Shown here piece after piece: positions 1 to 64,000 of a DNA stretch of 64,000 bases (its first letter is position 1; every line of letters starts with the position of its first letter). Below the pieces are notes generated by a model that worked only from the letters and a program-made list of their open reading frames with translations, did not search any database and was not told the origin of the DNA. The position numbers and the translations under genes were made by a program. Source of the stretch: Sinomicrobium soli (GTDB lineage Bacteria > Bacteroidota > Bacteroidia > Flavobacteriales > Flavobacteriaceae); contig NZ_QLNV01000005.1 of assembly GCF_003285545.1 (NCBI RefSeq), positions 124,001 to 188,000 of the forward strand, in the 5' to 3' direction.

Positions 1-171
1 TTGAGAAATGTACCCGTAAACAAGGTGAAGGAGTTTGAAAAGGAATACCTCGAATTCCTGAATGCAAAACACAGGAATGTACTCGACCTCTTAAAGCAGG
101 GAAAACTGACCGATGAAGTTACCGATACACTGACGTCAGTAGCGAAAGAGCTGTCCGGAAAGTATAATTAG
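1..171 (+). CDS. atpA: ATP synthase F1 subunit alpha, C-terminal end (partial)
   Basis: The frame is open from base 1 and stops with TAG at 169-171. It gives the last 56 residues of the alpha subunit, ending ELSGKYN. The text (KEFEKEYLEF, then a short helical tail) matches the C-terminal helical domain of F1 alpha, and atpG follows 62 bases downstream, the usual order in F1 operons. The rest of the gene lies outside the window. Alpha forms the nucleotide-binding hexamer with beta on the cytoplasmic F1 head. The identification rests on the tail plus the neighbour. Confidence 0.9.
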   Translation: MRNVPVNKVKEFEKEYLEFLNAKHRNVLDLLKQGKLTDEVTDTLTSVAKELSGKYN

Positions 172-233
172 TTAGTTCAGAATTCAGCGTCATAAACTCT
201 GAACTCCGAACTCTGAACTCATAACTAAAAAAA
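172..233 (+). repeat. A-rich leader phrase before atpG
   Basis: The atpA-atpG gap consists of near-repeats of CTGAACTC / CCGAACTC / CTGAACTC followed by an A run up to the ATG. This simple-word leader resembles those before several other genes in this window (1418, 32479, 34650, 54285). It has no Shine-Dalgarno core. It may keep the start unstructured, but that is inference. Confidence 0.5.
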
Positions 234-1094
234 ATGGCAAACTTAAAAGAAATACGCGGAAGAATAGCCTCGGTATCCTCTACCATGCAGATCACCAGTG
301 CCATGAAAATGGTGTCTGCTGCAAAGCTTAAAAAAGCCCAGGATGCCATTACGGCCATGCGCCCTTATGCGGAAAAGCTTACCGAGCTTCTCCAGGGGCT
401 CAGTGCGACGCTTGAGGGAGATTCCGGCAGTGTTTATGCAGAACAGAGAGAGGTGCGGAAAGTCCTTGCGGTAGTGGTCACTTCCAATCGCGGACTGTGT
501 GGTGCCTTTAACAGTAACGTGATCAAGGAATCCAGGCAACTGGCCGCTGCTGCCTACAGGGAAAAGCAGGTGGATTTTGTTACCGTGGGAAAAAAGGGAG
601 ATGATGTTCTCGGAAAGCTGCATAATGTTATCGGGAACTACAATCATATTTTTGACGACCTCACTTTTGACGGGGTCGCCCTTATTGCCGACAGGCTGAT
701 GGAATTGTACAGGGAAGGTACGTATGATAAAATAGTGCTGGTGTACAACCACTTCAAGAATGCAGGGAACCAGGTCGTGAGAACAGAACAGTTCCTGCCG
801 ATTACCCCTGTGGAAGGTGACGTGGAACTGGCTACCGACTATATTTTCGAGCCGTCCAGAGAGGAGATTGTGGAGACGCTTATTCCCAAATCCCTGAAAA
901 CACAGCTTTACAAGGCCATAAGAGATTCTTTTGCTTCCGAGCACGGAGCCCGAATGACTGCCATGCACAAGGCGACAGATAACGCCACCGAACTCAGGAA
1001 CCAGCTCAGGCTTACCTATAACAAGGCCAGGCAGGCCGCGATTACCAATGAGATCCTCGAGATCGTCGGCGGAGCGGAAGCCCTGAACAACTAA
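234..1094 (+). CDS. atpG: ATP synthase F1 subunit gamma
   Basis: 286 residues, normal length. It is the central rotating stalk of F1, coupling proton flow through F0 to catalysis in the alpha/beta hexamer. The N-terminal helix (IRGRIASV, then TSAMKMVSAAKL) and the C-terminal helix (MTAMHKATDNA, ending in ITNEILEIVGGAEAL) are the two family signatures that form the antiparallel coiled coil. The Rossmann-like middle includes the conserved SNRGLCGAFN stretch. It follows atpA in the same direction, and a rho-independent terminator after it closes the operon. Confidence 0.97.
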   Translation: MANLKEIRGRIASVSSTMQITSAMKMVSAAKLKKAQDAITAMRPYAEKLTELLQGLSATLEGDSGSVYAEQREVRKVLAVVVTSNRGLCGAFNSNVIKESRQLAAAAYREKQVDFVTVGKKGDDVLGKLHNVIGNYNHIFDDLTFDGVALIADRLMELYREGTYDKIVLVYNHFKNAGNQVVRTEQFLPITPVEGDVELATDYIFEPSREEIVETLIPKSLKTQLYKAIRDSFASEHGARMTAMHKATDNATELRNQLRLTYNKARQAAITNEILEIVGGAEALNN

Positions 1095-1146
1095 GCTGAC
1101 AACAACGGGGAATACCCTGTTCTGTTGAAAAAATATCGTTATAATC

Positions 1147-1176
1147 AAAGGACTGTCTGAAAAGGCAGTCCTTTTT
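1147..1176 (+). terminator. Rho-independent terminator after atpG
   Basis: A 9-bp perfect stem, AAAGGACTG (1147-1155) with CAGTCCTTT (1166-1174), has a 10-base loop and a T run. It ends the ATP synthase transcript. Confidence 0.8.
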
Positions 1177-1289
1177 GTTGGGGTAAACCATCATCCAGCT
1201 GACGCTCGTTTGCGACGAGAGTCTTCCAAATATTACTGAAACCGCGATCAATTCTGAAAAGACTATCTTTACAGGAGCCGGAGTCGGAT

Positions 1290-1405
1290 TGTCATTCAGA
1301 GCGAAGCGAACCTGCCGGCCGGCAGGCGGGGAATCTCCAACCAAGATCAAAGAATGTTCAATAGCATCACCGAAGGCCCGGACAGGGACTGCGCTCGGGA
1401 TGACA
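1290..1405. repeat. Intergenic inverted-repeat element with TGTCAT/ATGACA ends
   Basis: About 116 bp bounded by TGTCATTCAGAGCGAAG and the imperfect reverse complement of TGTCATCCCGAGCGCAG (14 of 17 match). The inside includes CCTGCCGGCCGGCAGG, a strong palindrome. Shorter or variant elements of the same kind lie at 32541 and 54038. It has no coding capacity and looks like a MITE- or REP-like dispersed repeat of Bacteroidota intergenic DNA. Confidence 0.6.
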
Positions 1406-1417
1406 TTTTTTGACTGC

Positions 1418-1453
1418 AACTAACAACTAAGAACTACAAACTAATAAACTAAA
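1418..1453 (+). repeat. Leader repeat directly before the 1454 gene, same as before trpS
   Basis: It starts AACTAACAACTAAGAAC and ends AATAAACTAAA at the ATG. Thirty-five consecutive bases are identical to the minus-strand leader of trpS (32479-32514), also immediately before the ATG. The two genes are unrelated. Confidence 0.75.
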
Positions 1454-1933
1454 ATGAAAAAGATATTTTTTATTCTGCTCTTTTTGTCGGGGGTGTTTTT
1501 AGTACAGTGCGGCCGGTCCGGGTACGTGTTATCGTCTCCTCCCGAAGGGGTGGCAGACATGGAAACGGTAGCGGAACACTACACTGCCGGCCGTGGTGAA
1601 GGGATACGTGTATTTGTTCCGGCCGGTGTGCCGGACACCGATACCGGGATTTCGCTCGACAGTATATATTACCGGGGGCGGCGGGCAGCGCTGAGAAAGA
1701 CGGAAAAAGACAGTTATGCGGTTTATATTGCAGATTTCCCCGCCACGGCCAGGCCGGACAGGGTTGTCCATTCCGATCCGCGTAAGGAATCCGGGAACCG
1801 GCCGTCTTCCGTATCTTCAGGTATTCCGTTCGACCTTGAAGACAACGAGGCGGTGGTCCGCTACACGGAAAAGGGAAAGGTGAGGTATTTCAGGATTTCC
1901 CGGGTACGGCTTGTCGAACCCGGAAGTCACTGA
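1454..1933 (+). CDS. Hypothetical lipoprotein
   Basis: 159 residues, no family recognised. The N-terminus is a lipoprotein signal: two lysines, a hydrophobic stretch and lipobox LVQC with Cys19, so it should be exported and lipidated. The rest is a small polar domain with a beta-rich look (EGIRVFVPAG, RYFRISRVRL near the end) and no metal-binding or catalytic motif. It sits alone between the ATP synthase terminator and the flippase gene, in the same direction. Its start is fixed by the leader repeat ending at the ATG. Confidence 0.75.
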   Translation: MKKIFFILLFLSGVFLVQCGRSGYVLSSPPEGVADMETVAEHYTAGRGEGIRVFVPAGVPDTDTGISLDSIYYRGRRAALRKTEKDSYAVYIADFPATARPDRVVHSDPRKESGNRPSSVSSGIPFDLEDNEAVVRYTEKGKVRYFRISRVRLVEPGSH

Positions 1934-2026
1934 TACTCCCCGGTTTCCGGAGGATGTTTCAGGCTTGCACACGGTTAGGCAAAGTCGTTAGTTTTCTATA
2001 CTTTTACCCTGTAAATCTGTAAACCC

Positions 2027-3502
2027 TTGGGTGCGCTTCAGAAACTTTTCAAACATACGTTTATTTACGGGTTGGCTACGGTATTGCCCAGGATGCTCAG
2101 TTTTATCCTGGTGCCCCTGTACACGCAGTTATTGCCCGATGAGAAGGAATACGGGGAGGTCAGTATTGTCTTTACCTGGATACTGATCTTTAATGTGATC
2201 CTGGCCTATGGTATGGAAACGGCCTTTTTCCGCTTCTATAACCAGGAAAGTGACAAGAGAAAAGTAGAAAGTACTTCCACCATTTCCATCCTGATTTCCA
2301 CGATATTGTTTCTTCTTGTCGCCCTGTCGTTTAGTGACCGGCTGGCGCATTGGGCAGACATAGGCACGGAGTATATTGTCTATACGATCTGGATACTGGC
2401 CCTGGATGCGTTTGTGATTATCCCTTTTGCAAGGCTCAGGGCGCTCCAGAAACCGCTGGTATATACTTATATAAAACTGGGGAATGTAGCGGTAAACCTC
2501 GGGCTCAATGTGTTTTTCCTGGTTGTGCTTCCCCGGCTGGCCGGTCAGGATGCCCCGGGGGGGCTGTGGTCGCGGATATATGTCGAAGACTTCCAGATCG
2601 CCTATATATTTATCTCGAACCTGGTCGCCAGCGGACTTACGTTGCTCGCACTGCTGCCTGCCTATTTCAGGATCAGCTGGCATTTCGACGGCGAACTGTG
2701 GCGACGGATGATGCGTTATGCCTGGCCGGTACTTATTGCGGGGATGGCCTATACCGTGAATGAAGCCCTGGACAAGATACTGCTCGACCAGCTGCTGCCG
2801 GAATCCATCGCCCGGGGAGAAGTAGGGATCTATTCGGCCTGTTATAAACTGGCGGTTTTCATGACGCTTTACGCCACGGCCTTCCGCCTGGGCGTAGAAC
2901 CTTTCTTTTTCAGTTATGCCAAAGAAAGGAACGCCCCGGAAACCTATGCCCTGATCACGCAGTACTTTGTGATCTTCGGGGCGTGTATCCTTCTGGGTGT
3001 TATTGTGTTTATCGATATCCTCAAGGTTTTTATTCTCCGTAAACCCGTCTATTACGAGGGGCTGGATATCGTTCCCCTGATCATACTGGCCAATCTGTGC
3101 CTCGGCATATACCATAATCTCTCGGTCTGGTATAAAGTGACCGACCGCACCCGTTTCGGGGCTTATATCTCCGTTTTCGGGGCCCTGCTTACCCTGGTGC
3201 TGAACATGGTCCTTATCCCGGTAATCAGCTACCGGGGGTCGGCCATTGCCACCCTTGTGGCCTATGCGGGCATGATGGTACTTTCCTATATGCTGGGACA
3301 AAAGTATTACCCCATACCCTATAATCTCGGGAAAATCCTGTCCTATCTTTTGGTCTCTGTCGGTTTTTCCCTGTTGTCCTTTTATGTTTTTCCGGGTAAT
3401 TTTTTAATAGGATCGGGGCTACTTTTCGTATTTTTAGCGATGGTTTTTTACCTGGAAAGACAGCAGTTAAAAAAAGTATTCTTCTCCTCCCGTAAACACT
3501 GA
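2027..3502 (+). CDS. Polysaccharide/oligosaccharide flippase (MOP superfamily)
   Basis: 491 residues with about twelve to fourteen hydrophobic segments spread over the full length. The N-terminal pattern (TFIYGLATVLPRMLSF, then LVPLYTQLL) is typical of Wzx/MurJ-like lipid-linked sugar flippases, which move undecaprenyl-linked oligosaccharides across the inner membrane. The start is a TTG at 2027, with no better ATG upstream. It heads a same-strand run with dut, a sugar nucleotidyltransferase and envelope genes, in keeping with surface glycan synthesis. The substrate cannot be told from the sequence. Confidence 0.88.
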   Translation: MGALQKLFKHTFIYGLATVLPRMLSFILVPLYTQLLPDEKEYGEVSIVFTWILIFNVILAYGMETAFFRFYNQESDKRKVESTSTISILISTILFLLVALSFSDRLAHWADIGTEYIVYTIWILALDAFVIIPFARLRALQKPLVYTYIKLGNVAVNLGLNVFFLVVLPRLAGQDAPGGLWSRIYVEDFQIAYIFISNLVASGLTLLALLPAYFRISWHFDGELWRRMMRYAWPVLIAGMAYTVNEALDKILLDQLLPESIARGEVGIYSACYKLAVFMTLYATAFRLGVEPFFFSYAKERNAPETYALITQYFVIFGACILLGVIVFIDILKVFILRKPVYYEGLDIVPLIILANLCLGIYHNLSVWYKVTDRTRFGAYISVFGALLTLVLNMVLIPVISYRGSAIATLVAYAGMMVLSYMLGQKYYPIPYNLGKILSYLLVSVGFSLLSFYVFPGNFLIGSGLLFVFLAMVFYLERQQLKKVFFSSRKH

Positions 3503-3577
3503 GGCCCGGGAAGAGCAACGATACGCAGGAAGAATTTGCACCTCCTGGTACGGAAATTGTTAAAAACACATAAAAAA

Positions 3578-4012
3578 ATGACTGTAAAAATAATTAATAA
3601 CTCCAAACATTCGTTACCCCATTATGAAACCGAAGCTTCTGCCGGTATGGACCTGAGAGCAAATCTCGAAACACCGGTAAGGCTGAAACCCCTGCAGAGG
3701 GCACTGATCCCTACGGGACTTTTCCTGGAACTTCCTGCAGGGTATGAGGCCCAGGTACGGCCGCGAAGCGGGCTGGCGCTGAAAAAGGGAATTACCGTAC
3801 TCAATGCCCCCGGAACGATAGATGCCGATTACAGGGGTGAGGTCAGGGTTATCCTGGTAAACCTGTCGGATGCCGATTTTGTGATAGAAGACGGCGAGCG
3901 TATAGCCCAGCTTGTCATCGCCCGGCACGAAAGAGCGGAGTGGGAAGTGGCGGAAGAACTTTCCGGTACAGACCGGGGGACAGGCGGTTTCGGCAGCACA
4001 GGCGTGAAATAA
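3578..4012 (+). CDS. dut: dUTP diphosphatase
   Basis: 144 residues from the ATG at 3578, normal for trimeric dUTPases. A longer frame from a TTG at 3536 would add an untypical tail. It hydrolyses dUTP to dUMP and pyrophosphate, keeping uracil out of DNA and feeding dTMP synthesis. The five family motifs are visible in order: [17 protein letters not shown], the catalytic-Asp motif [19 protein letters not shown] and the C-terminal [10 protein letters not shown] that closes over the nucleotide. It lies between the flippase and the nucleotidyltransferase, an arrangement I believe is common in flavobacteria. Confidence 0.96.
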
Positions 4013-4151
4013 AAGCATGCCGGGCCTGTAGGTCCGGATTTATAAACAGGAACGAACGAAAATGATAATAATACCGGGAAGGTTGCATTGCGAAGGCATA
4101 TGAAAAGCTTTCGTGAATTTCTGCTTTTCCGGCTTGAAAACACAACACACA

Positions 4152-5162
4152 ATGAAAATAATTGTACCGATGGCAGGCCGAGGCTCCCGGCTCCGCCCAC
4201 ACACCCTTACTGTTCCGAAACCCCTGATCCCCATCGCGGGAAAACCTATTGTTCAACGGCTGGTGGAAGATATTGCAGGGGTGTTAAAGCAGGATATCGA
4301 AGAAGTGGCTTTTATTATTAAAGACGATTTCGGAAAGGACATCGAGGAAAAGCTGCTTTCCATTGCCGGCAATCTCGGGGCAAAGGGAACCATCTGCTAC
4401 CAGGACAAACCGCTGGGTACGGGACACGCCATTATGTGTGCGGCAGATTCCCTCTCCGGTCCCTGTGTCATCGCTTATGCAGACACCCTGTTCAAAGCCG
4501 ATTTCACCCTCGACGAAAGTGCCGATAGTGTGATCTGGGTAAAGCAGGTCGCCAATCCCGAAGCTTACGGTGTGGTGGAACTGGACGGAGACCGGATTTC
4601 GGGCCTGGTGGAAAAACCCGAAGTATTTGTTTCCGACCTTGCGGTGATAGGGATCTACTATTTTAAGGATGGTGCCGTATTACGTGAAGAATTGCAGAAG
4701 GTTATAGACAACAATATTGTACATGGCGGAGAATACCAGATCAACGACGGTATAAAAGGAATGATGCGGAAAGGCATGAAATTTGTACCCGGGAAAGTCG
4801 GGGAGTGGATGGACTGCGGGAACAAGGAGGTTACCGTAGAGACCAATACCCGTATGCTGGGCTTTTTGCATGAAGAAGGGCATGAATTGCTGGTGTCGGA
4901 TTCCGTATCACTGGAAAATTCCGAGATCATACCGCCCTGCTACATAGGAGAAAATGTAGTGCTGAAAAATGCAAAGATAGGCCCTTTTGTGTCGTTGGGG
5001 GAAGGCTGCGTGATAGAGAATGCAGAGATAAGGAACAGCCTGGTCCAGACCAGTGCTACGCTGCGGAATGTGAAGCTGGACAATGCCATGATCGGCAATC
5101 ATGCCAGGTTCGACGGTACTTTTACCAGTGTGAGCATCGGAGATTACTCCGTTCTCGAATAA
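4152..5162 (+). CDS. Sugar-phosphate nucleotidyltransferase with beta-helix tail
   Basis: 336 residues from the ATG at 4152 (MKIIVPMAGRGSRLRP). The N-terminal two thirds is an NTP_transferase domain: the nucleotide-binding GRGSRLRPHT and the PKPLIPI loop are intact, as is GTGHAI further on. The last ~90 residues show hexapeptide-like repeats (IGENVVLKNAKIGPFVSLG) that form a left-handed beta helix, as in GlmU- or RmlA-like enzymes. It makes an NDP-sugar from NTP and a sugar 1-phosphate. Which sugar is unknown; the beta-helix lacks clear acetyltransferase residues and may only oligomerise. Next to the flippase this suggests glycan supply. Confidence 0.9.
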   Translation: MKIIVPMAGRGSRLRPHTLTVPKPLIPIAGKPIVQRLVEDIAGVLKQDIEEVAFIIKDDFGKDIEEKLLSIAGNLGAKGTICYQDKPLGTGHAIMCAADSLSGPCVIAYADTLFKADFTLDESADSVIWVKQVANPEAYGVVELDGDRISGLVEKPEVFVSDLAVIGIYYFKDGAVLREELQKVIDNNIVHGGEYQINDGIKGMMRKGMKFVPGKVGEWMDCGNKEVTVETNTRMLGFLHEEGHELLVSDSVSLENSEIIPPCYIGENVVLKNAKIGPFVSLGEGCVIENAEIRNSLVQTSATLRNVKLDNAMIGNHARFDGTFTSVSIGDYSVLE

Positions 5163-5232
5163 AGTACGGTCCGGAGATAAATTTGTGACGTGGGTCATGC
5201 AGGGTTTGAAGAGAATCCATAACTTTGATGAA

Positions 5233-6180
5233 ATGAGACGGAAGGTTTTCACGATATGGATTGCAACAGTCGCCTTTTTTCCTGCATGGGGGCAGGAACC
5301 TGCCCTGGCCATGGAAAGTGCTGATGTGACTACCGAGGAGTACACCGACGATTTCCAGGAGCATTTTTTTGAGGCCTTGAAACAAAAGGGGATAGAAAAT
5401 TACCAGCGGGCGGCTGAAGAACTGCTTCGCTGTAAAAAGCTGGATGCCGGTAACGAAGTGGTGGATTATGAATTGGGCCGGGTCTATATAAAACTCCGGC
5501 AATACGATCGTGCTGAAGCCCATTTGTTACATGCCGTAGAAAAAAAAGCCGAATTGTGGTACCTCGATGCCCTTTTCGGTCTTTATGAATTACAGGGAGA
5601 AATAGATAAGGCTGTTGCCGTGGGGGAGCGGCTTGCCCGTTCCGATAGCCAGTATAAGGAGAACCTGGTCCGGATCTTTATGGATGCCGGGCGCTATGAA
5701 GATGCCCTGCTTCTCATAAAAGAACTCAATGCCGAACTGGGCAGGTCGGAACTCAGGGAACGGCAGCAACTGTGGATGGAAACACGTATGAACCCGGGAA
5801 CTGTGATAAAAACCGGGGAGGAGACCGTGAAAGATACCGCTGCGGAAGGCGGGGTTTCTGAAAGTAAGGACAACCTGGAGGAGACGTACCGCAGGATCGG
5901 CGAATATAAAAAGATTTTTAATTTTGGGGAAGTGCTGGCCCTGGCCGAAAGGGCCCTGGAAGATTTTCCTGCCCAGCCTGCCCTCTATTATCACAAGGCC
6001 ACGGCGCTCAACAGGCTTAAGAAGCACGGGGAGGCCCTGGAGGTCCTGCAGGCTGCCCTGGACTACCTGATTGACGACCGCCAGCTGGAAAATGATATAT
6101 ACCGGGAATTTGTCATAGCCTATAATTCGCTGGGCAATGACCGGAAAGCAGAAGAATATGCCGGGAAAATCAGAAACTGA
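5233..6180 (+). CDS. Exported tetratricopeptide repeat protein
   Basis: 315 residues from the ATG at 5233, giving a signal peptide (RRKVFTIWIATVAFF, cleavage near WGQ). A frame start at 5185 would bury it. The mature part is a chain of TPR-like helix pairs: YELGRVYIKLRQYDRAEAHL, the LYYHKATALNRLKKHGEAL block and a last unit near the C-terminus, with an acidic low-complexity linker around residues 200-220. Such proteins are scaffolds in the periplasm. It is 70 bases after the nucleotidyltransferase and 60 before the DUF4292 lipoprotein gene, probably in one transcript. Confidence 0.85.
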   Translation: MRRKVFTIWIATVAFFPAWGQEPALAMESADVTTEEYTDDFQEHFFEALKQKGIENYQRAAEELLRCKKLDAGNEVVDYELGRVYIKLRQYDRAEAHLLHAVEKKAELWYLDALFGLYELQGEIDKAVAVGERLARSDSQYKENLVRIFMDAGRYEDALLLIKELNAELGRSELRERQQLWMETRMNPGTVIKTGEETVKDTAAEGGVSESKDNLEETYRRIGEYKKIFNFGEVLALAERALEDFPAQPALYYHKATALNRLKKHGEALEVLQAALDYLIDDRQLENDIYREFVIAYNSLGNDRKAEEYAGKIRN

Positions 6181-6240
6181 CCTGTGCCCGGCACCAAAGT
6201 ATGAACTCCAGACGAGTTCTGTAACAGGTTTTTGAACTAT

Positions 6241-7026
6241 ATGAGACATTTACGTAAAATAGGCCTGCTGTTGCCTGTAGTATTCATGACGCTGCATTCG
6301 TGTAAAACGGCGAATACCGTGACGGGAGGAGAGGCCGTAAGAGACCTTTCTGCAAGGCAGGTCATAAAGAGGCACTACAGGAATGCCCCCGATTTTAAAA
6401 CCGTGACGGGAAGAATGAAGGTAGACTACAGTAACGGGGATATTTCGCAGGGTGTAAATCTCAGCTTCCGCATCCGGAAAGACGAGGCGATCTGGTTAAG
6501 TGCCACAATGAGCCTGGTCAAGGTATATATCACTCCGGACAGGGCGAGTTTTTACAACAAGCTGGACAACACCTATTTTGACGGGGATTTTTCTTACCTG
6601 AGCCATTTGCTGGGCACCGAGCTCAATTTCGGGAAAATACAGGACATGCTTTTAGGACAGGCGATGCTCGATCTTACTTCCGGAACCTATACCTCGGCCG
6701 TAGTGGAGAATACATACCAGCTCATGCCCGAAGATCAGATGCAGCTTTTCAAGGCGCTCTTTCGCATAGAACCTGCTCATTTTCGCATGGGAAAGCAGTT
6801 ACTGACAGATCGGTCGGCAAACAGGGCGTTGAGCATCGAATATAAAAAATATCAGGAAGTGGCCGGTGTCGTTTTCCCGGAAGAGATCGATATTCTTGCG
6901 CAGGAAAACGACAGGGAGACCAGCATCCGGATAGCATACAGGAATATGGAGCTGAATCGTAAAGTCAGTTTTCCCTATAGTATTCCGAAGGGATACAGGG
7001 AGATAAAACTCGAAGATGAGTTGTAA
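6241..7026 (+). CDS. DUF4292 outer-membrane-type lipoprotein
   Basis: 261 residues from the ATG at 6241. The lipoprotein signal ends in lipobox LHSC (Cys22 or so), followed by KTANTV. The mature protein fits the DUF4292 family of Bacteroidota: an early FKTVTGRMKVDY strand, an IWLSATM segment and a repeated beta-strand pattern, as in LolA/LolB-like half barrels. By that likeness it may carry lipids or lipoproteins at the outer membrane, but this is inference. It is 12 bases before the EnvC-like gene, in an envelope-biogenesis run. Confidence 0.85.
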   Translation: MRHLRKIGLLLPVVFMTLHSCKTANTVTGGEAVRDLSARQVIKRHYRNAPDFKTVTGRMKVDYSNGDISQGVNLSFRIRKDEAIWLSATMSLVKVYITPDRASFYNKLDNTYFDGDFSYLSHLLGTELNFGKIQDMLLGQAMLDLTSGTYTSAVVENTYQLMPEDQMQLFKALFRIEPAHFRMGKQLLTDRSANRALSIEYKKYQEVAGVVFPEEIDILAQENDRETSIRIAYRNMELNRKVSFPYSIPKGYREIKLEDEL

Positions 7027-7038
7027 ACAGCGTTATAC

Positions 7039-8265
7039 ATGGTGACCCGAAGAATAGAACACTTGCTTTTAATGATGGTGCTGGTGCTGTCGTTTTCCCC
7101 TATGTACGGGCAGAGTGACGAACAGAAGGAGCTGGAGGCGAAAAGGGCCCGTCTGCAGGAGGAGATCAGGCAGATCAATTCCATGCTGTCGAAACAGCAG
7201 AAAGAGCGGCAGAACGTCGTTACGGAGGTAGAAGACCTCAACCAGAAGATCAGGGTCCGACAGGAACTTATCCGGGTGACCAACCGGCAGGCGAACCTGC
7301 TCAACCGCCAGGTCAACAACAATATGAAAAAGATAGGGGACCTCCGGGAAGAACTGGAGGCCCTGAAAGAGAATTATGCCGAAACCGTCCGCCAGAGCTA
7401 CAGGAGTAAATCGAGGCAGAACAGGCTGATGTTCCTGCTGTCTTCACAGGATTTCTTTCAGGCGTACAAGAGGCTGCAGTACATGAAGCAGTATGCCGAT
7501 TACCGGAAGGAACAGGGAGAGTCCATTAAGGAGAAAACCATTGAACTGCAGGATCTCAACAAGGCCCTTATCGTACAGCGCAAGGAAAAGGAAAATCTCG
7601 TGGCCGAAAACAAGAAAGAGCAGACCGCTCTTGAAAAGGAGCGCAGGGAGCAGCAGACACTGATAGCGAGCATCCGAAAAAAGGAATCACAGTATACCTC
7701 CCAGATCAATAAAAAACAGGAGGAAACCAGGGCTATCGACCGCCAGATAGAACGGCTGATCCGCGAAGCCATAGCAGAGTCCAATAAGAAGGCAGGGAAG
7801 AGTACGAGCAATGTTACCTTTGCCCTTACCCCGGAAGCCAAGGTCATAGCCAATAACTTTGCGGCCAACAAGGGAAAACTGATATGGCCGGTAGCCAAAG
7901 GGGTTAAAAGCAAAGGTTACGGAGAGTATTCCGATCCTGTTTACCCGGCGGTGAAGAACTTTAACAACGGGGTTATCATCGCTACCGATAGAGGAGAAAA
8001 GGCCAGGGCGGTATTTAACGGGGAGGTATCTGCCATCATAGCGGTTCCCGGGGCCAACAAGGCGGTTCAGGTAAGGCACGGTAACTATATCTCTACCTAT
8101 TACAACCTCGGAAGGATATACGTTAAAAAAGGACAGAAAGTCTCTGCCAAGGCCGAACTGGGAGAGATCTTTACCAGCCCCTCCTCCGGAAAGACCGAAC
8201 TGAAGTTTTTCCTGTACCGCGATGCCAACAGGCTCAACCCCGAAGACTGGATTTACAGAATGTAG
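7039..8265 (+). CDS. EnvC-like LytM/M23 factor with degenerate active site
   Basis: 408 residues. Signal peptide at 1-24 (ending MYGQ), a long coiled coil from about 28 to 250 rich in Gln, Glu, Lys and Arg, then a LytM (M23) domain from about 285 to the end. The zinc ligands of active M23 peptidases are missing: the first His position reads FNNGVIIATD, the YxHL position reads TYYNLG, and the HxH position reads ELKFFLYRD. This is the pattern of EnvC, which activates amidases and does not cut peptidoglycan itself. It likely acts in cell separation in the periplasm. Last gene of the plus-strand envelope run; pheS converges on it. Confidence 0.9.
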   Translation: MVTRRIEHLLLMMVLVLSFSPMYGQSDEQKELEAKRARLQEEIRQINSMLSKQQKERQNVVTEVEDLNQKIRVRQELIRVTNRQANLLNRQVNNNMKKIGDLREELEALKENYAETVRQSYRSKSRQNRLMFLLSSQDFFQAYKRLQYMKQYADYRKEQGESIKEKTIELQDLNKALIVQRKEKENLVAENKKEQTALEKERREQQTLIASIRKKESQYTSQINKKQEETRAIDRQIERLIREAIAESNKKAGKSTSNVTFALTPEAKVIANNFAANKGKLIWPVAKGVKSKGYGEYSDPVYPAVKNFNNGVIIATDRGEKARAVFNGEVSAIIAVPGANKAVQVRHGNYISTYYNLGRIYVKKGQKVSAKAELGEIFTSPSSGKTELKFFLYRDANRLNPEDWIYRM

Positions 8266-8279
8266 CTGCCGGCCTGGCC

Positions 8280-9299
8280 CTATAAAGCCGATTTGAACTG
8301 GTCCAGGAAGCGGATATCGTTCTCACTGAGCATCCTGATATCCGGGATCTGGTGCAACAGCAGGGCGATACGGTCGATACCCATACCAAAAGCAAAACCG
8401 GAGTATTCCTTGGGGTCTATCCCGCAGTTCTGCAATACGTTGGGGTCTACCATACCACATCCCATGATCTCCAGCCATCCCGTACCCTTGGTCATCTTGT
8501 GGTCGGTTTCTGTTTCCAGCCCCCAGTACACATCCACTTCGGCACTCGGTTCGGTAAAGGGGAAGTATGATGGGCGGAGCCTTATCCGTGATTTCCCGAA
8601 CATTTCGGTGGTAAAATACTGAAGGGTCTGCTTGAGATCGGCAAAAGAAACACCCTTGTCTATATACAAACCTTCCAACTGGTGAAAAAAGCAGTGAGAC
8701 CTTGCCGAGATAGCTTCGTTCCGGTATACCCGTCCGGGTGAGATGGTCCGGATCGGGGGCTTGTTTTCCTCCATATAACGCACCTGTACCGATGAAGTAT
8801 GGGTACGCAGGAGAATGTCGGGGTCGGTCTGGATAAAGAAAGTGTCCTGCATATCCCTCGCCGGGTGATATTCCGGCAGGTTAAGCGCGGTAAAATTATG
8901 CCAGTCGTCCTCTATTTCAGGCCCTTCAGATACGTTAAAACCAATCCGGGAAAAGATATCTATGATCTGGTTCTTGACAATGGATATGGGGTGCCTGGCC
9001 CCTATAGGGGCAGTAGCGGCCGGCCGGGTAAGGTCGCCGTAAATATGTGCTGCCGAGGCGCTGTTCTCCAGGGCTTCCTTCAGCTGGTTTACCTTGTCCT
9101 GGGCAGCAACCTTAAGTTGGTTGACCACCTGTCCGAACTCCTTTTTCTGTTCGTTGGGAACACTCTTGAATTCGGCAAAAAAGTCGTTCAAAATGCCTTT
9201 TTTACCGAGGTATTTGATTCGGAAGGCTTCTATTTCCGAAGCATTGTCAGAGTTAAATTGTCCTACAAGGGCTATGTGTTCCTTTATCTTCTCTGTCAT
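8280..9299 (-). CDS. pheS: Phenylalanyl-tRNA synthetase alpha subunit
   Basis: 339 residues, normal length. It charges tRNA-Phe as the catalytic half of the alpha2-beta2 enzyme; pheT is not in the window, as is common in Bacteroidota. The N-terminal 100 residues form the tRNA-binding coiled coil. The class II core follows: [13 protein letters not shown], motif 2 ([18 protein letters not shown]) and motif 3 ([14 protein letters not shown]). The upstream gene on the same strand ends 54 bases before the ATG and may share its transcript. Confidence 0.97.
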
Positions 9300-9353
9300 G
9301 GAGCTGTTTGTTGTTTTTAAGACGGGTTCAGGGGCAAATTTACCTTTTTTTGA

Positions 9354-9710
9354 TTATTCAATAAATTCTTTCTCTATAAAATAGTTTACAATAGCTTCTT
9401 TCATCAGCACAGACTGCTCTCCGGCCTTGAGGTGGGGTAACTGCTCCCTGGTTCTGTAATGGGGCCATCCGTCGGTATCTACAAAATCAAATTCGTAATA
9501 GCCATAAGGTTCCAGGAGCCTGCAGATAGCAATGTGCATCAGGTTTATCTTGTCGTCTTTCCTGAATTTTCTTTTCAGTTGCCCGAGTTCCTGTACCCCT
9601 ATAAGATAAATGATCGCGTCGAGATCGAGCGTATCTCCGTCAGCAAACTTGTCTGATAGCCTGTGAACCAGGATATTCCATCGCTCTTTTAATTTTTCGT
9701 CTCTGGACAT
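9354..9710 (-). CDS. Conserved-looking hypothetical protein upstream of pheS
   Basis: 118 residues, soluble, no domain I recognise. It opens MSRDEKLKERWNILVHRLSD and has a mixed helical sequence with a cluster of acidic and aromatic residues (YGYYEFDFVDTDGWP) in the middle. No signal peptide or membrane segment. It precedes pheS by 54 bases on the same strand. A -7-like element lies 20 bases before its ATG, facing away from the cvpA-like gene. Confident as a gene; function unknown. Confidence 0.75.
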   Translation of the reverse strand: MSRDEKLKERWNILVHRLSDKFADGDTLDLDAIIYLIGVQELGQLKRKFRKDDKINLMHIAICRLLEPYGYYEFDFVDTDGWPHYRTREQLPHLKAGEQSVLMKEAIVNYFIEKEFIE

Positions 9711-9729
9711 ATTTAAGGTCTTAAAGGGG

Positions 9730-9737
9730 CAAAGTTA
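9730..9737 (-). promoter_or_regulatory. Candidate -7 element for the 9354/pheS transcript
   Basis: Minus-strand TAACTTTG matches the Bacteroidota -7 consensus TAnnTTTG and gives a leader of about 13 bases to the ATG at 9710. No TTG was found at the -33 spacing, so this is a half match. Confidence 0.35.
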
Positions 9738-9793
9738 CGAATAGAACTCGTCCTGAGTTCTTCCATAACCTCTAAAATCATACTTTATTTGCA

Positions 9794-9801
9794 TATATTT
9801 G
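9794..9801 (+). promoter_or_regulatory. Candidate -7 element for the CvpA-type gene
   Basis: TATATTTG matches TAnnTTTG and predicts a start of transcription near 9808, 12 bases before the ATG at 9820. That argues against an in-frame start at 9799, which would lie inside the promoter. No -33 TTG is seen. It forms a divergent pair with the element at 9730. Confidence 0.4.
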
Positions 9802-9819
9802 GTCGTATTAACAGAAAGT

Positions 9820-10350
9820 ATGAACTATATAGATATCACTATAGGTGTACTGATGGTTTTTGGTGTGGTCCGGGGGCTCTACAAGGGGCTTTTTGTGGAA
9901 ATTGCATCGCTGGTGGCCCTGGTGCTCGGAATATACTGTGCCATCCACTTTGCCTACGAACTGGGGGACTATCTGGCAGCATACCTGGACTGGGAAGAGC
10001 GATATATAAACCTGGCAGCTTTTATACTCATTTTCTGCGGAGTAATCATCGCGGTGTCCCTCGCGGGAAAATTATTGACAAAAATAGCGGATTTTGCCGC
10101 CCTGGGACTGCTCAACCGTATTTTGGGAGGGGTGTTTGGCGGCCTGAAAATAGTGGTGATACTCGGGGCCATTATTATTTTTTTCGAAGCTACGGACAAT
10201 GTGATGAGTTTTGTGAGCGCCCAGAAGAAGCGAAACTCGGTATTGTACGGCCCGGTAAGGGAGCTGGGGGAAACCGTGTTCTTTTATGTGCTGAGAGAGA
10301 GCAGGGAAGCCGGTATCCATATTCCGGGTACAACGGAGGGAAAGGAATAG
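9820..10350 (+). CDS. CvpA family membrane protein
   Basis: 176 residues from the ATG at 9820. Four hydrophobic segments at about 5-25, 28-48, 66-88 and 108-128, with the family's early YIDITIGVLMVFGVVRGLYKGL and a Gly-rich LNRILGGVFGG turn before the last helix. CvpA proteins are inner-membrane proteins linked to colicin V export and envelope stress in other bacteria; the molecular role is unsettled. The tail after residue 135 is polar. It stands alone, divergent from the pheS side. Confidence 0.88.
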   Translation: MNYIDITIGVLMVFGVVRGLYKGLFVEIASLVALVLGIYCAIHFAYELGDYLAAYLDWEERYINLAAFILIFCGVIIAVSLAGKLLTKIADFAALGLLNRILGGVFGGLKIVVILGAIIIFFEATDNVMSFVSAQKKRNSVLYGPVRELGETVFFYVLRESREAGIHIPGTTEGKE

Positions 10351-10494
10351 CGAAGGCCAAGCAGGTGACAACGACCTGGTTTTTTCTGTAGCCCTTGTAT
10401 ATTATAGAGAGGTGTAGGAAATTCGGTGTATAATTCCTACTTTGTAAGGATTAATTTTTTAAATTTATGATCCAAAATTTTAAACTCTTATAAT

Positions 10495-11337
10495 ATGAAA
10501 AAGTGGTACTTAATGGCATTGACTTTTACTTGTTTTGCATTACACCCGGTACCTTCTGAAGCACAGCTTTTGAAAAAACTGAAGAAAAAGCTGGAGAAGA
10601 AAGCAGAGGAAGTCGTAGACAGGCAGGTAGACGGGGTGTTGGGGAATGATGACACGGCCGGGGAAGACCATACGGGAGAGGAACGGTCCGGCGACCCCTT
10701 CCGGAACCTTCCGAAAACAGTTTATGATTTTGTTCCCGGGGCGGAAATTGTCTTTCAGGATGACTTTTCGGAGGACGTGGAAGGCAATATGGCCTCCAGG
10801 TGGACGAGCAACGGAACAGGAGCTGTGGAAACCCTGCCCGGTGTGCCGGGAAAGTGGCTCAGGGTATATCCGGAAAACACCTATAAGATCAAGGACCTGA
10901 TGCCCATGCCGGAGAACTTTACCCTGGAATTCGACATGCTTACCCGGGCCGATAATTACAAGGACCTGGGAACTCCCGCCTTCGGGTTCGACTACAACAA
11001 GGGAGTGAGCAAACACTATTACCTGGCCGACCAGAACCCTGTAAACGCCGATCTCTCATACCAGTTCGGCAAGCTGAACTTTACGAGCAAAGAAGTGGGG
11101 AGCAACCGGAAAAGCAGTGAGATGGATTTTCCCATGTCGTATTTTGCAAATGATGTCATGCGAATACAGGTACAGGTCACCGGAAGCCGTATGCGGGTCT
11201 TTGCCAATAAATACAAGGTGCTCGATACCGAGATGGTTGATTCCGAATCGAAAAAATATTTCTATTTTGCCTCCGATGGCAATGAACACTCCAGGATTTA
11301 TATCGGCAACATACGTATAGCAGTTGTCGGAAAATAG
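10495..11337 (+). CDS. Secreted protein with lysine-rich N-terminal helix, unknown function
   Basis: 280 residues. Signal peptide with cleavage near SEAQ (about residue 23), then a Lys/Glu helix (LLKKLKKKLEKKAEEVVD) like that at the start of some Bacteroidota OmpA-type surface proteins. An acidic linker follows, then a beta-rich domain from about 85 (EIVFQDDFSEDVEG, FTLEFDMLTR) that resembles concanavalin-like or LamG-like jelly rolls. There is no OmpA peptidoglycan-binding domain, so it may be a shortened relative. Monocistronic; converges on the carbonic anhydrase terminator. Confidence 0.75.
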   Translation: MKKWYLMALTFTCFALHPVPSEAQLLKKLKKKLEKKAEEVVDRQVDGVLGNDDTAGEDHTGEERSGDPFRNLPKTVYDFVPGAEIVFQDDFSEDVEGNMASRWTSNGTGAVETLPGVPGKWLRVYPENTYKIKDLMPMPENFTLEFDMLTRADNYKDLGTPAFGFDYNKGVSKHYYLADQNPVNADLSYQFGKLNFTSKEVGSNRKSSEMDFPMSYFANDVMRIQVQVTGSRMRVFANKYKVLDTEMVDSESKKYFYFASDGNEHSRIYIGNIRIAVVGK

Positions 11338-11361
11338 CCGTTACAGGACGATCCCGGGCTG

Positions 11362-11398
11362 AAACAAAAAAACCGCCCCGGTTTTTTCCGGGACGGTT
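11362..11398 (-). terminator. Terminator of the carbonic anhydrase transcript
   Basis: Stem AACCGCCCCGG / CCGGGACGGTT (11371-11398) with a six-base loop. The T run appears on the minus strand, so it ends the SulP-carbonic anhydrase transcript. The stem itself could also slow plus-strand transcripts from the 10495 gene. Confidence 0.75.
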
Positions 11399-11421
11399 AC
11401 TGTATATGTGCGGAAAACGGA

Positions 11422-12060
11422 TCAGTCGTGCAGTATTTCCTTGACGAATTCCACTTCCCCTGATTCTACGTCGTAATACCCTCCGGCAATACCGATCTCC
11501 CCGGCTTCGAACATCTCCTTGAGAACGGCACTGCGTTTTAGTATTTCATCCATGGTATGTATCACATTGTGATGTGCGACGGCCTCTACAAATTCAGGAG
11601 AACCGGTATCTGTTCCGGGCTTTTCCCTGCTGACCTCGTCAACAGAATCCTGCATCTTGCTGAGCAGGGCAGTGATATTGCCCATTTGCACGCCCTTACA
11701 GGCGCTGGTTACAGCCCCGCATTTGCTGTGGCCGAGGACTACAATCAGTTTTGAGCCCGCTACTTTACAGGAGTATTCCATGCTGCCCAGGATATCCTCG
11801 TTGATGATATTACCGGCTACACGGGCACTGAATATATCGCCGAGCCCCTGGTCGAAAATGAGTTCGGCCGAAGTACGGCTGTCAATACAGCTCAGGATAA
11901 CGGCAAAGGGAAACTGTCCGTTTTTGGTATCGTTGACCTGGCTGAGCAGGTCGCGGTTCGCCCTGAGGTTCCTGATAAATCGCTGGTTGCCTTCCTTGAG
12001 AAAATCCAGTGCCCTTGCAGGAGTTACTGTAGACTGGGTTTCTGCGGTATGTGCTTTCAT
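11422..12060 (-). CDS. Beta-class carbonic anhydrase
   Basis: 212 residues from the ATG at 12060 (MKAHTAETQ), which fits the family start. A longer frame to 12117 would overlap the upstream gene. It interconverts CO2 and bicarbonate. Zinc ligands are intact: Cys58 in SCIDSR, His111 and Cys114 in LGHSKCG, with the Asp60-Arg62 dyad. It lies just after a SulP transporter on the same strand, so transport and hydration of inorganic carbon are probably co-expressed. No signal peptide, so cytoplasmic. Confidence 0.95.
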   Translation of the reverse strand: MKAHTAETQSTVTPARALDFLKEGNQRFIRNLRANRDLLSQVNDTKNGQFPFAVILSCIDSRTSAELIFDQGLGDIFSARVAGNIINEDILGSMEYSCKVAGSKLIVVLGHSKCGAVTSACKGVQMGNITALLSKMQDSVDEVSREKPGTDTGSPEFVEAVAHHNVIHTMDEILKRSAVLKEMFEAGEIGIAGGYYDVESGEVEFVKEILHD

Positions 12061-12106
12061 AGGTGTATAATCGTTATATGTTTTGAAAGTATGACAGGAT
12101 ACTTTG

Positions 12107-13756
12107 TTATTTGTCATTGATCAATTCTGAAATTACTTCTTTGTGTGAGGTGCTGCCGTTCTTTATTGCTGAAGATGAGATATCGTGTTCCACGATCACC
12201 CTGTTCAGCGAATCGTCTTTGGTATCATTATCTATCCGGTATGCATCCTTAAACCCGGTAAGGACCACCTCGATGCCCTTTTCGGGGGCGGTAAATTCCT
12301 TGAATTCCTGTATGAGAGACAATATGTCGTGGGCGATGTATACCGTATCGGAGGCATCGATAACGACCCTGGAATTTTCCGGAAGGTGGTTAAGGGTGAG
12401 TTTTATCGCCGCTTTGTTCAGGAAAGACACTTCCTGGGCCAGGTCGATACGGATCAGGTCGCCGCTTTCATATTCTTCCTTCCGGAAAAAATAGGCTCTC
12501 TTGATGTTCCCTCTCAGGATAAACAGGATACTGATGATCATTCCCAGGGCCACCCCTTTCAGCAGGTCTGCAAAGACTACGGCAATAAAGGTGACGATAA
12601 ACGGGATAAACTGGTATTTTCCTTTTTCCCAGAAGTGCTTGAAGACTGCGGGTTTGGCCAGTTTATAACCGATAAGCAACAGTACGGCGGCAAGCGTAGC
12701 AAGAGGTATCTTATTCAGGATCAAGGGAATGGAAAGCACACAGGCCACCAGCAGTATACCGTGTATAATGGCCGACATCTTGCTTTTTCCCCCGGCATTG
12801 ATGTTGGTCGATGTCCTGACAATAACCGTAGTGAGGGGAAGTCCGCCTATCAGGCCACAGACCATGTTTCCTATACCCTGGGCCTTGAGCTCCCTGTTGG
12901 CACTGGCATACCTCTTGAAAGGATCGATACGTATGGAGGCTTCGAGGTTGAGCAACGATTCTATAGAGGCTACCACGGCAATGGTAATGGCGGCGATCCA
13001 GACATCGGGATTGGTAATGGCACCGAAACTGGGCAGGGATATCATTCCCTGGAATTCCTCTACCGAGGTGGGCACCGGCAGGCTTACGAGGTAGTTGGAG
13101 GTCGCGGCAAGATCACTTCCCGAAAGGATGAATAGTTCATTGAGCAGCGTTCCGGCAATAACGGCTACCAGTGCCCCGGGTAACAGTTTCAGTTTTTTGA
13201 GGGCGCTTATTTTTTCCCAGGCGATCAGGATGGCCAGTGAAACGGCCGTGATGATGATAACCCCGGGTTTCACATCGCCGAAGGAAGCGATAAGGTCTGT
13301 AAATATGGCCAGTCCCGACCCTATTTCCACGTCAGACCCCAATGCTTTGGGAACCTGTTTGAGGAATATGATGGCCCCGATCCCGGCAAGCATTCCTTCG
13401 ATAACATTGGAAGGGAAATAATTGGAAATGGTTCCTGCCTGTATGAATCCGAGGACAATCTGTATAAGCCCCGCCAGAACTACGGCGGTCAGGAAAACTT
13501 CAAATGCTCCGAGGTCGGTGATGGCCACGAGTACGATAGCCGTAAGCCCGGCTGCAGGACCGGAAACACTTACGTGCGACTGGCTGAGGTAACCCACGAC
13601 AATACCTCCCACAATACCGGAAAGAATTCCGGAAAACAGGGGGGCGCCCGATGCCATGGCAATGCCAAGACATAGTGGTAAAGCGACAAGAAAAACTACA
13701 AGCCCTGCCGCAAAATCCGATTTCAGATTTGCGAATAACGATATCTTCTCTCTCAT
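12107..13756 (-). CDS. SulP family anion transporter (probable bicarbonate importer)
   Basis: 549 residues from the ATG at 13756 (MREKISLFANLKSD); a longer frame to 13846 has no transporter-like sequence. About ten to twelve membrane helices, including the SulP-type PLCLGIAMASGAPL near the start and SVSGPAAGLTAIVL. A STAS domain follows from about residue 440 (VVIDASDTVYIAHD). SulP proteins carry sulfate, bicarbonate or other anions. The adjacent carbonic anhydrase favours bicarbonate, as in BicA-like systems, but the substrate is inferred. Confidence 0.92.
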   Translation of the reverse strand: MREKISLFANLKSDFAAGLVVFLVALPLCLGIAMASGAPLFSGILSGIVGGIVVGYLSQSHVSVSGPAAGLTAIVLVAITDLGAFEVFLTAVVLAGLIQIVLGFIQAGTISNYFPSNVIEGMLAGIGAIIFLKQVPKALGSDVEIGSGLAIFTDLIASFGDVKPGVIIITAVSLAILIAWEKISALKKLKLLPGALVAVIAGTLLNELFILSGSDLAATSNYLVSLPVPTSVEEFQGMISLPSFGAITNPDVWIAAITIAVVASIESLLNLEASIRIDPFKRYASANRELKAQGIGNMVCGLIGGLPLTTVIVRTSTNINAGGKSKMSAIIHGILLVACVLSIPLILNKIPLATLAAVLLLIGYKLAKPAVFKHFWEKGKYQFIPFIVTFIAVVFADLLKGVALGMIISILFILRGNIKRAYFFRKEEYESGDLIRIDLAQEVSFLNKAAIKLTLNHLPENSRVVIDASDTVYIAHDILSLIQEFKEFTAPEKGIEVVLTGFKDAYRIDNDTKDDSLNRVIVEHDISSSAIKNGSTSHKEVISELINDK

Positions 13757-14115
13757 GAAAGTATTTTTAAAGTGAAACGGTAATGTGATGCTTGCAGAAA
13801 ACCCGAAGCATGTAATGGATTCCTCCGGCTCATCACAACGGAACATCGTATTTGCGAAATACCGCTCAGGCTATTCCTTCCGGAGCAGCACGGGCCTTAT
13901 GTCGCGATACGACAGTGTTTATATGAGCAAATGAAGGAGAGGTAACGGGTCTGTCAGATCGTTGCCCGTTTCTTTACGGCGTTTTACCGGTCGTTTCGGG
14001 ATAATTCCCGCACATGGCAATAATTGTCGACATGGCATGGAATATCCCTGGATGACGGAGAATAAACCGTAAAAAAGATCACGGAAACAAAAATCCAGGC
14101 GTTTCCCGGAAAGAT
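13757..14115. other. Intergenic region without a recognised gene
   Basis: About 360 bases upstream of the SulP gene. No open frame of protein-like composition, no clear terminator and no TAnnTTTG match. It presumably holds the SulP promoter. Nothing further is visible. Confidence 0.4.
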
Positions 14116-14457
14116 TTAAGAAAATTCAGGGGGCGGACAGAATTTGTCTGCAAGGCAGGAAGCGTGAAGGTTCTCTATGTATACCATAGTGCCTTTTCCC
14201 GATATGAATGATGCCAGAAAAGGGGTGTCGTACATGCTTTTGGCAATACGGTCGTCTACGATCTTGATGGTTTCCTTGCTCTCTTCTTCCGCAGCGGAAT
14301 AGAAGAGGGAAACATCTGCGTCCTTTTCGATCAGGGTAACCACGGTAGGGGTAATTATAAATACCCCGAAGATGATGACCAGGGAAATGGCAACGCTTTT
14401 ATATGTAGACCTGTTTAGTATCAATGCAAAAACTGTTGTCTTGTTTAACGTATGCAA
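14116..14457 (-). CDS. Small membrane-anchored hypothetical protein
   Basis: Up to 113 residues. One strong hydrophobic helix (VAISLVIIFGVFIITP) is followed by a polar outer part with two late cysteines (SCLADKFCPPPEFS), so a periplasmic domain on a membrane anchor. The open frame starts at a TTG (14457), but a -7-like TAATTTTG overlaps that codon (14462-14455, minus). If it is the promoter, translation must begin later, for example at the TTG at 14424. No family recognised; might be a small stress or regulatory protein. Confidence 0.5.
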   Translation of the reverse strand: MHTLNKTTVFALILNRSTYKSVAISLVIIFGVFIITPTVVTLIEKDADVSLFYSAAEEESKETIKIVDDRIAKSMYDTPFLASFISGKGTMVYIENLHASCLADKFCPPPEFS

Positions 14458-14726
14458 AATTACAAGTAATTCTTTATTGTTTGTTAAGGAAAAATTAAAA
14501 TTGGGTTGCCCAGGTATATTTTTTTGAATTTTTCAAAATATTACAGGGGTTTTTATGAGATTAATAATGCTTTCCTGGAATTCCTTCCTGTAGGGCACCA
14601 TAAGATACCTTCCTGGATTTATAAAACCGGTTAGCGAAAAGGCCATCTTACTTTAGGGAGTAAAGCATGCGTTTATGACGGTGTATCCGGGGCAGATATT
14701 GTAAATTTGTAAAAAACGAAACAGGA

Positions 14727-15644
14727 ATGACCAGAGAAAAGACTGCCGTTAAAGCTGTTTTTTTCAGTATAGTGAGCAATGCCGTACTCGCCTTGATCAA
14801 GGGGGTCAGCGGCGTAATCGGTAATTCCCACGCCCTTGTTGCCGATGCCATAGAGTCGACTACCGACGTCTTCTCCTCTTTATTGGTTTTACTGGGGCTG
14901 AAATATGCAAACAGGCCGGCAGATGAGAATCACCCTTACGGGCACGGCAAGGCCGAGCCCCTGCTTACATTTGTCGTCGTTGGCTTCCTGGTGATCTCCG
15001 CCACCTTTATCGCTTACGAAAGTATTAAGAATATAGGGCGGCCTCACGAATTGCCAAGGCCCTTTACCCTGGTCGTGCTGGGAGGGATCATCCTGTGGAA
15101 GGAAATATCCTATCGTATAGTGATGCGCAGGAGCCGTGATACGGGAAGCAGTTCGCTCAGGGCGGATGCCTGGCATCACAGGAGTGATGCCATTACTTCC
15201 GTGGCGGCATTCCTGGGTATTTCCGTTGCACTTTTTCTCGGGAAGGGATACGAATCTGCAGATGATTGGGCGGCATTGCTGGCTTCCGGGTTCATTATCT
15301 ACAACAGCTATCTTATTTTCCGCCCTGCACTGGGAGAGGTCATGGACGAACAACTGTACGAAGGGCGTATAAGAAGGGTTCGGGAAATAGCCGGAAATGT
15401 GGAAGGGATAATAGGTACCGAAAAATGCTATGTCCGGAAAACGGGGATGAAGTATCATATAGACCTGCACGCCATAGTCAATGCAGAGATCACCGTGAGA
15501 GAAGGGCATAAGCTCGCCCACGACCTCAAGGATGCCTTACAGGAGGAAATGCCCGATACCGAACATATTCTTATTCACATAGAGCCCCACGAACGGGGCG
15601 GCATTGGGGAGACACAGCCTCTCATGGCAGGGAAAAGGGATTGA
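14727..15644 (+). CDS. Cation diffusion facilitator metal exporter
   Basis: 305 residues. About six membrane helices in the first 200 residues, then a cytoplasmic ferredoxin-like metal-sensing domain (KYHIDLHAIVN, HKLAHDLKDAL, HILIHIEPH). The metal-site residues are visible in HALVADAIESTTDV on helix 2 and WHHRSDAITS on helix 5, the HD-type pair of zinc/iron CDF exporters. It should expel a divalent metal in exchange for protons. TAAATTTG lies 18 bases before the start. It stands alone, converging on batE. Confidence 0.93.
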   Translation: MTREKTAVKAVFFSIVSNAVLALIKGVSGVIGNSHALVADAIESTTDVFSSLLVLLGLKYANRPADENHPYGHGKAEPLLTFVVVGFLVISATFIAYESIKNIGRPHELPRPFTLVVLGGIILWKEISYRIVMRRSRDTGSSSLRADAWHHRSDAITSVAAFLGISVALFLGKGYESADDWAALLASGFIIYNSYLIFRPALGEVMDEQLYEGRIRRVREIAGNVEGIIGTEKCYVRKTGMKYHIDLHAIVNAEITVREGHKLAHDLKDALQEEMPDTEHILIHIEPHERGGIGETQPLMAGKRD

Positions 15645-15649
15645 GGGGG

Positions 15650-16468
15650 TCACAATTCCCTGACGCTGTCGGCAGGCAACCATCCGGTCTTGCCGTCGGC
15701 CAGTTGTATGTGTTTCCAGTGATTGAGTGTTTCCAGTACCTGTACCTTGGTGCCTGCATGGAGCTCGAAGATGTTTTCGCTGCGGTCATTGGGTTCTGAA
15801 CGTACGGTGATTTCTTTCGCAAAAACAATGGCATGCCGGGTATGGGTGATCTCGTGGTATTGCGCATAGGCTATATAAATGCTGATAAACATGGCAATGG
15901 TCACAATGATGCTGGCCACGAAAAAAATTCTCTTCTGAAGGGGAGAATACTTGTAGTAATACAACAGGAACAGCAGGGCGGCAATAAAAGCAGATACAAT
16001 GGCCACGATACCCCAGGAGTTGTAGTGAAAACGGTGTATGAGGCGCTCCGTAAATTTTGCAAAACCCGATTTCGGGAGGGTTTCGATGACATCTATGGTC
16101 CTGTTCCGGGCAAAGGCGAGGTTGTTCCTGATATCCCGGTCGTCGGGTGAGAGCAGCAAAGCCTTTTCGTAGTAATAGATACTTTCCGGGATACTGCCGA
16201 GTTTGTAATACGTGTTTCCGAGATTGTAGTAAAGGGAAGCGGAATGCTTTCCGGCTTCGAGAATGGTCTGGTAATTTTCTGCGGCTTCTTCGTATTCCCC
16301 TTCATTGTAAAGCGCAGTGGCCTCGTCGAATAAGGTGTCGGGAGATTTGTCCTGTGCAAATCCGGGCCCGGGGAAATGAACAAGCAGGGCCAATATGGCA
16401 ATGCCCTTTGTTACGAGGTCTCGTATGGGGTAAAAACCCGGGGTATCATTTGTTTTTCCAGTCGTCAT
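15650..16468 (-). CDS. batE: BatE: TPR protein with SH3-like C-terminal domain
   Basis: 272 residues. N-terminal signal or anchor (to about 38), two to three TPR units (YNEGEYEEAAENYQ, LYYNLGNTYYKLGSIPESI), two membrane helices at about 150-210, then a small SH3b domain (ITVRSEPNDRSENIF, KTGWLPADSV). Last gene of the moxR-bat operon, whose products are tied to aerotolerance and envelope stress in Bacteroides and Leptospira, though the mechanism is unsettled. It begins 10 bases after the batD stop. Confidence 0.88.
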   Translation of the reverse strand: MTTGKTNDTPGFYPIRDLVTKGIAILALLVHFPGPGFAQDKSPDTLFDEATALYNEGEYEEAAENYQTILEAGKHSASLYYNLGNTYYKLGSIPESIYYYEKALLLSPDDRDIRNNLAFARNRTIDVIETLPKSGFAKFTERLIHRFHYNSWGIVAIVSAFIAALLFLLYYYKYSPLQKRIFFVASIIVTIAMFISIYIAYAQYHEITHTRHAIVFAKEITVRSEPNDRSENIFELHAGTKVQVLETLNHWKHIQLADGKTGWLPADSVREL

Positions 16469-16478
16469 CCCGTTTGCT

Positions 16479-18254
16479 TTAGATCTGTTTGTCCATTTTG
16501 GAGATTACCGTTGCCGCCTTGTCGTAATCCTGTTGCATGGCTACTTCCGATGCGGGGGTGTATCGCGCCAGTTCACAACTTTGCAGCAAACCGATAAACC
16601 CGTCTATGTTCTCATTGTCCACTCCCTTTTCCCGGAGTATTTCGGTGATCTTTTCCTTGCTGAATTCGGAGGTCTCAATATGAATTTTTGCCTTGAGGTA
16701 ATTGTGTAGTGCCCTTTCGAGAGCGATATAGAATTCCTCTTTGCTGCCCAGGGCCTTTTTGGCGGCAGACAGGTATTTCCTGGCCAGCCTGTTGGCCTTT
16801 CTTATCTTGTTGCCCTCTACGTCGGCTGCGATTTTCTGCTTTTTCTTAACGATCATTATGGCCATCGGGATAAGCAGGAAGGGAAGTAAGAGCAATATGT
16901 AAAACAGGCCGGAGAGGAAGAAGTCTTCTCTCGTTGTGCTTACCAGGGCCGGAGACAGTTTGATAAACCTGAACTGGCTTCCGGTAGCCAGTACCTGTTG
17001 CCTGGCAGTACCGCTCTCTGCTGGGGCGGAGGCGGAAGGAAGGGGACCTTCGGTGACGTGGACTGCCTTTGCTTCCGAGGTAAGGGTCTTATAGCTTCCG
17101 CTTTGCGGATCGAAATAGGCGAACGACACCTCGGGCACCGTATACTGTCCCTTAAACTGCGGAACTACCGTATAATTGTCCGAAACGCTTCCGGACATAC
17201 CCGGGAGTGATGTGGATACATTTTCCTTGAATTCGGGAGTGTATACTTCCATGGAACCGGGGAGTTCTACCTTGGGCAGGGAAAAAAGCTTGAAATTTCC
17301 TTTTCCACGGACCTCGACCTTCATCTGGAAGGATTCGGAGGCCTTCAGCGTATTTTTGGAAGCGGTGACATTAAAGTCGAACTGGCCGACGGCACCGCTG
17401 AATCCGGCAGGCTTTCCGTTTTCGGGAAGGGGTTTTACTTCCAGGGTCCTGTTGCCGGCAGAAACAGTTTTATGGGCCTGCGTATACATCCGCCTGCCGA
17501 AAAAATCTCTTTTATTGGTAGGAACATCTATGGTCACGTCAAGAGACAGCGGGGCCAGGGTCAGTTTCCCCTCTTTTTGCGGATAGAGGACTACCTGTTT
17601 CAGTACGACATAACGGTAAGGCTTGCCCTTGTAGGTGCCGTTCTTCATCTCGTAGCGGGTAATGTCTATTTCCTGGCTCCAGAAATTGTTGTAACTGGGA
17701 TTGTCCAGGGCGCGAAAGTCGGAAACATTGGTGTCCGGGCTTATATAGAGTTTGTACACCAGCGTAACAGCTTCGTTGAGATAAGGACTGGCCTTGGAGA
17801 GTTCGGCAACCAGATACAGTTTGCCTTCCGTAAGGCCGGCAGGAGTGCCGTTTTCATCATTCTGAGGCACAGATGCCGTGACGTCTACGGTCACCGGCAG
17901 GGTTTTGTATACGTTTCCGTCAATTTCTATGGTCGCCTGCTTTATGGTAAACTTACCCTGGCTTATAGGGGCCAGTACGTAGGAGTAGGTCTTGGAAAAA
18001 CTTCTCTTTCCGTTGACCCAGGAATGGCTGACCGACTGGTTGGGCCCCATGACCACGGTAAAACCGTCGAAGGCCGGGGGAGTAAAGTTGTCCCCGTCCT
18101 TGTTCATGGTAAACTCTACCCGGAGCCTTTCGTTGACCCCCAGGGTCTCCTTGCTGACCTTGGCTTCGAACTGTATGCTTTCCTGCTGGGCCAGTCCGCT
18201 CCATGAAAAAAGGGTCAGTAAGGATAAAATAACAATATGTTTAGTGATGCTCAT
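16479..18254 (-). CDS. batD: BatD (oxygen tolerance family) protein
   Basis: 591 residues. Signal peptide (cleavage after GLAQ, about 22), a long periplasmic part made of beta-sandwich domains (VNERLRVEFTMNKDGDNFTPP and later repeats), one membrane helix near 445-465 (LFYILLLLPFLLIPMAIMIV) and a cytoplasmic helical tail with ALERALHNYLKAKIHI. This matches BatD, an inner-membrane protein with a large outer domain that probably works with the VWA proteins BatA and BatB. Between batC and batE on the minus strand. Confidence 0.92.
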   Translation of the reverse strand: MSITKHIVILSLLTLFSWSGLAQQESIQFEAKVSKETLGVNERLRVEFTMNKDGDNFTPPAFDGFTVVMGPNQSVSHSWVNGKRSFSKTYSYVLAPISQGKFTIKQATIEIDGNVYKTLPVTVDVTASVPQNDENGTPAGLTEGKLYLVAELSKASPYLNEAVTLVYKLYISPDTNVSDFRALDNPSYNNFWSQEIDITRYEMKNGTYKGKPYRYVVLKQVVLYPQKEGKLTLAPLSLDVTIDVPTNKRDFFGRRMYTQAHKTVSAGNRTLEVKPLPENGKPAGFSGAVGQFDFNVTASKNTLKASESFQMKVEVRGKGNFKLFSLPKVELPGSMEVYTPEFKENVSTSLPGMSGSVSDNYTVVPQFKGQYTVPEVSFAYFDPQSGSYKTLTSEAKAVHVTEGPLPSASAPAESGTARQQVLATGSQFRFIKLSPALVSTTREDFFLSGLFYILLLLPFLLIPMAIMIVKKKQKIAADVEGNKIRKANRLARKYLSAAKKALGSKEEFYIALERALHNYLKAKIHIETSEFSKEKITEILREKGVDNENIDGFIGLLQSCELARYTPASEVAMQQDYDKAATVISKMDKQI

Positions 18255-18301
18255 AGTTCTATCATCTCATTTAAGTCCGGAAAATACGATACTTTTCCGG
18301 G

Positions 18302-19264
18302 CTACCAGTCTTTTTCCGATGAGGTTCCGGATTTGGTTTCCTTGGCCTTTTTGGCATTGATCTTGTCCTGAACCCTTTTCTCTTCCCTTCCCATAGCTTC
18401 CAGTAGCGCCTTTATCTGCTGGGGAGACAGTTCGCTCCTGCCTTCCTGTGGCTGGCCCTGGCCCTCCTGGGGTTCGCCCTGCTGCTCTTCGCCCTGCCCG
18501 TCCTGAGGCGATTCTTCATCTCCTTTTTCGTCCTGTTCGCCGGGTTGCTGTTCTTCGTTATCCCCTTCGTTCCCCTGGTCGTCCTGGTCCTTGTTCTGCT
18601 GGTCTTTGTTTTCCTCGTTATCGTTGTCTCCTTCCTTGCCCTGGTCCTGCTGGTCCTGGTTCTGGTCACCACCCTGGTCCTTGTCCTGCTGGTCTTTGTC
18701 CTGATCCTTGTTGTCATCCCCTCCGCCCTGGTTCTGGTCATTTTTCAGCATTTCTTTTGCCAGGGCAAGATTGTACCTGGTTTCCTCGTCGGCAGGGTTG
18801 TTGCGGAGCGCCTCCTTATAGGCCTCTACCGCTTTCTGGTACTCCTTGTTCTTCATAAAGACATTTCCAAGGTTGTGATAGGCCTTGTGCTTTTCTGTTT
18901 TACTGCCTGCAATTTCGCCTGCCTGTTTATACCTGGAAAAAGCTTCTCCGAGGTTTTCCCTTCTGTAATACGCGTTCCCGAGATTGTATCGTGCCGCGGC
19001 ATTATCTGCATTTTTAGAAATGGCTTCCCTGTAATTTACCTCGGCATCTTCAAATGCGTCGGCAGCCAGTTCCGAATTGGCCTTGTATACCAGCTGTTCC
19101 GATTCCCGTACCGCCTTGTCTTTTTCCTTGTCCTGTTCCTGTGCGGAGAGGCCGCCGCCGGGGCAGCACAAGCACAACACTACGGTCAGGAAGGCCGGGG
19201 CCATGCAACGGCTGATGCTGTAAAAACGACAATATGTATAATAAAAGGTATTCATTTCCGACAT
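18302..19264 (-). CDS. batC: BatC: TPR protein with acidic low-complexity tail
   Basis: 320 residues. Signal peptide (ending LSAQ), then three TPR repeats (AAARYNLGNAYYRRENLGEAF, HKAYHNLGNVFMKNKEYQKAV, DEETRYNLALAKEML). From about 175 to 285 follows a very unusual Asp/Gln/Lys/Glu/Asn tract built from DQDKDQ-, GDNDNEE- and EEQQGEPQE-like words. The end (LSPQQIKALLEAMGREEKRVQDK) is conserved in BatC. The acidic tract is DNA-repetitive and may vary in length between strains. ATG alternatives at 19264 and 19255 cannot be separated. Confidence 0.9.
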   Translation of the reverse strand: MSEMNTFYYTYCRFYSISRCMAPAFLTVVLCLCCPGGGLSAQEQDKEKDKAVRESEQLVYKANSELAADAFEDAEVNYREAISKNADNAAARYNLGNAYYRRENLGEAFSRYKQAGEIAGSKTEKHKAYHNLGNVFMKNKEYQKAVEAYKEALRNNPADEETRYNLALAKEMLKNDQNQGGGDDNKDQDKDQQDKDQGGDQNQDQQDQGKEGDNDNEENKDQQNKDQDDQGNEGDNEEQQPGEQDEKGDEESPQDGQGEEQQGEPQEGQGQPQEGRSELSPQQIKALLEAMGREEKRVQDKINAKKAKETKSGTSSEKDW

Positions 19265-19317
19265 GCTTTTAAAACTTAAAACCCTGAACTCATTCTGTTC
19301 CGATCGCCATGCGGCGG

Positions 19318-20361
19318 TTATCCTTCATTCTTTTCGTTAAAAAGGTTAAGCTTCCTCAACCAGGAAGTCTTCCGTTCCAGGAAAAGGAGGTCTAAAATTA
19401 AAAATAATAAAGCGGCACCCAAAAACCACTGGAACTGGCTTTTATAGTCGGCAAACTGCTTTGTTTCATATTCCTTCTTATCCATATTTCCGAGATAGTC
19501 CTTCATGAAGTCCACCACCCCGGCAGTATTGTTGCCGTTCATATAGGCCCCGTTACTGTTATCTGCGATTTTTTCCAGGGTCTCCTCATTCATGTGAGTG
19601 ATGACTACTTCGCCCTGTCTGTCTTTCTTATAGGTCTCCGTAATGCCGTTCCTCTTTATCGGTATGGGGCCTCCCTTTGCTGTTCCCACACCTATGGTCA
19701 CCACGCGTATTCCCTTTTGCTTCAGTTCCTCCAGCGGGGCGTCGATACTGCTTTCGTGGTCTTCCCCGTCCGAAACGATTACCAGTATCTTGTTGGTCTG
19801 TTCTTGGTCGTTAAAGTACCCTGCCGCCATATTCATGGCTTCGCCTATTGCCGTGCCCTGGGAAGACAGCATATCGGTATTCATGCCCTGCAGGAACATC
19901 TTGGCCGCAGCGTAGTCGGTAGTGATGGGGAGTTGCGGAAAGGCATCCCCGGCATAGGCGATAATCCCTATGCGGTCTCCGGCAAGCTGGTCGATAACGG
20001 CGGAAATGAGGCGTTTCGATTTTTCAAGACGGTTCGGGGTAATGTCTTCCGCCAGCATGCTTTTTGAAACGTCGACGGCAAATACGATATCCACACCTTC
20101 CCTTTTTACCGTTTCGAGTTTACTCCCGATCTTCGGGTTTACCAGCGCAAAGGTCAGTGCGGCAAAAGCCAGCAGCAACATCAACAGCTTGAGCAGGGGC
20201 TTGAACGACGACGTTTCGGGGCTGAGCTTTTTGAGGAGGACTGCATCTGCAAACTGTCGTTGTGCCCTTTTTTTCCATACCTGAAGGAGAACAAAGAGCA
20301 ATACCACCACAGGGATGATGGCCAGCAGGTAAAAATATGTCTTTTCTTCCAGTACGTACAT
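19318..20361 (-). CDS. batB: BatB: von Willebrand factor A membrane protein
   Basis: 347 residues from the ATG at 20361 (MYVLEEKTYFYLLA), the usual BatB start; an ATG nine bases upstream is possible. Two N-terminal helices, a VWA domain and a C-terminal helix (FLGAALLFLILDLLFL). The MIDAS metal site is intact: DVSKS (DxSxS), a Thr in the STAIGE-like segment around SSQGTAIGEAMN, and SDGEDHE. It should bind a partner through a divalent metal in the periplasm. Next to batA and batC in the operon. Confidence 0.94.
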   Translation of the reverse strand: MYVLEEKTYFYLLAIIPVVVLLFVLLQVWKKRAQRQFADAVLLKKLSPETSSFKPLLKLLMLLLAFAALTFALVNPKIGSKLETVKREGVDIVFAVDVSKSMLAEDITPNRLEKSKRLISAVIDQLAGDRIGIIAYAGDAFPQLPITTDYAAAKMFLQGMNTDMLSSQGTAIGEAMNMAAGYFNDQEQTNKILVIVSDGEDHESSIDAPLEELKQKGIRVVTIGVGTAKGGPIPIKRNGITETYKKDRQGEVVITHMNEETLEKIADNSNGAYMNGNNTAGVVDFMKDYLGNMDKKEYETKQFADYKSQFQWFLGAALLFLILDLLFLERKTSWLRKLNLFNEKNEG

Positions 20362-20426
20362 TTCTGTCAATGATTTTAGGCGTTACACTTTACAGCGTGC
20401 CCGCTTCGGTGTAATGCGGATACAAA

Positions 20427-21428
20427 TTACACAAAACTCCTGAATACCGTATAACGCAATAATAATTCCAGGAACAATAATGCCCCGGCCAGTATGACCA
20501 GCGGGCGGAACTTTTCGTCGTAATTGTAATATTTGAATTCTTCTATTTCCGTGGTTTCGAGCTGATTGATCTCCTCGTAGATCTCTTCGAGTTTCTTGTT
20601 GTCGGTGGCCCGGAAATACCTGCCCCCGGTTTCCCTGGCGATATCCTGGAGCAATTTTTCGTCTATTTCAACTTTCTGCATACCATAGCGAAAGGAACCG
20701 TCGGGGTTATACGCTATGGGGGTCATGGCCATACCGTTGGTCCCCAGTCCTATGGTATAGGTCTTTATACCGTACTCCTTGGCCAGTTCGGTAGCGGTAA
20801 GGGGCTCTATAACCCCGGTATTGTTTACCCCGTCGGTGAGCAGTATGATCACCTTGCTTTCGGCCTTGCTGTCCTTGAGGCGGTTAACGGCTGTAGCCAG
20901 CCCCATGCCGATGGCAGTCCCGTCACGGAGGGTTTCGAAATCAAGGCTTTTCAGGGTGTTCAGCACCAGTGGCTTATCGCTTGTTACGGGAATGGGGGTA
21001 TAGCTTTCCCCGGCATAGGCTACCAGCCCGATACGATCGTTAGGGCGGTTTTTGATAAATTCGGCAACGACCTCCTTGAGTGCCGTAAGGCGGTTTGGCT
21101 TCAGGTCTTTGGCCAGCATGCTCGAAGAAAAATCAAGGGCCATAACAATATCGATACCCCGTGTCATACTGGTTCTGGAGGTGACATCCAGGGTCTGCGG
21201 CCTTGCCATGGCGGTAATCAGCAGGGCAATGGCCAGCAGGCGGAATACGAACAGTACGGGTTTGAGTTTCGGCAATAAAGAAGCGTGGGTTTTAAAGCCC
21301 TGTGTCGTTGAGATTTTAAGGGGAGCAGCGGCCTTTTTGCGCTTCAGTATATACCATATGATAGCCAGAGGAAGCAGCAAAAGCAACCAGAAACACTGCG
21401 GATTTGCAAATTGAATATTCTCCAGCAT
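20427..21428 (-). CDS. batA: BatA: von Willebrand factor A membrane protein
   Basis: 333 residues. Helices at about 10-27 and 55-75, a VWA domain with an intact MIDAS (DFSSSM, RDGTAIGMGL, LTDGVNNTG) and a last helix near 310-328. Same architecture as BatB, its paralogue. It begins directly after the gene at 21430 (one base between), so the two are translated from one message and probably coupled. Confidence 0.94.
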   Translation of the reverse strand: MLENIQFANPQCFWLLLLLPLAIIWYILKRKKAAAPLKISTTQGFKTHASLLPKLKPVLFVFRLLAIALLITAMARPQTLDVTSRTSMTRGIDIVMALDFSSSMLAKDLKPNRLTALKEVVAEFIKNRPNDRIGLVAYAGESYTPIPVTSDKPLVLNTLKSLDFETLRDGTAIGMGLATAVNRLKDSKAESKVIILLTDGVNNTGVIEPLTATELAKEYGIKTYTIGLGTNGMAMTPIAYNPDGSFRYGMQKVEIDEKLLQDIARETGGRYFRATDNKKLEEIYEEINQLETTEIEEFKYYNYDEKFRPLVILAGALLFLELLLRYTVFRSFV

Positions 21429-21429
21429 C

Positions 21430-23112
21430 TTATTGGTTTTTAAAATCTATGGAATTGATGATCCTTTCCTCGATCTCAGGAGCATACCTGTCGTCCCTGT
21501 GGTACACTATGGTAACCTGTTCAAAAGCTCCTTTTTCGTTAAAATTGAGGATCACATAATTGGCCTTTACCGTTTTTTCGCTTCCCGGAACGGCAATAAT
21601 GTCCATACTTCCGAAGACCTTGATCCCCTTGGCCCCCGAAGGGGTGGTAAATTCTTCCTGCTTTACGAGCATGTTTTTGGCTCCCTGCTGTTCTATGGTG
21701 GCTACGGCTCCTTTTATGGCGTCTTCTACCTTAAACTCTACCCCCTGCCTGAAAGTGGTTACACTTGCCGAGATGTGGAAACTGCCCATCAGGCTGCCGT
21801 AGGTAAAGGTCTGATTGGCACTTACCGCTTCTTTCATGGCATCGGGAATATCGACTTTCGTTCGCCGGAGTACTCTCGGTGTTTCCATGACTATGGCCGG
21901 ATAGCCGTATTCGCTGCTCACCCATTCTCCGTGTAGCAATTCCCGGGTAGGATGCCCGAAAACCGTATCTTTTACCTGGTGATATCCGAAATATACGGTA
22001 GCGGCCCCTGCCAGGAGTACGACGATACAGCCCGCTGCTATGGCCAGGGTAATACGTCTTTTTTTGCGGCGTTTGCGCTCCAGTTCAGCCCTGTAGGCTT
22101 CCTGCTGCAACAGTTCTTCCTCGGTAGGTTCGGGGATGGCTTCCCGGGTACGTACCACCACATGCTCTATAATTTTCCTGTCCTCTTCCGCAACCCGGGT
22201 ATCCGGCCTGGAACGCGCAAATTTTACCAGGTCGGCCTTCTGAAGAACAGCCTTGAAATTGTCGATCGTGCTTTTTTCCAGTTTCAGCTTCCCTGCCTCC
22301 TGCAGCATTTCGAGTTTGGCCACCAGTTCCTCAGTGGTGCTCTCCATGGCGGAAATGTGAATTTCCTCTTCGAGATATTCCCTGACGATATGGGTGAGCT
22401 CGGAATAGTATTCCTTGTATTGCGACTGTATGAGATAGCGCGATTCTTCCAGCTTTTTCAGACCGAGCAGGGCGCGGTCGAACGGAGGCAGCAGGGCTTC
22501 TTTCTCCTCCTCGGTAAGGGGTTTTTTACGGATAAAGAACCAGTAGACCGCTGCTGCAATGACCAGGGCTCCCAGCAATCCCCACAGCAGGAAACGGATC
22601 CACCCGGAATAGCTTCCCGAAACTTCCTGCACGGGTTTGATGTCGTACATTTTTTGCGCAGTGGTATCTACGGCGATGTCATTTACGGTGACCCGGAGTG
22701 AATCGGTATAAAACTCCCTGTTGTTGATGACCACCTTTTGCCGGGGTACGGTGTAATGACCGGAATCGAATTGGGTCAGGGCGTATTTGCGAATGAGATC
22801 GAACCGGTCTTCGGTGCGAAAGGTATCTATATCGGTAGCTTCCACCATTTCGAGGGGGGTGAAGGTCTGTCCTTCGGGAAATACGACCAGTGCGGTGGTA
22901 TCTGTCTTTACCCTTATTTCAAAATGCAGTTGTTCGCCGATCTTTATTTGGGTGGTATCGATCACCGAAGATACTTCAGGCGAGGTCTGGGCCTTTATCA
23001 CAGCGGGAAACAGGAAGAGTAGGAAAGCAAAAGATAAGCCTGCCGCTACAGCGAAAACGCTGTGTCTTTTTTCCGTGTCCCCCGAATTTCTGTTCATAAT
23101 TTTCAATCTCAT
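21430..23112 (-). CDS. Bat-operon protein with two membrane helices (unnamed)
   Basis: 560 residues. Signal peptide (cleavage near IKAQ, residue 42), a beta-sandwich periplasmic domain like the BatD N-terminus (TQIKIGEQLHFEIRVKTD), a membrane helix around 180-195 with a cytoplasmic helical region (EKEALLPPFDRALLGLKKLEE), then a second helix at about 358-378 (IAAGCIVVLLAGAATVYFGY) and a C-terminal domain of about 180 residues. The first half matches the protein usually found between DUF58 and BatA. The second helix and C-terminal domain look like an added module. Start 23112 or 23097. Confidence 0.85.
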   Translation of the reverse strand: MRLKIMNRNSGDTEKRHSVFAVAAGLSFAFLLFLFPAVIKAQTSPEVSSVIDTTQIKIGEQLHFEIRVKTDTTALVVFPEGQTFTPLEMVEATDIDTFRTEDRFDLIRKYALTQFDSGHYTVPRQKVVINNREFYTDSLRVTVNDIAVDTTAQKMYDIKPVQEVSGSYSGWIRFLLWGLLGALVIAAAVYWFFIRKKPLTEEEKEALLPPFDRALLGLKKLEESRYLIQSQYKEYYSELTHIVREYLEEEIHISAMESTTEELVAKLEMLQEAGKLKLEKSTIDNFKAVLQKADLVKFARSRPDTRVAEEDRKIIEHVVVRTREAIPEPTEEELLQQEAYRAELERKRRKKRRITLAIAAGCIVVLLAGAATVYFGYHQVKDTVFGHPTRELLHGEWVSSEYGYPAIVMETPRVLRRTKVDIPDAMKEAVSANQTFTYGSLMGSFHISASVTTFRQGVEFKVEDAIKGAVATIEQQGAKNMLVKQEEFTTPSGAKGIKVFGSMDIIAVPGSEKTVKANYVILNFNEKGAFEQVTIVYHRDDRYAPEIEERIINSIDFKNQ

Positions 23113-23131
23113 TACAGACCTGACGGTCGTT

Positions 23132-23998
23132 TTATGCTCGTCGTTTAAAATATCCTAACAGTTTCCTGACATAACTTTCATCCACGCGGTTGTGCAGTAC
23201 ACCGGCCCCGCTCCTGGTAAAGGAGTTGTGAAAGTAGTCTACGCGTTCCTTGTAATAGGCCGTATACCCGTTACGCACTTTTTTCGATGCGGTATTTACA
23301 GTGACCAGCGCTCCGGTTTCTTCGTCTTCGGCGGTAATCATGCCCAGGTTGGGAAGGGCTTCTTCGTGCCTGTCGTAGACCCTGATCCCGGTGATATCGT
23401 GTTTTTTTCCGGCGATCCGGAGCGTGTGGTTGTAATCATCGTCCATAAAATCGGAAAGGATGAATACGATGGCCTTTTTTTTCATTATGTTGGAAAGGAA
23501 CTTCAGGGCCTCGTTGATATCTGTTTTTTTACGCTCCGACCGGAATTCCAGGAGTTCCCTTATAATGCGCAATACATGCGATCTTCCTTTCTTCGGCGGG
23601 ATATAGAGCTCTATCTGGTCTGAAAAAAGGATAAGGCCTATCTTGTCATTGTTCTGGGTAGCGGAAAATGCCAGGGTGGCTGCAATTTCCGTGATCACTT
23701 CATTCTTGAACTGCGAAGTGGTGCCGAAAAACTGGCTTCCGCTTATATCGGCCATGAGCATCATGGTAAGCTCCCGCTCCTCTTCAAAAACCTTGACAAA
23801 AGGTTCGTTGTACCGGGCTGTGACATTCCAGTCTATATTCCTCACATCATCGCCGAACTGGTATTGCCTTACTTCGCTGAAAGTCATACCCCTCCCCTTG
23901 AAGGTGGAATGGTATTCCCCTCCAAAGATATGGTCCGACAACCGCCGTGTCTTGATCTCTATTTTCCTTACTTTTTTAAGTAATTCCTTGGTGTCCAT
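23132..23998 (-). CDS. DUF58 domain protein of the Bat operon
   Basis: 288 residues, soluble. The family signature is clear: GRGMTFSEVRQYQFGDDVRNIDWNV split over residues 33-57, followed by VKVFEEERELTMMLMADISGS, a VWA-like core with the D-I-S-G-S metal motif. DUF58 proteins always travel with MoxR ATPases and are thought to be their partners. It lies 95 bases after moxR and 19 before the two-helix protein gene. Confidence 0.95.
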   Translation of the reverse strand: MDTKELLKKVRKIEIKTRRLSDHIFGGEYHSTFKGRGMTFSEVRQYQFGDDVRNIDWNVTARYNEPFVKVFEEERELTMMLMADISGSQFFGTTSQFKNEVITEIAATLAFSATQNNDKIGLILFSDQIELYIPPKKGRSHVLRIIRELLEFRSERKKTDINEALKFLSNIMKKKAIVFILSDFMDDDYNHTLRIAGKKHDITGIRVYDRHEEALPNLGMITAEDEETGALVTVNTASKKVRNGYTAYYKERVDYFHNSFTRSGAGVLHNRVDESYVRKLLGYFKRRA

Positions 23999-24093
23999 AC
24001 GCTCCGGAAAGAGAGGTTTGCAGTTTCCTGCCCCCGGGAGGGCAATGCATCCTTTTTAATTTTTCGATCTTGATGCCGTGGGTTCAGCGGAGA

Positions 24094-25095
24094 TCAGGGA
24101 ACTTCCACTTCATTGACGATCTTGTTGATGATATCTACCGAAGTAATGTTTTCCGCCTCTGCTTCATAGGTGATCCCGATCCTGTGGCGCAGTACGTCGT
24201 AGACCATGGCCCTTACGTCTTCGGGAACCACGTACCCGCGGCGTTTGATAAAGGCGTAGCATTTGGCGGCAGTGGCCAGGTTTATACTTCCCCGGGGCGA
24301 GGCGCCGAAACTTATAAGAGGTTTCAGGTCAGACAATTTGTATTTTTCGGGATAGCGGGTGGCAAAGATGAGATCGAGGATGTACTTCTCTATTTTTTCA
24401 TCCATATATACTTCGCTTACCGATTGCTGGGCACTTAATATCTGCTCCAGCGATACTACCGGATTTACCTTTTCAAAGCTTCCTTTCAGGTTGGCCCGGA
24501 TAATGAGCTGTTCTTCGTCCAGCTTGGGATAATCGATAACGGTTTTCAGCATAAACCGGTCTACCTGTGCTTCGGGCAGGGGATAGGTTCCTTCCTGTTC
24601 TACGGGGTTCTGTGTGGCCATCACCAGGAATGGCTTATCCAGTCTGAAAGTCTTGTCGCCTATGGTTACCTGCTTTTCCTGCATGGCCTCCAAGAGTGCC
24701 GATTGTACCTTCGCAGGCGCCCTGTTGATCTCGTCTGCGAGCACGAAATTCGCAAAAATGGGCCCTTTCTTGATGGAAAAATCATTCTCCTTGATATTGT
24801 AGATCATGGTCCCTACTACGTCGGCAGGAAGCAGGTCGGGAGTAAACTGTATCCGGCTGAATGTTCCGTGTACTGCTTGCGACAGCGTGTTTATTGCCAG
24901 GGTCTTGGCGAGTCCGGGAACCCCTTCGAGAAGGATGTGCCCCCGACCCAGAAGCCCGATCAGAAGGCGTTCCACCATGTGTTTCTGCCCTACGATAACC
25001 TTGTTCATTTCCAGGGTGAGTAAATCGACAAAAGCACTCTCCCGCTGGATTTTTTCATTAATTAAGCCAATATCTGAAGTCTTGTTATCTTCCAT
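24094..25095 (-). CDS. MoxR family AAA+ ATPase
   Basis: 333 residues. AAA_3 core with Walker A GVPGLAKT, Walker B LADEIN, sensor motif MATQNPVEQEGTYPLPEAQ and the arginine finger region VDRFMLK. A lid domain follows (LKPLISFGASPRGSI). MoxR ATPases are cytoplasmic chaperone-like enzymes acting on VWA proteins, here BatA and BatB. It is the first gene of the eight-gene operon (25095 down to 15650). Its upstream 250 bases are AT-rich and carry no clear TAnnTTTG. Confidence 0.96.
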   Translation of the reverse strand: MEDNKTSDIGLINEKIQRESAFVDLLTLEMNKVIVGQKHMVERLLIGLLGRGHILLEGVPGLAKTLAINTLSQAVHGTFSRIQFTPDLLPADVVGTMIYNIKENDFSIKKGPIFANFVLADEINRAPAKVQSALLEAMQEKQVTIGDKTFRLDKPFLVMATQNPVEQEGTYPLPEAQVDRFMLKTVIDYPKLDEEQLIIRANLKGSFEKVNPVVSLEQILSAQQSVSEVYMDEKIEKYILDLIFATRYPEKYKLSDLKPLISFGASPRGSINLATAAKCYAFIKRRGYVVPEDVRAMVYDVLRHRIGITYEAEAENITSVDIINKIVNEVEVP

Positions 25096-25341
25096 CGATT
25101 ATATGTTTTGCGCCGTGAATATACTAAACCTGACTGTTACGATGCAAATTGAAAAATTAATTTCAAACAGGGTAGTTAATTAATAGTTAAAAAATAGCGC
25201 CCGAAGGAAGTAATAACGAACTGTTTATAAAATTTTAGTACAAATTAACGAATATGTGTATTTCGGGCAGGAAAGGGTGGCTTCAAAATAAAATATTACT
25301 TTTATGCTGCAAAGGGATGTTGTTACCTTAAAATTAAAGCT

Positions 25342-26118
25342 ATGCATAAAGAAAAGGGAGTGGATAAGGATCTCACCGCATTTATCACGGGGGCAACCAG
25401 TGGTATAGGAAGGGCTACGGCCCAGGTATTTGCCCGGCAGGGAATACGCCTGGTGCTTTGCGGGCGGAGGCAGGAACGCCTGGAAAACCTGAAGCTGGAA
25501 TTGTCGGGATTTACCGATGTACACGTTCTGCAATTTGATGTGAGCAACAGGGACGATGTTTTTGAGGCGGTCAACAGTTTGCCGGAGCGCTTCTCGGAGA
25601 TCGGGATCCTCATCAATAATGCGGGTAATGCACATGGGCTTGACCCTATACAGGAAGGAGATGTCGATGACTGGGATGCCATGATAGACAGTAATGTAAA
25701 AGGGTTGTTGTATGTGTCCAGGGCCATCCTTCCGCAGATGGTGCGCAGAAAGCGCGGGCATGTTATCCATGTGGGGTCTATAGCTGCCAAGGAGGTATAT
25801 GCCAACGGGGGAGTGTACTGTGCCAGCAAGCACGCCGTAGACGCGATCAGTAAGGGGATGCGTATCGACCTGAATGCCTATGGCATCAGGGTGGGAGCCA
25901 TTCACCCGGGGATGGTGGAGACGGAATTCAGCAGGGTGCGCTTCAAGGGCGATACGGAACGGGCAGATGCCGTGTACAGCGGTATAGAGGCCCTTACTGC
26001 CGAAGATGTTGCCGAGATCATATACTTCATGGTCTCCAGGCCGCCCCATGTGAATATTGCCGATCTGCTGGTGCTCCCCCTGGCCCAGGCTTCCGCCTCG
26101 GTAACACACCGGGAATAA
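25342..26118 (+). CDS. SDR family NADP-dependent oxidoreductase
   Basis: 258 residues. Classical short-chain dehydrogenase: coenzyme motif TGATSGIGR near residue 15, Arg after strand 2 (CGRRQERL) favouring NADPH, the NNAG motif, catalytic Ser in HVGSIAA and Tyr-Lys in YCASK. The overall text is closest to YdfG-like enzymes that oxidise 3-hydroxy acids or serine, but the substrate cannot be fixed. Monocistronic; plus strand after the moxR promoter region. Confidence 0.93.
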   Translation: MHKEKGVDKDLTAFITGATSGIGRATAQVFARQGIRLVLCGRRQERLENLKLELSGFTDVHVLQFDVSNRDDVFEAVNSLPERFSEIGILINNAGNAHGLDPIQEGDVDDWDAMIDSNVKGLLYVSRAILPQMVRRKRGHVIHVGSIAAKEVYANGGVYCASKHAVDAISKGMRIDLNAYGIRVGAIHPGMVETEFSRVRFKGDTERADAVYSGIEALTAEDVAEIIYFMVSRPPHVNIADLLVLPLAQASASVTHRE

Positions 26119-26186
26119 ACCGGACTTTCATCCTGTTTTACAAAGCTGTAGATAAGAAATTCGCAGCAGTTTAGCTCTGCACTGTC

Positions 26187-27344
26187 ATGATCAATAAACG
26201 CCTTTTAGTAAAAAATCTTCTCGCTCATAATGATGAAAACAGTTTTTATGACAAAAAACGGTTTGTCAATATCGGGGAAAAGGAGGGGAAGGCCAAGTTC
26301 CTGAAGCACGTCTGTGCGCTGGCCAATTCGAACCCTGTAAACAATTCCTTTATTGTAGTAGGTGTGGAAGATGAAGATAACGAGATCGTGGGGACTGATT
26401 TTTTTGACGACAGCAAGATCCAGAACCTGGTCAATGCCTATCTCGATCACGCCCCTCTTATTTCGTACGAAAACGTTCCGTTTCCGCATCTTCCCGAAGG
26501 AAAAGTGGTAGGACTGGTAACGATAAGGTCTACGGGTAAGCTGTGCTCGCTGCGGAGAAACATATGGAAGTATTACGGGGGGTCCGTGTTTTTCAGGGAG
26601 GGCAGTATGAGCATGCCCAGGGTTTTTGATACCGAACTGAGGGACACCAATTCGGCTGTGGTAGCCGAAATAGAACTTCATGCACAAAATAATATCGAGC
26701 TCACCCTGAACGGGGTTATTGACTTTTTGTACCACAGGCACAGAGACCTGGAAGGGCATTACAAGGTGTTTAAGGAGCAGTTTGTAGTATGCTGGGCCGG
26801 GATCGTCAAGAAAGTGAACGGAAACAGGAACGGAGGGGAGGAAAAAACGTATTATTCGCGGGTGGATATCGAGTTGATCAACGAACAGGTCAGGTTGTTC
26901 TATTCGGCACTCGACGAGGTGGAGATCAGGGTGAACGAACATGTGTTCTCTACTACTGAATTCATACAGCTGGGGCTGAATGACCACCAGAAATACTACC
27001 CCCTGGAAACCGTGACCATCACCTTTAATGACAACGGATCATACAAGATAGACAGCACCCTGATCTTTGACCCGCCCGAATACGACCGGAAGGTGCTGTA
27101 CCATGTGTACAATACCAATAATGTGCTGTTGCAGAAGCTGAAAAAGGGGGTGCCGTTGACGGTGAGGGAACAGAAGGATATGGAAAACCTCCCGGCAACC
27201 TATCTCATCTGTGCGCTGAACGGTTTTGACGATGCGCGGGAGAAGCTGGAGCAATACAGGGAAGTGGTAAAAGCTTATGACCGCAAGGTGTACGCGTCGC
27301 TGAAGGAATCGCTGAGAGTGCTCAGAAAAGTGAAGTATAATTAA
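26187..27344 (+). CDS. AlbA_2 (Schlafen-like) domain protein
   Basis: 385 residues. The first ~150 hold an AlbA_2 domain: GEKEGKAKFLKHVCALANS and NNSFIVVGVEDEDNEIVGTD, then VRFREGSM-like text (VFFREGSMSMP). These domains are seen in Schlafen relatives and many bacterial regulators; nucleic acid binding is presumed, a nuclease role is not shown here. The remaining ~235 residues are a helical and beta domain of no known family. It follows the SDR gene by 68 bases and might share its transcript. Confidence 0.8.
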   Translation: MINKRLLVKNLLAHNDENSFYDKKRFVNIGEKEGKAKFLKHVCALANSNPVNNSFIVVGVEDEDNEIVGTDFFDDSKIQNLVNAYLDHAPLISYENVPFPHLPEGKVVGLVTIRSTGKLCSLRRNIWKYYGGSVFFREGSMSMPRVFDTELRDTNSAVVAEIELHAQNNIELTLNGVIDFLYHRHRDLEGHYKVFKEQFVVCWAGIVKKVNGNRNGGEEKTYYSRVDIELINEQVRLFYSALDEVEIRVNEHVFSTTEFIQLGLNDHQKYYPLETVTITFNDNGSYKIDSTLIFDPPEYDRKVLYHVYNTNNVLLQKLKKGVPLTVREQKDMENLPATYLICALNGFDDAREKLEQYREVVKAYDRKVYASLKESLRVLRKVKYN

Positions 27345-27421
27345 GGGCCGGTCTTGCAGCGGTGGAATGTTTCCCGTAGCCGGAGCACCCTGACTAAAAA
27401 AAGAACTATATATTTACTGGT

Positions 27422-28150
27422 GTGGAGAAAACTTTTGTAGTCGGAGATATACACGGAGGGTACAGGGCTCTTGAACAGGTTTTGAATGCTGTGGAGCGGA
27501 AACCGGAGGATACTTTTATTTTTCTCGGAGACTATGCAGACGGGTGGAGTGAGACACCGCAGGTGCTGGATTTCCTGATGGAGTTTCGCGAAAGACAGTC
27601 CTGTGTATTTGTCCGGGGAAATCACGATACCCTGTGCAGGGACTGGCTTGTGAAGGGATCGAGCAATGACCTGTGGCTTTTTCACGGCGGAGAGGCTACG
27701 GTAGAGGCATATCGCGGAATAGGGGAGGAGACCCGCAAAGCACACGGAGATTTCCTGGAACAGCTTACCGATTATTATATCGATGAAAAGAACAGGTTGT
27801 TCCTGCATGCCGGCTTTACCCATACACGGGGGGTGGAACACGAGTATTTTCCGGAGATGTTTTACTGGGACCGCAGCCTGTGGGAAACGGCCCTTGCCCT
27901 CGATACTTCGATCCCGGAGGAATCGTACAGGTACCCGGCACGCCTTTCGCACTACGCAGAAATTTTTATCGGGCATACTCCCGTTACCCGTATAGGAGAG
28001 AAAACTCCGGTAAATGCCGGAAATGTGTGGAATGTAGATACCGGGGCCGCATTTAAAGGGCCGCTTACCGTAATGGATGCGGGAACCAAGGAGTTCTGGC
28101 AGAGTGCCCCTGTCTGGACCTTATACCCTGATGAAGAGGGTCGTAATTAA
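27422..28150 (+). CDS. Serine/threonine-type metallophosphoesterase
   Basis: 242 residues from a GTG at 27422. The calcineurin-like metal site is complete: GDIHGG (metal ligands Asp, His), FLGDYADGW (GDxxD), RGNHD, LHAGFT and IGHTP. The short size and text fit the bacterial ApaH/PrpA group, which dephosphorylate phosphoproteins or dinucleoside polyphosphates. Plus strand, about 80 bases after the AlbA_2 gene. Substrate unknown. Confidence 0.9.
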   Translation: MEKTFVVGDIHGGYRALEQVLNAVERKPEDTFIFLGDYADGWSETPQVLDFLMEFRERQSCVFVRGNHDTLCRDWLVKGSSNDLWLFHGGEATVEAYRGIGEETRKAHGDFLEQLTDYYIDEKNRLFLHAGFTHTRGVEHEYFPEMFYWDRSLWETALALDTSIPEESYRYPARLSHYAEIFIGHTPVTRIGEKTPVNAGNVWNVDTGAAFKGPLTVMDAGTKEFWQSAPVWTLYPDEEGRN

Positions 28151-28160
28151 AGACAGTTTC

Positions 28161-28664
28161 TCAGATCTTTCGCTCCCTGAACTGTTGTTGCAACAGCTTG
28201 TAATCCACTTTTCCCGAAGTCATTTTCAGGTGGTCGAGGATAATGACGGAACGCTGTATTTTCAGGGCTTCATTTTTTATTTTGCCTATCATCTGGATCA
28301 GCGTTCTTTTCTTGCCCGGGGGCAGGGCTTCGAAAAACCCGGCCCCTTCCGGGTCACTGTCCAGTACGGCCTGAAGGGCTTCATCCATGGGAGTGCCGTA
28401 ATCAGAGAGGTCTTCCTCCGTTTCAACGTATATGGCGTCGCCGGTTTTGAGCCCGAGCTGTGCCATTTCCTTTTTGCTCAGGAGTATGAAGAACGAACCG
28501 TCTCCCGACGGCATCAGGGAGGTGTGTTTCTTTACCTGCCCGTCAAAACGGCAAATCACTCTCCTGCTTCGGGATAGCTGCTTTGCGGCTTCGTCCGGTA
28601 CGGGGATAATATACGTCCATATCGGAGAGTCCATCTTTGCAATATGAGAAGAGAAAGAGATCAT
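28161..28664 (-). CDS. YdeI/OmpD-associated family protein (DUF1905)
   Basis: 167 residues, soluble. The N-terminal half is a DUF1905 beta barrel (RRVICRFDGQVKKHTSLMPSG is split there), with the KKEMAQLGLKTGDAIYV strand-turn. The C-terminal half is a helical OmdA-like segment (FEALPPGKKRTLIQMIGKIKNEALK). The family is widespread in Bacteroidota with no firm function. Converges on the phosphoesterase gene, 10 bases apart. Confidence 0.82.
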   Translation of the reverse strand: MISFSSHIAKMDSPIWTYIIPVPDEAAKQLSRSRRVICRFDGQVKKHTSLMPSGDGSFFILLSKKEMAQLGLKTGDAIYVETEEDLSDYGTPMDEALQAVLDSDPEGAGFFEALPPGKKRTLIQMIGKIKNEALKIQRSVIILDHLKMTSGKVDYKLLQQQFRERKI

Positions 28665-28680
28665 TTCATGTGATACTCAT

Positions 28681-29190
28681 TTAGGTAAAAAGTGCCTTGA
28701 GCTCTGTGGCCTCATCGGGTTTCATCTTTCCCGCGAGCACGAGACTCAGCTGTTTTCTCCTTAAAGCAGCTTCGAAACGCAACTTTTCGAGCTTCGTTTC
28801 GGGAGCCAGGGCAGGAACTTCAACGGGTCTTCCGGTTTCGTCAACGGCCACAAAAGTATAAATAGCCTCATTGGCTTTGGTCCTGGAGCCGTTTTCACGG
28901 TCTTCTATCCACACATCTATAAATACCTCCATCGAACTTTTAAACGACCTGGAGACGGCGGCCTCTACGGTGACCACACTACCCAGGGGGACGGCCCGGT
29001 TGAAGGCTACGTGGTTTACCGAAGCGGTCACCACGATACGTCTGGAATGCCGGCGGGCGGCAATACTTGCTGCACGGTCCATCCTCGCCAGGAGCTCTCC
29101 TCCGAACAGGTTGTTCAGGGGGTTTGTCTCGCTGGGAAGGACCAGGTCGGTCATAATGGTTCTGGATGCTCCGGGAGTCTTTGCTTGCAT
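28681..29190 (-). CDS. Acyl-CoA thioesterase (hotdog fold)
   Basis: 169 residues. Hotdog domain with NPLNNLFGGELLARMD as the helix and active-site Asn/Asp region, then HVAFNRAVPLGSVVTVEA and NGSRTKANEAIYTFVAVDE. This is the YciA/BACH type that hydrolyses acyl-CoA to free acid and CoA in the cytoplasm. TAACTTTG at 29223-29216 on the minus strand is a fair -7 match, giving a leader near 19 bases. It precedes the YdeI-like gene on the same strand. Confidence 0.92.
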   Translation of the reverse strand: MQAKTPGASRTIMTDLVLPSETNPLNNLFGGELLARMDRAASIAARRHSRRIVVTASVNHVAFNRAVPLGSVVTVEAAVSRSFKSSMEVFIDVWIEDRENGSRTKANEAIYTFVAVDETGRPVEVPALAPETKLEKLRFEAALRRKQLSLVLAGKMKPDEATELKALFT

Positions 29191-29308
29191 TCGGTCTGTG
29201 GCTATAGATTTTATGCAAAGTTACTATAAAAATCAGAATAGCCTGAAAGCATCTGCGCTGTTACATTTTCTCCGACGGTGCGGTCCGGGGAAAAGAAGAC
29301 ATGGAATA

Positions 29309-30235
29309 TTAGTTTTCCGATACGAGCAACCAGGCTTCCGGAGCTTCCTTCTTTATCCTGTTCAGGAAATTGATGGCTTCTCTGGCACTGGTGTAACTGT
29401 TAAAGGCTACCTGGTGAAGTCCGTGGCCGGTAGGTTCGAGGCGTTGCGGCTCGTATCCCCTGGCTCTGAGCTCCTCCATTTTCTTGTCGGCATTTTCCTC
29501 CACACGAAAGGCTCCGGCTACCACATAGTACAGCGGCTTTCTGGTGGCATTCAGTGTGATGGAAGGCAGGTTTACGGGAGTGGTGTCAAAAAAGGTGGCC
29601 TTCTGTATGCTTTGCTGTAACTGCTGCTGTGCCTGCTGCTCGGCAAGCTGTATCTGCTGCTTCTGCGATTCCATGCGTTGCGACTGGTATACGACAGCGC
29701 CTGCGGATACCGAAAGTAACAGTATGGCGGCGTATTTGAGGTATGATTTCCTTCTCGAAGGTATCCCGGTAAGGGTACGTACTTCCGCAGACGGGGAGCC
29801 GGTCCCTTCGGGTATGGGAAGCCGGGCGATTTCCCGGGCCCCGGTAGAAGCCATTCCGAAAGAGGAGGTGAGGTAATTGATGTCGGTAAACGGTTGGAAC
29901 TGTATGCTGTTTTCCTTGTTCAGCCATAAAAGACCGATCTGTTTCAGGGAGAGTTTTTCCCCGTTTTCCATACGGTCTTTCCATGCGATCACTCTTTTCC
30001 GTACCTCAACAGACGCCTTTTCATACGGAATACCGAGGGAATCGGAAATATGCCTGATCAGCAGGCCGTCGTTGGAAACCAGCTGGGCATTGAATGAAAT
30101 GGCCTTGGAAGGAGGGAAAAATGTATGATTGTGGATACGCGCCGACCGCAACTGGGTCAGGAATGAACCGAATTCCGGTACGGTAACGCATGAATACCTG
30201 TACAATAACTCGCCGATGTAGTGTTCTAACTGCAT
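29309..30235 (-). CDS. HU-CCDC81 / SPOR domain protein
   Basis: 308 residues from the ATG at 30235 (MQLEHYIGELLYRYS). The frame stays open upstream to 30907, but that part is antisense to dprA. The N-terminal ~140 residues are the CCDC81-like HU domains of Bacteroidota (YSCVTVPEFGSFLTQLRSA). A single membrane helix lies near 190 (YAAILLLSVSAGAVVY), then a Gln-rich helix, then a SPOR domain (YYVVAGAFRVEENADKKMEEL) that binds denuded peptidoglycan at division sites. Topology: cytoplasmic HU-like part, periplasmic SPOR. Confidence 0.9.
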   Translation of the reverse strand: MQLEHYIGELLYRYSCVTVPEFGSFLTQLRSARIHNHTFFPPSKAISFNAQLVSNDGLLIRHISDSLGIPYEKASVEVRKRVIAWKDRMENGEKLSLKQIGLLWLNKENSIQFQPFTDINYLTSSFGMASTGAREIARLPIPEGTGSPSAEVRTLTGIPSRRKSYLKYAAILLLSVSAGAVVYQSQRMESQKQQIQLAEQQAQQQLQQSIQKATFFDTTPVNLPSITLNATRKPLYYVVAGAFRVEENADKKMEELRARGYEPQRLEPTGHGLHQVAFNSYTSAREAINFLNRIKKEAPEAWLLVSEN

Positions 30236-30331
30236 AAAACAAAGATGGTGATTTTTTTGGTGTGAGAAAAGAAGGGAGGCGGGAAAATTATCAACAGAAA
30301 GTAAAAACTTTTTATTTTGAAAGAATAATCT

Positions 30332-30339
30332 TATATTTG
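30332..30339 (+). promoter_or_regulatory. Candidate -7 element of dprA
   Basis: TATATTTG matches TAnnTTTG and predicts a leader of about 31 bases before the ATG at 30377. The TTG at 30317 is too close (12-base spacer) to be a good -33. Confidence 0.35.
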
Positions 30340-30376
30340 CTTCGTAATCGAGATTTAAACCTGACGGCAGTATGTT

Positions 30377-31513
30377 ATGAAAACCATACCCGATCTGCTT
30401 TACGTGCTCGCCCTGCAACACGCCAGGGGAGTAGGAGATATCATGGCCAAAAAGCTTATTGCCCGTTGCGGTAGTGCAAGGGCTGTCTTTGAAGAACGTC
30501 CCGACAGGCTTCTGGGGATCAACGGAGTGGGGAGGCGTGTCCTGGAAAATATCCGTAAGAAGGAAAACCTGGAAGCGGCGGAAAAGGAGTTGCGGTTCCT
30601 GGAAGATCACGATATCGGCTGCAGTTATTTTGAACAGGATCATTATCCCGAACGGCTCAGGTATTGTGCAGACGGGCCTATACTCCTGTTCCGCTCGGGG
30701 AGCGCCGACCTGAACAGCAGGAAGGTGATCAGTATAGTAGGCACGCGCAATATTACCTCTTACGGGAAGCGGTTTTGTGAAAAGCTGGTAAGCGACCTCG
30801 CTTCCTTTGACCCTCTTGTCGTAAGCGGTTTTGCCTATGGTGTGGATATTACGGCACATAAAGCGGCCCTTGCCTGCGGCTTGCAGACCGTAGGCTGCCT
30901 GGCACATGGGTTAAACCAGATATATCCGCGGGCACATAAGCCCTACGTATCCGGGGTAGAGGCACGCGGCGGGTTTGTGACCGATTTCTGGAGCAGCAGT
31001 ATGCCGGAACGGGAAAATTTCCTGAAGCGCAACCGCATCATCGCCGGCCTGTCGGAAGCTACGGTAGTCGTGGAATCGGCAGCTAAGGGAGGGGCGCTCG
31101 TCACCGCGGGGATCGCCCACTCCTACCATCGGGAGGTCTTTGCCGTACCGGGCCGTACCGAAGACCGCTACAGCGAGGGATGTAACAACCTGATACGTTC
31201 GCACAAGGCGCATATACTTACTTCGGCCGAAGATCTTGTATACCTCTTAGGATGGCACCGGGAGCTGTTGCTGGCACGGCAGGAAGCTTCTTTGAAAAAC
31301 AGCGGGCAGGCCTCTCTTTTTCCGCAACTCGATGCCACGGAGCAGAAGGTATATGCCTTTTTGTCGGAACACGGCAGGGAAATGCTGGACATTATTGCGC
31401 TTCGCTGCGAAATTCCCGTGTACCGCCTGTCTCCGGTATTGCTCGCCATGGAGATGAAAGGCGTGGTAAGGCCGTTGCCGGGAAAGCTTTTCGAGGCGGT
31501 TTTTTCTGCCTAA
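30377..31513 (+). CDS. dprA: DNA-processing protein DprA
   Basis: 378 residues. It loads RecA on incoming single-stranded DNA in natural transformation. N-terminal helix-hairpin-helix region (LLGINGVGRRVLENI), Rossmann-fold core (SIVGTRNITSYGKRF, VVSGFAYGVDITAHKAAL, GCLAHGLNQIYP), the nucleotide-binding GGALVTAGIA loop, and a C-terminal winged helix (LDIIALRCEIPVYRLSPVL). Together with the YifB/ComM-like gene at 50003 it suggests some capacity for DNA uptake. Its stop overlaps the trpS stop by 4 bases in convergent orientation. Confidence 0.96.
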   Translation: MKTIPDLLYVLALQHARGVGDIMAKKLIARCGSARAVFEERPDRLLGINGVGRRVLENIRKKENLEAAEKELRFLEDHDIGCSYFEQDHYPERLRYCADGPILLFRSGSADLNSRKVISIVGTRNITSYGKRFCEKLVSDLASFDPLVVSGFAYGVDITAHKAALACGLQTVGCLAHGLNQIYPRAHKPYVSGVEARGGFVTDFWSSSMPERENFLKRNRIIAGLSEATVVVESAAKGGALVTAGIAHSYHREVFAVPGRTEDRYSEGCNNLIRSHKAHILTSAEDLVYLLGWHRELLLARQEASLKNSGQASLFPQLDATEQKVYAFLSEHGREMLDIIALRCEIPVYRLSPVLLAMEMKGVVRPLPGKLFEAVFSA

Positions 31514-32478
31514 TATCCTATCTTATCCCGTACCCTCTGCAGTACTTCCCCTGCTACTTTCCGCGCTTTTCCGGCGCCTATGGCCAGGGCTTCGTCTACT
31601 TCACCGGGATGTTCCGCATAATAGTGGAAACGTTCGCGTTCCGCAGCAAACTTTTCCGTGATAAGCTCGTAGAGGGCCTGCTTGGCATGGCCGTAACCGT
31701 AGCCTCCGCCAAGGTAATTCTGTCTCATGGTGCTCACCTGGGCTTCACTGCCCAGTATGCTATACAGCGCAAATACATTACAGGTATCGGGGTTTTTCGG
31801 GGCTTCCATCGGGGTGCTGTCGGTCTCTATGCTCATGATGCGTTTGCGAAGCTGTTTGTCCGGCAGGAAAAGGTTGATGGTATTGCCCCTGGACTTGCTC
31901 ATTTTCCCACCGTCGGTACCGGGAATGTATTGGGTATTCTCCTGTACCTTTCCTTCGGGGATCACAAAAGTCTCCCCCATTTTACGGTGAAACCTCTGGG
32001 CCACGTCCCGGGTTATTTCCAGGTGCTGCATCTGGTCTTTGCCCACGGGAACGATCTCCGCGTCATACAGCAGTATGTCTGCCGCCATAAGCATGGGATA
32101 GCTGAACAGGCCGGCATTGACATCTTCCAGCCGGTCGGCCTTATCCTTGAACGAATGCGCAAGGGTAAGCCTCTGGAAGGGAAAAAAGCAACTCAGGTAC
32201 CAGGCGAGTTCGGCGGTTTGGGGCACATCGCTCTGGCGGTAAAAAACCACTTTTTCGATATCGAGCCCGAAAGCCAGCCAGGTGGCAGCTACGTTTCGGG
32301 TGTTCTGCCGCAATTCGTTTCCGTCCTTTATCTGCGTGAGGGAATGCATGTCGGCAATAAAAAGAAAGGAATCGTTGCCGGGTTGTTCCGACATTTGTAT
32401 GGCCGGCAGTATGGCCCCTAAAATGTTTCCGAGATGAGGTGTTCCCGTGCTTTGTATACCTGTGAGTATTCTTGACAT
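31510..32478 (-). CDS. trpS: Tryptophanyl-tRNA synthetase
   Basis: 322 residues, normal length. Class I synthetase with the HIGH-type motif GTPHLGNILGA at about residue 12 and the KMSKS loop GGKMSKSRGN at about 190. It charges tRNA-Trp in the cytoplasm. The ATG is preceded, with no gap, by the 35-base leader repeat also found before the 1454 gene. Convergent with dprA. Confidence 0.97.
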   Translation of the reverse strand: MSRILTGIQSTGTPHLGNILGAILPAIQMSEQPGNDSFLFIADMHSLTQIKDGNELRQNTRNVAATWLAFGLDIEKVVFYRQSDVPQTAELAWYLSCFFPFQRLTLAHSFKDKADRLEDVNAGLFSYPMLMAADILLYDAEIVPVGKDQMQHLEITRDVAQRFHRKMGETFVIPEGKVQENTQYIPGTDGGKMSKSRGNTINLFLPDKQLRKRIMSIETDSTPMEAPKNPDTCNVFALYSILGSEAQVSTMRQNYLGGGYGYGHAKQALYELITEKFAAERERFHYYAEHPGEVDEALAIGAGKARKVAGEVLQRVRDKIGY

Positions 32479-32514
32479 TTAGTTTATTAGTTTGTAGTTC
32501 TTAGTTGTTAGTTT
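32479..32514 (-). repeat. Leader repeat directly before trpS
   Basis: Read on the minus strand it begins AAACTAACAACTAAG and ends AATAAACTAA at the trpS ATG. Thirty-five consecutive bases are identical to the leader at 1418-1452. Confidence 0.75.
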
Positions 32515-32540
32515 GGTTCATAACTCTGAACTGGTTATAG

Positions 32541-32597
32541 TTGTCATTCCCGGGCATCGGGGGAGGTCGGGACAGGCACTACGGTCCGGATGACACA
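32541..32597. repeat. Short inverted-repeat element with TTGTCATTCC ends
   Basis: Ends TTGTCATTCCCGG and CCGGATGACACAA are complementary around a 30-base centre. It is a shortened relative of the element at 1290, and again lies just upstream of a leader repeat and a start codon (trpS). Confidence 0.6.
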
Positions 32598-32712
32598 ACT
32601 CCCGACCATTTCCGTAAAGCAGGATTGTTATTTTTGCAAAATAAAGGCAAAATAAAAACATTTGCCGCAGATAGGGAAGATAAATTTCGGAAGGGGGGTA
32701 AGCAGGGCCTGT

Positions 32713-32744
32713 AAAAAACCGCTTTTGCGAAACGTAAAAGCGGT
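32713..32744 (-). terminator. Terminator of the GlsB-like gene
   Basis: Perfect 9-bp stem ACCGCTTTT / AAAAGCGGT with a 9-base loop. A T run follows on the minus strand, just downstream of the GlsB-like stop. Confidence 0.8.
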
Positions 32745-32779
32745 AGGTGATTTGAGATGATAATTTTTAAACGGGGAAG

Positions 32780-33016
32780 CTATCTTTTAAATAGTCCGAC
32801 AATAAAGAGCACGACAATGGCACCGATAACCCCGGTGATGAGGTCTCCTATTATGCCGGAGCCTATGCTTACTCCCAGGGCCCCGAACAGCCAATGGCCT
32901 ACAACGCTGCCAAGGATGCCCAGAAGAATGTTAAAGAGGATTCCGAATCCCCCTCCTTTCATGATAGTTCCGGCGAGCCACCCGGCGATGGCTCCGATAA
33001 TTATTGCGTATAACAT
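32780..33016 (-). CDS. GlsB/YeaQ/YmgE family small membrane protein
   Basis: 78 residues from the ATG at 33016 (MLYAIIIGAIAGWLAG); a start at 33040 would add a polar tail not usual in the family. Three Gly-rich membrane helices, with GGGFGILFNILLGILGSVVG in the middle. Linked to general stress in other bacteria, function unclear. Own terminator downstream, so monocistronic. Confidence 0.88.
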   Translation of the reverse strand: MLYAIIIGAIAGWLAGTIMKGGGFGILFNILLGILGSVVGHWLFGALGVSIGSGIIGDLITGVIGAIVVLFIVGLFKR

Positions 33017-33080
33017 AACGGATTGTTTAAAAGTTTTCATCTAAATATATGAATTTTTTTTAAAAGATTAACTTTGGCAC

Positions 33081-33857
33081 ATGATGAAATTACTGAAATA
33101 CCCCTTTATAATTCTCTGGCGGATCTGGTTTTATGTACTTATGTTTTGCACGATTATCGTGTTGTCGCCCGTGTTTCTTGTGCTCACCTCGTCAGACAGG
33201 TATTATCACCAGCTTTTCTGGGTGGTGCGCAATATATGGGCCAATGCCATTCTCTATGGTATGGGGTTTATCCCGGACATCAAAAGAGACCAGCAGATGG
33301 AAAAGGGAAAGAGTTATGTGCTGATCGCCAACCATACCAGTATGACCGATATCATGCTGATGCTGAGGGCCTCTCCCAACGCGTTTGTGTTTGTGGGAAA
33401 GCAGGAACTGGCGAAGATCCCGATCTTTGGTTTCTTCTATAAACGGGCGTGTATCCTGGTAGACCGGAATAATGTAAAAAGCCGTACGGCTGTTTATGAA
33501 AGGGCAAAAAAAAGACTGGACAACGGATTGAGTATCTGTATTTTTCCCGAAGGGGGGGTCCCCGATGAAAAGATCCGCCTGGACGAGTTCAAGGACGGGG
33601 CGTTCAGGCTGGCCATTGCCTACCAGATCCCCATAGTGCCGATGACCTTTGCCGATAACAAGAAACGCTTTTCCTATACTTTCCTCAGCGGTAGCCCGGG
33701 GGTGATGAGGGCAAGGGTACATCCTTTTATAGAGACCAGGGGCCTTACCACAGACGACCGCGCCGCCCTGAAGGCACAGTCCAGGGCGGTTATTTACCGG
33801 CAGTTGCGCGATTATGGCAAGGATGGAAAGCCTACGGAAAACCGAAAAACCTGGTAA
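33081..33857 (+). CDS. plsC: 1-acyl-sn-glycerol-3-phosphate acyltransferase
   Basis: 258 residues. Acyltransferase motif I NHTSMTD at 84-90 (His85, Asp90), motif III FPEGGVPDE and motif IV PIVPMTF are in order, after one or two N-terminal helices (FIILWRIWFYVL and onwards). It adds the second acyl chain of phosphatidic acid at the inner membrane. TAACTTTG at 33069-33076 would start transcripts at about 33083, so the message may have almost no leader, or start at the second ATG (33084). Confidence 0.92.
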   Translation: MMKLLKYPFIILWRIWFYVLMFCTIIVLSPVFLVLTSSDRYYHQLFWVVRNIWANAILYGMGFIPDIKRDQQMEKGKSYVLIANHTSMTDIMLMLRASPNAFVFVGKQELAKIPIFGFFYKRACILVDRNNVKSRTAVYERAKKRLDNGLSICIFPEGGVPDEKIRLDEFKDGAFRLAIAYQIPIVPMTFADNKKRFSYTFLSGSPGVMRARVHPFIETRGLTTDDRAALKAQSRAVIYRQLRDYGKDGKPTENRKTW

Positions 33858-33928
33858 TATACTCCCAGGTCATCACCGGTCGGGAAAATGGCAAATTCCC
33901 GCTGCCATATTGATCAGTGAAGAGACCC

Positions 33929-34492
33929 TCAAAATCGAATTTGGAGCACAAAAAGCAGAAACTCGTCATCTTCAAACCCTTCCCGAATTTTCAGGAGGGC
34001 TATCCGTATCTGGGTTTCTACCGTCCTGACAGAGATATCCATTCGCTGGGCTATTTCCTTTTGCTTTAGCCCTTCCAGTTTATTCATTTGCAGTATACGC
34101 CTGCATTTCGGGGGCAGGTGTTCCACCAGCTCTTTCAGCCGCTGCATCCGTTGTTCTATAAGGTCTTCATCATCCTTGATCCGCTCCTGTAGGGCACGTT
34201 GCTTTAACTCGTCAAAAAAAGTGTCCCGGCGTTTTAGCTGCCGCTGTTCATCGATATAAATATTGTGGGCTATCATATATAAATACCCCTTGGGCGACCG
34301 CTCCGTATCCAGTTTATGGCGCTGTGTCCACAAGGTCAGGAAAGCCTGTTGCGCAATGTCTTCAGACTGTTCCTGGTGGTGCGTAAAACTGGTCACATAA
34401 GCCAGCAACCGCTGGTAGTAACGTTTAAAAAACTGCTGAAATGCAGGCTCATCGCCCCGGTGTATGGCTTTGGCCAGTGCTATATCATCCAT
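33929..34492 (-). CDS. ECF sigma factor, FecI-like (first SusCD locus)
   Basis: 187 residues. Region 2 at about 10-75 (FQQFFKRYYQRLLAYVTSF, then QAFLTLWTQRHKL) and region 4 at about 120-175 (LPPKCRRILQMNKLEGLKQKE, MDISVRTVETQIRIAL). It should direct RNA polymerase to the fecR-susC operon once released. Faces fecR across a 204-base divergent gap. The unusual tail (DDEFLLFVLQIRF) is as in other Bacteroidota paralogues. Confidence 0.93.
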   Translation of the reverse strand: MDDIALAKAIHRGDEPAFQQFFKRYYQRLLAYVTSFTHHQEQSEDIAQQAFLTLWTQRHKLDTERSPKGYLYMIAHNIYIDEQRQLKRRDTFFDELKQRALQERIKDDEDLIEQRMQRLKELVEHLPPKCRRILQMNKLEGLKQKEIAQRMDISVRTVETQIRIALLKIREGFEDDEFLLFVLQIRF

Positions 34493-34587
34493 AAGTTTCA
34501 GAGTATACCCGTGTAATTCCCTCGTAAAGATTAAAAAAAAATTAAATTGTCGTTACGGGATTTTTGTTTTTTTACCGTATAGGGGGT

Positions 34588-34626
34588 AGATTAAGTTAAT
34601 AAGTTATTGAGTTACTGAGTTATTTG
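34588..34626. repeat. GAGTTA-type phrase repeat in the sigma-fecR gap
   Basis: Tandem variants of AAGTTA, GAGTTA (TTAATAAGTTATTGAGTTAC). Similar text occurs at 45037, 48260 and 56010. It precedes a second leader phrase rich in AACCTGTAACC that runs to the fecR ATG. Confidence 0.45.
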
Positions 34627-34696
34627 GGCAACCTGCCCTTCGGCTCCACTCAGGGAACTGTAACCTGTAACCAAAAACCTGCAACTCAACAAGCCC

Positions 34697-35842
34697 ATGA
34701 AAAACCTGATCGCAAAATTTATAACCAACACCATTGTCGACGAGGAGCTGAAAACACTCCGGGAGTGGTTGGCGGACCCAAAGCATCAAAAAACCTTTGA
34801 AGCCTACGTCCGCGACTATCATGACCTTAACCTGGCCATGACCCCTGTAGACCTTCAAAAGGCCTACGGCAAACTGCGAAATATGATGGACCAGGAAAAA
34901 CATAAAGCCAGGCCGGTTAAAAAACTCTGGGCACCGTTGGTAAAATATGCCGCTGCCGCTCTGGTATTGCTGAGCCTTGGTTATTTGTATGAACAGGGAC
35001 ATTTTAGCTCACAGCAGGAGGATATTCTGATCCCTGGGAACGAAGCCGTGACACTACAGTTGGATAACGGTGATATCGAGGTCATAGACCCTGAAAGCTC
35101 CGGGAATGTAACCGATACTCATGGCCGTATTATTGGAAAGCAGGATAAAAACAAGATCACTTACGACAAAGCAGCTAACAGCACGGAGGCCTACAATACC
35201 CTGAAAGTACCGTACGGCAAACGTTTTGATGTGGTGTTGTCCGACGGTACCACGGTATATTTAAATGCGGGAACCTCTCTAAAATACCCGGTTCAGTTCC
35301 CTGAAAAGGGCAACCGGCAGGTCTATATCACCGGGGAAGCCTTTTTTGACGTGGCCAAAGACCCCCAACATCCCTTTGTCGTCAATGCAGACGCCTTACA
35401 TGTACAGGTATTAGGCACCCGGTTTAACGTGGCGGCCTACCCGGAAGACCCGGCTATCGATGTAGTACTGGTAGAAGGCTCCGTAAGCATGTACTCCCGG
35501 GAATACAGTACTGAATCACAAAAAAAGATCCTGTTAAAACCCGGGTATATAGGGGTGTATAAGCCTGCTGAAAATAGCCTTACCACCAAGGAAGTGGTTA
35601 CCGGGGTGTATACGTCCTGGCTGGATGGCGAGCTTGTATTCCGGAACATGCCGCTTAAAAATATCCTGAAAAGACTGGAAAGACATTATAATATTACCAT
35701 TACAAATCACAATGCTGCACTCGCTGACAAAGAGTTCAACGCCAGCTTTGGCAGCGAACCTGTTGAAAAAGTACTGGAGTATTTTAAGATATCCTACGGC
35801 ATAGATTTTAAGATAGAAGACAACAAGGTGATTATCAAATAA
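34697..35842 (+). CDS. FecR family anti-sigma factor
   Basis: 381 residues. Cytoplasmic N-terminal region (1-78), one membrane helix at about 80-98, then the periplasmic FecR domain (LKVPYGKRFDVVLSDGTTVYL, FFDVAKD, VLGTRFNV) and a C-terminal DUF4974 / STN-like domain (MPLKNILKRLERHYN). It holds the sigma factor at 33929 until the TonB-linked SusC signals. SusC's own N-terminal STN domain is the expected partner. It is 130 bases before susC. Confidence 0.94.
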   Translation: MKNLIAKFITNTIVDEELKTLREWLADPKHQKTFEAYVRDYHDLNLAMTPVDLQKAYGKLRNMMDQEKHKARPVKKLWAPLVKYAAAALVLLSLGYLYEQGHFSSQQEDILIPGNEAVTLQLDNGDIEVIDPESSGNVTDTHGRIIGKQDKNKITYDKAANSTEAYNTLKVPYGKRFDVVLSDGTTVYLNAGTSLKYPVQFPEKGNRQVYITGEAFFDVAKDPQHPFVVNADALHVQVLGTRFNVAAYPEDPAIDVVLVEGSVSMYSREYSTESQKKILLKPGYIGVYKPAENSLTTKEVVTGVYTSWLDGELVFRNMPLKNILKRLERHYNITITNHNAALADKEFNASFGSEPVEKVLEYFKISYGIDFKIEDNKVIIK

Positions 35843-35896
35843 AAAACAACCGAGCCTATGAAACACAGCTAACCAGAACACACGTCTCAAAAAAAA

Positions 35897-35922
35897 CCGG
35901 GAAATGGTGGAGCATTTCCCGG
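35897..35922. promoter_or_regulatory. Perfect hairpin in the fecR-susC gap
   Basis: CCGGGAAATG and CATTTCCCGG pair over 10 bp around a GTGGAG loop. No T run follows on either side that would make a full terminator. It may shield the susC 5' end, or attenuate. A weaker hairpin lies at the same place in the second locus (61082). Confidence 0.55.
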
Positions 35923-35972
35923 CGGATAAGATGTGATTAATCAAAGCTAACCACAAACGAATAATTAAAAGT

Positions 35973-38900
35973 ATGAAAAAACTTCTTAATAGTACAAGAA
36001 GCCCTTATCTGTATTTAAAATTTGATCTGAAGATGAAAATCAGTGCCATATTCATGCTGGCAGCGCTGTTTACCCTGCAGGCCAATACCTCGTATTCACA
36101 GAAAAAGATTTCTCTGGATCTGAGTAATGTGTCTGTAGAACGTCTTCTGGATGAAATTGAAAATCGCACCGACTTTAAATTTGTGTATAAGACCGAAGAT
36201 GTAGACCTGGCACGTACGGTATCCATCAATGTAAGAAAAGAAAAGATCACTGCGGTGCTGGATCGGGTGTTTAGTTACACTACCACCGCATATAAGATTA
36301 TAGGATCGCAGATATTATTAACCTCTTCCTTAGGTGTCAAGACACCTGCAATCGGAACAAGCTTACGGGAAGGAACCCAGCAACTCCGGGTAAGCGGAAC
36401 AATTACCGATCCCAATGGTATGCCCTTGCCCGGAGTTAATATTATCGTCAAAGACGCCAAAAGAGGAACCATGTCGGACCCCGACGGAAAATACGACATC
36501 CGGGTAAACCCTTCGGATGTGCTGGTGTTTTCGTATGTCGGGTTTAAGAAGCAGGAACAGGCGGTAAACGGACAGGAAGTTCTCGATGTGGTGATGGAGG
36601 AAGATGTGAGTGCCCTGGATGAGGTAGTGGTGAATGCGGGGTATTATAAAACTTCTGAAAGGAATAGAACCGGGAGTATTGCTAGGGTAACTGCTGAAGA
36701 AATACAAGATCAACCGGTAACCAGCCCATTAATGGCTTTACAAGGCCGGGTTCCCGGATTGGAGATTTCCCCCTCAAGTGGTACTCCTGGAATAGCTCCC
36801 AAGATTAGAATACGTGGAGAAAATAGTCTGAGAGTGCAAAAAGTAGGGGTTGCTTCTATACCTGGATTGGTAGGAGGGGAGGAAGGTGGCCTCCCTTTAT
36901 ATGTTATAGATGGTGTGCCTGTAGCATCTGGTAGGATTCTCTCGGTAGGAGGTGATAATTTCGGAGGTTATAATTTTGCTGGTGGCTATGATCCTTTGGC
37001 AGCACTTAATCCTGAAAACATTTCCAGTATAGAAGTTCTTAAAGACGCTGATGCAACAGCAATTTACGGGTCGAGAGGTGCTAATGGTGTAATATTGATT
37101 ACTACAAAGCAAGGACGGGGTATGATAAGAGAATCTACGGATATCCAATTGAGTTTTTATAGAGGGATAGGCAAATATTCGGGAAGAGCAGACTTATTAA
37201 ATACTGAAGAGTATTTGATGATGCGTCATGAAGGGTTGGTCAATGATGGGATTGATTTAGAAAGTGCCAGCCCGCTTATAAAAGGATTGCTTTATCCGGA
37301 CTTGACCTTTTGGGATCAGAATAGCTATACGGATTGGCAAAAGGTATTAATGGGAGGTACAGCGAATATTACCGATATCCAGGGAAATCTTTCCGGTGGG
37401 AATGGCACAACTTCCTACCGAGTAGGAGGAGCTTATCATCGGGAAAGTCTTATTACACCGGGAGATTCTTATTTCAGTAGAGCCACAGGGCATATGAGTG
37501 TTAATCACATATCTAAAAATAATCGTTTTCGCGCTAATGTTTCTGTAAATTATGGTATTACCAAGCATGATGTAGCCGGGGGAAGTATGGTTTCTCAGGC
37601 CATGACACTACCACCTAATGCCCCGGAACTATACGATGAAAATGGAGAATTGAACTGGGAAATACATCCGGATTTGGATCGGGAGACCTGGACCAATCCT
37701 CTGGCGAGCACAAAGGTTAATACCACCTCTGATAATCGGAATCTAGTAGCCAATGCAAATATTAGTTATCAATTATTAAAAGGCTTAGACGCTAAAGTGA
37801 ATCTGGGGTATACGGAACTAAATGGAAGAGAGATTAGAAGAACCCCACTATCCTCAATGGCTCCAAGATTGCGTTATAATTCACAAACAGGTAGTGGTAA
37901 TCGCCCTAGTGCTCAATTTAACGATAATCATAGGCAAAGTGTCGTTATAGAGCCACAGTTAAATTACCAAAGACGATGGGGAAACCATAGTTTGGAAGCG
38001 CTGGTAGGGGGTACTTATCAGCAAAGCAAGGATGCAAGGAAATGGTTACAAGGTTTAGAATATACAAATGATGCGTTTTTGGGGTCATTAATAGGGGCTG
38101 GAGTGATTTATGTACTGGTAGATCAAGAAGATGAATATCGTTATGCTGGCGGATATGGGAGAATAGGTTATAGATACAAGAATCGTTATATTCTTAATGT
38201 CTCTGGTCGTAGGGATGGTTCTTCCCGCTTTGGACCTGGCAAACGTTTCGGAAATTTTGGCGCTGTTGGTGCGGCCTGGATATTCTCAGATGAACCCTGG
38301 TTAAAAGAACATTTTTCTTTGTTAAGTTTTGGTAAACTTCGAGGAAGTTATGGTAGTACAGGAAACGATCAGGTAGGGAATTACAGGTATTTGGATTTAT
38401 ATCAGCTAAATTCCATATCCTACCAAGACCAGCGGGGACTTCTACCTTATGCATTGTTTAACCCGGATTATAGCTGGGAAAGGACTAAGAAACTCGAAGG
38501 AGCATTAGAGTTGGGGGTATTGGACAACCGTTTATCACTTCATGTAGCATGGTACCGTAACAGATCTTCAAATCAGCTTATCTCCAGGGTTTTGCCCTAT
38601 ACAACCGGGTTTGACTCGGTTATAGATAATTTTTCGGAAGCGGTCATCGAGAATTTGGGTTGGGAATTCTTAATTCGCGGAGAACCTATTCGTTCTAAAA
38701 ATTTCCAGTGGGATATTTCTTTTAACCTATCAGTCAATCGTAACAAACTGGTATCATTTCCCGGAATAGAAGATTCTCCTTACAATACAGTATTTAAGGT
38801 TGGAGAGTCATTATCCATACAGCGGTTATATACATGGCTAGGTGTAGATGCGGAAACCGGGGAACATCAATTTTTAGATGTCAATGAAGATGGGATCATT

Positions 38901-39398
38901 AATGATGATGATAGACAATTTAACAATGCTTTAGACCGTGATTTTTATGGAGGTATAAACCAAAACCTCAGATACAAAGGGTTTCAATTGTCTTTTCTTT
39001 TTCAGTTTTCAAGGCAAAATGCTCGCTATCTGAGTAATCAGATGCCTGGAAGAATGTTCAATCAACCTGAATTGGTCTTACAACGATGGCAGCAACCTGG
39101 AGATGTCACCGATATTCAACGTTTTTCTGCTAGTAGTTTAGGTTCAGATTACACATTTTTATTTCGTCAAAGTAATGCGGATATAGCCGATGCTTCTTTT
39201 ATACGGTTAAAGACTTTGAACCTGTCCTATAGATTTTCAGATCATGCACTAAAGTATATAGGTGTAAAGCAGCTTCGGTTGTTTATACAAGGGCAAAACC
39301 TGTTTACTATTACAGGATATGAAGGTCCCGATCCGGAGACTGGTTATGGTGCACCTCCTATTCGGATGCTGACCAGTGGAATACAAGTAACATTTTAA
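35973..39398 (+). CDS. SusC/RagA TonB-linked outer membrane protein, STN type (locus 1)
   Basis: 1141 residues. Signal after a short charged lead (FMLAALFTLQANTSYSQ), an STN signalling domain at about 45-95 (FKFVYKTEDVDL), a carboxypeptidase-like beta domain at about 130-205 (GTITDPNGMPLPGVNI), the TonB box region LDEVVVNAGYY, a plug (NGVILITTKQGRG) and a beta barrel to the end. It pairs with the SusD at 39409 to import a large ligand and, through STN, to signal to FecR. The base composition turns AT-rich soon after TonB-box codons, at about 36,650. Confidence 0.95.
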   Translation: MKKLLNSTRSPYLYLKFDLKMKISAIFMLAALFTLQANTSYSQKKISLDLSNVSVERLLDEIENRTDFKFVYKTEDVDLARTVSINVRKEKITAVLDRVFSYTTTAYKIIGSQILLTSSLGVKTPAIGTSLREGTQQLRVSGTITDPNGMPLPGVNIIVKDAKRGTMSDPDGKYDIRVNPSDVLVFSYVGFKKQEQAVNGQEVLDVVMEEDVSALDEVVVNAGYYKTSERNRTGSIARVTAEEIQDQPVTSPLMALQGRVPGLEISPSSGTPGIAPKIRIRGENSLRVQKVGVASIPGLVGGEEGGLPLYVIDGVPVASGRILSVGGDNFGGYNFAGGYDPLAALNPENISSIEVLKDADATAIYGSRGANGVILITTKQGRGMIRESTDIQLSFYRGIGKYSGRADLLNTEEYLMMRHEGLVNDGIDLESASPLIKGLLYPDLTFWDQNSYTDWQKVLMGGTANITDIQGNLSGGNGTTSYRVGGAYHRESLITPGDSYFSRATGHMSVNHISKNNRFRANVSVNYGITKHDVAGGSMVSQAMTLPPNAPELYDENGELNWEIHPDLDRETWTNPLASTKVNTTSDNRNLVANANISYQLLKGLDAKVNLGYTELNGREIRRTPLSSMAPRLRYNSQTGSGNRPSAQFNDNHRQSVVIEPQLNYQRRWGNHSLEALVGGTYQQSKDARKWLQGLEYTNDAFLGSLIGAGVIYVLVDQEDEYRYAGGYGRIGYRYKNRYILNVSGRRDGSSRFGPGKRFGNFGAVGAAWIFSDEPWLKEHFSLLSFGKLRGSYGSTGNDQVGNYRYLDLYQLNSISYQDQRGLLPYALFNPDYSWERTKKLEGALELGVLDNRLSLHVAWYRNRSSNQLISRVLPYTTGFDSVIDNFSEAVIENLGWEFLIRGEPIRSKNFQWDISFNLSVNRNKLVSFPGIEDSPYNTVFKVGESLSIQRLYTWLGVDAETGEHQFLDVNEDGIINDDDRQFNNALDRDFYGGINQNLRYKGFQLSFLFQFSRQNARYLSNQMPGRMFNQPELVLQRWQQPGDVTDIQRFSASSLGSDYTFLFRQSNADIADASFIRLKTLNLSYRFSDHALKYIGVKQLRLFIQGQNLFTITGYEGPDPETGYGAPPIRMLTSGIQVTF

Positions 39399-39408
39399 GG
39401 AAGTAGCG

Positions 39409-40824
39409 ATGAAGAAATTTAAATTAAATATAGCTATAGTGTTTTTCAGAAGAAGAAGTTTTGTGCCATTTTGTACTATAATATTCTTAATATCCGGTTG
39501 TGAATCTTTGGTAGAGGTAGATATGCCTTCGGTTTCTTTAATGGAAAAAGGGACTGTATTTTCAGATGCTTCTAATGCCGAATTGGCTGTCATTGGATTG
39601 TACAGTCAAATGCGTAATAGTTCACACCCGTTTTATGGAGACAGCGATGGTTTGTCGGATTTAGCCGGGCTCTATGCCGATGAATTATTTTATACCGGGA
39701 TGGATATTGCAAGACTACAATTTCAAGAGAGCTCTTTACAGGCAGATAACAATATGGTATTAAACGTATGGAGTCAATTCTATGAAACCATTTCCTCCGC
39801 TAATATGCTTATTGAAAACCTGGAAAATGCTGAAAATATTCCGTTGGATACACGAAATCAATTGATTGGTGAGGCCCTTTTTATCCGTGCATTGAACTTT
39901 TTTAATCTGGTTAATCTTTTCGGAGAAGTCCCCTTGGTTTTAACGAGCGATTATCGGGTAAACGCCAATATCCCACGTACATCTCTTGAAGAGGTTTATG
40001 AGCAAATTGAGGAAGATTTGTTGCAGGCAAGTGAAATGATGACTTGGGGTTATCCAAATGAAGAACGTGTCAGGGCTACAGATATGACTGCTAAGGCTCT
40101 GCTTTCCAGGGTGTATTTATACCAGGAAAAATGGGAAGAAGCAGAAATTATATCTTCGGAAGTTATCAATAACACCGATTATGGTTTGGTAGCTTTGGAA
40201 AGTATTACCTTATCTAATAATAGGGAAGCTATTTTGCAATTTTCACCATCAGGACAGTCTATAACTTCTGTAACACCGGAGGGTTTGAATTATGGAGGGA
40301 ATAGTTCTGTAAATGTTTTACAAGAAGATTTTGCCGAAATTTTTGAGCCAGGAGATGAACGCAAGAGCAATTGGATGAGACAAAATAATTCGCTATTACA
40401 AGTCCCCTACAAATATAAAGTTGGTGTTTCAGGTGGCACCTCCCGACTTGAATATACAACAATTTTTCGTTTGGCAGAACAATATCTCATACGTGCGGAG
40501 TCCAGAGCAGAGCAGGAAAAACTGGCTGAAGCTGTCTTAGATATAGACGTTGTACGTGGCAGGGCCGGTTTAACTCTTATATCAGAAACGAATCCGGGAA
40601 TACCCCGGGAGGATTTACTGGATGCTATTATGCAGGAACGAAGGGTGGAATTTTTTTCCGAATGGGGACACAGATGGTTTGATTTAAAGCGTACCGGAAA
40701 TGCTCTTCAGGTTCTTCAAGTAATAAAACCGGACTTTAATTCAAATAAGCTGTTATGGCCAATTCCACAACAGGAGATAAATAACAACCCCGCCCTCCGA
40801 GATCATCAAAATACAGGATATTAA
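39409..40824 (+). CDS. RagB/SusD family lipoprotein
   Basis: 471 residues. Lipoprotein signal with lipobox ISGC (Cys27 or so), then SusD repeats of helix pairs (LYSQMRNSSHPF, GEALFIRALNFFNLVNLFGEVPLV, TAKALLSRVYLYQEKWEEA) and the C-terminal RRVEFFSEWGHRWFDLKRTG typical of the family. It is the lid of the SusC barrel and catches the ligand. Ten bases after susC. AT-rich like the rest of the block. The ligand is unknown; no glycosidase is near. Confidence 0.95.
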   Translation: MKKFKLNIAIVFFRRRSFVPFCTIIFLISGCESLVEVDMPSVSLMEKGTVFSDASNAELAVIGLYSQMRNSSHPFYGDSDGLSDLAGLYADELFYTGMDIARLQFQESSLQADNNMVLNVWSQFYETISSANMLIENLENAENIPLDTRNQLIGEALFIRALNFFNLVNLFGEVPLVLTSDYRVNANIPRTSLEEVYEQIEEDLLQASEMMTWGYPNEERVRATDMTAKALLSRVYLYQEKWEEAEIISSEVINNTDYGLVALESITLSNNREAILQFSPSGQSITSVTPEGLNYGGNSSVNVLQEDFAEIFEPGDERKSNWMRQNNSLLQVPYKYKVGVSGGTSRLEYTTIFRLAEQYLIRAESRAEQEKLAEAVLDIDVVRGRAGLTLISETNPGIPREDLLDAIMQERRVEFFSEWGHRWFDLKRTGNALQVLQVIKPDFNSNKLLWPIPQQEINNNPALRDHQNTGY

Positions 40825-40843
40825 TAATTTCAAGTAATTATTT

Positions 40844-43741
40844 ATGAAATTAATTTCGATATACTGTACATTTTTGGTTTTTTTTCTGGTTCTTCAGTCC
40901 TGTTTTAGTCAACAAGATACGTTACCAATGGATCCTGATTTGCGTTATGGTAAACTGAATAATGGATTTGCCTATTACATCCGAAAAACAAAAGATGTGT
41001 TTCCGGAAGATGGAGTGTATATTCGTTTAGTGGGTAGAGCAGGCGCATGGTTAGAAACTAAAGATCAGCAGCATTTAGCACATCTAATGGAACATATGAA
41101 TGTGTTGGCTCCTTCTAGCTTGGGTAGTTTTAAGTATTGGTATATGAACTCTATAAAGCATAAGGTAATTACATCTGCTCATAGAATTAGTACTGGTGAT
41201 GATTTTGTACAGTATGGCATTGGTTTAAGAGAGGTTGAAAAAGGATTGTTGGAAGATGTTTTTCGAAGATACCGGGCCTTGAGTTTTAACGAAAAAATGC
41301 TTTTTAATTTAAAAGACTCGGATTTGGTAGATGAATTAGGGCGACGGACAATTTTGGAAGAAATTGAACCGGGGAGTAACTATGGAACAATCTTATCGGG
41401 AGAGAAATATCACACTTTAGGGGAACCTGAACAAAAATTCTATGACCCGAATAATATATTGAAAAGTGTATCAAATATTCGAACATTTAAATTGAAGTCT
41501 TTAGAAAAATTCTATACAGATTGGTATCGTCCGGATATGCAGGCTTTAATTGTAATTGGTGATATCCCTGATGTAGATTGGGTAGAAGATCGGATCAAAT
41601 TTTATTTTTCGGATTTAAAACTTCCAAAGAGCAGCGTACAAAGATCACTTTCCAATTGGTATGATTCTTTAGAAGTTTCTTTGCCGGGAACAAACCGGAT
41701 AGTGTTGACCAAAGATTCAATTAAGAATAATAATCTATTAGCTTTTAACATCATTCGCTCTATCCTTTCACCAACGGAACGAATGGTGACCTATGAACAG
41801 TATCGAGAAGCATTGATTGCAGACCTTTATTTATCGGTCTTGGGGGTACGCCTAAATGCATTGACCCGACAATATCGTTCTTCTATTCCCTCTACGGTTC
41901 AAGTTCGAATAAAAAATGAACTTCGAGTGGCGTTTCACCGAATAAGTGTTCCATTATTTAAAGATACTGATATTCGAGAGATCACAAATACTTTGGTAAG
42001 GGAAATGGAACGGATAAAACGTTTTGGATTTTCTAATGATGAATTGCTTATAGCCAAAGATGTTGTTCAAAAAGAACGTTTAAAACAAATGGTCTATGAT
42101 GGATTAGGTCTTTTGGTAGATAGTTATAAGGATCATTTTATGAAAGGAGTACCTGCTATGTCGTTAGATGACCAAACTGAGTTTGTTGCCAAATTGTTGA
42201 CAGATATTGAAGTACCCGACATTAATGCTTATGCCCGATCCTGGTGGGATGAGCCCAATAAGGTGTTATCTGTTACTACATCTGATAAAGCTTCATTAAA
42301 AAATATTCCAACCGATCTTGAATTTAATGAACTATTAGAAAGCATCCATAATGAAGATTTAGGTCCCTGGGACATGCCTGTCTCAGTCCCGGAAAAGCTA
42401 CTACAAAACAGTAAAATTCCAGAGCAGCTAACCGCTGCAACGGCAGAGGAACAAATACCAAATGAAGGGAATGCATATCGTTTGAAATTCTCCAACGGGA
42501 TATCCGTAATATTAAAACCGCTTCCCAATTCCAAAAACGGGGTGGCCCTGAAGGGATATAGTGCTCATGGAGCTAGTTCTTTTAATAATCCTTCAGATTA
42601 TGCCAGAGCTACCGAAGCTGCAAATATTATTCAATACAGTGGTGCAGGAGATTGGGACAAATTTCAAATAAATGCTTATCTGAAAGAATATAAAATCGGT
42701 TTTTCTATGCGGATAATGAATGAGTCAAGTACGATAAATGCCTCTTCTTCTCCTGATCAGATCGAAGCTATGTTGCAATTAGTATACTTGTACCTAACTA
42801 AACCACGCAAGGATGCTTTAGCATTTATGGATTGGAAAACCAAACATGTTAAAAGACCTACTGTGGAAACAAAAAAAATGAAATATAAAAAAATTACGGA
42901 TTATCCATTATGGGATTTGTTAGGGGTAGAGTCCCCGGGTAAGAGTTTTCATCTTTCCCCAATATCCATAGATTGGAAAAAAGATGATTTAGATGCAATT
43001 CATTCGGTCTATCAACAATTGTTTTCCTCAGACGCCATGACATTTGTTATAACAGGTGATTTTGATGTAGACAAAATCAGACCTCTTCTGTCTGTATACT
43101 TTGGAAACCTTCCTATGTCGTCCTGCTTCATAAAAGAACAACCTATTACTGAAGTGATCAAAAGACCAATTCAAGGATTGGACAAGACTTTTTTCACCAG
43201 TAGGGACAATTATGGGATAAGCTACAATTATGTTGGTAATCTCAAAACAAAAAAAGATGGCCTGCTATTGGAGTTACTTGAGAGATTACTTGATAAAAAT
43301 ATATACTCAACTTCTCAAAAATCTGAATTCTACATAGGCCTGTTTATGAATTTGAGTTATAATTCAGATAGTTATCGTTTTTTCGTGGGCGATAATTACT
43401 CAAATAATCGCACCATGCTGGTAGATAGTATTGTACGCTCTTGTGTGAATGATGTTAAGGAAAACTTGTTAGAAGAAGACCAGTTAAATGTATTAAAGCA
43501 AGTATATAAGCAAGAACTAACTGCGCTTAAAAATGAAAATAACCCATCGGCATGGGCTGAATACTTGTTGGAGCAGGAACAGGATAGTTTTGGAAAGTAC
43601 AGCAGGGCTTGGGAGTATTCAGGAATGTTGGACGCTGTTACTTCGCAAGACATCCGGGATGCGGCAAGAACATATCTGTCTGATGACAATATCAGTATTA
43701 TCAAGGTTTTTCCAAAAGAAGAACAAATTCAATCGAAATAA
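40844..43741 (+). CDS. M16 family zinc protease lipoprotein
   Basis: 965 residues. Lipoprotein signal LQSC (Cys20). Two M16 halves, as in PqqL-type proteases. The first has an intact zinc motif at 80-84 (HLMEH), and a downstream acidic cluster EEIEPG is a plausible third ligand. The second half begins near 550 (NEGNAYRLKFSNGISVILKPL) and lacks a HxxEH, as usual. The enzyme should cut peptides, here anchored to the outer or inner membrane next to an importer of unknown substrate. 19 bases after susD. Strongly AT-rich. Confidence 0.93.
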   Translation: MKLISIYCTFLVFFLVLQSCFSQQDTLPMDPDLRYGKLNNGFAYYIRKTKDVFPEDGVYIRLVGRAGAWLETKDQQHLAHLMEHMNVLAPSSLGSFKYWYMNSIKHKVITSAHRISTGDDFVQYGIGLREVEKGLLEDVFRRYRALSFNEKMLFNLKDSDLVDELGRRTILEEIEPGSNYGTILSGEKYHTLGEPEQKFYDPNNILKSVSNIRTFKLKSLEKFYTDWYRPDMQALIVIGDIPDVDWVEDRIKFYFSDLKLPKSSVQRSLSNWYDSLEVSLPGTNRIVLTKDSIKNNNLLAFNIIRSILSPTERMVTYEQYREALIADLYLSVLGVRLNALTRQYRSSIPSTVQVRIKNELRVAFHRISVPLFKDTDIREITNTLVREMERIKRFGFSNDELLIAKDVVQKERLKQMVYDGLGLLVDSYKDHFMKGVPAMSLDDQTEFVAKLLTDIEVPDINAYARSWWDEPNKVLSVTTSDKASLKNIPTDLEFNELLESIHNEDLGPWDMPVSVPEKLLQNSKIPEQLTAATAEEQIPNEGNAYRLKFSNGISVILKPLPNSKNGVALKGYSAHGASSFNNPSDYARATEAANIIQYSGAGDWDKFQINAYLKEYKIGFSMRIMNESSTINASSSPDQIEAMLQLVYLYLTKPRKDALAFMDWKTKHVKRPTVETKKMKYKKITDYPLWDLLGVESPGKSFHLSPISIDWKKDDLDAIHSVYQQLFSSDAMTFVITGDFDVDKIRPLLSVYFGNLPMSSCFIKEQPITEVIKRPIQGLDKTFFTSRDNYGISYNYVGNLKTKKDGLLLELLERLLDKNIYSTSQKSEFYIGLFMNLSYNSDSYRFFVGDNYSNNRTMLVDSIVRSCVNDVKENLLEEDQLNVLKQVYKQELTALKNENNPSAWAEYLLEQEQDSFGKYSRAWEYSGMLDAVTSQDIRDAARTYLSDDNISIIKVFPKEEQIQSK

Positions 43742-43758
43742 AATAGAAAATAAATAGT

Positions 43759-44922
43759 ATGAAAAATTTTAGTAAGAAATTTAGTGTTTTTATCATCATG
43801 TTATCAATATGTGCTATGGGAATGGCACAAAAGAAAGTACCAGTAAGAGTAGAAAGTAGTAATAAGCTCTTTAATCCTGGACTAGATATGACGAACGAAT
43901 ACGTGAAAAAGCATATGGAAAATCCGGATTGGAATTGGGTGCGTCAGGAATTTACCAGAAAATACCCTGAAATGAATGTAGATAGTTTAACCCATTTTAC
44001 CCAGGCGGAGTATTATTTAATGACAGGTGATGAAAAAAACAGACTAAAGGAATTAGCCTATTTGGCAAATACCTATGGGCAGACGTGGAAACCTGAACAG
44101 TTGACACATTTTGCGGGTATTGTAATCAGGGAAGATATCGGTTTGGAGCCTGATGCTGTAAAATGGACAAAAATGGCATTGGAGAAGGAACCTGACACCC
44201 TAATGGGAAAACATTTAGCTGTGACGTATGCTTATATTTTGGCTAAAAAAGGAAATAAGAAGGAGGCTTTGCGCCTAATAGGAAATGCCCTTCATATCTA
44301 CCCTCCCGATCAACCATATTTAAAGATAGATAGAACGATGGGATATGGTTTACAAAAAAAACGTGCTATGTGTAATTTGTTTGAGGTGGTGGCAAATAGG
44401 GCAGTTTGGTTAAATGAAAAACAAAAACGTAATCGTTATAAAGGAAAAGTAAACTTTGAAAAAGATAAGTTTTATTGGAATAATGTAAGAGATGAATACC
44501 TGGTAAAAGAGTTTGCACCTAAAGCGGCAGACAGTGTTATGCTTTTGGGGGCCATGTATTATTACGAAAGTATATTAAATGATACTATAGGATGGGTGGC
44601 TCCTTTTGTAGAATATTCAGAAAAATATAATAATAGAACGATAATTGATGAAAATAATAATGCTTGGGAAGTACTTACAAAAAGTAAAAAAAGAGAAGAG
44701 TTAGAAAAAGCATTAAAATGGAGTGAGACTACTCTACACGAAAAACAATACCAAAAATATACCTATCATACTTATGCCGGACTACTATATAAAATGGGCT
44801 ATAATGAAAAGGCTATAACATATCAGGAAAAAGCACTTGTTTTGGTTGCTAATAATATTAAGAAAACGCAAGAATATCAAGACATGTTAGATAAAATGCG
44901 AAAAGGGAAACCTATTGATTAG
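43759..44922 (+). CDS. Secreted TPR-like protein, last of the SusCD operon
   Basis: 387 residues. Signal peptide (FIIMLSICAMGMAQ), then helical repeats of TPR type (AVTYAYILAKKGNKKEALRL, KYTYHTYAGLLYKMGYNEKAI). No thioredoxin motif and no cysteine pair. Family not recognised. 17 bases after the M16 gene, so co-expressed; it could deliver or bind peptides. Ends 33 bases before the left end of the IS element. Confidence 0.8.
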   Translation: MKNFSKKFSVFIIMLSICAMGMAQKKVPVRVESSNKLFNPGLDMTNEYVKKHMENPDWNWVRQEFTRKYPEMNVDSLTHFTQAEYYLMTGDEKNRLKELAYLANTYGQTWKPEQLTHFAGIVIREDIGLEPDAVKWTKMALEKEPDTLMGKHLAVTYAYILAKKGNKKEALRLIGNALHIYPPDQPYLKIDRTMGYGLQKKRAMCNLFEVVANRAVWLNEKQKRNRYKGKVNFEKDKFYWNNVRDEYLVKEFAPKAADSVMLLGAMYYYESILNDTIGWVAPFVEYSEKYNNRTIIDENNNAWEVLTKSKKREELEKALKWSETTLHEKQYQKYTYHTYAGLLYKMGYNEKAITYQEKALVLVANNIKKTQEYQDMLDKMRKGKPID

Positions 44923-45036
44923 TCATTATAATAATTGTCGGAGTAGAAAAATTTAGAGGAGGCCGTCTAAAAAGTTTTAGGCGGTCTTTTTATATTTAGG
45001 CTATTTTCTTGCTTTCAACCTACAAGGTGCAAGAGT

Positions 45037-45065
45037 TGCGTGTTAAAAAGTTAATGAGTTAATAG
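45037..45065. repeat. GAGTTA-type phrase inside the IS, past the transposase stop
   Basis: AAAGTTAATGAGTTAATAG matches the phrase type seen at 34588, 48260 and 56010. It lies between the transposase stop and the IS end. Confidence 0.35.
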
Positions 45066-45076
45066 AAGTTGTGGGA

Positions 45077-46618
45077 TTACGCCCTTAACCCAACCTTTTT
45101 AAGATTGTGTGCCATAGCCACAAGCCCTATTTCGGTTTCCACTTTATCCAGTCCTCTGAGCATAAAGCGCTTGAAGCCCATATTCTGCTTTATATTCCCA
45201 AAGACAGCCTCCACCTCCCAGCACCTCCTTTTTCGGTGGGCAATGCCCTGTTCTGAGAGCAACAGTGCTTTGGCCTTGGCCTTTAACCGTATTAGCTCAT
45301 GTTTTCTCTGGATGGTCCGGTTGCCTTTGGTTTTATGACATAAGCCCCTTAGAGGGCAACCCCTACAGTTTTTGGCCCGGTAGAGGTCGTAGATTTGCAG
45401 GTAGCCATTGGCCGTCTTTTTTTTACGCTGGCCAACATGCTCCATGGCTTGTCCCATAGGACAGTAATAGGTATCGGTTTCTTTGTTGTAATAGAGCTTG
45501 TCAGGGTGGAACGGAGCTTTGTCCACTTTTTCTTTGGCCTGCCTTTGTTCCTTATGGAAGTAGTTGTACTTGACATAGGCATCAATATCCTTATCCTCCA
45601 GAGCCTGGTAGTTTTCCTGGCTTCCATAGCCGGCATCGGCCGTTAAGCTTTCCGGGGTTTGGTCATAGCTTTGTTCAACATCTTCTATATGGTCTATCAA
45701 GGTGGAGGTGTCGGCCGTGGTCTGGGCCAGGGTGTAGTTCACGATAAACTGGTTGTTGGTCGAGGCCTGTAGGTTGTAACCGGGCTTGAGCTGCCCGTTT
45801 TTCATGTGGTCTTCCTTCATCCGCATAAACGTGGCCCCGGGGTCGGTCTTACTCATGCTCCCACGATGCCCTAACTTCTTTTGTTGATCGTTGTATTTGG
45901 CGATCTTATCAGGCCAGTTCTTCTTGGCATAGCTCAGTTTTTGCTTGACCTTTTTGTCTACCGCTTTGCCTTCCAAAGCCTGGTTGATCTGATCAACGGT
46001 AGCCGATACCTTCTTAGGATCGATAGCCTCGAACTCCGGAGTGTTGGGCAGCTGTTCCTCATCAGCATAGACTTTTTCCACATAGCTCCACAGTTCCCTG
46101 AGCTGTTTTTCAATACGCTCGCGGGAGGTCTTGATGCTCTTGGCCCATACAAAGGTGTAACGGTTGGCATTGGCCTCGATCTTGGTCCCGTCCACATAGA
46201 GCTCCTTCAGACTTAAATAGCCCTGTTCAGCCAAAAGTACCACTACTTGGTTGAAGATCTTCTTGAACTTGTCCTTTAGCTTGCCACTGCGGAAGTTACT
46301 GATGGTATTGTGGTCAGGTTTGGCTCCGCCACTGAGCCATATAAAATGGATGTTTTCATGTAGGGCCTGCTCTATTTTACGCGAAGAATACAGGTTGCGC
46401 AAATAGGCATACACTAAAATTTTTAGCAATACTTTGGGATGATAGCTCGATGTACCGCCTCCACGATAGGTCTTTTCCAGGTTGCTCAAGTCTACCGAGT
46501 CCAAAATCGTGTTGACAATACGTACAGGATGGTTCTGAGGAACTAGGTCATCATAACTGGGCGGAAGCAGGCTCAACTGCCCTTGGTCGTAGATCTTCCA
46601 GGTGACTTTTCGGCTCAT
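45077..46618 (-). CDS. IS1182-type DDE transposase
   Basis: 513 residues from the ATG at 46618 (MSRKVTWKIYDQGQLSLLPP); a longer frame to 46675 runs into the terminal repeat. N-terminal DUF772-like helices (YHPKVLLKILVYAYLRNL), a first catalytic Asp in LYVDGTKIEANANRYTF, second Asp in LTADAGYGSQENY, and a Glu late in WEVEAVFGNIKQNMGF. A cysteine-rich finger (CRGCPLRGLCH) near 425. Looks full-length and possibly active. Confidence 0.94.
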   Translation of the reverse strand: MSRKVTWKIYDQGQLSLLPPSYDDLVPQNHPVRIVNTILDSVDLSNLEKTYRGGGTSSYHPKVLLKILVYAYLRNLYSSRKIEQALHENIHFIWLSGGAKPDHNTISNFRSGKLKDKFKKIFNQVVVLLAEQGYLSLKELYVDGTKIEANANRYTFVWAKSIKTSRERIEKQLRELWSYVEKVYADEEQLPNTPEFEAIDPKKVSATVDQINQALEGKAVDKKVKQKLSYAKKNWPDKIAKYNDQQKKLGHRGSMSKTDPGATFMRMKEDHMKNGQLKPGYNLQASTNNQFIVNYTLAQTTADTSTLIDHIEDVEQSYDQTPESLTADAGYGSQENYQALEDKDIDAYVKYNYFHKEQRQAKEKVDKAPFHPDKLYYNKETDTYYCPMGQAMEHVGQRKKKTANGYLQIYDLYRAKNCRGCPLRGLCHKTKGNRTIQRKHELIRLKAKAKALLLSEQGIAHRKRRCWEVEAVFGNIKQNMGFKRFMLRGLDKVETEIGLVAMAHNLKKVGLRA

Positions 46619-46710
46619 GCTTAAATTTACAAACACAGACATATAACAAAAAAAAGAGGCTGCCTTTTTAGACAACCTCCTCTTTTGTTATTAGACCAAA
46701 ATTACAGAAT

Positions 46711-47040
46711 TTATTCGACCTCTAACAACTCAAAAATTGTTATAGATGGATTTACCGGAGAAGCGGGTATTGGCTCTCCATTGTGAAATAGTGGTGTAAT
46801 ACATCCGGCTTCTAGGTAAGTTACACTGGAAGTTTGCTCCCCTTGCAATTCCGTATCAACAATAACTTTACACGGATTTTGAGTCTGATCGTTACAAGTG
46901 GCATCCAATGCCACACAGTCACTTGGGCCGTCATTTGAAGCCTTAACATAAACCGGAGTAGTGAAGTAGGTAGAAGCAACGGCACTACCTACAGCAAAAA
47001 CCAATACTAGGCTTCCCATAATTACTTTTTGAATTTTCAT
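46711..47040 (-). CDS. DUF6520 family small exported protein
   Basis: 109 residues. Signal peptide (VIMGSLVLVFAVGSAVAS) and a mature part of about 85 residues with four cysteines in the order DC, TC, PC, GC and the typical late GCITPLFHNGEPI. I recall this family as common in Bacteroidota next to MauE/DoxX genes, as here, but no function is established. The cysteines may be paired with help from the MauE-like protein two genes upstream. It is the last gene of the minus-strand set and ends 28 bases from the IS. Confidence 0.82.
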   Translation of the reverse strand: MKIQKVIMGSLVLVFAVGSAVASTYFTTPVYVKASNDGPSDCVALDATCNDQTQNPCKVIVDTELQGEQTSSVTYLEAGCITPLFHNGEPIPASPVNPSITIFELLEVE

Positions 47041-47151
47041 AATGAATAAGTTTTAAGATTAAACATGGTGCTTACTTTGGATTATCCAGGTGTTCAGCTT
47101 AGTCCTGGTCTTTTACCGGTAAAAAATTGTGTATATCATTGTATTTTTTAT

Positions 47152-48252
47152 TCAGTTGTTTAATGTATAATTTTGAAAAAGAGAACTATTTAGAATATCA
47201 TAAGAGATAAGATATTGGTCTTGAATGGTTATTAGCTTGTTGTTAATGATTTTAAAATCGGAGATTCCTTTGTTTTTGTAAGGAGGTAGATAAAAACTGA
47301 GCAAATATTCTCCTTTGGTTAAATCGTAAACATCAACAACACTATTTTTTGTAAATTGATCCTCATCCTCATTTTGAGCAAGTACCCCCGAATTGATATA
47401 AAGATATTTACCAGATACAGAACTCATCCTTTGGGTTAGGGCAGGTTGGGAGGTAAGCTCAAAAGAATTTTCAGAGTTAACCTTTTTTACCTGTACATTG
47501 GCTTGGCTAATGGTATCTAACGTATTGTATCTTTTCAGAAGATTCAGTTTTTTATCCATTAACATATATTCGTTACGATACTTATACAAATAAATTATTT
47601 TATCTAGATCTTTGCTGTAATGGAGCATGCCGTCTACACTAAAAAAGCCTTCCGCTTGTTTTTGCAATAGATTATGGTTATATCTGAAATATGGACTCTC
47701 TGCTGTTTCTACCCCTAGTTCATAAGAGTCTTGGGTTTTACTGTAATATCGTACAGCAAATGCATTAGAATCTATAGGAACTGCAGAAGTAAAATATATG
47801 CTGTCAGGCATAAAGCGATGAGCTTCCCACTGGTCTACTTTACCTCGTAATAAAGCAGGGGCAATACCATGTGCCATATAAAAGTAGGGAGGCTCTATTT
47901 TGGTTCGAAATTGTTGCGAACGTACAACACTGTCCAATCCTTTAATTTTTAATTGTATATGTTGGGTGTCTTTGAGGGAAATATTCATCCTTAGCAAATG
48001 ACGTATGGCAGTATAGTTACTAAGATAAACTTCATCCTCTGTGAGTCCGGAGATATAATAAGAATTTACCCCCAAATCCAATATAGCTTTTTGGATAATG
48101 GTGTTCTCAGGGGTAAAATCCCTGGAGAAACTACCTCTGTATATTTCACGGTTATTTAAGGGAGAGATAGCATATAGGCCTACTAATACTAATAACATAC
48201 CTAAAGTACACAGGCTTAAAAGGATCATAGATTTTTTATCAGTTTTTTTCAT
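47152..48252 (-). CDS. Membrane-anchored propeller-like protein, unknown function
   Basis: 366 residues. One N-terminal helix (ILLSLCTLGMLLVLVGLYAI), then a periplasmic domain of repeated four-strand patterns (FFSVDGMLHYSKDLDKIIYLY, KYLYINSG, VVDVYDLTKGEYLLSFYLP) that looks like a beta propeller. No catalytic residues are seen. AT-rich. It lies between the DUF6520 gene and the MauE-like gene; the three are probably one transcript. Confidence 0.78.
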   Translation of the reverse strand: MKKTDKKSMILLSLCTLGMLLVLVGLYAISPLNNREIYRGSFSRDFTPENTIIQKAILDLGVNSYYISGLTEDEVYLSNYTAIRHLLRMNISLKDTQHIQLKIKGLDSVVRSQQFRTKIEPPYFYMAHGIAPALLRGKVDQWEAHRFMPDSIYFTSAVPIDSNAFAVRYYSKTQDSYELGVETAESPYFRYNHNLLQKQAEGFFSVDGMLHYSKDLDKIIYLYKYRNEYMLMDKKLNLLKRYNTLDTISQANVQVKKVNSENSFELTSQPALTQRMSSVSGKYLYINSGVLAQNEDEDQFTKNSVVDVYDLTKGEYLLSFYLPPYKNKGISDFKIINNKLITIQDQYLISYDILNSSLFQNYTLNN

Positions 48253-48259
48253 AATTAGG

Positions 48260-48300
48260 GGTATTCGGTTATTGGGTTAACGAGTTACTGGGTTATTAGG
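48260..48300. repeat. GAGTTA-type phrase upstream of the 47152 gene
   Basis: GGTTATTGGGTTAACGAG and TTACTGGGTTATTAGG repeat a GGTTA/GAGTTA theme. On the minus strand it ends just before the ATG at 48252. Same phrase type as 34588, 45037 and 56010. Confidence 0.5.
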
Positions 48301-48322
48301 GAGACCTTCGTATATAAATTAC

Positions 48323-48799
48323 TTATGCCAAAGCATAGGAATGTGCATGAGATTGCTCCCTGTTGTACAGGAATATCCCAAACACAGCCAGCAGGGTAAA
48401 ACCTATATTAAAGAAAAAGTGTTCGGTCCAGCCCATGCTGCTGAGGATGCCCCCGCAGGAACAAGGTACATACGGACTGAAATTCTGTATGATAAAGATG
48501 TAACCTGTGAAGGCTAACATCAATGAAAACGAAGCATAGAGTCCTGTAAGGCGCAAACGTGGTACAAAAAGGAATATGGCTACGATAATTTCCAGGATAG
48601 GAACACCCCAGGCCAATAATCCGGCAAACTGTGTAATCAACGGAGATTTGGACATCTGTACCTGGAATTTCTGTACATCCATCAGTTTGCTGAATGCGGC
48701 ATACAGGAACAGGAATATAAACAGGTAACAAATGGTTTCCAGGATGATATTTCTTTTCCTGAGCACAAAACGAGGTAGGGTTAAAACAGCATTTTTCAT
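48323..48799 (-). CDS. MauE/DoxX family redox-associated membrane protein
   Basis: 158 residues with four membrane helices and the motif YVPCSCGGIL between helices 3 and 4, plus the following SMGWTEHFFFN that marks Bacteroidota MauE relatives. MauE is needed for disulfide-rich protein maturation in methylamine dehydrogenase operons; here the Cys-Ser-Cys could serve oxidation of the DUF6520 protein. The start at 48799 has no strong alternative. Close (70 bases) to the propeller-like gene. Confidence 0.88.
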   Translation of the reverse strand: MKNAVLTLPRFVLRKRNIILETICYLFIFLFLYAAFSKLMDVQKFQVQMSKSPLITQFAGLLAWGVPILEIIVAIFLFVPRLRLTGLYASFSLMLAFTGYIFIIQNFSPYVPCSCGGILSSMGWTEHFFFNIGFTLLAVFGIFLYNREQSHAHSYALA

Positions 48800-48945
48800 C
48801 TTTTGGGGCGAATTAAAAGGTTGTTTTTATCGTTTCGGGGTCAGGGGTCATGGTTGCCGGCAAAACGCTAAACCTATCCGGGCTTTCGCACAACTCCTAA
48901 CGCCAAAACTGCTATAGTAAATGGTTGGTTAGTTTCTTTTCTTAC

Positions 48946-49008
48946 GAAGCATACGGGGTAAAATGGTGTACGGGATTTTACCCCTGTGCTTCGGCGGGGA
49001 ATTCCCCG
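48946..49008. repeat. Long hairpin and adjoining GGGGAATTCCCC palindrome
   Basis: GAAGCA (48946) pairs with TGCTTC (48992) and GGGGTAAAAT with ATTTTACCCC around a 10-base loop. The 14-base palindrome CGGGGAATTCCCCG follows at 48995-49008. No T run, no gene of note. It lies upstream of the MauE-like gene and downstream of the AraC remnant. Confidence 0.55.
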
Positions 49009-49206
49009 GATGTCAAAATTCTTTTCATTTTCATCATTTCTTTTCTCCTTTTTGACTATGGTAAAGTTCTGCATATTAGGAGGTTTCCAAGGTGGCCTAA
49101 ACGAAGTATTTAGGTCGCTGATCGGAAAAAACTATCGCTTAAACAGTAGCTAATCGGAAATTTCTCATATTACATGCCTGGTATTTTCCGGTAGCAACCT
49201 GCATAA

Positions 49207-49452
49207 CTACTGCTGTTCGCGATACTCCTTGGGAGTACAGCCAAAATGTTTACGAAAAGCCCGGTAAAAACCCGATTTCGATTCAAATCCGAGCTGCTCG
49301 GCGATAGCTATATTGGTGAGATCGGTATTTTGGAGGAGCTCCCGCGCTTTTTCCATCCGGAGTTCGTTGACGTATTCGTTGATGGTTTTGTCGAAGTACG
49401 CTTTGAAATCGGTTTTTAGGCGCTGCTGATTTACGCCCAGCAAACGGGCCAT
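49207..49452 (-). pseudogene. Remnant of an AraC-family regulator (HTH domain only)
   Basis: 81 residues from the only ATG, containing both helix-turn-helix units of AraC (ARELLQNTDLTNIAIAEQ, ESKSGFYRAFRKHFGCTP). The frame extends back to a stop at 49498 and the text before the ATG (NLPTIQQ) still matches the first helix of the domain, so the ATG is not the original start. The sensor domain is missing from all frames upstream. It is probably decayed, though a stand-alone HTH product is possible. Upstream of the MauE-like gene on the same strand. Confidence 0.65.
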
Positions 49453-49562
49453 TTGCTGTATGGTGGGCAGGTTATCGCCGATAACAAACGTGTATAATTA
49501 TTTGCAAACAAATATAAACGAAAGCAAGTGGTTAACTACCGGCTAATTGAATATTGGCGTTA

Positions 49563-49570
49563 TAAGTTTG
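49563..49570 (+). promoter_or_regulatory. Candidate -7 element of the SSB gene
   Basis: TAAGTTTG matches TAnnTTTG and predicts a leader of about 54 bases. The nearest upstream TTG (49547) is only 13 bases away, so the -33 part is weak. Confidence 0.3.
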
Positions 49571-49630
49571 TACTGCCGGATATTTCTAAATTCGGGAGTA
49601 TTAACTGTTTAACATTAAAAATGTAGTATT

Positions 49631-49963
49631 ATGAACGCCATTAAAAACAAAGTACAGTTGATTGGAAGATTAGGGCAGGAGCCCGAGATTTTTAGTTTTG
49701 ATAACGGGAGCAAGATCGCCCGGTTCCTTATGGCTATCGATGACGGCTATAAGAATAAAGAAGGCGAAAAAGTAGAGCGCACCTATTGGCACCAGGTAAT
49801 TGTCAGGGAAAGACTGACCAACATCGTGGAAAAATATCTGGGCAAAGGCAAGGAAGTGGCTGTATCGGGTAAACTAACTAACCGTTCCTGGGAAGACGAT
49901 GAGGGCCGAAGGTACTTTGTTACCGAAGTCGTTTGTAGTGAGTTATTATTGCTTCGGGGGTAA
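49631..49963 (+). CDS. Short single-stranded DNA-binding protein
   Basis: 110 residues: an OB fold with NKVQLIGRLGQEPEI at the start, FLMAIDDGYKNKEGE and TYWHQVIV in the middle. The acidic C-terminal tail (DDDIPF type) that recruits partners is absent; the protein ends just after the OB fold. So it is likely an accessory SSB paralogue, not the main replication SSB. 39 bases before the ComM-like gene. Confidence 0.88.
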   Translation: MNAIKNKVQLIGRLGQEPEIFSFDNGSKIARFLMAIDDGYKNKEGEKVERTYWHQVIVRERLTNIVEKYLGKGKEVAVSGKLTNRSWEDDEGRRYFVTEVVCSELLLLRG

Positions 49964-50002
49964 AAGTTTTTATAAGCGCTCTTTACATTAAAGCAACTAA
50001 AG

Positions 50003-51511
50003 ATGACACTGGTAAAAACATTCGGAAGTGCATTACACGGAGTGGATGCCTTCCCCATTACCATAGAAGTAAGCATTTGCAGGGGAGTCGGCTACAGCAT
50101 GGTTGGCTTGCCTGACAATGCCGTAAAGGAGAGTTTGCAACGGGTAGAAACGGCTATTCGCACCATAGGTTTGCATATGCCGCGGTACCGGATGGTAATC
50201 AATCTCGCTCCGGCAGACGTAAAGAAAACAGGCGCAGGCTTTGATCTCCCTATTGCCCTGTGTATACTGGCCGCATCAGGCCAGCTCAAGTATCCGCATC
50301 GCTTGGCCAGCCACGTGATCATGGGCGAACTTGCATTGGATGGCACCATTCTACCCGTTCGGGGCACCCTTCCCATGGCCATCCGTGCACGGGCCGATAG
50401 CATGGAGGGCATGCTCGTGGCCCGGGAAAATGAGTGTGAAGCCGGGATGGTCAACAAGCTGAAGGTATACGGCCTGAAAAACCTGGAGGAAGCCGTCGAT
50501 TTCTTTAACAACCCTTCCATAGCGGCAGAGCCTGTAACCGTGTATACCAGAGAAGACTTCCTGGAGCGGCACGACCGTTATGAGGTGGACTACCAGGACA
50601 TCAAGGGCCAGGAAACGGCGAAAAGGGCGCTACAGGTAGCTGCCGCCGGGGGGCATAATGTATTACTTATCGGTCCGCCGGGAGCGGGAAAAACGATGCT
50701 GGCCAATCGCCTTCCTACGATCCTGCCCCCGCTTACCATGAAGGAATCACTCGAAACCACCCGTGTGCACAGCATTGCTAACCTGCCCGGGTGTACCGGG
50801 GGACTTGTAGCACAGCGCCCGTTCCGTGCACCTCACCATACGATCAGTAATGTAGCCCTGGTAGGAGGAGGCAGTATACCGCAGCCTGGTGAAATATCCC
50901 TGGCGCATAACGGGGTGCTCTTTCTCGATGAGTTGTCAGAGTTTCGTCGGTCGGTACTCGATGTTATGCGGCAGCCACTGGAAGAATGCAAGGTGAGTAT
51001 CAGCCGTGCCAAAATGAGCCTGGTTTTCCCGGCCGATTTTATGCTGGTGGCGGCCATGAACCCTTATACAGGCCCTGCGGCCCACATAGACCGTTTTATG
51101 AACAAGGTCTCCGGGCCACTGCTCGATCGTATAGACATACAGTTAGCGGTAAAACCGGTTCCCTTTTACGAGATGGAAAATATGGAAACAGGACTGTCGT
51201 CCCGGGAGATGCGCAAAAAAGTGCTGCAGGCCAGGGCCATACAACAAAAGCGTTTTTCCGATCATCCTCACATAAGCACCAATGCCGGAATGAGCGGCAA
51301 ATTGGTCCACGAAATATGTAAACTCAAAGAGGCAGGAAAACGCCTGCTCTATAAGCATATGGAGCGATACCAGCTTTCTGCAAGAGCCTATGACCGTATT
51401 CTTAAGGTAAGTCGCACCATAGCCGACCTGGCCGGTAGCGATACCATAGAAACACCCCACGTGGCCGAAGCCATTTATTATCGGAAACCGGATGCCATTC
51501 AGGGGCATTGA
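50003..51511 (+). CDS. YifB/ComM family Mg-chelatase-like AAA+ ATPase
   Basis: 502 residues, normal length. N-terminal ChlI-type Lon-like domain (CRGVGYSMVGLPDNAVKES), AAA+ core with Walker A GPPGAGKT near residue 224 and Walker B LFLDELSEF, and a C-terminal chelatase lid (SARAYDRILKVSRTIADL). ComM is a hexameric helicase that helps integrate divergent DNA during transformation. Fits with dprA at 30377 in a competent organism. Follows the SSB gene; both may act on DNA. Confidence 0.94.
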   Translation: MTLVKTFGSALHGVDAFPITIEVSICRGVGYSMVGLPDNAVKESLQRVETAIRTIGLHMPRYRMVINLAPADVKKTGAGFDLPIALCILAASGQLKYPHRLASHVIMGELALDGTILPVRGTLPMAIRARADSMEGMLVARENECEAGMVNKLKVYGLKNLEEAVDFFNNPSIAAEPVTVYTREDFLERHDRYEVDYQDIKGQETAKRALQVAAAGGHNVLLIGPPGAGKTMLANRLPTILPPLTMKESLETTRVHSIANLPGCTGGLVAQRPFRAPHHTISNVALVGGGSIPQPGEISLAHNGVLFLDELSEFRRSVLDVMRQPLEECKVSISRAKMSLVFPADFMLVAAMNPYTGPAAHIDRFMNKVSGPLLDRIDIQLAVKPVPFYEMENMETGLSSREMRKKVLQARAIQQKRFSDHPHISTNAGMSGKLVHEICKLKEAGKRLLYKHMERYQLSARAYDRILKVSRTIADLAGSDTIETPHVAEAIYYRKPDAIQGH

Positions 51512-51719
51512 TGCAGAATTACAAGCCATTGGTTTGGATTTGTATATATGGCATCGACAACTATCGGGGGGTATTGGCTATTTTTGCTAAATATTCACCC
51601 GTCTGCCGGACGGGCAGGTTATAGCTTTCAAAATTTTTACGGGATTTTCCTTTTTTATACGTATAGGAAGTAGCAACCGTAAAAAAACGGACTCTCCACA
51701 TTATTTAAAACAATGTAAA

Positions 51720-52181
51720 ATGAACACGAGAAAAGCAATATTGACCTTTCTAAGCCTTATGGCAGGCGTTTTTTCCCTTTCCGCTCAGGTCTTAGATCCG
51801 GTACACTGGAAATTCACGGCTAAAAAAACAGGAGACAACATCTACGAGGTTTACGCCACCGCAACCTTGGACGACCCCTGGCATATCTATTCGCAATACA
51901 CCGACGAAGGCGGGCCGGTTCCCACTATATTGACCTTTGAGGATAACCCGGATGTGGTGCTTAAAGGCAAGCCCGACGAGGAAGGTTCCCTTATCGAAAA
52001 ATACGAAGACGTATTCATGGTAGATACCCGCTACTATGCAGAACAGGTGAGCTTTGTGCAAAAATTGGAAAAACAAGGTATGGGTACCGCCACCCTGAAA
52101 GGCAGCGTCACCTTTATGGCTTGTACGGATGAGCAATGCCTGGTTCCGCAGGAAGTAGAGTTTGTGGTGGCACTGGAATAA
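51720..52181 (+). CDS. Stand-alone DsbD N-terminal (alpha) domain protein
   Basis: 153 residues. Signal peptide (LSLMAGVFSLSAQ), then the DsbD alpha fold (DDPWHIYSQYTDEGGP, PTILTFEDNP) with a pair of cysteines in MACTDEQCLVP near the end, equivalent to the redox pair of DsbD-alpha. The membrane part and thioredoxin domain of full DsbD are absent. It may pass electrons in the periplasm or simply bind. No neighbour in operon; a terminator lies further downstream at 52429. Confidence 0.85.
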   Translation: MNTRKAILTFLSLMAGVFSLSAQVLDPVHWKFTAKKTGDNIYEVYATATLDDPWHIYSQYTDEGGPVPTILTFEDNPDVVLKGKPDEEGSLIEKYEDVFMVDTRYYAEQVSFVQKLEKQGMGTATLKGSVTFMACTDEQCLVPQEVEFVVALE

Positions 52182-52428
52182 TTTAGCAGGTTTGGAAAAA
52201 ATATCCGGGCCGGGGCTAAAAGTGTCATTGCCGGCGGAGCTTTGGTAATCTCCGGGCTGGAATTCACCAGGCCTTCGGAGTATGATAGTACTAACCCTTT
52301 GTTAAAATGCGATAGAAACAGGAAATCGAATATGTATATGATACACATCAAAAGAATCAAGACCAAAACCAAACCTTGTTCCCATGTTTGATTTACGTTA
52401 TTTGAGTTAGCTATCCTTCTTTTGATGT
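52182..52428. other. Intergenic region with decayed repeat
   Basis: A half copy of the GTCATTGCC-type intergenic repeat is visible near 52225 (GTCATTGCCGG, then AATCTCCGG). A 19-codon frame at 52331 has no support. Otherwise nothing. Confidence 0.35.
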
Positions 52429-52471
52429 AGCACGGGGCCATCGTTCGGCATTTTAACGCCCCGTGCTTTTT
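52429..52471 (+). terminator. Terminator with long loop
   Basis: AGCACGGGGC (52429-52438) pairs with GCCCCGTGCT (52458-52467), 10 bp, 19-base loop, followed by TTTT. It closes the DsbD-alpha transcript. Confidence 0.7.
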
Positions 52472-52746
52472 ATAGGACCGAGCGTTAAGAAAAGGTATAG
52501 TGTACCTTTTTAGAGAAGGGGCCAGATGGCGCGCCGGCAACAAAATGATGATTTTGTAGGTAATAGAACAACTCAAGACGAGTTCAGCGCTTGTCCTGGT
52601 ATTGGTTGTTGTTATTACGGTATTGTCCGGGGTGTTTTTAGAATAGGTCAACGAAAGAAAGTTTTCACGATAATTACGTCACACAAAGAAAACTGTATTA
52701 TGTTTACATGATATGGTATTCATATATAAAAACTTTACATGAGGAC

Positions 52747-53365
52747 ATGAGCCATTTAATTAAGGATATGCCCTGCAATACATTGCCGCCATTACCGGTA
52801 GCCCATTCTGCACTGGAGACGGTGCCTGTATTGAGGCAGGTGACCAGGTGGGCAATCGCGTTGGCAGAACTGAAGGGTCTGGCCCATACATTGCCTAACC
52901 CGTCAATACTGTTGAATGCGGTGATCCTGAAGGAAAAGCCCGGACAAGTTCGGAGATTGAAAATTTGGTTACCACGCACGACAAACTCTATCAGGCATTA
53001 TCTGCCCGGGGGATAGCCCGGTACTTTACCTTAGCGATTACATCATCCGGAATAAGAACGACTACTATCGGCTCCTACAGGAGGCACGAACGGGCGATAA
53101 ATGGGAAGATTGGGTGTTGTTTGCAGAAACACAGGAGCTCATCAAGACCAGGGCAGCGAAACTTTATTATAAGGAGTTGCTGGAATTGATCTTTGAACAA
53201 CCCTACAGCAAAATCGAATTTGTTACAGAACGGATGGGCGTATCCAGGGTTACGGCAACGAAATATTTGAAGGGCCTGGAGCAGATTGGTGTCTTCTCCT
53301 CCAGGAAAGTGTGGAAAGAAACTTTATACATTAATGGGGCACTGTTCGATCTGCTTAAAGGATAA
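52747..53365 (+). pseudogene. Fic family protein pseudogene, catalytic core deleted
   Basis: Three frames join to one Fic-like protein. Frame A from 52747 reads the Fic_N start (LPPLP, then ALAELKGLAHTLPNP). A frameshift near 52942 leads to frame B, SSEIENLVTTHDKLYQAL. At about 53012-53018 it jumps to frame C, PVLYLSDYIIRNKNDYYRLL and WEDWVLF, then a winged-helix tail (MGVSRVTATKYLKGLEQIG). The Fic core with HPFxxGNGR, expected between frames B and C, is wholly missing, so AMP transfer is impossible. A terminator follows. Confidence 0.85.
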
Positions 53366-53379
53366 TTACGACAAAACGG

Positions 53380-53413
53380 AACCGGTATTCCGACAGCAAT
53401 GCCGGTTTTTTTT
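53380..53413 (+). terminator. Terminator after the Fic pseudogene
   Basis: AACCGG.ATT pairs with AAT.CCGGTT and is followed by a run of eight T (53406-53413). Confidence 0.75.
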
Positions 53414-53514
53414 AGACCGTATCACCGTAGCTACGCACGGTATACGGAGCGTATGTAAACAAACAGCAGCACAAAGAAGTAGAACAATAGATGACTTATT
53501 TATAAACATAAACC

Positions 53515-53522
53515 TATATTTG
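53515..53522 (+). promoter_or_regulatory. Candidate -7 element of the XRE gene
   Basis: TATATTTG matches TAnnTTTG. Transcription would begin near 53529, beyond the ATG at 53525, so the second ATG (53555) must be used. Confidence 0.4.
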
Positions 53523-53554
53523 TAATGAGAACACGCGTTCAAAAACTAAAAAAG

Positions 53555-53959
53555 ATGAATACAACAGCACCTCATTATGGCCGCCGGATAGCATTACTGC
53601 GGGGTCTGTTTAAACTGACCCAGGCCCAATTGGGAGAATCGGCCGGTTTTAAGCAACAGGATGTTTCCGATATGGAAGGTAAAGCGGAATTATCGGATGA
53701 AGTATTGTTGCGCTTGCTGGAACCAATGGGTGTGAAGCTGGAACGGTTTAAGGAAATGGATGAGAGTGCGATGGGGGCTATGATATTTCATACCCGGGAC
53801 CAAAGTGTTGGTCATTTCGGTTTTAATAATACGTATAATCTAAACCCCCTTGAAGAACTATTAAAGGCAAAAGAAGAAATCAAAAACCTCTATGAACGCC
53901 TGCTCGAAGCTGAGAAGGAGAAGGTTGCCTTTTTACAACGCCAGCTAGACAGCAAATAA
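53555..53959 (+). CDS. XRE-type helix-turn-helix regulator with coiled-coil tail
   Basis: 134 residues from the ATG at 53555 (MNTTAPHYGRR); a first ATG at 53525 lies before the predicted transcript start. HTH_3 at about 8-60 (LTQAQLGESAGFKQQDVSDME), then a linker, then a helix (LLKAKEEIKNLYERLLEAEKEKV) for dimerisation. Follows the Fic remnant; possibly its former regulator, but that is only by place. Confidence 0.83.
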   Translation: MNTTAPHYGRRIALLRGLFKLTQAQLGESAGFKQQDVSDMEGKAELSDEVLLRLLEPMGVKLERFKEMDESAMGAMIFHTRDQSVGHFGFNNTYNLNPLEELLKAKEEIKNLYERLLEAEKEKVAFLQRQLDSK

Positions 53960-54037
53960 ACCCGGGCGATCCCGGGATGTTTTAACCGGCTGTTCTTTGG
54001 CCTGGTTAGGATGTTTCTCAAAACCATAGCAAGTATA

Positions 54038-54182
54038 CGTCATTGCCAGCCCTTCGGGTGTGGCAATCTCATGGAGGCTGGAAGCATACCCCAAATGGTC
54101 TGCGCATATTTTTGGGGAGATCGCCGCCCCCTCGCTTTAGCCTGTCCTGAGCCCAGCCAAAGGGCTCGGCATGGCGATGACG
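54038..54182. repeat. CGTCATTGCC / GGCGATGACG intergenic repeat element
   Basis: About 145 bp. Ends CGTCATTGCCAGCC and the complement of CGTCATCGCCATGCC match closely; the inside carries GCAATCTCA and GAGATCGCC. This is the common Bacteroidota GTCATTGC-type repeat. Confidence 0.65.
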
Positions 54183-54327
54183 CTTTCCTTATGGAATTTA
54201 CATATCTGCTGGCAATCGGGCGTCCAGGACTGGCGCTTATTTAAGCAAAGTGGAAACAACCACTGGCGTAACTTCATTGGACCCGGGAACTCCAAAACTC
54301 CCAACTCCAAAACTTTTATTTAACCCC

Positions 54328-55278
54328 ATGAATAAGTTTAAAGACAGGACCAAACCATTCTTTCAAACGATACACTATCAACTCACCCGGAAACCCTACC
54401 GTTTTTACCTGCCCTATCCGGTACGGTACCATGAAAAATACCTTGGGCCGCCGCTGGCTTTTTTTGTGGGGATCTTTATGGTACTGTATGCCTCGGGCTA
54501 TGATTTCCGGACGGCCGTGGGGATGCGGGCGTTTTGGGTAGCCGCCATCCCCAGCATACTCGCGGCCTGGCTGATGATACGCTATATCGTAGAGCGTACC
54601 TGTATGCTGGACCGGAAACATCCGTGGTATGCCACCTGGTTTCCCCGGCCCTTAAAGCGGGTGGGGTGGCAGTTGTGGCACGGTATCGCCGTTCCCGGCT
54701 TTTCCGTGCTGATCTTCTACGCCTTCTACTTTGTGATCCGCCACCGGGCGGAGTTGTTCTGGCGCTACCTCGCGGAAGATTTTCCCTTTGTGCTGCTGCT
54801 ACTTTCCGGTTTTAACTTTCTGCTTTGGGTGTACTACCGCCTGCAGGCCGTAGAGATTGTAAGGCACTGGAACCTGACCCGGAAACGAAAGGTGGATAAA
54901 GCCGCGGCATCCAAACTTCGTCCCGGTGTAGTGGTTATCCCCTATGGCGAGCAGATCAAGGACAGTGTTGCCCTGTTTGAACCAGGCCTGCAGAAAAACA
55001 AGACCGGCGTCGTGGGCTTTGACGGCCAGACTGGCGTGGATTTCCGTACGCTGACCGAAATTATGGAAGAAGTACGCGGTTACCACTACTATATGGTACA
55101 CCGGTCACTGATCGTCAACCGCGGTATCATCAGCGAGCTGCGCAAAACGGATAAAGGGGTGTTTGTGGTACTGGATGCCCCACGGAAAGGGGAGGAGGTA
55201 CGGGTAAGCAACAGGCGGACGGCGGGATTTTTGGAGTGGTATGAGGAGGTATTGCCTTCGGATAGAGAAGGCTTATGA
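54328..55278 (+). CDS. LytTR-domain membrane regulator
   Basis: 316 residues from the ATG at 54328, next to a leader phrase of repeated AACTCCAAAACTCC. Four membrane helices at about 33-185, then a LytTR DNA-binding domain from about 205 to 310 (YHYYMVHRSLIVNRGIISEL, then RVSNRRTAGFLEWYEEV). There is no receiver domain, so it is a one-component membrane regulator, as is common in Bacteroidota. Target unknown; the cassette at 55610 is next on the same strand. Confidence 0.88.
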   Translation: MNKFKDRTKPFFQTIHYQLTRKPYRFYLPYPVRYHEKYLGPPLAFFVGIFMVLYASGYDFRTAVGMRAFWVAAIPSILAAWLMIRYIVERTCMLDRKHPWYATWFPRPLKRVGWQLWHGIAVPGFSVLIFYAFYFVIRHRAELFWRYLAEDFPFVLLLLSGFNFLLWVYYRLQAVEIVRHWNLTRKRKVDKAAASKLRPGVVVIPYGEQIKDSVALFEPGLQKNKTGVVGFDGQTGVDFRTLTEIMEEVRGYHYYMVHRSLIVNRGIISELRKTDKGVFVVLDAPRKGEEVRVSNRRTAGFLEWYEEVLPSDREGL

Positions 55279-55609
55279 ACCTTGCAGTTTTTTTTCAAAG
55301 ATTACACAGTGATTTATTTTTCCCGTTCAATTTTTTCCGGATTTTGACGAGTGTCAAATAGACCCCTCAACTTCCGATGGTTATCAGGAGACGCCTTCCT
55401 TTCTGGCAGTTGTATACACCCGCCGGTAACCGGGACTAACGGAGGCATTCATAGATAACCATTAAACAATTACCCATCCATCCCGGCCTTACTACATTCA
55501 TCCTTAGTGAATAAAATAAATCCTTGATTATCAATATGCAGTACGCATACTTTTGCGCCGTTGCCGGGCAGGGTGCCTGGCCGTTAACATCATCTAAACA
55601 AATAGTATT
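55279..55609. other. Intergenic region upstream of the cassette
   Basis: About 330 bases without a gene. It holds the promoter at 55524. Nothing else was recognised. Confidence 0.4.
55524..55555 (+). promoter_or_regulatory. Full-match promoter candidate of the 55610 cassette
   Basis: TTG at 55524-55526, a 21-base spacer, then TACTTTTG at 55548-55555, which fits TTG-N(17-23)-TAnnTTTG. Predicted leader is about 48 bases to the ATG at 55610. It is the only place in the window where I found both halves. Confidence 0.5.
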
Positions 55610-56014
55610 ATGGAAAAAAAATGTATGAAGTATGCGTTTACCGCAGCGGGGGTAGCTGAATGGCAGGCTGATCTTACCGGGGCTTCCGGACCGGTCCGCA
55701 ATGCAGAGGCCACCCTGGTGGAACAGGGGCTCCATACCTACCTGCCACAGCGGTTTGACCTGAATGCCCAGCAAGCGGCCTACCTGGATAGCCTCGACCC
55801 GGGCATGTGCGGGCTGTGGGCTGCACAACTGGCCTATGCCGTACGCCGCGGTATTCCCGTATCATTGGAGAAACCCGCGGGCAACGGGGGGATAAATACG
55901 ATGAATACCAAGTTTATCGTAGCGGAAGGCAGTTCGGGCAACCGGCCTGGGCAACCTGGCCTGGCCGCCGGCGGGGAAAGCGGGTATTTCCTGCGGTTTA
56001 CGATTAGGTATTAG
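55610..56014 (+). CDS. Hypothetical protein, first of the lysis-like cassette
   Basis: 134 residues, no signal peptide or membrane helix. The sequence (AEATLVEQGLHTYLPQRFDL, AAQLAYAVRRGIP) gives no family. Start may be 55610 or the ATG five codons on. The C-terminus is Gly-rich (GSSGNRPGQPGLAAGGES). It follows the best promoter match in the window. Confidence 0.6.
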   Translation: MEKKCMKYAFTAAGVAEWQADLTGASGPVRNAEATLVEQGLHTYLPQRFDLNAQQAAYLDSLDPGMCGLWAAQLAYAVRRGIPVSLEKPAGNGGINTMNTKFIVAEGSSGNRPGQPGLAAGGESGYFLRFTIRY

Positions 56015-56040
56015 GTTATTAAGTTAATGGGTTACTAAGT
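56010..56040. repeat. GAGTTA-type phrase after the 55610 gene
   Basis: TTAGGTTATTAAGTTAATGG and TTACTAAGT repeat the theme of 34588, 45037 and 48260, here at the end of a gene. Confidence 0.45.
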
Positions 56041-56080
56041 ACTGCCTAAATAATGTAATAACCGAACTCATCATAACATA

Positions 56081-56255
56081 GGGCTCCTCCCTTTTGATAA
56101 AGGGAGGTGGCACACCGTAAGGTGTGACGGAGGGTTAGAAAGCCCAGGCCATAGGAAAAACACAAAAGACTGGGGTAATCCCCAGGGCCTGGGCTGGGTC
56201 AAACTCCCCGAGCCACTAAAGTGGCCCACCCCTCTTCATCTGAAGAAGGGAGCCC
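56081..56255. repeat. 175-bp repeat element with GGGCTCC / GGGAGCCC ends
   Basis: Ends GGGCTCCTCCCTT and AAGGGAGCCC are complementary; inside are nested hairpins (GGTGGCACACC with GGTGTGACGG, and GCCACTAAAGTGGC). It looks like the CTCCCTTTT-type palindromic repeat common in Bacteroidota genomes. It lies between two cassette genes. Confidence 0.6.
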
Positions 56256-56287
56256 TAAAAAAAGTCAAACTCAAAAAAAGAAAACCA

Positions 56288-56689
56288 ATGCAAATAGAAC
56301 GAAATGCACAATGGTGGAACGACACCGCAAGCGTACACCGGCTGCACAGCAGCTTCGGCATACGCCTTCGCCGGTGGGTGGGAAAGCTGCCGGTGATCCT
56401 GTTGACGGATGTGCTGGCAGTGCTGCCGGCCCTGGCGCTCTTCCTGTGGAGCGGCCCGTTACTGCGGTTGTGGGATACCACGGCCGGGGTGCTGGATGCG
56501 GGCATCCTCAGTATGCTGCCGCTGGCGCTGCTGGTGGTGGCCCTGGCAAGGATGGCTGCCGCAACGGCCTGTCGATCGATGGTTAAATCCTTAAATGAAT
56601 TGACGGTATGGCAACGCACCTTATGCCATGGCTGCCTCTGCTTGTCCTATTTCTGGGCGGTGGTCCTGGTGGTCCTGGCTTTATTGTAA
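56288..56689 (+). CDS. Small three-helix membrane protein (holin-like layout)
   Basis: 133 residues with hydrophobic segments at about 36-58, 68-88 and 112-133. An amphipathic N-terminus (RNAQWWNDTASVHRLHSS) precedes them. No family recognised. Its last 82 bases overlap the next gene out of frame. Size and place before a CHAP hydrolase recall a holin, but this is by layout only. Confidence 0.6.
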   Translation: MQIERNAQWWNDTASVHRLHSSFGIRLRRWVGKLPVILLTDVLAVLPALALFLWSGPLLRLWDTTAGVLDAGILSMLPLALLVVALARMAAATACRSMVKSLNELTVWQRTLCHGCLCLSYFWAVVLVVLALL

Positions 56690-57174
56690 AAGATAGCAGA
56701 CAAGGGGAGGTCAGCGACTTGGCCGCTGTGTACCACTCGGAGGTCGGCGTACGCGAAGCCACCGGCCGTAACGACGGACCGCGAATAGCGGAATACCTGC
56801 GGTATTGTGGGCTTCCGGAAAGACATGAATGGTGTGCGGCCTTTGTAAGCTGGTGCCATGGCAGGGCGGGTTACCCGGAGCCGAGGAATGCATGGGCTGC
56901 CGCGCTGTTCCCTTCGGGCCGTATCGTCTGGCGTGTGGCTGACCGATTACCCGGAAGCAGGTGGACGGCCACCGGTGATCGGGCAGCTCCGCGCCGGGGC
57001 GATGTATTCGGGATTTATAGCGCCCGTAAAAAGCGCATTGCCCATTGCGGCTTTGTGGACGGCTGGGACGGCAAATACTGCCTCACGGTAGAAGGGAATG
57101 TAGACGATGCCGTGGTGCGTAAACGGCGTCCCGTCCGTACCGTTGCCCTTATTGCCCGTTGGACGGTTGATTAG
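56608..57174 (+). CDS. CHAP-domain peptidoglycan hydrolase
   Basis: 188 residues. A short N-terminal hydrophobic lead (LMPWLPLLVLFLGG) serves as signal or anchor. The CHAP/amidase core follows: SEVGVREATGRNDGPRI, catalytic Cys in HEWCAAFVSWCH, His in RIAHCGFVDGW and the VEGN strand. Typical of phage endolysins and related cell-wall enzymes. Overlaps the three-helix gene by 82 bases. Confidence 0.8.
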   Translation: MATHLMPWLPLLVLFLGGGPGGPGFIVKDSRQGEVSDLAAVYHSEVGVREATGRNDGPRIAEYLRYCGLPERHEWCAAFVSWCHGRAGYPEPRNAWAAALFPSGRIVWRVADRLPGSRWTATGDRAAPRRGDVFGIYSARKKRIAHCGFVDGWDGKYCLTVEGNVDDAVVRKRRPVRTVALIARWTVD

Positions 57175-57179
57175 ACCTG

Positions 57180-57292
57180 CTATAGAGAACCTTTGTGAAT
57201 CGCTGTGAAACCTTTGTGTGTCTCTGTGTGTCTCTGTGAAATAAGCTATTACACAAAGTTGCACAGAGGACCGCAGAGAGCTACAGAACAAA
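57180..57292 (+). repeat. Leader phrase rich in TTTGTGTGTCTCTGTG
   Basis: Tandem variants of CTTTGTG and TCTCTGTG run from 57190 to 57240, followed by related CACAGAG and CGCAGAGAG text up to the next gene. It resembles other word-like leaders in the window. Confidence 0.5.
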
Positions 57293-57319
57293 ATGCTTAA
57301 CATCAAAAAACTTAAAAAA

Positions 57320-57961
57320 ATGCGAACACCAAAATTAATCACGAACTATGGCCATTTGAGCGATACGGACCTTGCGGCCATGGCCACACGCACGGCAGAT
57401 GCCCTGCGTACGAATACGAACTTCCCCGAACTGGACCCGGCATTCGAAGCATACGAACCCGTGGCGCTGGATTATGTGGCCAAACAGGCCATCACGGCTA
57501 GCGGGCGTGCCAGCGGCGTACAGAAGGAAGAGAAAGATGAGGCCCGGGAGCGGTTGCTGGTGATGATGCGTAAGGTAGCGGGCTATATCAATAACTTTAC
57601 GGAAGTGAGCTCCGTTCAACTGAGTTCGGGCTTCCTGCCAGTCAGCTCGCCGAAGACCTCCCGGGTGCCACGGGCCTCGGCATGGGCACGCCTGGCGGAC
57701 TCCAACCGGCCGGGGGAGCTACTGCTGAAATTCGAAGCCATCCGGGAGGCTTACCTGTACGAAATGCAGATTGCCTCCCGGTTGGATGAAGCCGGGGAGC
57801 CGGCCTGGGAAGACCTGGACCCGGCGCCGCGGGCCACGGGCAATTTCTATGCGCCGGTCACCGACGGGGTCACCTATTACTTCCGCGTACGCTCGCGCAA
57901 TAAGAAGGGCGTAAGCCAATGGAGCCCGGTACATGCATTGCGGGCACGGGTAAATAACTGA
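57320..57961 (+). CDS. Fibronectin type III domain protein of a widespread hypothetical family
   Basis: 213 residues from the ATG at 57320 (MRTPKLITNYGHLSD); an ATG at 57293 is possible. The N-terminal ~110 residues are helical (DADLAAMATRTADAL-like, NFPELDP, AITASGRASG, LLVMMRKVAGYINNF), as in a family I recall with the same NFP and LAxYV text. A type III fibronectin domain follows from about 125 (LLLKFEAIREAYLYEMQIA, YYFRVRSRNKKGVSQWSPV). Function unknown. Confidence 0.75.
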   Translation: MRTPKLITNYGHLSDTDLAAMATRTADALRTNTNFPELDPAFEAYEPVALDYVAKQAITASGRASGVQKEEKDEARERLLVMMRKVAGYINNFTEVSSVQLSSGFLPVSSPKTSRVPRASAWARLADSNRPGELLLKFEAIREAYLYEMQIASRLDEAGEPAWEDLDPAPRATGNFYAPVTDGVTYYFRVRSRNKKGVSQWSPVHALRARVNN

Positions 57962-57968
57962 TGCGGCC

Positions 57969-58475
57969 ATGAGATCCTTGTGGATATTTTGGGCAGTCCT
58001 GGTCCCGGTAATTACCGGGATCGGGGCCTGTTCCGCCTTAAAAGAGCAGCATACGGAAAGCCGAAGCGCGTCGTCGGCCGGAGCAGTCCTGAGTCGCCGG
58101 GACAGCCTCCTGCGGAGGGATACGCTGGTGCAGTGGTACGCTAGGCAGTTCCGCGCCGGTAGCGAATTGCTGACCATCACACCGGTAGGTGATTTTACCT
58201 ATCATCCCGATTCGGGTTTTTCCGGGCGGGCTGCCAAACTGCTCGTATACCGGCAACAAACAGTAGAAAAGGCCACCCGGCAGGGCCGGCAGGGCATTGA
58301 AACAGGCCGGACCACCCGGCAACAAACAGATATGCGTAAAGCAGAAAGCGGCAGTACCGTGAAAAGCCGCAAATCACGGACGGCCTTCCGCTTCCCCCGG
58401 TGGTGGAGCATCGGCGTACTCGTGCTGGGGATTATAGCGTTCCGGTATTTCAGGAAGGTGCTGCATACACGGTAA
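57969..58475 (+). CDS. Lipoprotein with C-terminal membrane helix (spanin-like layout)
   Basis: 168 residues. Lipoprotein-type N-terminus (LVPVITGIGAC, Cys21) and a C-terminal membrane helix near 148-162 (SIGVLVLGIIAFRYF), with a charged, Thr- and Arg-rich stretch between. A lipid at one end and a helix at the other is unusual; unimolecular spanins of phages have it. 7 bases after the Fn3 gene, so co-translated. The strong terminator at 58535 ends the cassette. Confidence 0.65.
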   Translation: MRSLWIFWAVLVPVITGIGACSALKEQHTESRSASSAGAVLSRRDSLLRRDTLVQWYARQFRAGSELLTITPVGDFTYHPDSGFSGRAAKLLVYRQQTVEKATRQGRQGIETGRTTRQQTDMRKAESGSTVKSRKSRTAFRFPRWWSIGVLVLGIIAFRYFRKVLHTR

Positions 58476-58534
58476 TGTTTTATACCGGTACGGTAGCGTC
58501 TCTTACCGGAACGTCATGGTTCCGGATCATCGGG

Positions 58535-58562
58535 AAACCCCGGCCATACGCCGGGGTTTTGT
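58535..58562 (+). terminator. Strong terminator closing the cassette
   Basis: AAACCCCGGC / GCCGGGGTTT, 10-bp perfect stem, 5-base loop CATAC, followed by further T. Confidence 0.85.
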
Positions 58563-58956
58563 TGTAGACGTCATGAAGATTGCGATGGCAGGAAAGCTGT
58601 TTCCTGCCAATGATCATACATGCCTTTCGACCGGTCACGGTAGGGTTTCCGTGAGCCACGGTATCGTTCATACCGGCAAGGTGTTTGTCTCTGGTGGTTG
58701 CATACCGGTGTCGGCTGGTTGCGGTACGGTTTCTTTTAGCCGCCTACTCCTTATGGCCGGCCATGATATTGTTTTTACCGGAACTATGTTCGTTTCTTAT
58801 GGTACTGTGTTCGTCTTGACGGATGATGGTATGGCGCTGACCGGGAATCTCACCGTTTTCAATGGTCAGATGTTCGTCCTGGCCGGGCTCGCGACATACA
58901 GCAAAAGTGCTTTTCTCATCATGATATGTCCCTGCTCATGCAGGAATGGAGGGTAG
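58563..58956. other. Degenerate-repeat region with an ORF of doubtful status
   Basis: Irregular repeats of ACCGG...GGT...GTTTTCGT-like words. An open frame from 58516 to 58956 gives Val/Phe/Gly-rich text with repeated VFVS- and MFVL-like words. Its 5' end overlaps the terminator stem, so it is more likely non-coding or a decayed gene. No other gene in this 0.4 kb. Confidence 0.35.
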
Positions 58957-59098
58957 GCCGGCCTGCAAAAAAGGACCGGATATTCCATAGTTGTAAGATG
59001 GGGAGCGGTATGGATTATTAAAACAAAACAATAGGTATTCATAAAATTTACTTAATATTGTTTCAGATTCTAAAGGTTCTTTTTATCAAACCAGACCC

Positions 59099-59695
59099 AT
59101 GCCAACAGATCGGGCACATCAGGAAAAATTGTTGATCAGGTTGCTCTCCGGAGGCAATGAAAAGGCTTTCGAACAGCTCTTTGATACCTACCGTAATATT
59201 TTGTACAAATACAGTTACAGTATGTTAGGGTCTAAACCCCATGCTGAAGAAATCGTACAGGATGTCTTTTTAAAGGTGTGGCAGAAACGGGAAACGTTAA
59301 GTCCGGAATTATCCTTTAAATCTTATCTCTTTACCATAACCAGAAACAGGATCATTACCTTTCTTAAAAAGGCGGCTAAAGACCAGGAATTGAGAGAAGT
59401 GATCTTTTACAGCAGCCGGAAATTCACTGACAGTACCGATCTGCATATACGTGAAACCGAGGTGGAAAAAATAAAAAAGGAAGCGCTGAACCTGCTACCT
59501 CCCCGCAGACGGCAGATCTTTGAAATGTCGCGTTACGAAGGCAAAAGCTATGAGGAAATAGCTAAAGAACTGGGGCTTTCCAAAAACACGGTAAGAAACC
59601 AGATGAGCATGGCTCTGGAAACACTTCGCGATTTTCTTTTAAAGCACAAACACATCTCCATTATCCTTTTCCTTTTTTACAAAAACTGGTTGTAA
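59099..59695 (+). CDS. ECF sigma factor, FecI-like (second SusC locus)
   Basis: 198 residues. Region 2 (FEQLFDTYRNILYKYSYSM, then EEIVQDVFLKVWQKRETL) and region 4 (LLPPRRRQIFEMSRYEGKSY, LGLSKNTVRNQMSMAL). Same strand as fecR and susC, unlike locus 1. The C-terminal tail (ILFLFYKNWL) is hydrophobic, as in many Bacteroidota members. Confidence 0.94.
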   Translation: MPTDRAHQEKLLIRLLSGGNEKAFEQLFDTYRNILYKYSYSMLGSKPHAEEIVQDVFLKVWQKRETLSPELSFKSYLFTITRNRIITFLKKAAKDQELREVIFYSSRKFTDSTDLHIRETEVEKIKKEALNLLPPRRRQIFEMSRYEGKSYEEIAKELGLSKNTVRNQMSMALETLRDFLLKHKHISIILFLFYKNWL

Positions 59696-59920
59696 AAATT
59701 CCAATATAGCTTTTGGTTTGTTTATCCCTTGTAATCAGTAATATAGATTGTTTTGGAGGTGAATATGTGTTAGGTTTTTGCAATCTCCGGCAAAAAAAAT
59801 GAAATACGCATGGTACTTTTTTTTGTTTCGGGAGTATTACAGGTACAGCACAGTTAAAATGCGTACATACATATGCCCCTGGTGTAATCCATGTCCTGTG
59901 AACTCCGTAAAGCTTAAAAA

Positions 59921-61078
59921 ATGAAGGAATTATTTATCAAATACGTCAACCGGGAATGCACCGAAGAAGAAGTACAACAGATCGTATCCTATTTTCAGCA
60001 TTCCGAAGATTTTTCAGAGGTCCCCGCTATCGAAGCCATAGCGGAACTGCTGTATAAGTATCCCGATATGGAAGACGCATCGGCAGCGCGTATACGCAAG
60101 CAGTTGTTAAAGGCTATGCGAAAAGATCAAAAAGCGCCGCAGAAAAGGAAAACACCTTATTGGAAATATGCCACGGCCGCGGCTGTTGTTATGGGGATGC
60201 TGGCCACGGGCTATTTCCTTTCGAATCACCTTTTTACCGGAAACACAGGCCCGGTAATTGTAAACAACAATATCCGGCCCGGTACCGATCGGGCAGTGCT
60301 GACTTTGGAAGACGGGTCTGAAGTTTCGCTGCAAAAGGGAACCGTTTATCAGACCAGAAGCGCCAGCAGTAATGGGGAAGAGATTGTTTATCAGGAAGCA
60401 GGAAAGCCGGACAGGGCGGAGCCAGCCTTTAATACCCTGACCATTCCCCGAGGCGGCCAGTTTGTGGTAACACTGTCAGACGGTACTACAGTCTGGCTTA
60501 ATTCGGAGAGCCGGTTAAAATACCCGGTTCGTTTTGCCGATGGCCGTGTCCGCCGGGTAGAACTGGTTTACGGGGAGGCGTATTTTGAGGTATCCCCGAG
60601 TACGGCGCATAAAGGTTCGACATTCAAGGTGCTTAACCAAAACCAGGAAGCGGAAGTACTGGGAACGAAATTTAACATCAAGGCCTATAAAGGCGAAAGC
60701 CATGTCTACACCACCCTGGTAGAAGGTAAAGTAGCTGTCAGTACCACTGCGGCAAAAGAGATGCTGGCCCCCGGCGAGCAATCTGCGGTACCTGTTTCAG
60801 GAAGCAATATCACGATTGGCCCTGTCGATGCGAATAGGGAGATCGCATGGACCAGAGGGGAATTTGTATTACAGCGCAAAACCCTGAAAGAGATCATGAC
60901 CGTATTATCGCGCTGGTACGACATGGAGGTCACCTTTGCCGACAAGGCCCTGGAAGAAGTGCGCTTTGTAGGGGTGTTGGGTAAAGACCAGAACATTGCG
61001 GATATCCTGAATACCATTAAAAGTTTTGGGGTCATTAACGACTATGAGATCCGCGATAAAAACGTAATACTAAAATAA
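59921..61078 (+). CDS. FecR family anti-sigma factor (second locus)
   Basis: 385 residues. Cytoplasmic N-terminus, membrane helix at about 82-100 (YATAAAVVMGMLATGYFLSN), periplasmic FecR domain (LTIPRGGQFVVTLSDGTTVWL, VYGEAYFEVSP, VLGTKFNIKAY) and a C-terminal DUF4974 part (KTLKEIMTVLSRWYDMEV). It holds the sigma factor at 59099. The gap to that gene is 225 bases, AT-rich, no gene seen. Confidence 0.94.
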   Translation: MKELFIKYVNRECTEEEVQQIVSYFQHSEDFSEVPAIEAIAELLYKYPDMEDASAARIRKQLLKAMRKDQKAPQKRKTPYWKYATAAAVVMGMLATGYFLSNHLFTGNTGPVIVNNNIRPGTDRAVLTLEDGSEVSLQKGTVYQTRSASSNGEEIVYQEAGKPDRAEPAFNTLTIPRGGQFVVTLSDGTTVWLNSESRLKYPVRFADGRVRRVELVYGEAYFEVSPSTAHKGSTFKVLNQNQEAEVLGTKFNIKAYKGESHVYTTLVEGKVAVSTTAAKEMLAPGEQSAVPVSGSNITIGPVDANREIAWTRGEFVLQRKTLKEIMTVLSRWYDMEVTFADKALEEVRFVGVLGKDQNIADILNTIKSFGVINDYEIRDKNVILK

Positions 61079-61081
61079 AAG

Positions 61082-61127
61082 AGAGCGAAGTCCAACCATT
61101 TCCACGTGTATCAAACTTCGTCCCTCT
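61082..61127. promoter_or_regulatory. Hairpin in the second fecR-susC gap
   Basis: GAAGT (61087-61091) pairs with ACTTC (61115-61119), extended with bulges by AGAG / CTCT. Weaker than the stem at 35897 but in the same place of the operon. Confidence 0.35.
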
Positions 61128-61173
61128 TAGCGTGCATCATTAAACCAACGTCTAACTAACACATTGCAAATTT

Positions 61174-64000
61174 ATGGAAATTAAATTAACCAGGGGCCGT
61201 AACCACCTACGAAAACGGCTGTTACCATGTATTATGAGAGCATTCATTTTCTTATTCTGCACCACAGTTTTCAGCTTTACCATGGAAAACGGCAGGGCAC
61301 AGGAAAAAGTGACCATTGATGCCGATAAGGAAGTTACCGTGGACAAGGTGTTTGAAATGATCATTGACCAGACCCAATACCGTTTCATATACCCGGAAAA
61401 CCTGTTCAGGGATATCCCGAGGGTACAGCTTAAAAAAGGAAGGATCAGGGTAGATAAGCTATTAGCGCAAAGCATTTCAACTGCAGAGTTTAGCATAACC
61501 CTGACAGCAGACCATACCATTATTATTAAGCCCAGGCAGGAAGCATACCCCAGCCTGAAAAATATACAGCAAAGAGAACAACAGCGACTGATATCCGGAA
61601 CGGTTACCGACAGTAACGGAGAACCGTTAGGAGGTGTAAACATTGTAGTCTCCGGCAAAGGGCAGGGTACGATCTCCGGTTTTGACGGTTCCTATTCCCT
61701 TACGGCCATCCCGCAGGATACCCTGGTATATTCGTTTGTAGGGTTTAAAACACGGAAAGAAAGCGTAGGGGAGCGGCTTACGCTAAATGTGGTATTGCAG
61801 GAGGATGTCATGGCCTTGGGTGAGGTTACGGTCAATGCCGGGTATTATACGGTAAAGGACAGGGAAAGGACGGGGAGTATCAGTAGAGTGACATCTGAAG
61901 AAATTGAATTGCAACCTTTGGCCAATCCCGTACAATCTCTTCAAGGTAGGATGGCAGGAGTAGAAATAAATCAGTTTAGTGGTGTGCCAGGTTCTTATAC
62001 TGGAATACAAATAAGAGGACGTAATAGTTTAGGGCGTGACAGTTTTCCTTTATATATTATAGATGGGGTTCCTGTGTCTTCCGATCCCATATCAACCAGA
62101 GGGTTGATGCCTGCAGATCAAGGAATTGATCCCTTACAAACCATTAATTTGAACAATATAGAAAGTATTGAGGTATTAAAAGATGCTGATGCCACTTCTA
62201 TTTATGGTTCTCGCGGGGCCAATGGTGTGGTACTCATTACCACTAAAAAGGGAAAAGGTGCGGAAGAAACGATTTATGATTTTAACCTATATACCGGGGT
62301 AGGTAAGGTATCAAACACCATGGACTTGCTCAATACCGGGCAATATTTGGAAATGCGCCGGGAAGCCTTTGCCAATGACGGTATTACGGAATACCCGGCT
62401 ATTGCTTACGACATTAATGGCACCTGGGATCAAAATCGTTATACAAACTGGCAAAAGGAATTCATTGGTGGTTCTGCCAATATTACCCATATAAACGGTA
62501 GTGTTTCCGGAGGTAGTGCCCGTACTTCTTTTTTGCTGGGAGGCTCTTACCATCAGGAGACGACCGTATTTCCGGGTAATTTTGGGTATCATAAACTTAC
62601 CGGGAATTTAAACCTGAATCACAGGTCCAATGATGACCGTTTCCAGGCGGTACTCTCCCTTAATTATGGTGTAGACCATAATCGATTATTTGCTGATTTA
62701 AATTTAGTTGGACAAGCTATTTGGCTACCTCCAAATGCTCCTCGTATTTATAACGATAGAGGGGAATTAAACTGGGAAAATGAAACGTGGTCCAACCCTT
62801 TTGCGGGTCAGCAAAAGGAACAGGAAATTAAGACCGATAATTTTATTGTTAATTCTTCTTTAGAATACTCTTTTTTCTCTGATTTATCTTTAAAAGTTAA
62901 TTTGGGATATACCGATTTGAATGTAGAAGAAACGGTAAAAATTCCCAAGAGTAGTTATAGGCCCAGAGACCAATCAAGAGTTTCCCATAGTTCTCAACAT
63001 GGTAATACGAAAAGAAAGTCATGGATTGTTGAACCCCAGTTATTTTACGCAACAACTTTAGGTCATGCAAAACTGGATGTATTAGTGGGGACTACCTTTC
63101 AGAAAAATGAATATGTTGCACTATCTCTGAACGGGGAAGGTTACGCTAATGAAAGTTTAATAGGTAATTTGGGTGCAGCAGCTAATGTTTCCGCAAAACA
63201 AAACAATTCGGAGTATGCATACACTGCAATTTTTGGTAGAATCGGTTTTAATTGGAACAAAAAGTACTTTATTAACTTGACCGGACGTCGGGATGGTTCA
63301 AGTCGGTTTGGTCCCGGAAACCGTTTTGGTAACTTTGGTGCGGTAGGTACTGCATGGATTTTCTCCGAAGAAACTCTTTTTAGGAAGGTCTTACCTTTCA
63401 TAAACTTCGGAAAGTTACGAGGGAGTTACGGAACCACGGGGAACGATCAAATTCCGGATTATGGCTATTATGCTATTTACCAACCTACTAATGGACCTGG
63501 CGGTTTATATCCCACACAGTTGGCCAATCCGGACTATGGCTGGGAGGTCAATAAAAAACTGGAAACGGCCCTGGACATCGGGTTCCTGGAAGACCGGATC
63601 CGTACCGGGATAGGATGGTATTATAATCGTTCTTCCAATCAATTGGTAGGTTATCCCTTACCAGATGTCACCGGGTTCTCCTCCGTCCAGGCCAATATGC
63701 CGGCTACGGTTCGCAATACGGGCTGGGAACTGGAAGTACATACGCTAAACATTAAATCTGCTAACCTTAGTTGGAATACTTCTTTTAATATCACCTGGCC
63801 CAAAAACACCCTTGTAAAGTATGATGATTTAGAACAGTCTTCCTATGCCAATCGATATAGGGTTGGGCAACCGTTAAATATTGTCCTGGCCTATGAGTAT
63901 ACCGGGATAGATCCTGAAACAGGTTTATACCAGGTGCGTGATGTGAATGAAGATGGCAGGTATAATTATGATGACCGTATTATGACCATTCCCTTAGGAC
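61174..64000 (+). CDS. SusC/RagA TonB-linked outer membrane protein, STN type (locus 2, partial)
   Basis: About 942 residues, running off the window. Start ATG at 61174. Signal (FIFLFCTTVFSFTMENGRAQ), STN domain (VDKVFEMIIDQTQYRFIYP), carboxypeptidase-like domain (GTVTDSNGEPLGGVNIVV), TonB-box region LGEVTVNAGYY, plug (GSRGANGVVLITTKKG) and much of the barrel. The segment GRRDGSSRFGPG and FGKLRGSYG are shared almost word for word with the SusC at 35973. The base composition again changes soon after the TonB-box codons (about 61,890). Confidence 0.95.
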   Translation, partial: MEIKLTRGRNHLRKRLLPCIMRAFIFLFCTTVFSFTMENGRAQEKVTIDADKEVTVDKVFEMIIDQTQYRFIYPENLFRDIPRVQLKKGRIRVDKLLAQSISTAEFSITLTADHTIIIKPRQEAYPSLKNIQQREQQRLISGTVTDSNGEPLGGVNIVVSGKGQGTISGFDGSYSLTAIPQDTLVYSFVGFKTRKESVGERLTLNVVLQEDVMALGEVTVNAGYYTVKDRERTGSISRVTSEEIELQPLANPVQSLQGRMAGVEINQFSGVPGSYTGIQIRGRNSLGRDSFPLYIIDGVPVSSDPISTRGLMPADQGIDPLQTINLNNIESIEVLKDADATSIYGSRGANGVVLITTKKGKGAEETIYDFNLYTGVGKVSNTMDLLNTGQYLEMRREAFANDGITEYPAIAYDINGTWDQNRYTNWQKEFIGGSANITHINGSVSGGSARTSFLLGGSYHQETTVFPGNFGYHKLTGNLNLNHRSNDDRFQAVLSLNYGVDHNRLFADLNLVGQAIWLPPNAPRIYNDRGELNWENETWSNPFAGQQKEQEIKTDNFIVNSSLEYSFFSDLSLKVNLGYTDLNVEETVKIPKSSYRPRDQSRVSHSSQHGNTKRKSWIVEPQLFYATTLGHAKLDVLVGTTFQKNEYVALSLNGEGYANESLIGNLGAAANVSAKQNNSEYAYTAIFGRIGFNWNKKYFINLTGRRDGSSRFGPGNRFGNFGAVGTAWIFSEETLFRKVLPFINFGKLRGSYGTTGNDQIPDYGYYAIYQPTNGPGGLYPTQLANPDYGWEVNKKLETALDIGFLEDRIRTGIGWYYNRSSNQLVGYPLPDVTGFSSVQANMPATVRNTGWELEVHTLNIKSANLSWNTSFNITWPKNTLVKYDDLEQSSYANRYRVGQPLNIVLAYEYTGIDPETGLYQVRDVNEDGRYNYDDRIMTIPLG

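Follow-up and report, generated by a model that had tools for sequence, protein, structure and literature searches.

Does a SusCD importer operon that converges on a gene set for a small disulfide protein belong with that set to one envelope system? The question is raised by a locus in a 64,000-nucleotide stretch of the Sinomicrobium soli genome (contig NZ_QLNV01000005.1), the whole of which we call the window. A search of PMC text returned nothing on DUF6520, the small protein concerned, or on this gene set, and the paired importer/disulfide-protein system considered here is undescribed.

Two converging gene sets in the window

On the plus strand, fecR (34697..35842; PF04773 and PF16344) is divergent from a minus-strand gene for an ECF sigma factor of the Bacteroidetes family (33929..34492; TIGR02985, 141 bits against a cut-off of 126.4). 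It is followed by genes for the TonB-dependent outer-membrane transporter SusC (35973..39398; TIGR04056, 743 bits), the substrate-binding lid lipoprotein SusD (39409..40824; PF14322, PF07980 and the SusD tree), an M16 metallopeptidase (40844..43741; PF05193, 60.1 bits) and an exported TPR-like protein (43759..44922; weak TPR matches), with gaps of 10, 19 and 17 bases after susC. TIGR04056, PF14322 and PF07980 all score above cut-off and the first of these gaps separates susC from susD, as befits a SusCD transporter; the SusC N-terminus is STN-like at 27.0 bits, just below the Pfam cut-off of 28.4. The M16 protein, which fills the enzyme slot of the module, has an intact HxxEH motif (HLMEH).

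Converging from the minus strand are genes for a small DUF6520 protein (46711..47040; PF20130, 30.3 bits, gathering score 25.4, E 5e-7), a membrane-anchored beta-propeller (47152..48252; assigned from its predicted structure and from fusions to MauE elsewhere) and a MauE/DoxX-type redox membrane protein with PCSCGG (48323..48799; PF07291, 115.6 bits, cut-off 27, E 2e-33). The DUF6520 protein has cysteines at 42, 49, 57 and 80 and, read by eye, a Sec-type signal, and it is the presumed matured product of the locus. Gene calls and profiles agree with the arrangement on the two strands given in the original prediction, as does the spacing: an insertion sequence (44955..46683; inverted ends 44955-44974/46664-46683), with a transposase-like reading frame assigned by reading (45077-46675, minus strand), is outside the system, and once it is removed the stop codons of the facing sets are 59 bases apart, where about 60 had been proposed. 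An Rfam search gave nothing at gathering thresholds.

The convergent module is repeated and conserved

Linkage was scored as a convergent SusD gene within 8.5 kb and a same-strand MauE gene within 3.5 kb. Among loci found through DUF6520 (set A; 108 ORFs at 103 loci, counted as ORF calls that include DUF6520 genes under longer antisense frames), 96 of the 108 ORFs had a convergent SusD and none had SusD solely in another orientation, 95 had a same-strand MauE, and 92 had both. DUF6520-MauE pairs that stand independent of SusCD sets throughout, the genomic half of the outcome that would have spoken against the proposed system, are thus not what is seen. Loci found through MauE (set B; 28, six of them common to set A) gave a convergent SusD in 20/28, or 20/22 of those with enough downstream DNA, and DUF6520 in 24/28; with the six overlaps removed, SusD was convergent in 15/22. 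The S. soli genome holds 80 SusD matches, and all seven of its DUF6520 loci face a SusCD pair. In a small, hand-placed control, SusD lay in 1 of 10 arbitrary 20-kb regions. Chance is not the cause of the linkage, the module of SusC, SusD and enzyme facing DUF6520, an optional propeller and MauE is repeated and conserved, and the coupling of the two gene sets is well supported as real.

Outside its own family the module occurs in one more of the same order (L109) and in two of the class (L110-L115), and named genomes that carry it include Cytophagales, Pedobacter and Chryseobacterium. Two modules stand back to back at L141 and L145, and a genus-mate (G003) has four DUF6520 genes in tandem at L188; G003 is absent from the genomes matched by the Pfam profile, and the profile or the sample therefore under-counts. 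The 12 set A ORFs that lack a convergent SusD comprise two at contig ends (L034, L088), six in genome G275 and four others (L089, L094, L096, L116), and in set B the loci L150 and L154 lack one despite having room for it. The sample excludes G029 (a 682-aa frame, 1 of 82 rows) and 6 of 33 later rows (G629 twice, G591, G474, G412 and G473). NVEALA (PF14055) was considered as the Bacteroidales counterpart and dropped, as it matched 2 of 148 genomes with no match reaching the cut-off.

Could the two sets be unrelated operons that once came to lie side by side and are still adjacent by descent alone? In a SusD tree of 114 rows the linked proteins fall mostly into one clade, as such an explanation would have it, together with a second clade (L111-L115) and with three changes of label; the unlinked SusD of L170 is nested within the main linked clade. 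The linkage is thus largely inherited and does not represent 92 independent events. Against descent alone, however, it survives a mean p-distance of 0.60 among linked SusD proteins, occurs in several copies per genome, holds in the second SusD clade as well, and persists through at least 25 changes of enzyme type on a MauE tree of 86 loci ("none" being counted as a state). We therefore consider mere synteny very improbable. Co-divergence of MauE and SusD beyond genome membership was marginal (stratified p 0.054).

The enzyme slot

Of the DUF6520 ORFs, 89 had SusD as well as MauE, and for these the nearest enzyme before SusD was an S9 peptidase in 32, M16 in 19, a redoxin-like protein in 17, a Met-zincin in 11, an amidohydrolase in two and S8 in two, with none called in six. 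Active-site motifs are largely kept: HxxEH in 20/20 M16 proteins, HExxH in 10/10 Met-zincins, GxSxGG in 28/32 S9 peptidases and CxxC in 13/17 redoxins. M16 is therefore one of several interchangeable partner enzymes, and the partner of the DUF6520 set is SusCD in general; what stood of the original prediction is the facing arrangement, and what fell is M16 as its fixed member. The S. soli genome has four further SusCD-M16 sets without DUF6520. MauE and the small cysteine protein likewise held up as the constant half, whereas the sigma factor and FecR did not hold as standing parts: the pair is missing at many loci and is optional. A tie between S9 and fused MauE, also considered, was unsupported by independent pairs.

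The 17 ORFs whose nearest enzyme is thioredoxin-like, together with the CxC of MauE, would suit an envelope redox relay in which electrons pass from MauE through DUF6520 to thioredoxin-like proteins or SusCD cargo. We judge this unlikely, given that a peptidase fills the slot for most of the 89 and that DUF6520 varies more than one would expect of a relay protein (see below).

MauE, the propeller and the cysteines of DUF6520

MauE residues C113, C115, W124 and H127 are invariant in 88/88 sequences. The propeller is often fused to MauE: in the first set, each of the 16 MauE proteins longer than 300 aa is such a fusion. The propeller was modelled with a pLDDT of 92.5 and an N-terminal helix, and its closest structural match is 3s9j (DUF4221; Z 18.4). 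The window protein matched no Pfam family at E 0.5, and DUF4221 is not among the 25 of 36 Pfam families listed for 59 propeller members; the predicted fold thus resembles that of DUF4221 without a match to its Pfam profile.

Presence of the propeller goes with a second cysteine pair (C1-C4) in DUF6520: in complete set A loci the pair is found in 60/62 with a propeller and 0/30 without, and in set B minus the overlaps in 14/17 and 0/2. Few supported independent changes underlie this rule (two pairs, and six on the best tree), and six DUF6520 copies outside complete loci have four cysteines and no propeller nearby (the second copy of L059, L074, L079, L084, L090 and L094). Mature DUF6520 is the most variable component, with a mean p-distance of 0.80 as against 0.55-0.60. 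Its structure was predicted poorly (pLDDT 68.4); a fold search from this weak model found nothing at E 0.001, and its profile had no PDB match below E 0.4.

A possible peptide cycle

The reading that we favour, and hold to be somewhat probable, is of a single envelope system whose two halves face each other, in which DUF6520 is oxidised by MauE and the SusCD half handles a matched substrate. MauE, an inner-membrane protein with a CxC motif, would act alone or with the anchored propeller to form disulfides in DUF6520, which would gain one (probably C2-C3) or two (with C1-C4 in addition). Facing it would be a dedicated SusCD pair and an exported enzyme, either a cutter of polypeptides (M16, Met-zincin, S9, S8) or a reducer of disulfides (thioredoxin-like), a combination that would suit taking up and taking apart a peptide or small protein held by disulfide bonds. 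As the original prediction suggested, a sensed peptide may be brought in and cleaved, with maturation of a disulfide protein at the same locus. The most economical link between the halves would be that the cargo is itself a DUF6520-type peptide, from the cell itself or its kin, handled by SusCD in a private cycle. A bolder form, which we put forward tentatively and think rather doubtful, envisages many parallel private circuits in Bacteroidota, each with its own exported DUF6520, disulfide-locked by MauE and the propeller, and its own SusCD and protease or reductase to recapture and open it; the protein, made on the ribosome, would carry metal, act as a signal or mark kin.

The gene maps of the module show no recognisable outer-membrane exporter, and DUF6520 may accordingly stay periplasmic. 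Together with the Sec-type signal and the position of the gene, which faces the enzyme and SusD end, this would suit a role in the periplasm as an accessory to the SusCD-enzyme complex (a chaperone, inhibitor or adaptor) that MauE oxidises only for stability while SusCD imports environmental peptides. We think such a role rather improbable. DUF6520 is retained whichever of M16, S9, Met-zincin and thioredoxin-like proteins fills the slot, and also in L111-L115, where SusD itself is what faces it, which makes an enzyme inhibitor unlikely; its variability, too, tells against an accessory.

That same variability in a small cysteine-paired protein, with modular exchange and the tandem copies of L188, might instead indicate a bacteriocin-like toxin, with the SusCD-hydrolase half either destroying it as immunity or feeding on killed neighbours. 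A C39-type transporter-like ORF (motif read by eye) does lie near one copy (L154), but the module has no constant member recognisable as an exporter or as an immunity membrane protein, and we regard a toxin as improbable.

Relation to known systems

Several known systems come close to the favoured two-halved one. In Fus and YddB/PqqL protease-associated import, as described in PMC6793856, a TonB-dependent transporter is encoded with an M16 peptidase, and the imported protein is cut in the periplasm; our locus likewise has a TonB-dependent transporter gene near an M16 with its motif intact. The results section of that account deals with Proteobacteria and its main text does not mention Bacteroidetes or SusD, whereas here the transporter is a SusCD pair, its enzyme can be exchanged, and a DUF6520-MauE set faces it. 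RagAB-type importers share the SusC/SusD architecture and are implicated in protein or peptide uptake, but the abstract of PMC11817032 does not mention a dedicated small disulfide protein or a MauE half. Chryseobasin-type MNIO peptides of Bacteroidota, as treated in sections of PMC12636315, resemble DUF6520 as small cysteine peptides with an export signal, frequently accompanied by SusCD and once by a prolyl oligopeptidase; they differ in being modified in the cytoplasm by an MNIO enzyme, while DUF6520 is paired with MauE. Parts of PMC7794033 describe MauE homologues adjoining cysteine-rich RiPP candidates, a likeness in both components, and state that MauE has been speculated to form disulfides.

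No MNIO enzyme and no amine dehydrogenase subunit was found among the module proteins run against Pfam. Methylamine dehydrogenase also has a propeller subunit. Maturation of that enzyme, which involves MauE and MauD, differs from the present case in that the top structural match of our propeller is DUF4221; no methylamine dehydrogenase subunit is among the structure or profile matches listed for it, an absence that excludes nothing. The locus also differs from a polysaccharide utilisation locus, where SusCD is accompanied by carbohydrate-active enzymes: the proteins of the window operon and of the slot that were run against Pfam are peptidases, redoxins and amidohydrolases.

The module gives a shared genomic role to DUF6520, a propeller family absent from Pfam and a Bacteroidota branch of MauE, and it points to a SusCD subfamily apparently tied to a self-encoded small cysteine protein and not to glycans. 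Most SusCD pairs have no known substrate. Here a candidate ligand gene lies beside the transporter at each locus, which makes substrate assignment directly testable.

Accessory features of the Sinomicrobium copies

As had been predicted, the M16 block and the DUF6520/propeller genes are AT-rich (GC 0.363 for M16, 0.341 for the TPR-like gene, 0.409 for DUF6520 and 0.341 for the propeller, against flanks of 0.494 and 0.486), and a low-GC junction is present in the nine Sinomicrobium loci compared. We rejected it as a mark of cassette exchange, since over 52 genomes DUF6520 falls below MauE in GC in only seven; the enzyme gene falls below susC in 50. Low GC is a trait of the Sinomicrobium copies and no hallmark of the system.

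Upstream of MauE lies a 5'-truncated gene for an AraC-type regulator (49207..49452, minus strand; PF12833), with the frame upstream of it interrupted by stops; the original prediction did not name it. In many relatives this position is held by an AraC or a response regulator, of which the truncated gene is probably a remnant. The window M16 protein is a putative lipoprotein on the strength of LQSC, a lipobox-like stretch seen by eye; of 20 linked M16 proteins, only one fits a crude lipobox pattern. The TPR-like protein has relatives in three others among 60 genomes, one of them weak, and its gene adjoins M16 at L068 and L188 too; it is a genus-level accessory.

A SusC-SusD pair faces DUF6520 and MauE

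The genes for DUF6520 and the MauE-like protein converge on a SusC-SusD pair in most of the loci that we surveyed. At an E-value of 0.001, the DUF6520 profile PF20130 found matches in 42 of 299 genomes sampled from the family and in 28 of 345 sampled from the phylum, and regions of up to 20 kb were fetched for 81 of the 82 rows of the family sample and 27 of the 33 new rows of the phylum sample. The original prediction had placed DUF6520 near both MauE and SusCD, and this proximity is borne out by the final count: of 108 DUF6520 ORFs at 103 loci, taken without ORF filtering, 96 have a convergent SusD gene within 8.5 kb, 95 a MauE gene on the same strand within 3.5 kb, and 92 both. SusD solely in another orientation was found for none of the 108, and one of ten arbitrarily placed control regions contained SusD. 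The 12 ORFs lacking SusD lie at contig ends (L034, L088), in genome G275 (six copies) and at L089, L094, L096 and L116, mostly weak matches. L111-L115 come from two other families of the class; here the gene facing DUF6520-MauE is SusD itself, with a thioredoxin-like gene on the far side of susC. The constant core is therefore SusC-SusD facing DUF6520-MauE. G275 has eleven DUF6520 matches in all, and near its four-cysteine orphans (L074, L079, L084, L090) neither MauE nor SusCD was found. Genus-mate G003, absent from the listed PF20130 matches of the 299-genome family sample, carries four DUF6520 genes in one module (L188:13701-17854), three of them beyond MauE.

Searching named genomes by MauE alone yielded 28 loci, six of them at places already in the first set. 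Convergent SusD is present in 20 and recognisable DUF6520 in 24; at L155 and L165 convergent SusD is present and DUF6520 was not called. Six of the eight loci without SusD reach a contig end within 4.5 kb, which leaves two genuine exceptions: at L150 an ECF-FecR-SusC set is directed away, and at L154, from Chitinophaga rupis, no SusCD was found nearby. Once the six shared places are removed, convergent SusD occurs in 15 of 22 loci, or 15 of the 17 with room for it. Hosts include Flavobacteriaceae, Cytophagales (Chryseosolibacter, Agaribacillus), Pedobacter and Chryseobacterium, and two complete modules stand back to back at L141 (Sinomicrobium pectinilyticum) and L145 (Muricauda sp.). The C. 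rupis locus holds a DUF6520-propeller-MauE set (L154:1701-5414), and about 4 kb upstream are ORFs that resemble, by motifs judged by eye, a C39-type peptidase ABC transporter and a partner. On a Pedobacter contig (L160:3062-5822), three MauE-like genes precede the DUF6520 gene.

The 4.6-Mb genome from which the window comes has seven PF20130 matches over the cut-off, 80 SusD matches, ten M16 proteins (19 domain matches grouped by position), and MauE matches in six frames of 161-176 aa, one of 370 aa and one weak. SusC-SusD faces DUF6520 at all seven mapped DUF6520 loci, so this part of the proposed SusCD-M16 partnership holds throughout; the M16 part holds for five (the window, L009, L010, L011 and L012), L013 having a PD40-amidohydrolase and L014 a thioredoxin-like protein in that slot. 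The locus map of L014 revealed neither propeller nor MauE, and L010 starts at a contig end, so that its MauE cannot be placed. Four further SusCD-M16 sets of this genome (L128-L131) have no DUF6520, and the coupling therefore runs from DUF6520 to SusCD and not the reverse. Redoxins occur in three of these four sets.

Gene calls and profile searches recovered every feature that had been claimed for the window module (33929-49452); fecR and the minus-strand sigma gene are divergently oriented. By its inverted ends, the insertion sequence, which we take to be of an IS1182-like family, spans 44955-46683 and interrupts no module gene. With it removed, the stop codons are 59 bases apart, in agreement with the predicted spacing of about 60. 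The low GC of the M16 block and the DUF6520/propeller genes is real at this locus but is not general. The TPR-like gene (43759-44922, plus strand) has clear relatives only in two genus-mates, there too beside M16 and subtilase genes. Upstream of MauE, an AraC-type gene (49207-49452, minus strand) is truncated at its 5' end, and this copy of the module seems to have lost its regulator.

Exchange of the enzyme and of upstream genes

The enzyme beside SusCD, in the window an M16 metallopeptidase (40844-43741, plus strand), varies among M16, Met-zincin (DUF4953/DUF5117), prolyl oligopeptidase S9, subtilase S8, PD40-amidohydrolase and AhpC-TSA/redoxin families. Pfam was run on some of these proteins, and profiles built from those served to assign the remainder. 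Active-site motifs are present in 20 of 20 M16 (HxxEH), 10 of 10 Met-zincin (HExxH), 28 of 32 S9 (GxSxGG) and 13 of 17 redoxin (CxxC) proteins. A quick tree of MauE from 86 loci shows at least 25 changes of enzyme type with the layout kept.

A block upstream of MauE, made up of DUF7793 and an AraC protein carrying HAMP/PAS, recurs at L064:11780-16664 and at about 30 further loci, accompanied by a divergent fusion of aminotransferase I/II with a FemAB-like part (about 800 aa) and by an RteC-like gene. Elsewhere a TPR histidine kinase and response regulator take its place. These blocks look like alternative control of the module.

Cysteines and a possible function

MauE C113 and C115 (PCSCGG), W124 and H127 are kept in 88 of 88 sequences (window MauE, 48323-48799, minus strand), and in the first set every MauE protein above 300 residues, 16 in all, is a fusion of MauE with the propeller (profile E-values 1e-91 to 3e-136). 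The window propeller (47152-48252, minus strand) contains no Pfam family; its confident model (pLDDT 92.5) is nearest to the DUF4221 structure 3s9j (Z 18.4, rmsd 3.9 over 293 residues). DUF6520 (46711-47040, minus strand, in the window) is highly variable, with a mean column identity of 15% over 98 sequences, but 104 of 105 carry the second and third cysteines, C2 and C3. Since the first and fourth, C1 and C4, occur jointly, we infer that they pair. In complete loci of the first set (92 ORFs, with convergent SusD and MauE), both are present in 60 of 62 with a propeller versus 0 of 30 without; in the MauE-based set, overlaps removed, the figures are 14 of 17 (two more lack only C1) versus 0 of 2. 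This tracking suggests that the propeller takes part in forming or using a second disulfide in DUF6520. Counter to the rule, six copies outside complete loci have four cysteines and no propeller nearby. Also counting against it, only two independent propeller/cysteine pairs lie on supported branches, and six on the best tree.

For methylamine dehydrogenase, a role of MauE in disulfide formation has been speculated, and cysteine-rich RiPP candidates adjoin MauE homologues (PMC7794033). The small DUF6520 protein, with its export signal and one or two cysteine pairs, would be a "natural substrate" of the neighbouring MauE. The facing SusCD gate, whose enzyme either cleaves polypeptides or reduces disulfide bonds, would then handle a matching substrate. 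Two papers offer likenesses: protease-associated ferredoxin import (PMC6793856) to the gate with its polypeptide-cutting enzyme, and chryseobasin clusters (PMC12636315), often with SusCD and once with a prolyl oligopeptidase, to the SusCD half. Given these precedents and likenesses, we favor one system, in which a disulfide-bonded protein would be made and a matching substrate handled. That substrate is perhaps the same DUF6520 protein, for whose putative exit from the cell PMC6434023 provides a precedent in TonB-dependent secretion (Oar/PopC). The strongest alternative is that DUF6520 is an accessory protein.

The importer and peptidase are of known kinds. For the facing cysteine-protein half and its strict orientation, no earlier description was found in the literature searched, where no paper named DUF6520 and, judged by titles and abstracts, none on MauE with SusC and SusD or related topics concerned this gene set.

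Tests of coupling between the two halves gave weaker signals. Distances of SusD correlate with those of MauE (Mantel 0.58; 0.43 within genomes, 47 pairs), but p is 0.054 under within-genome shuffling. A SusD tree of 114 rows, of which 89 are linked, places the linked proteins mainly in one clade, with L111-L115 making up a second; the unlinked L170 falls inside the main one. This pattern, with three label changes in all, means that the linkage of SusD is old and inherited.
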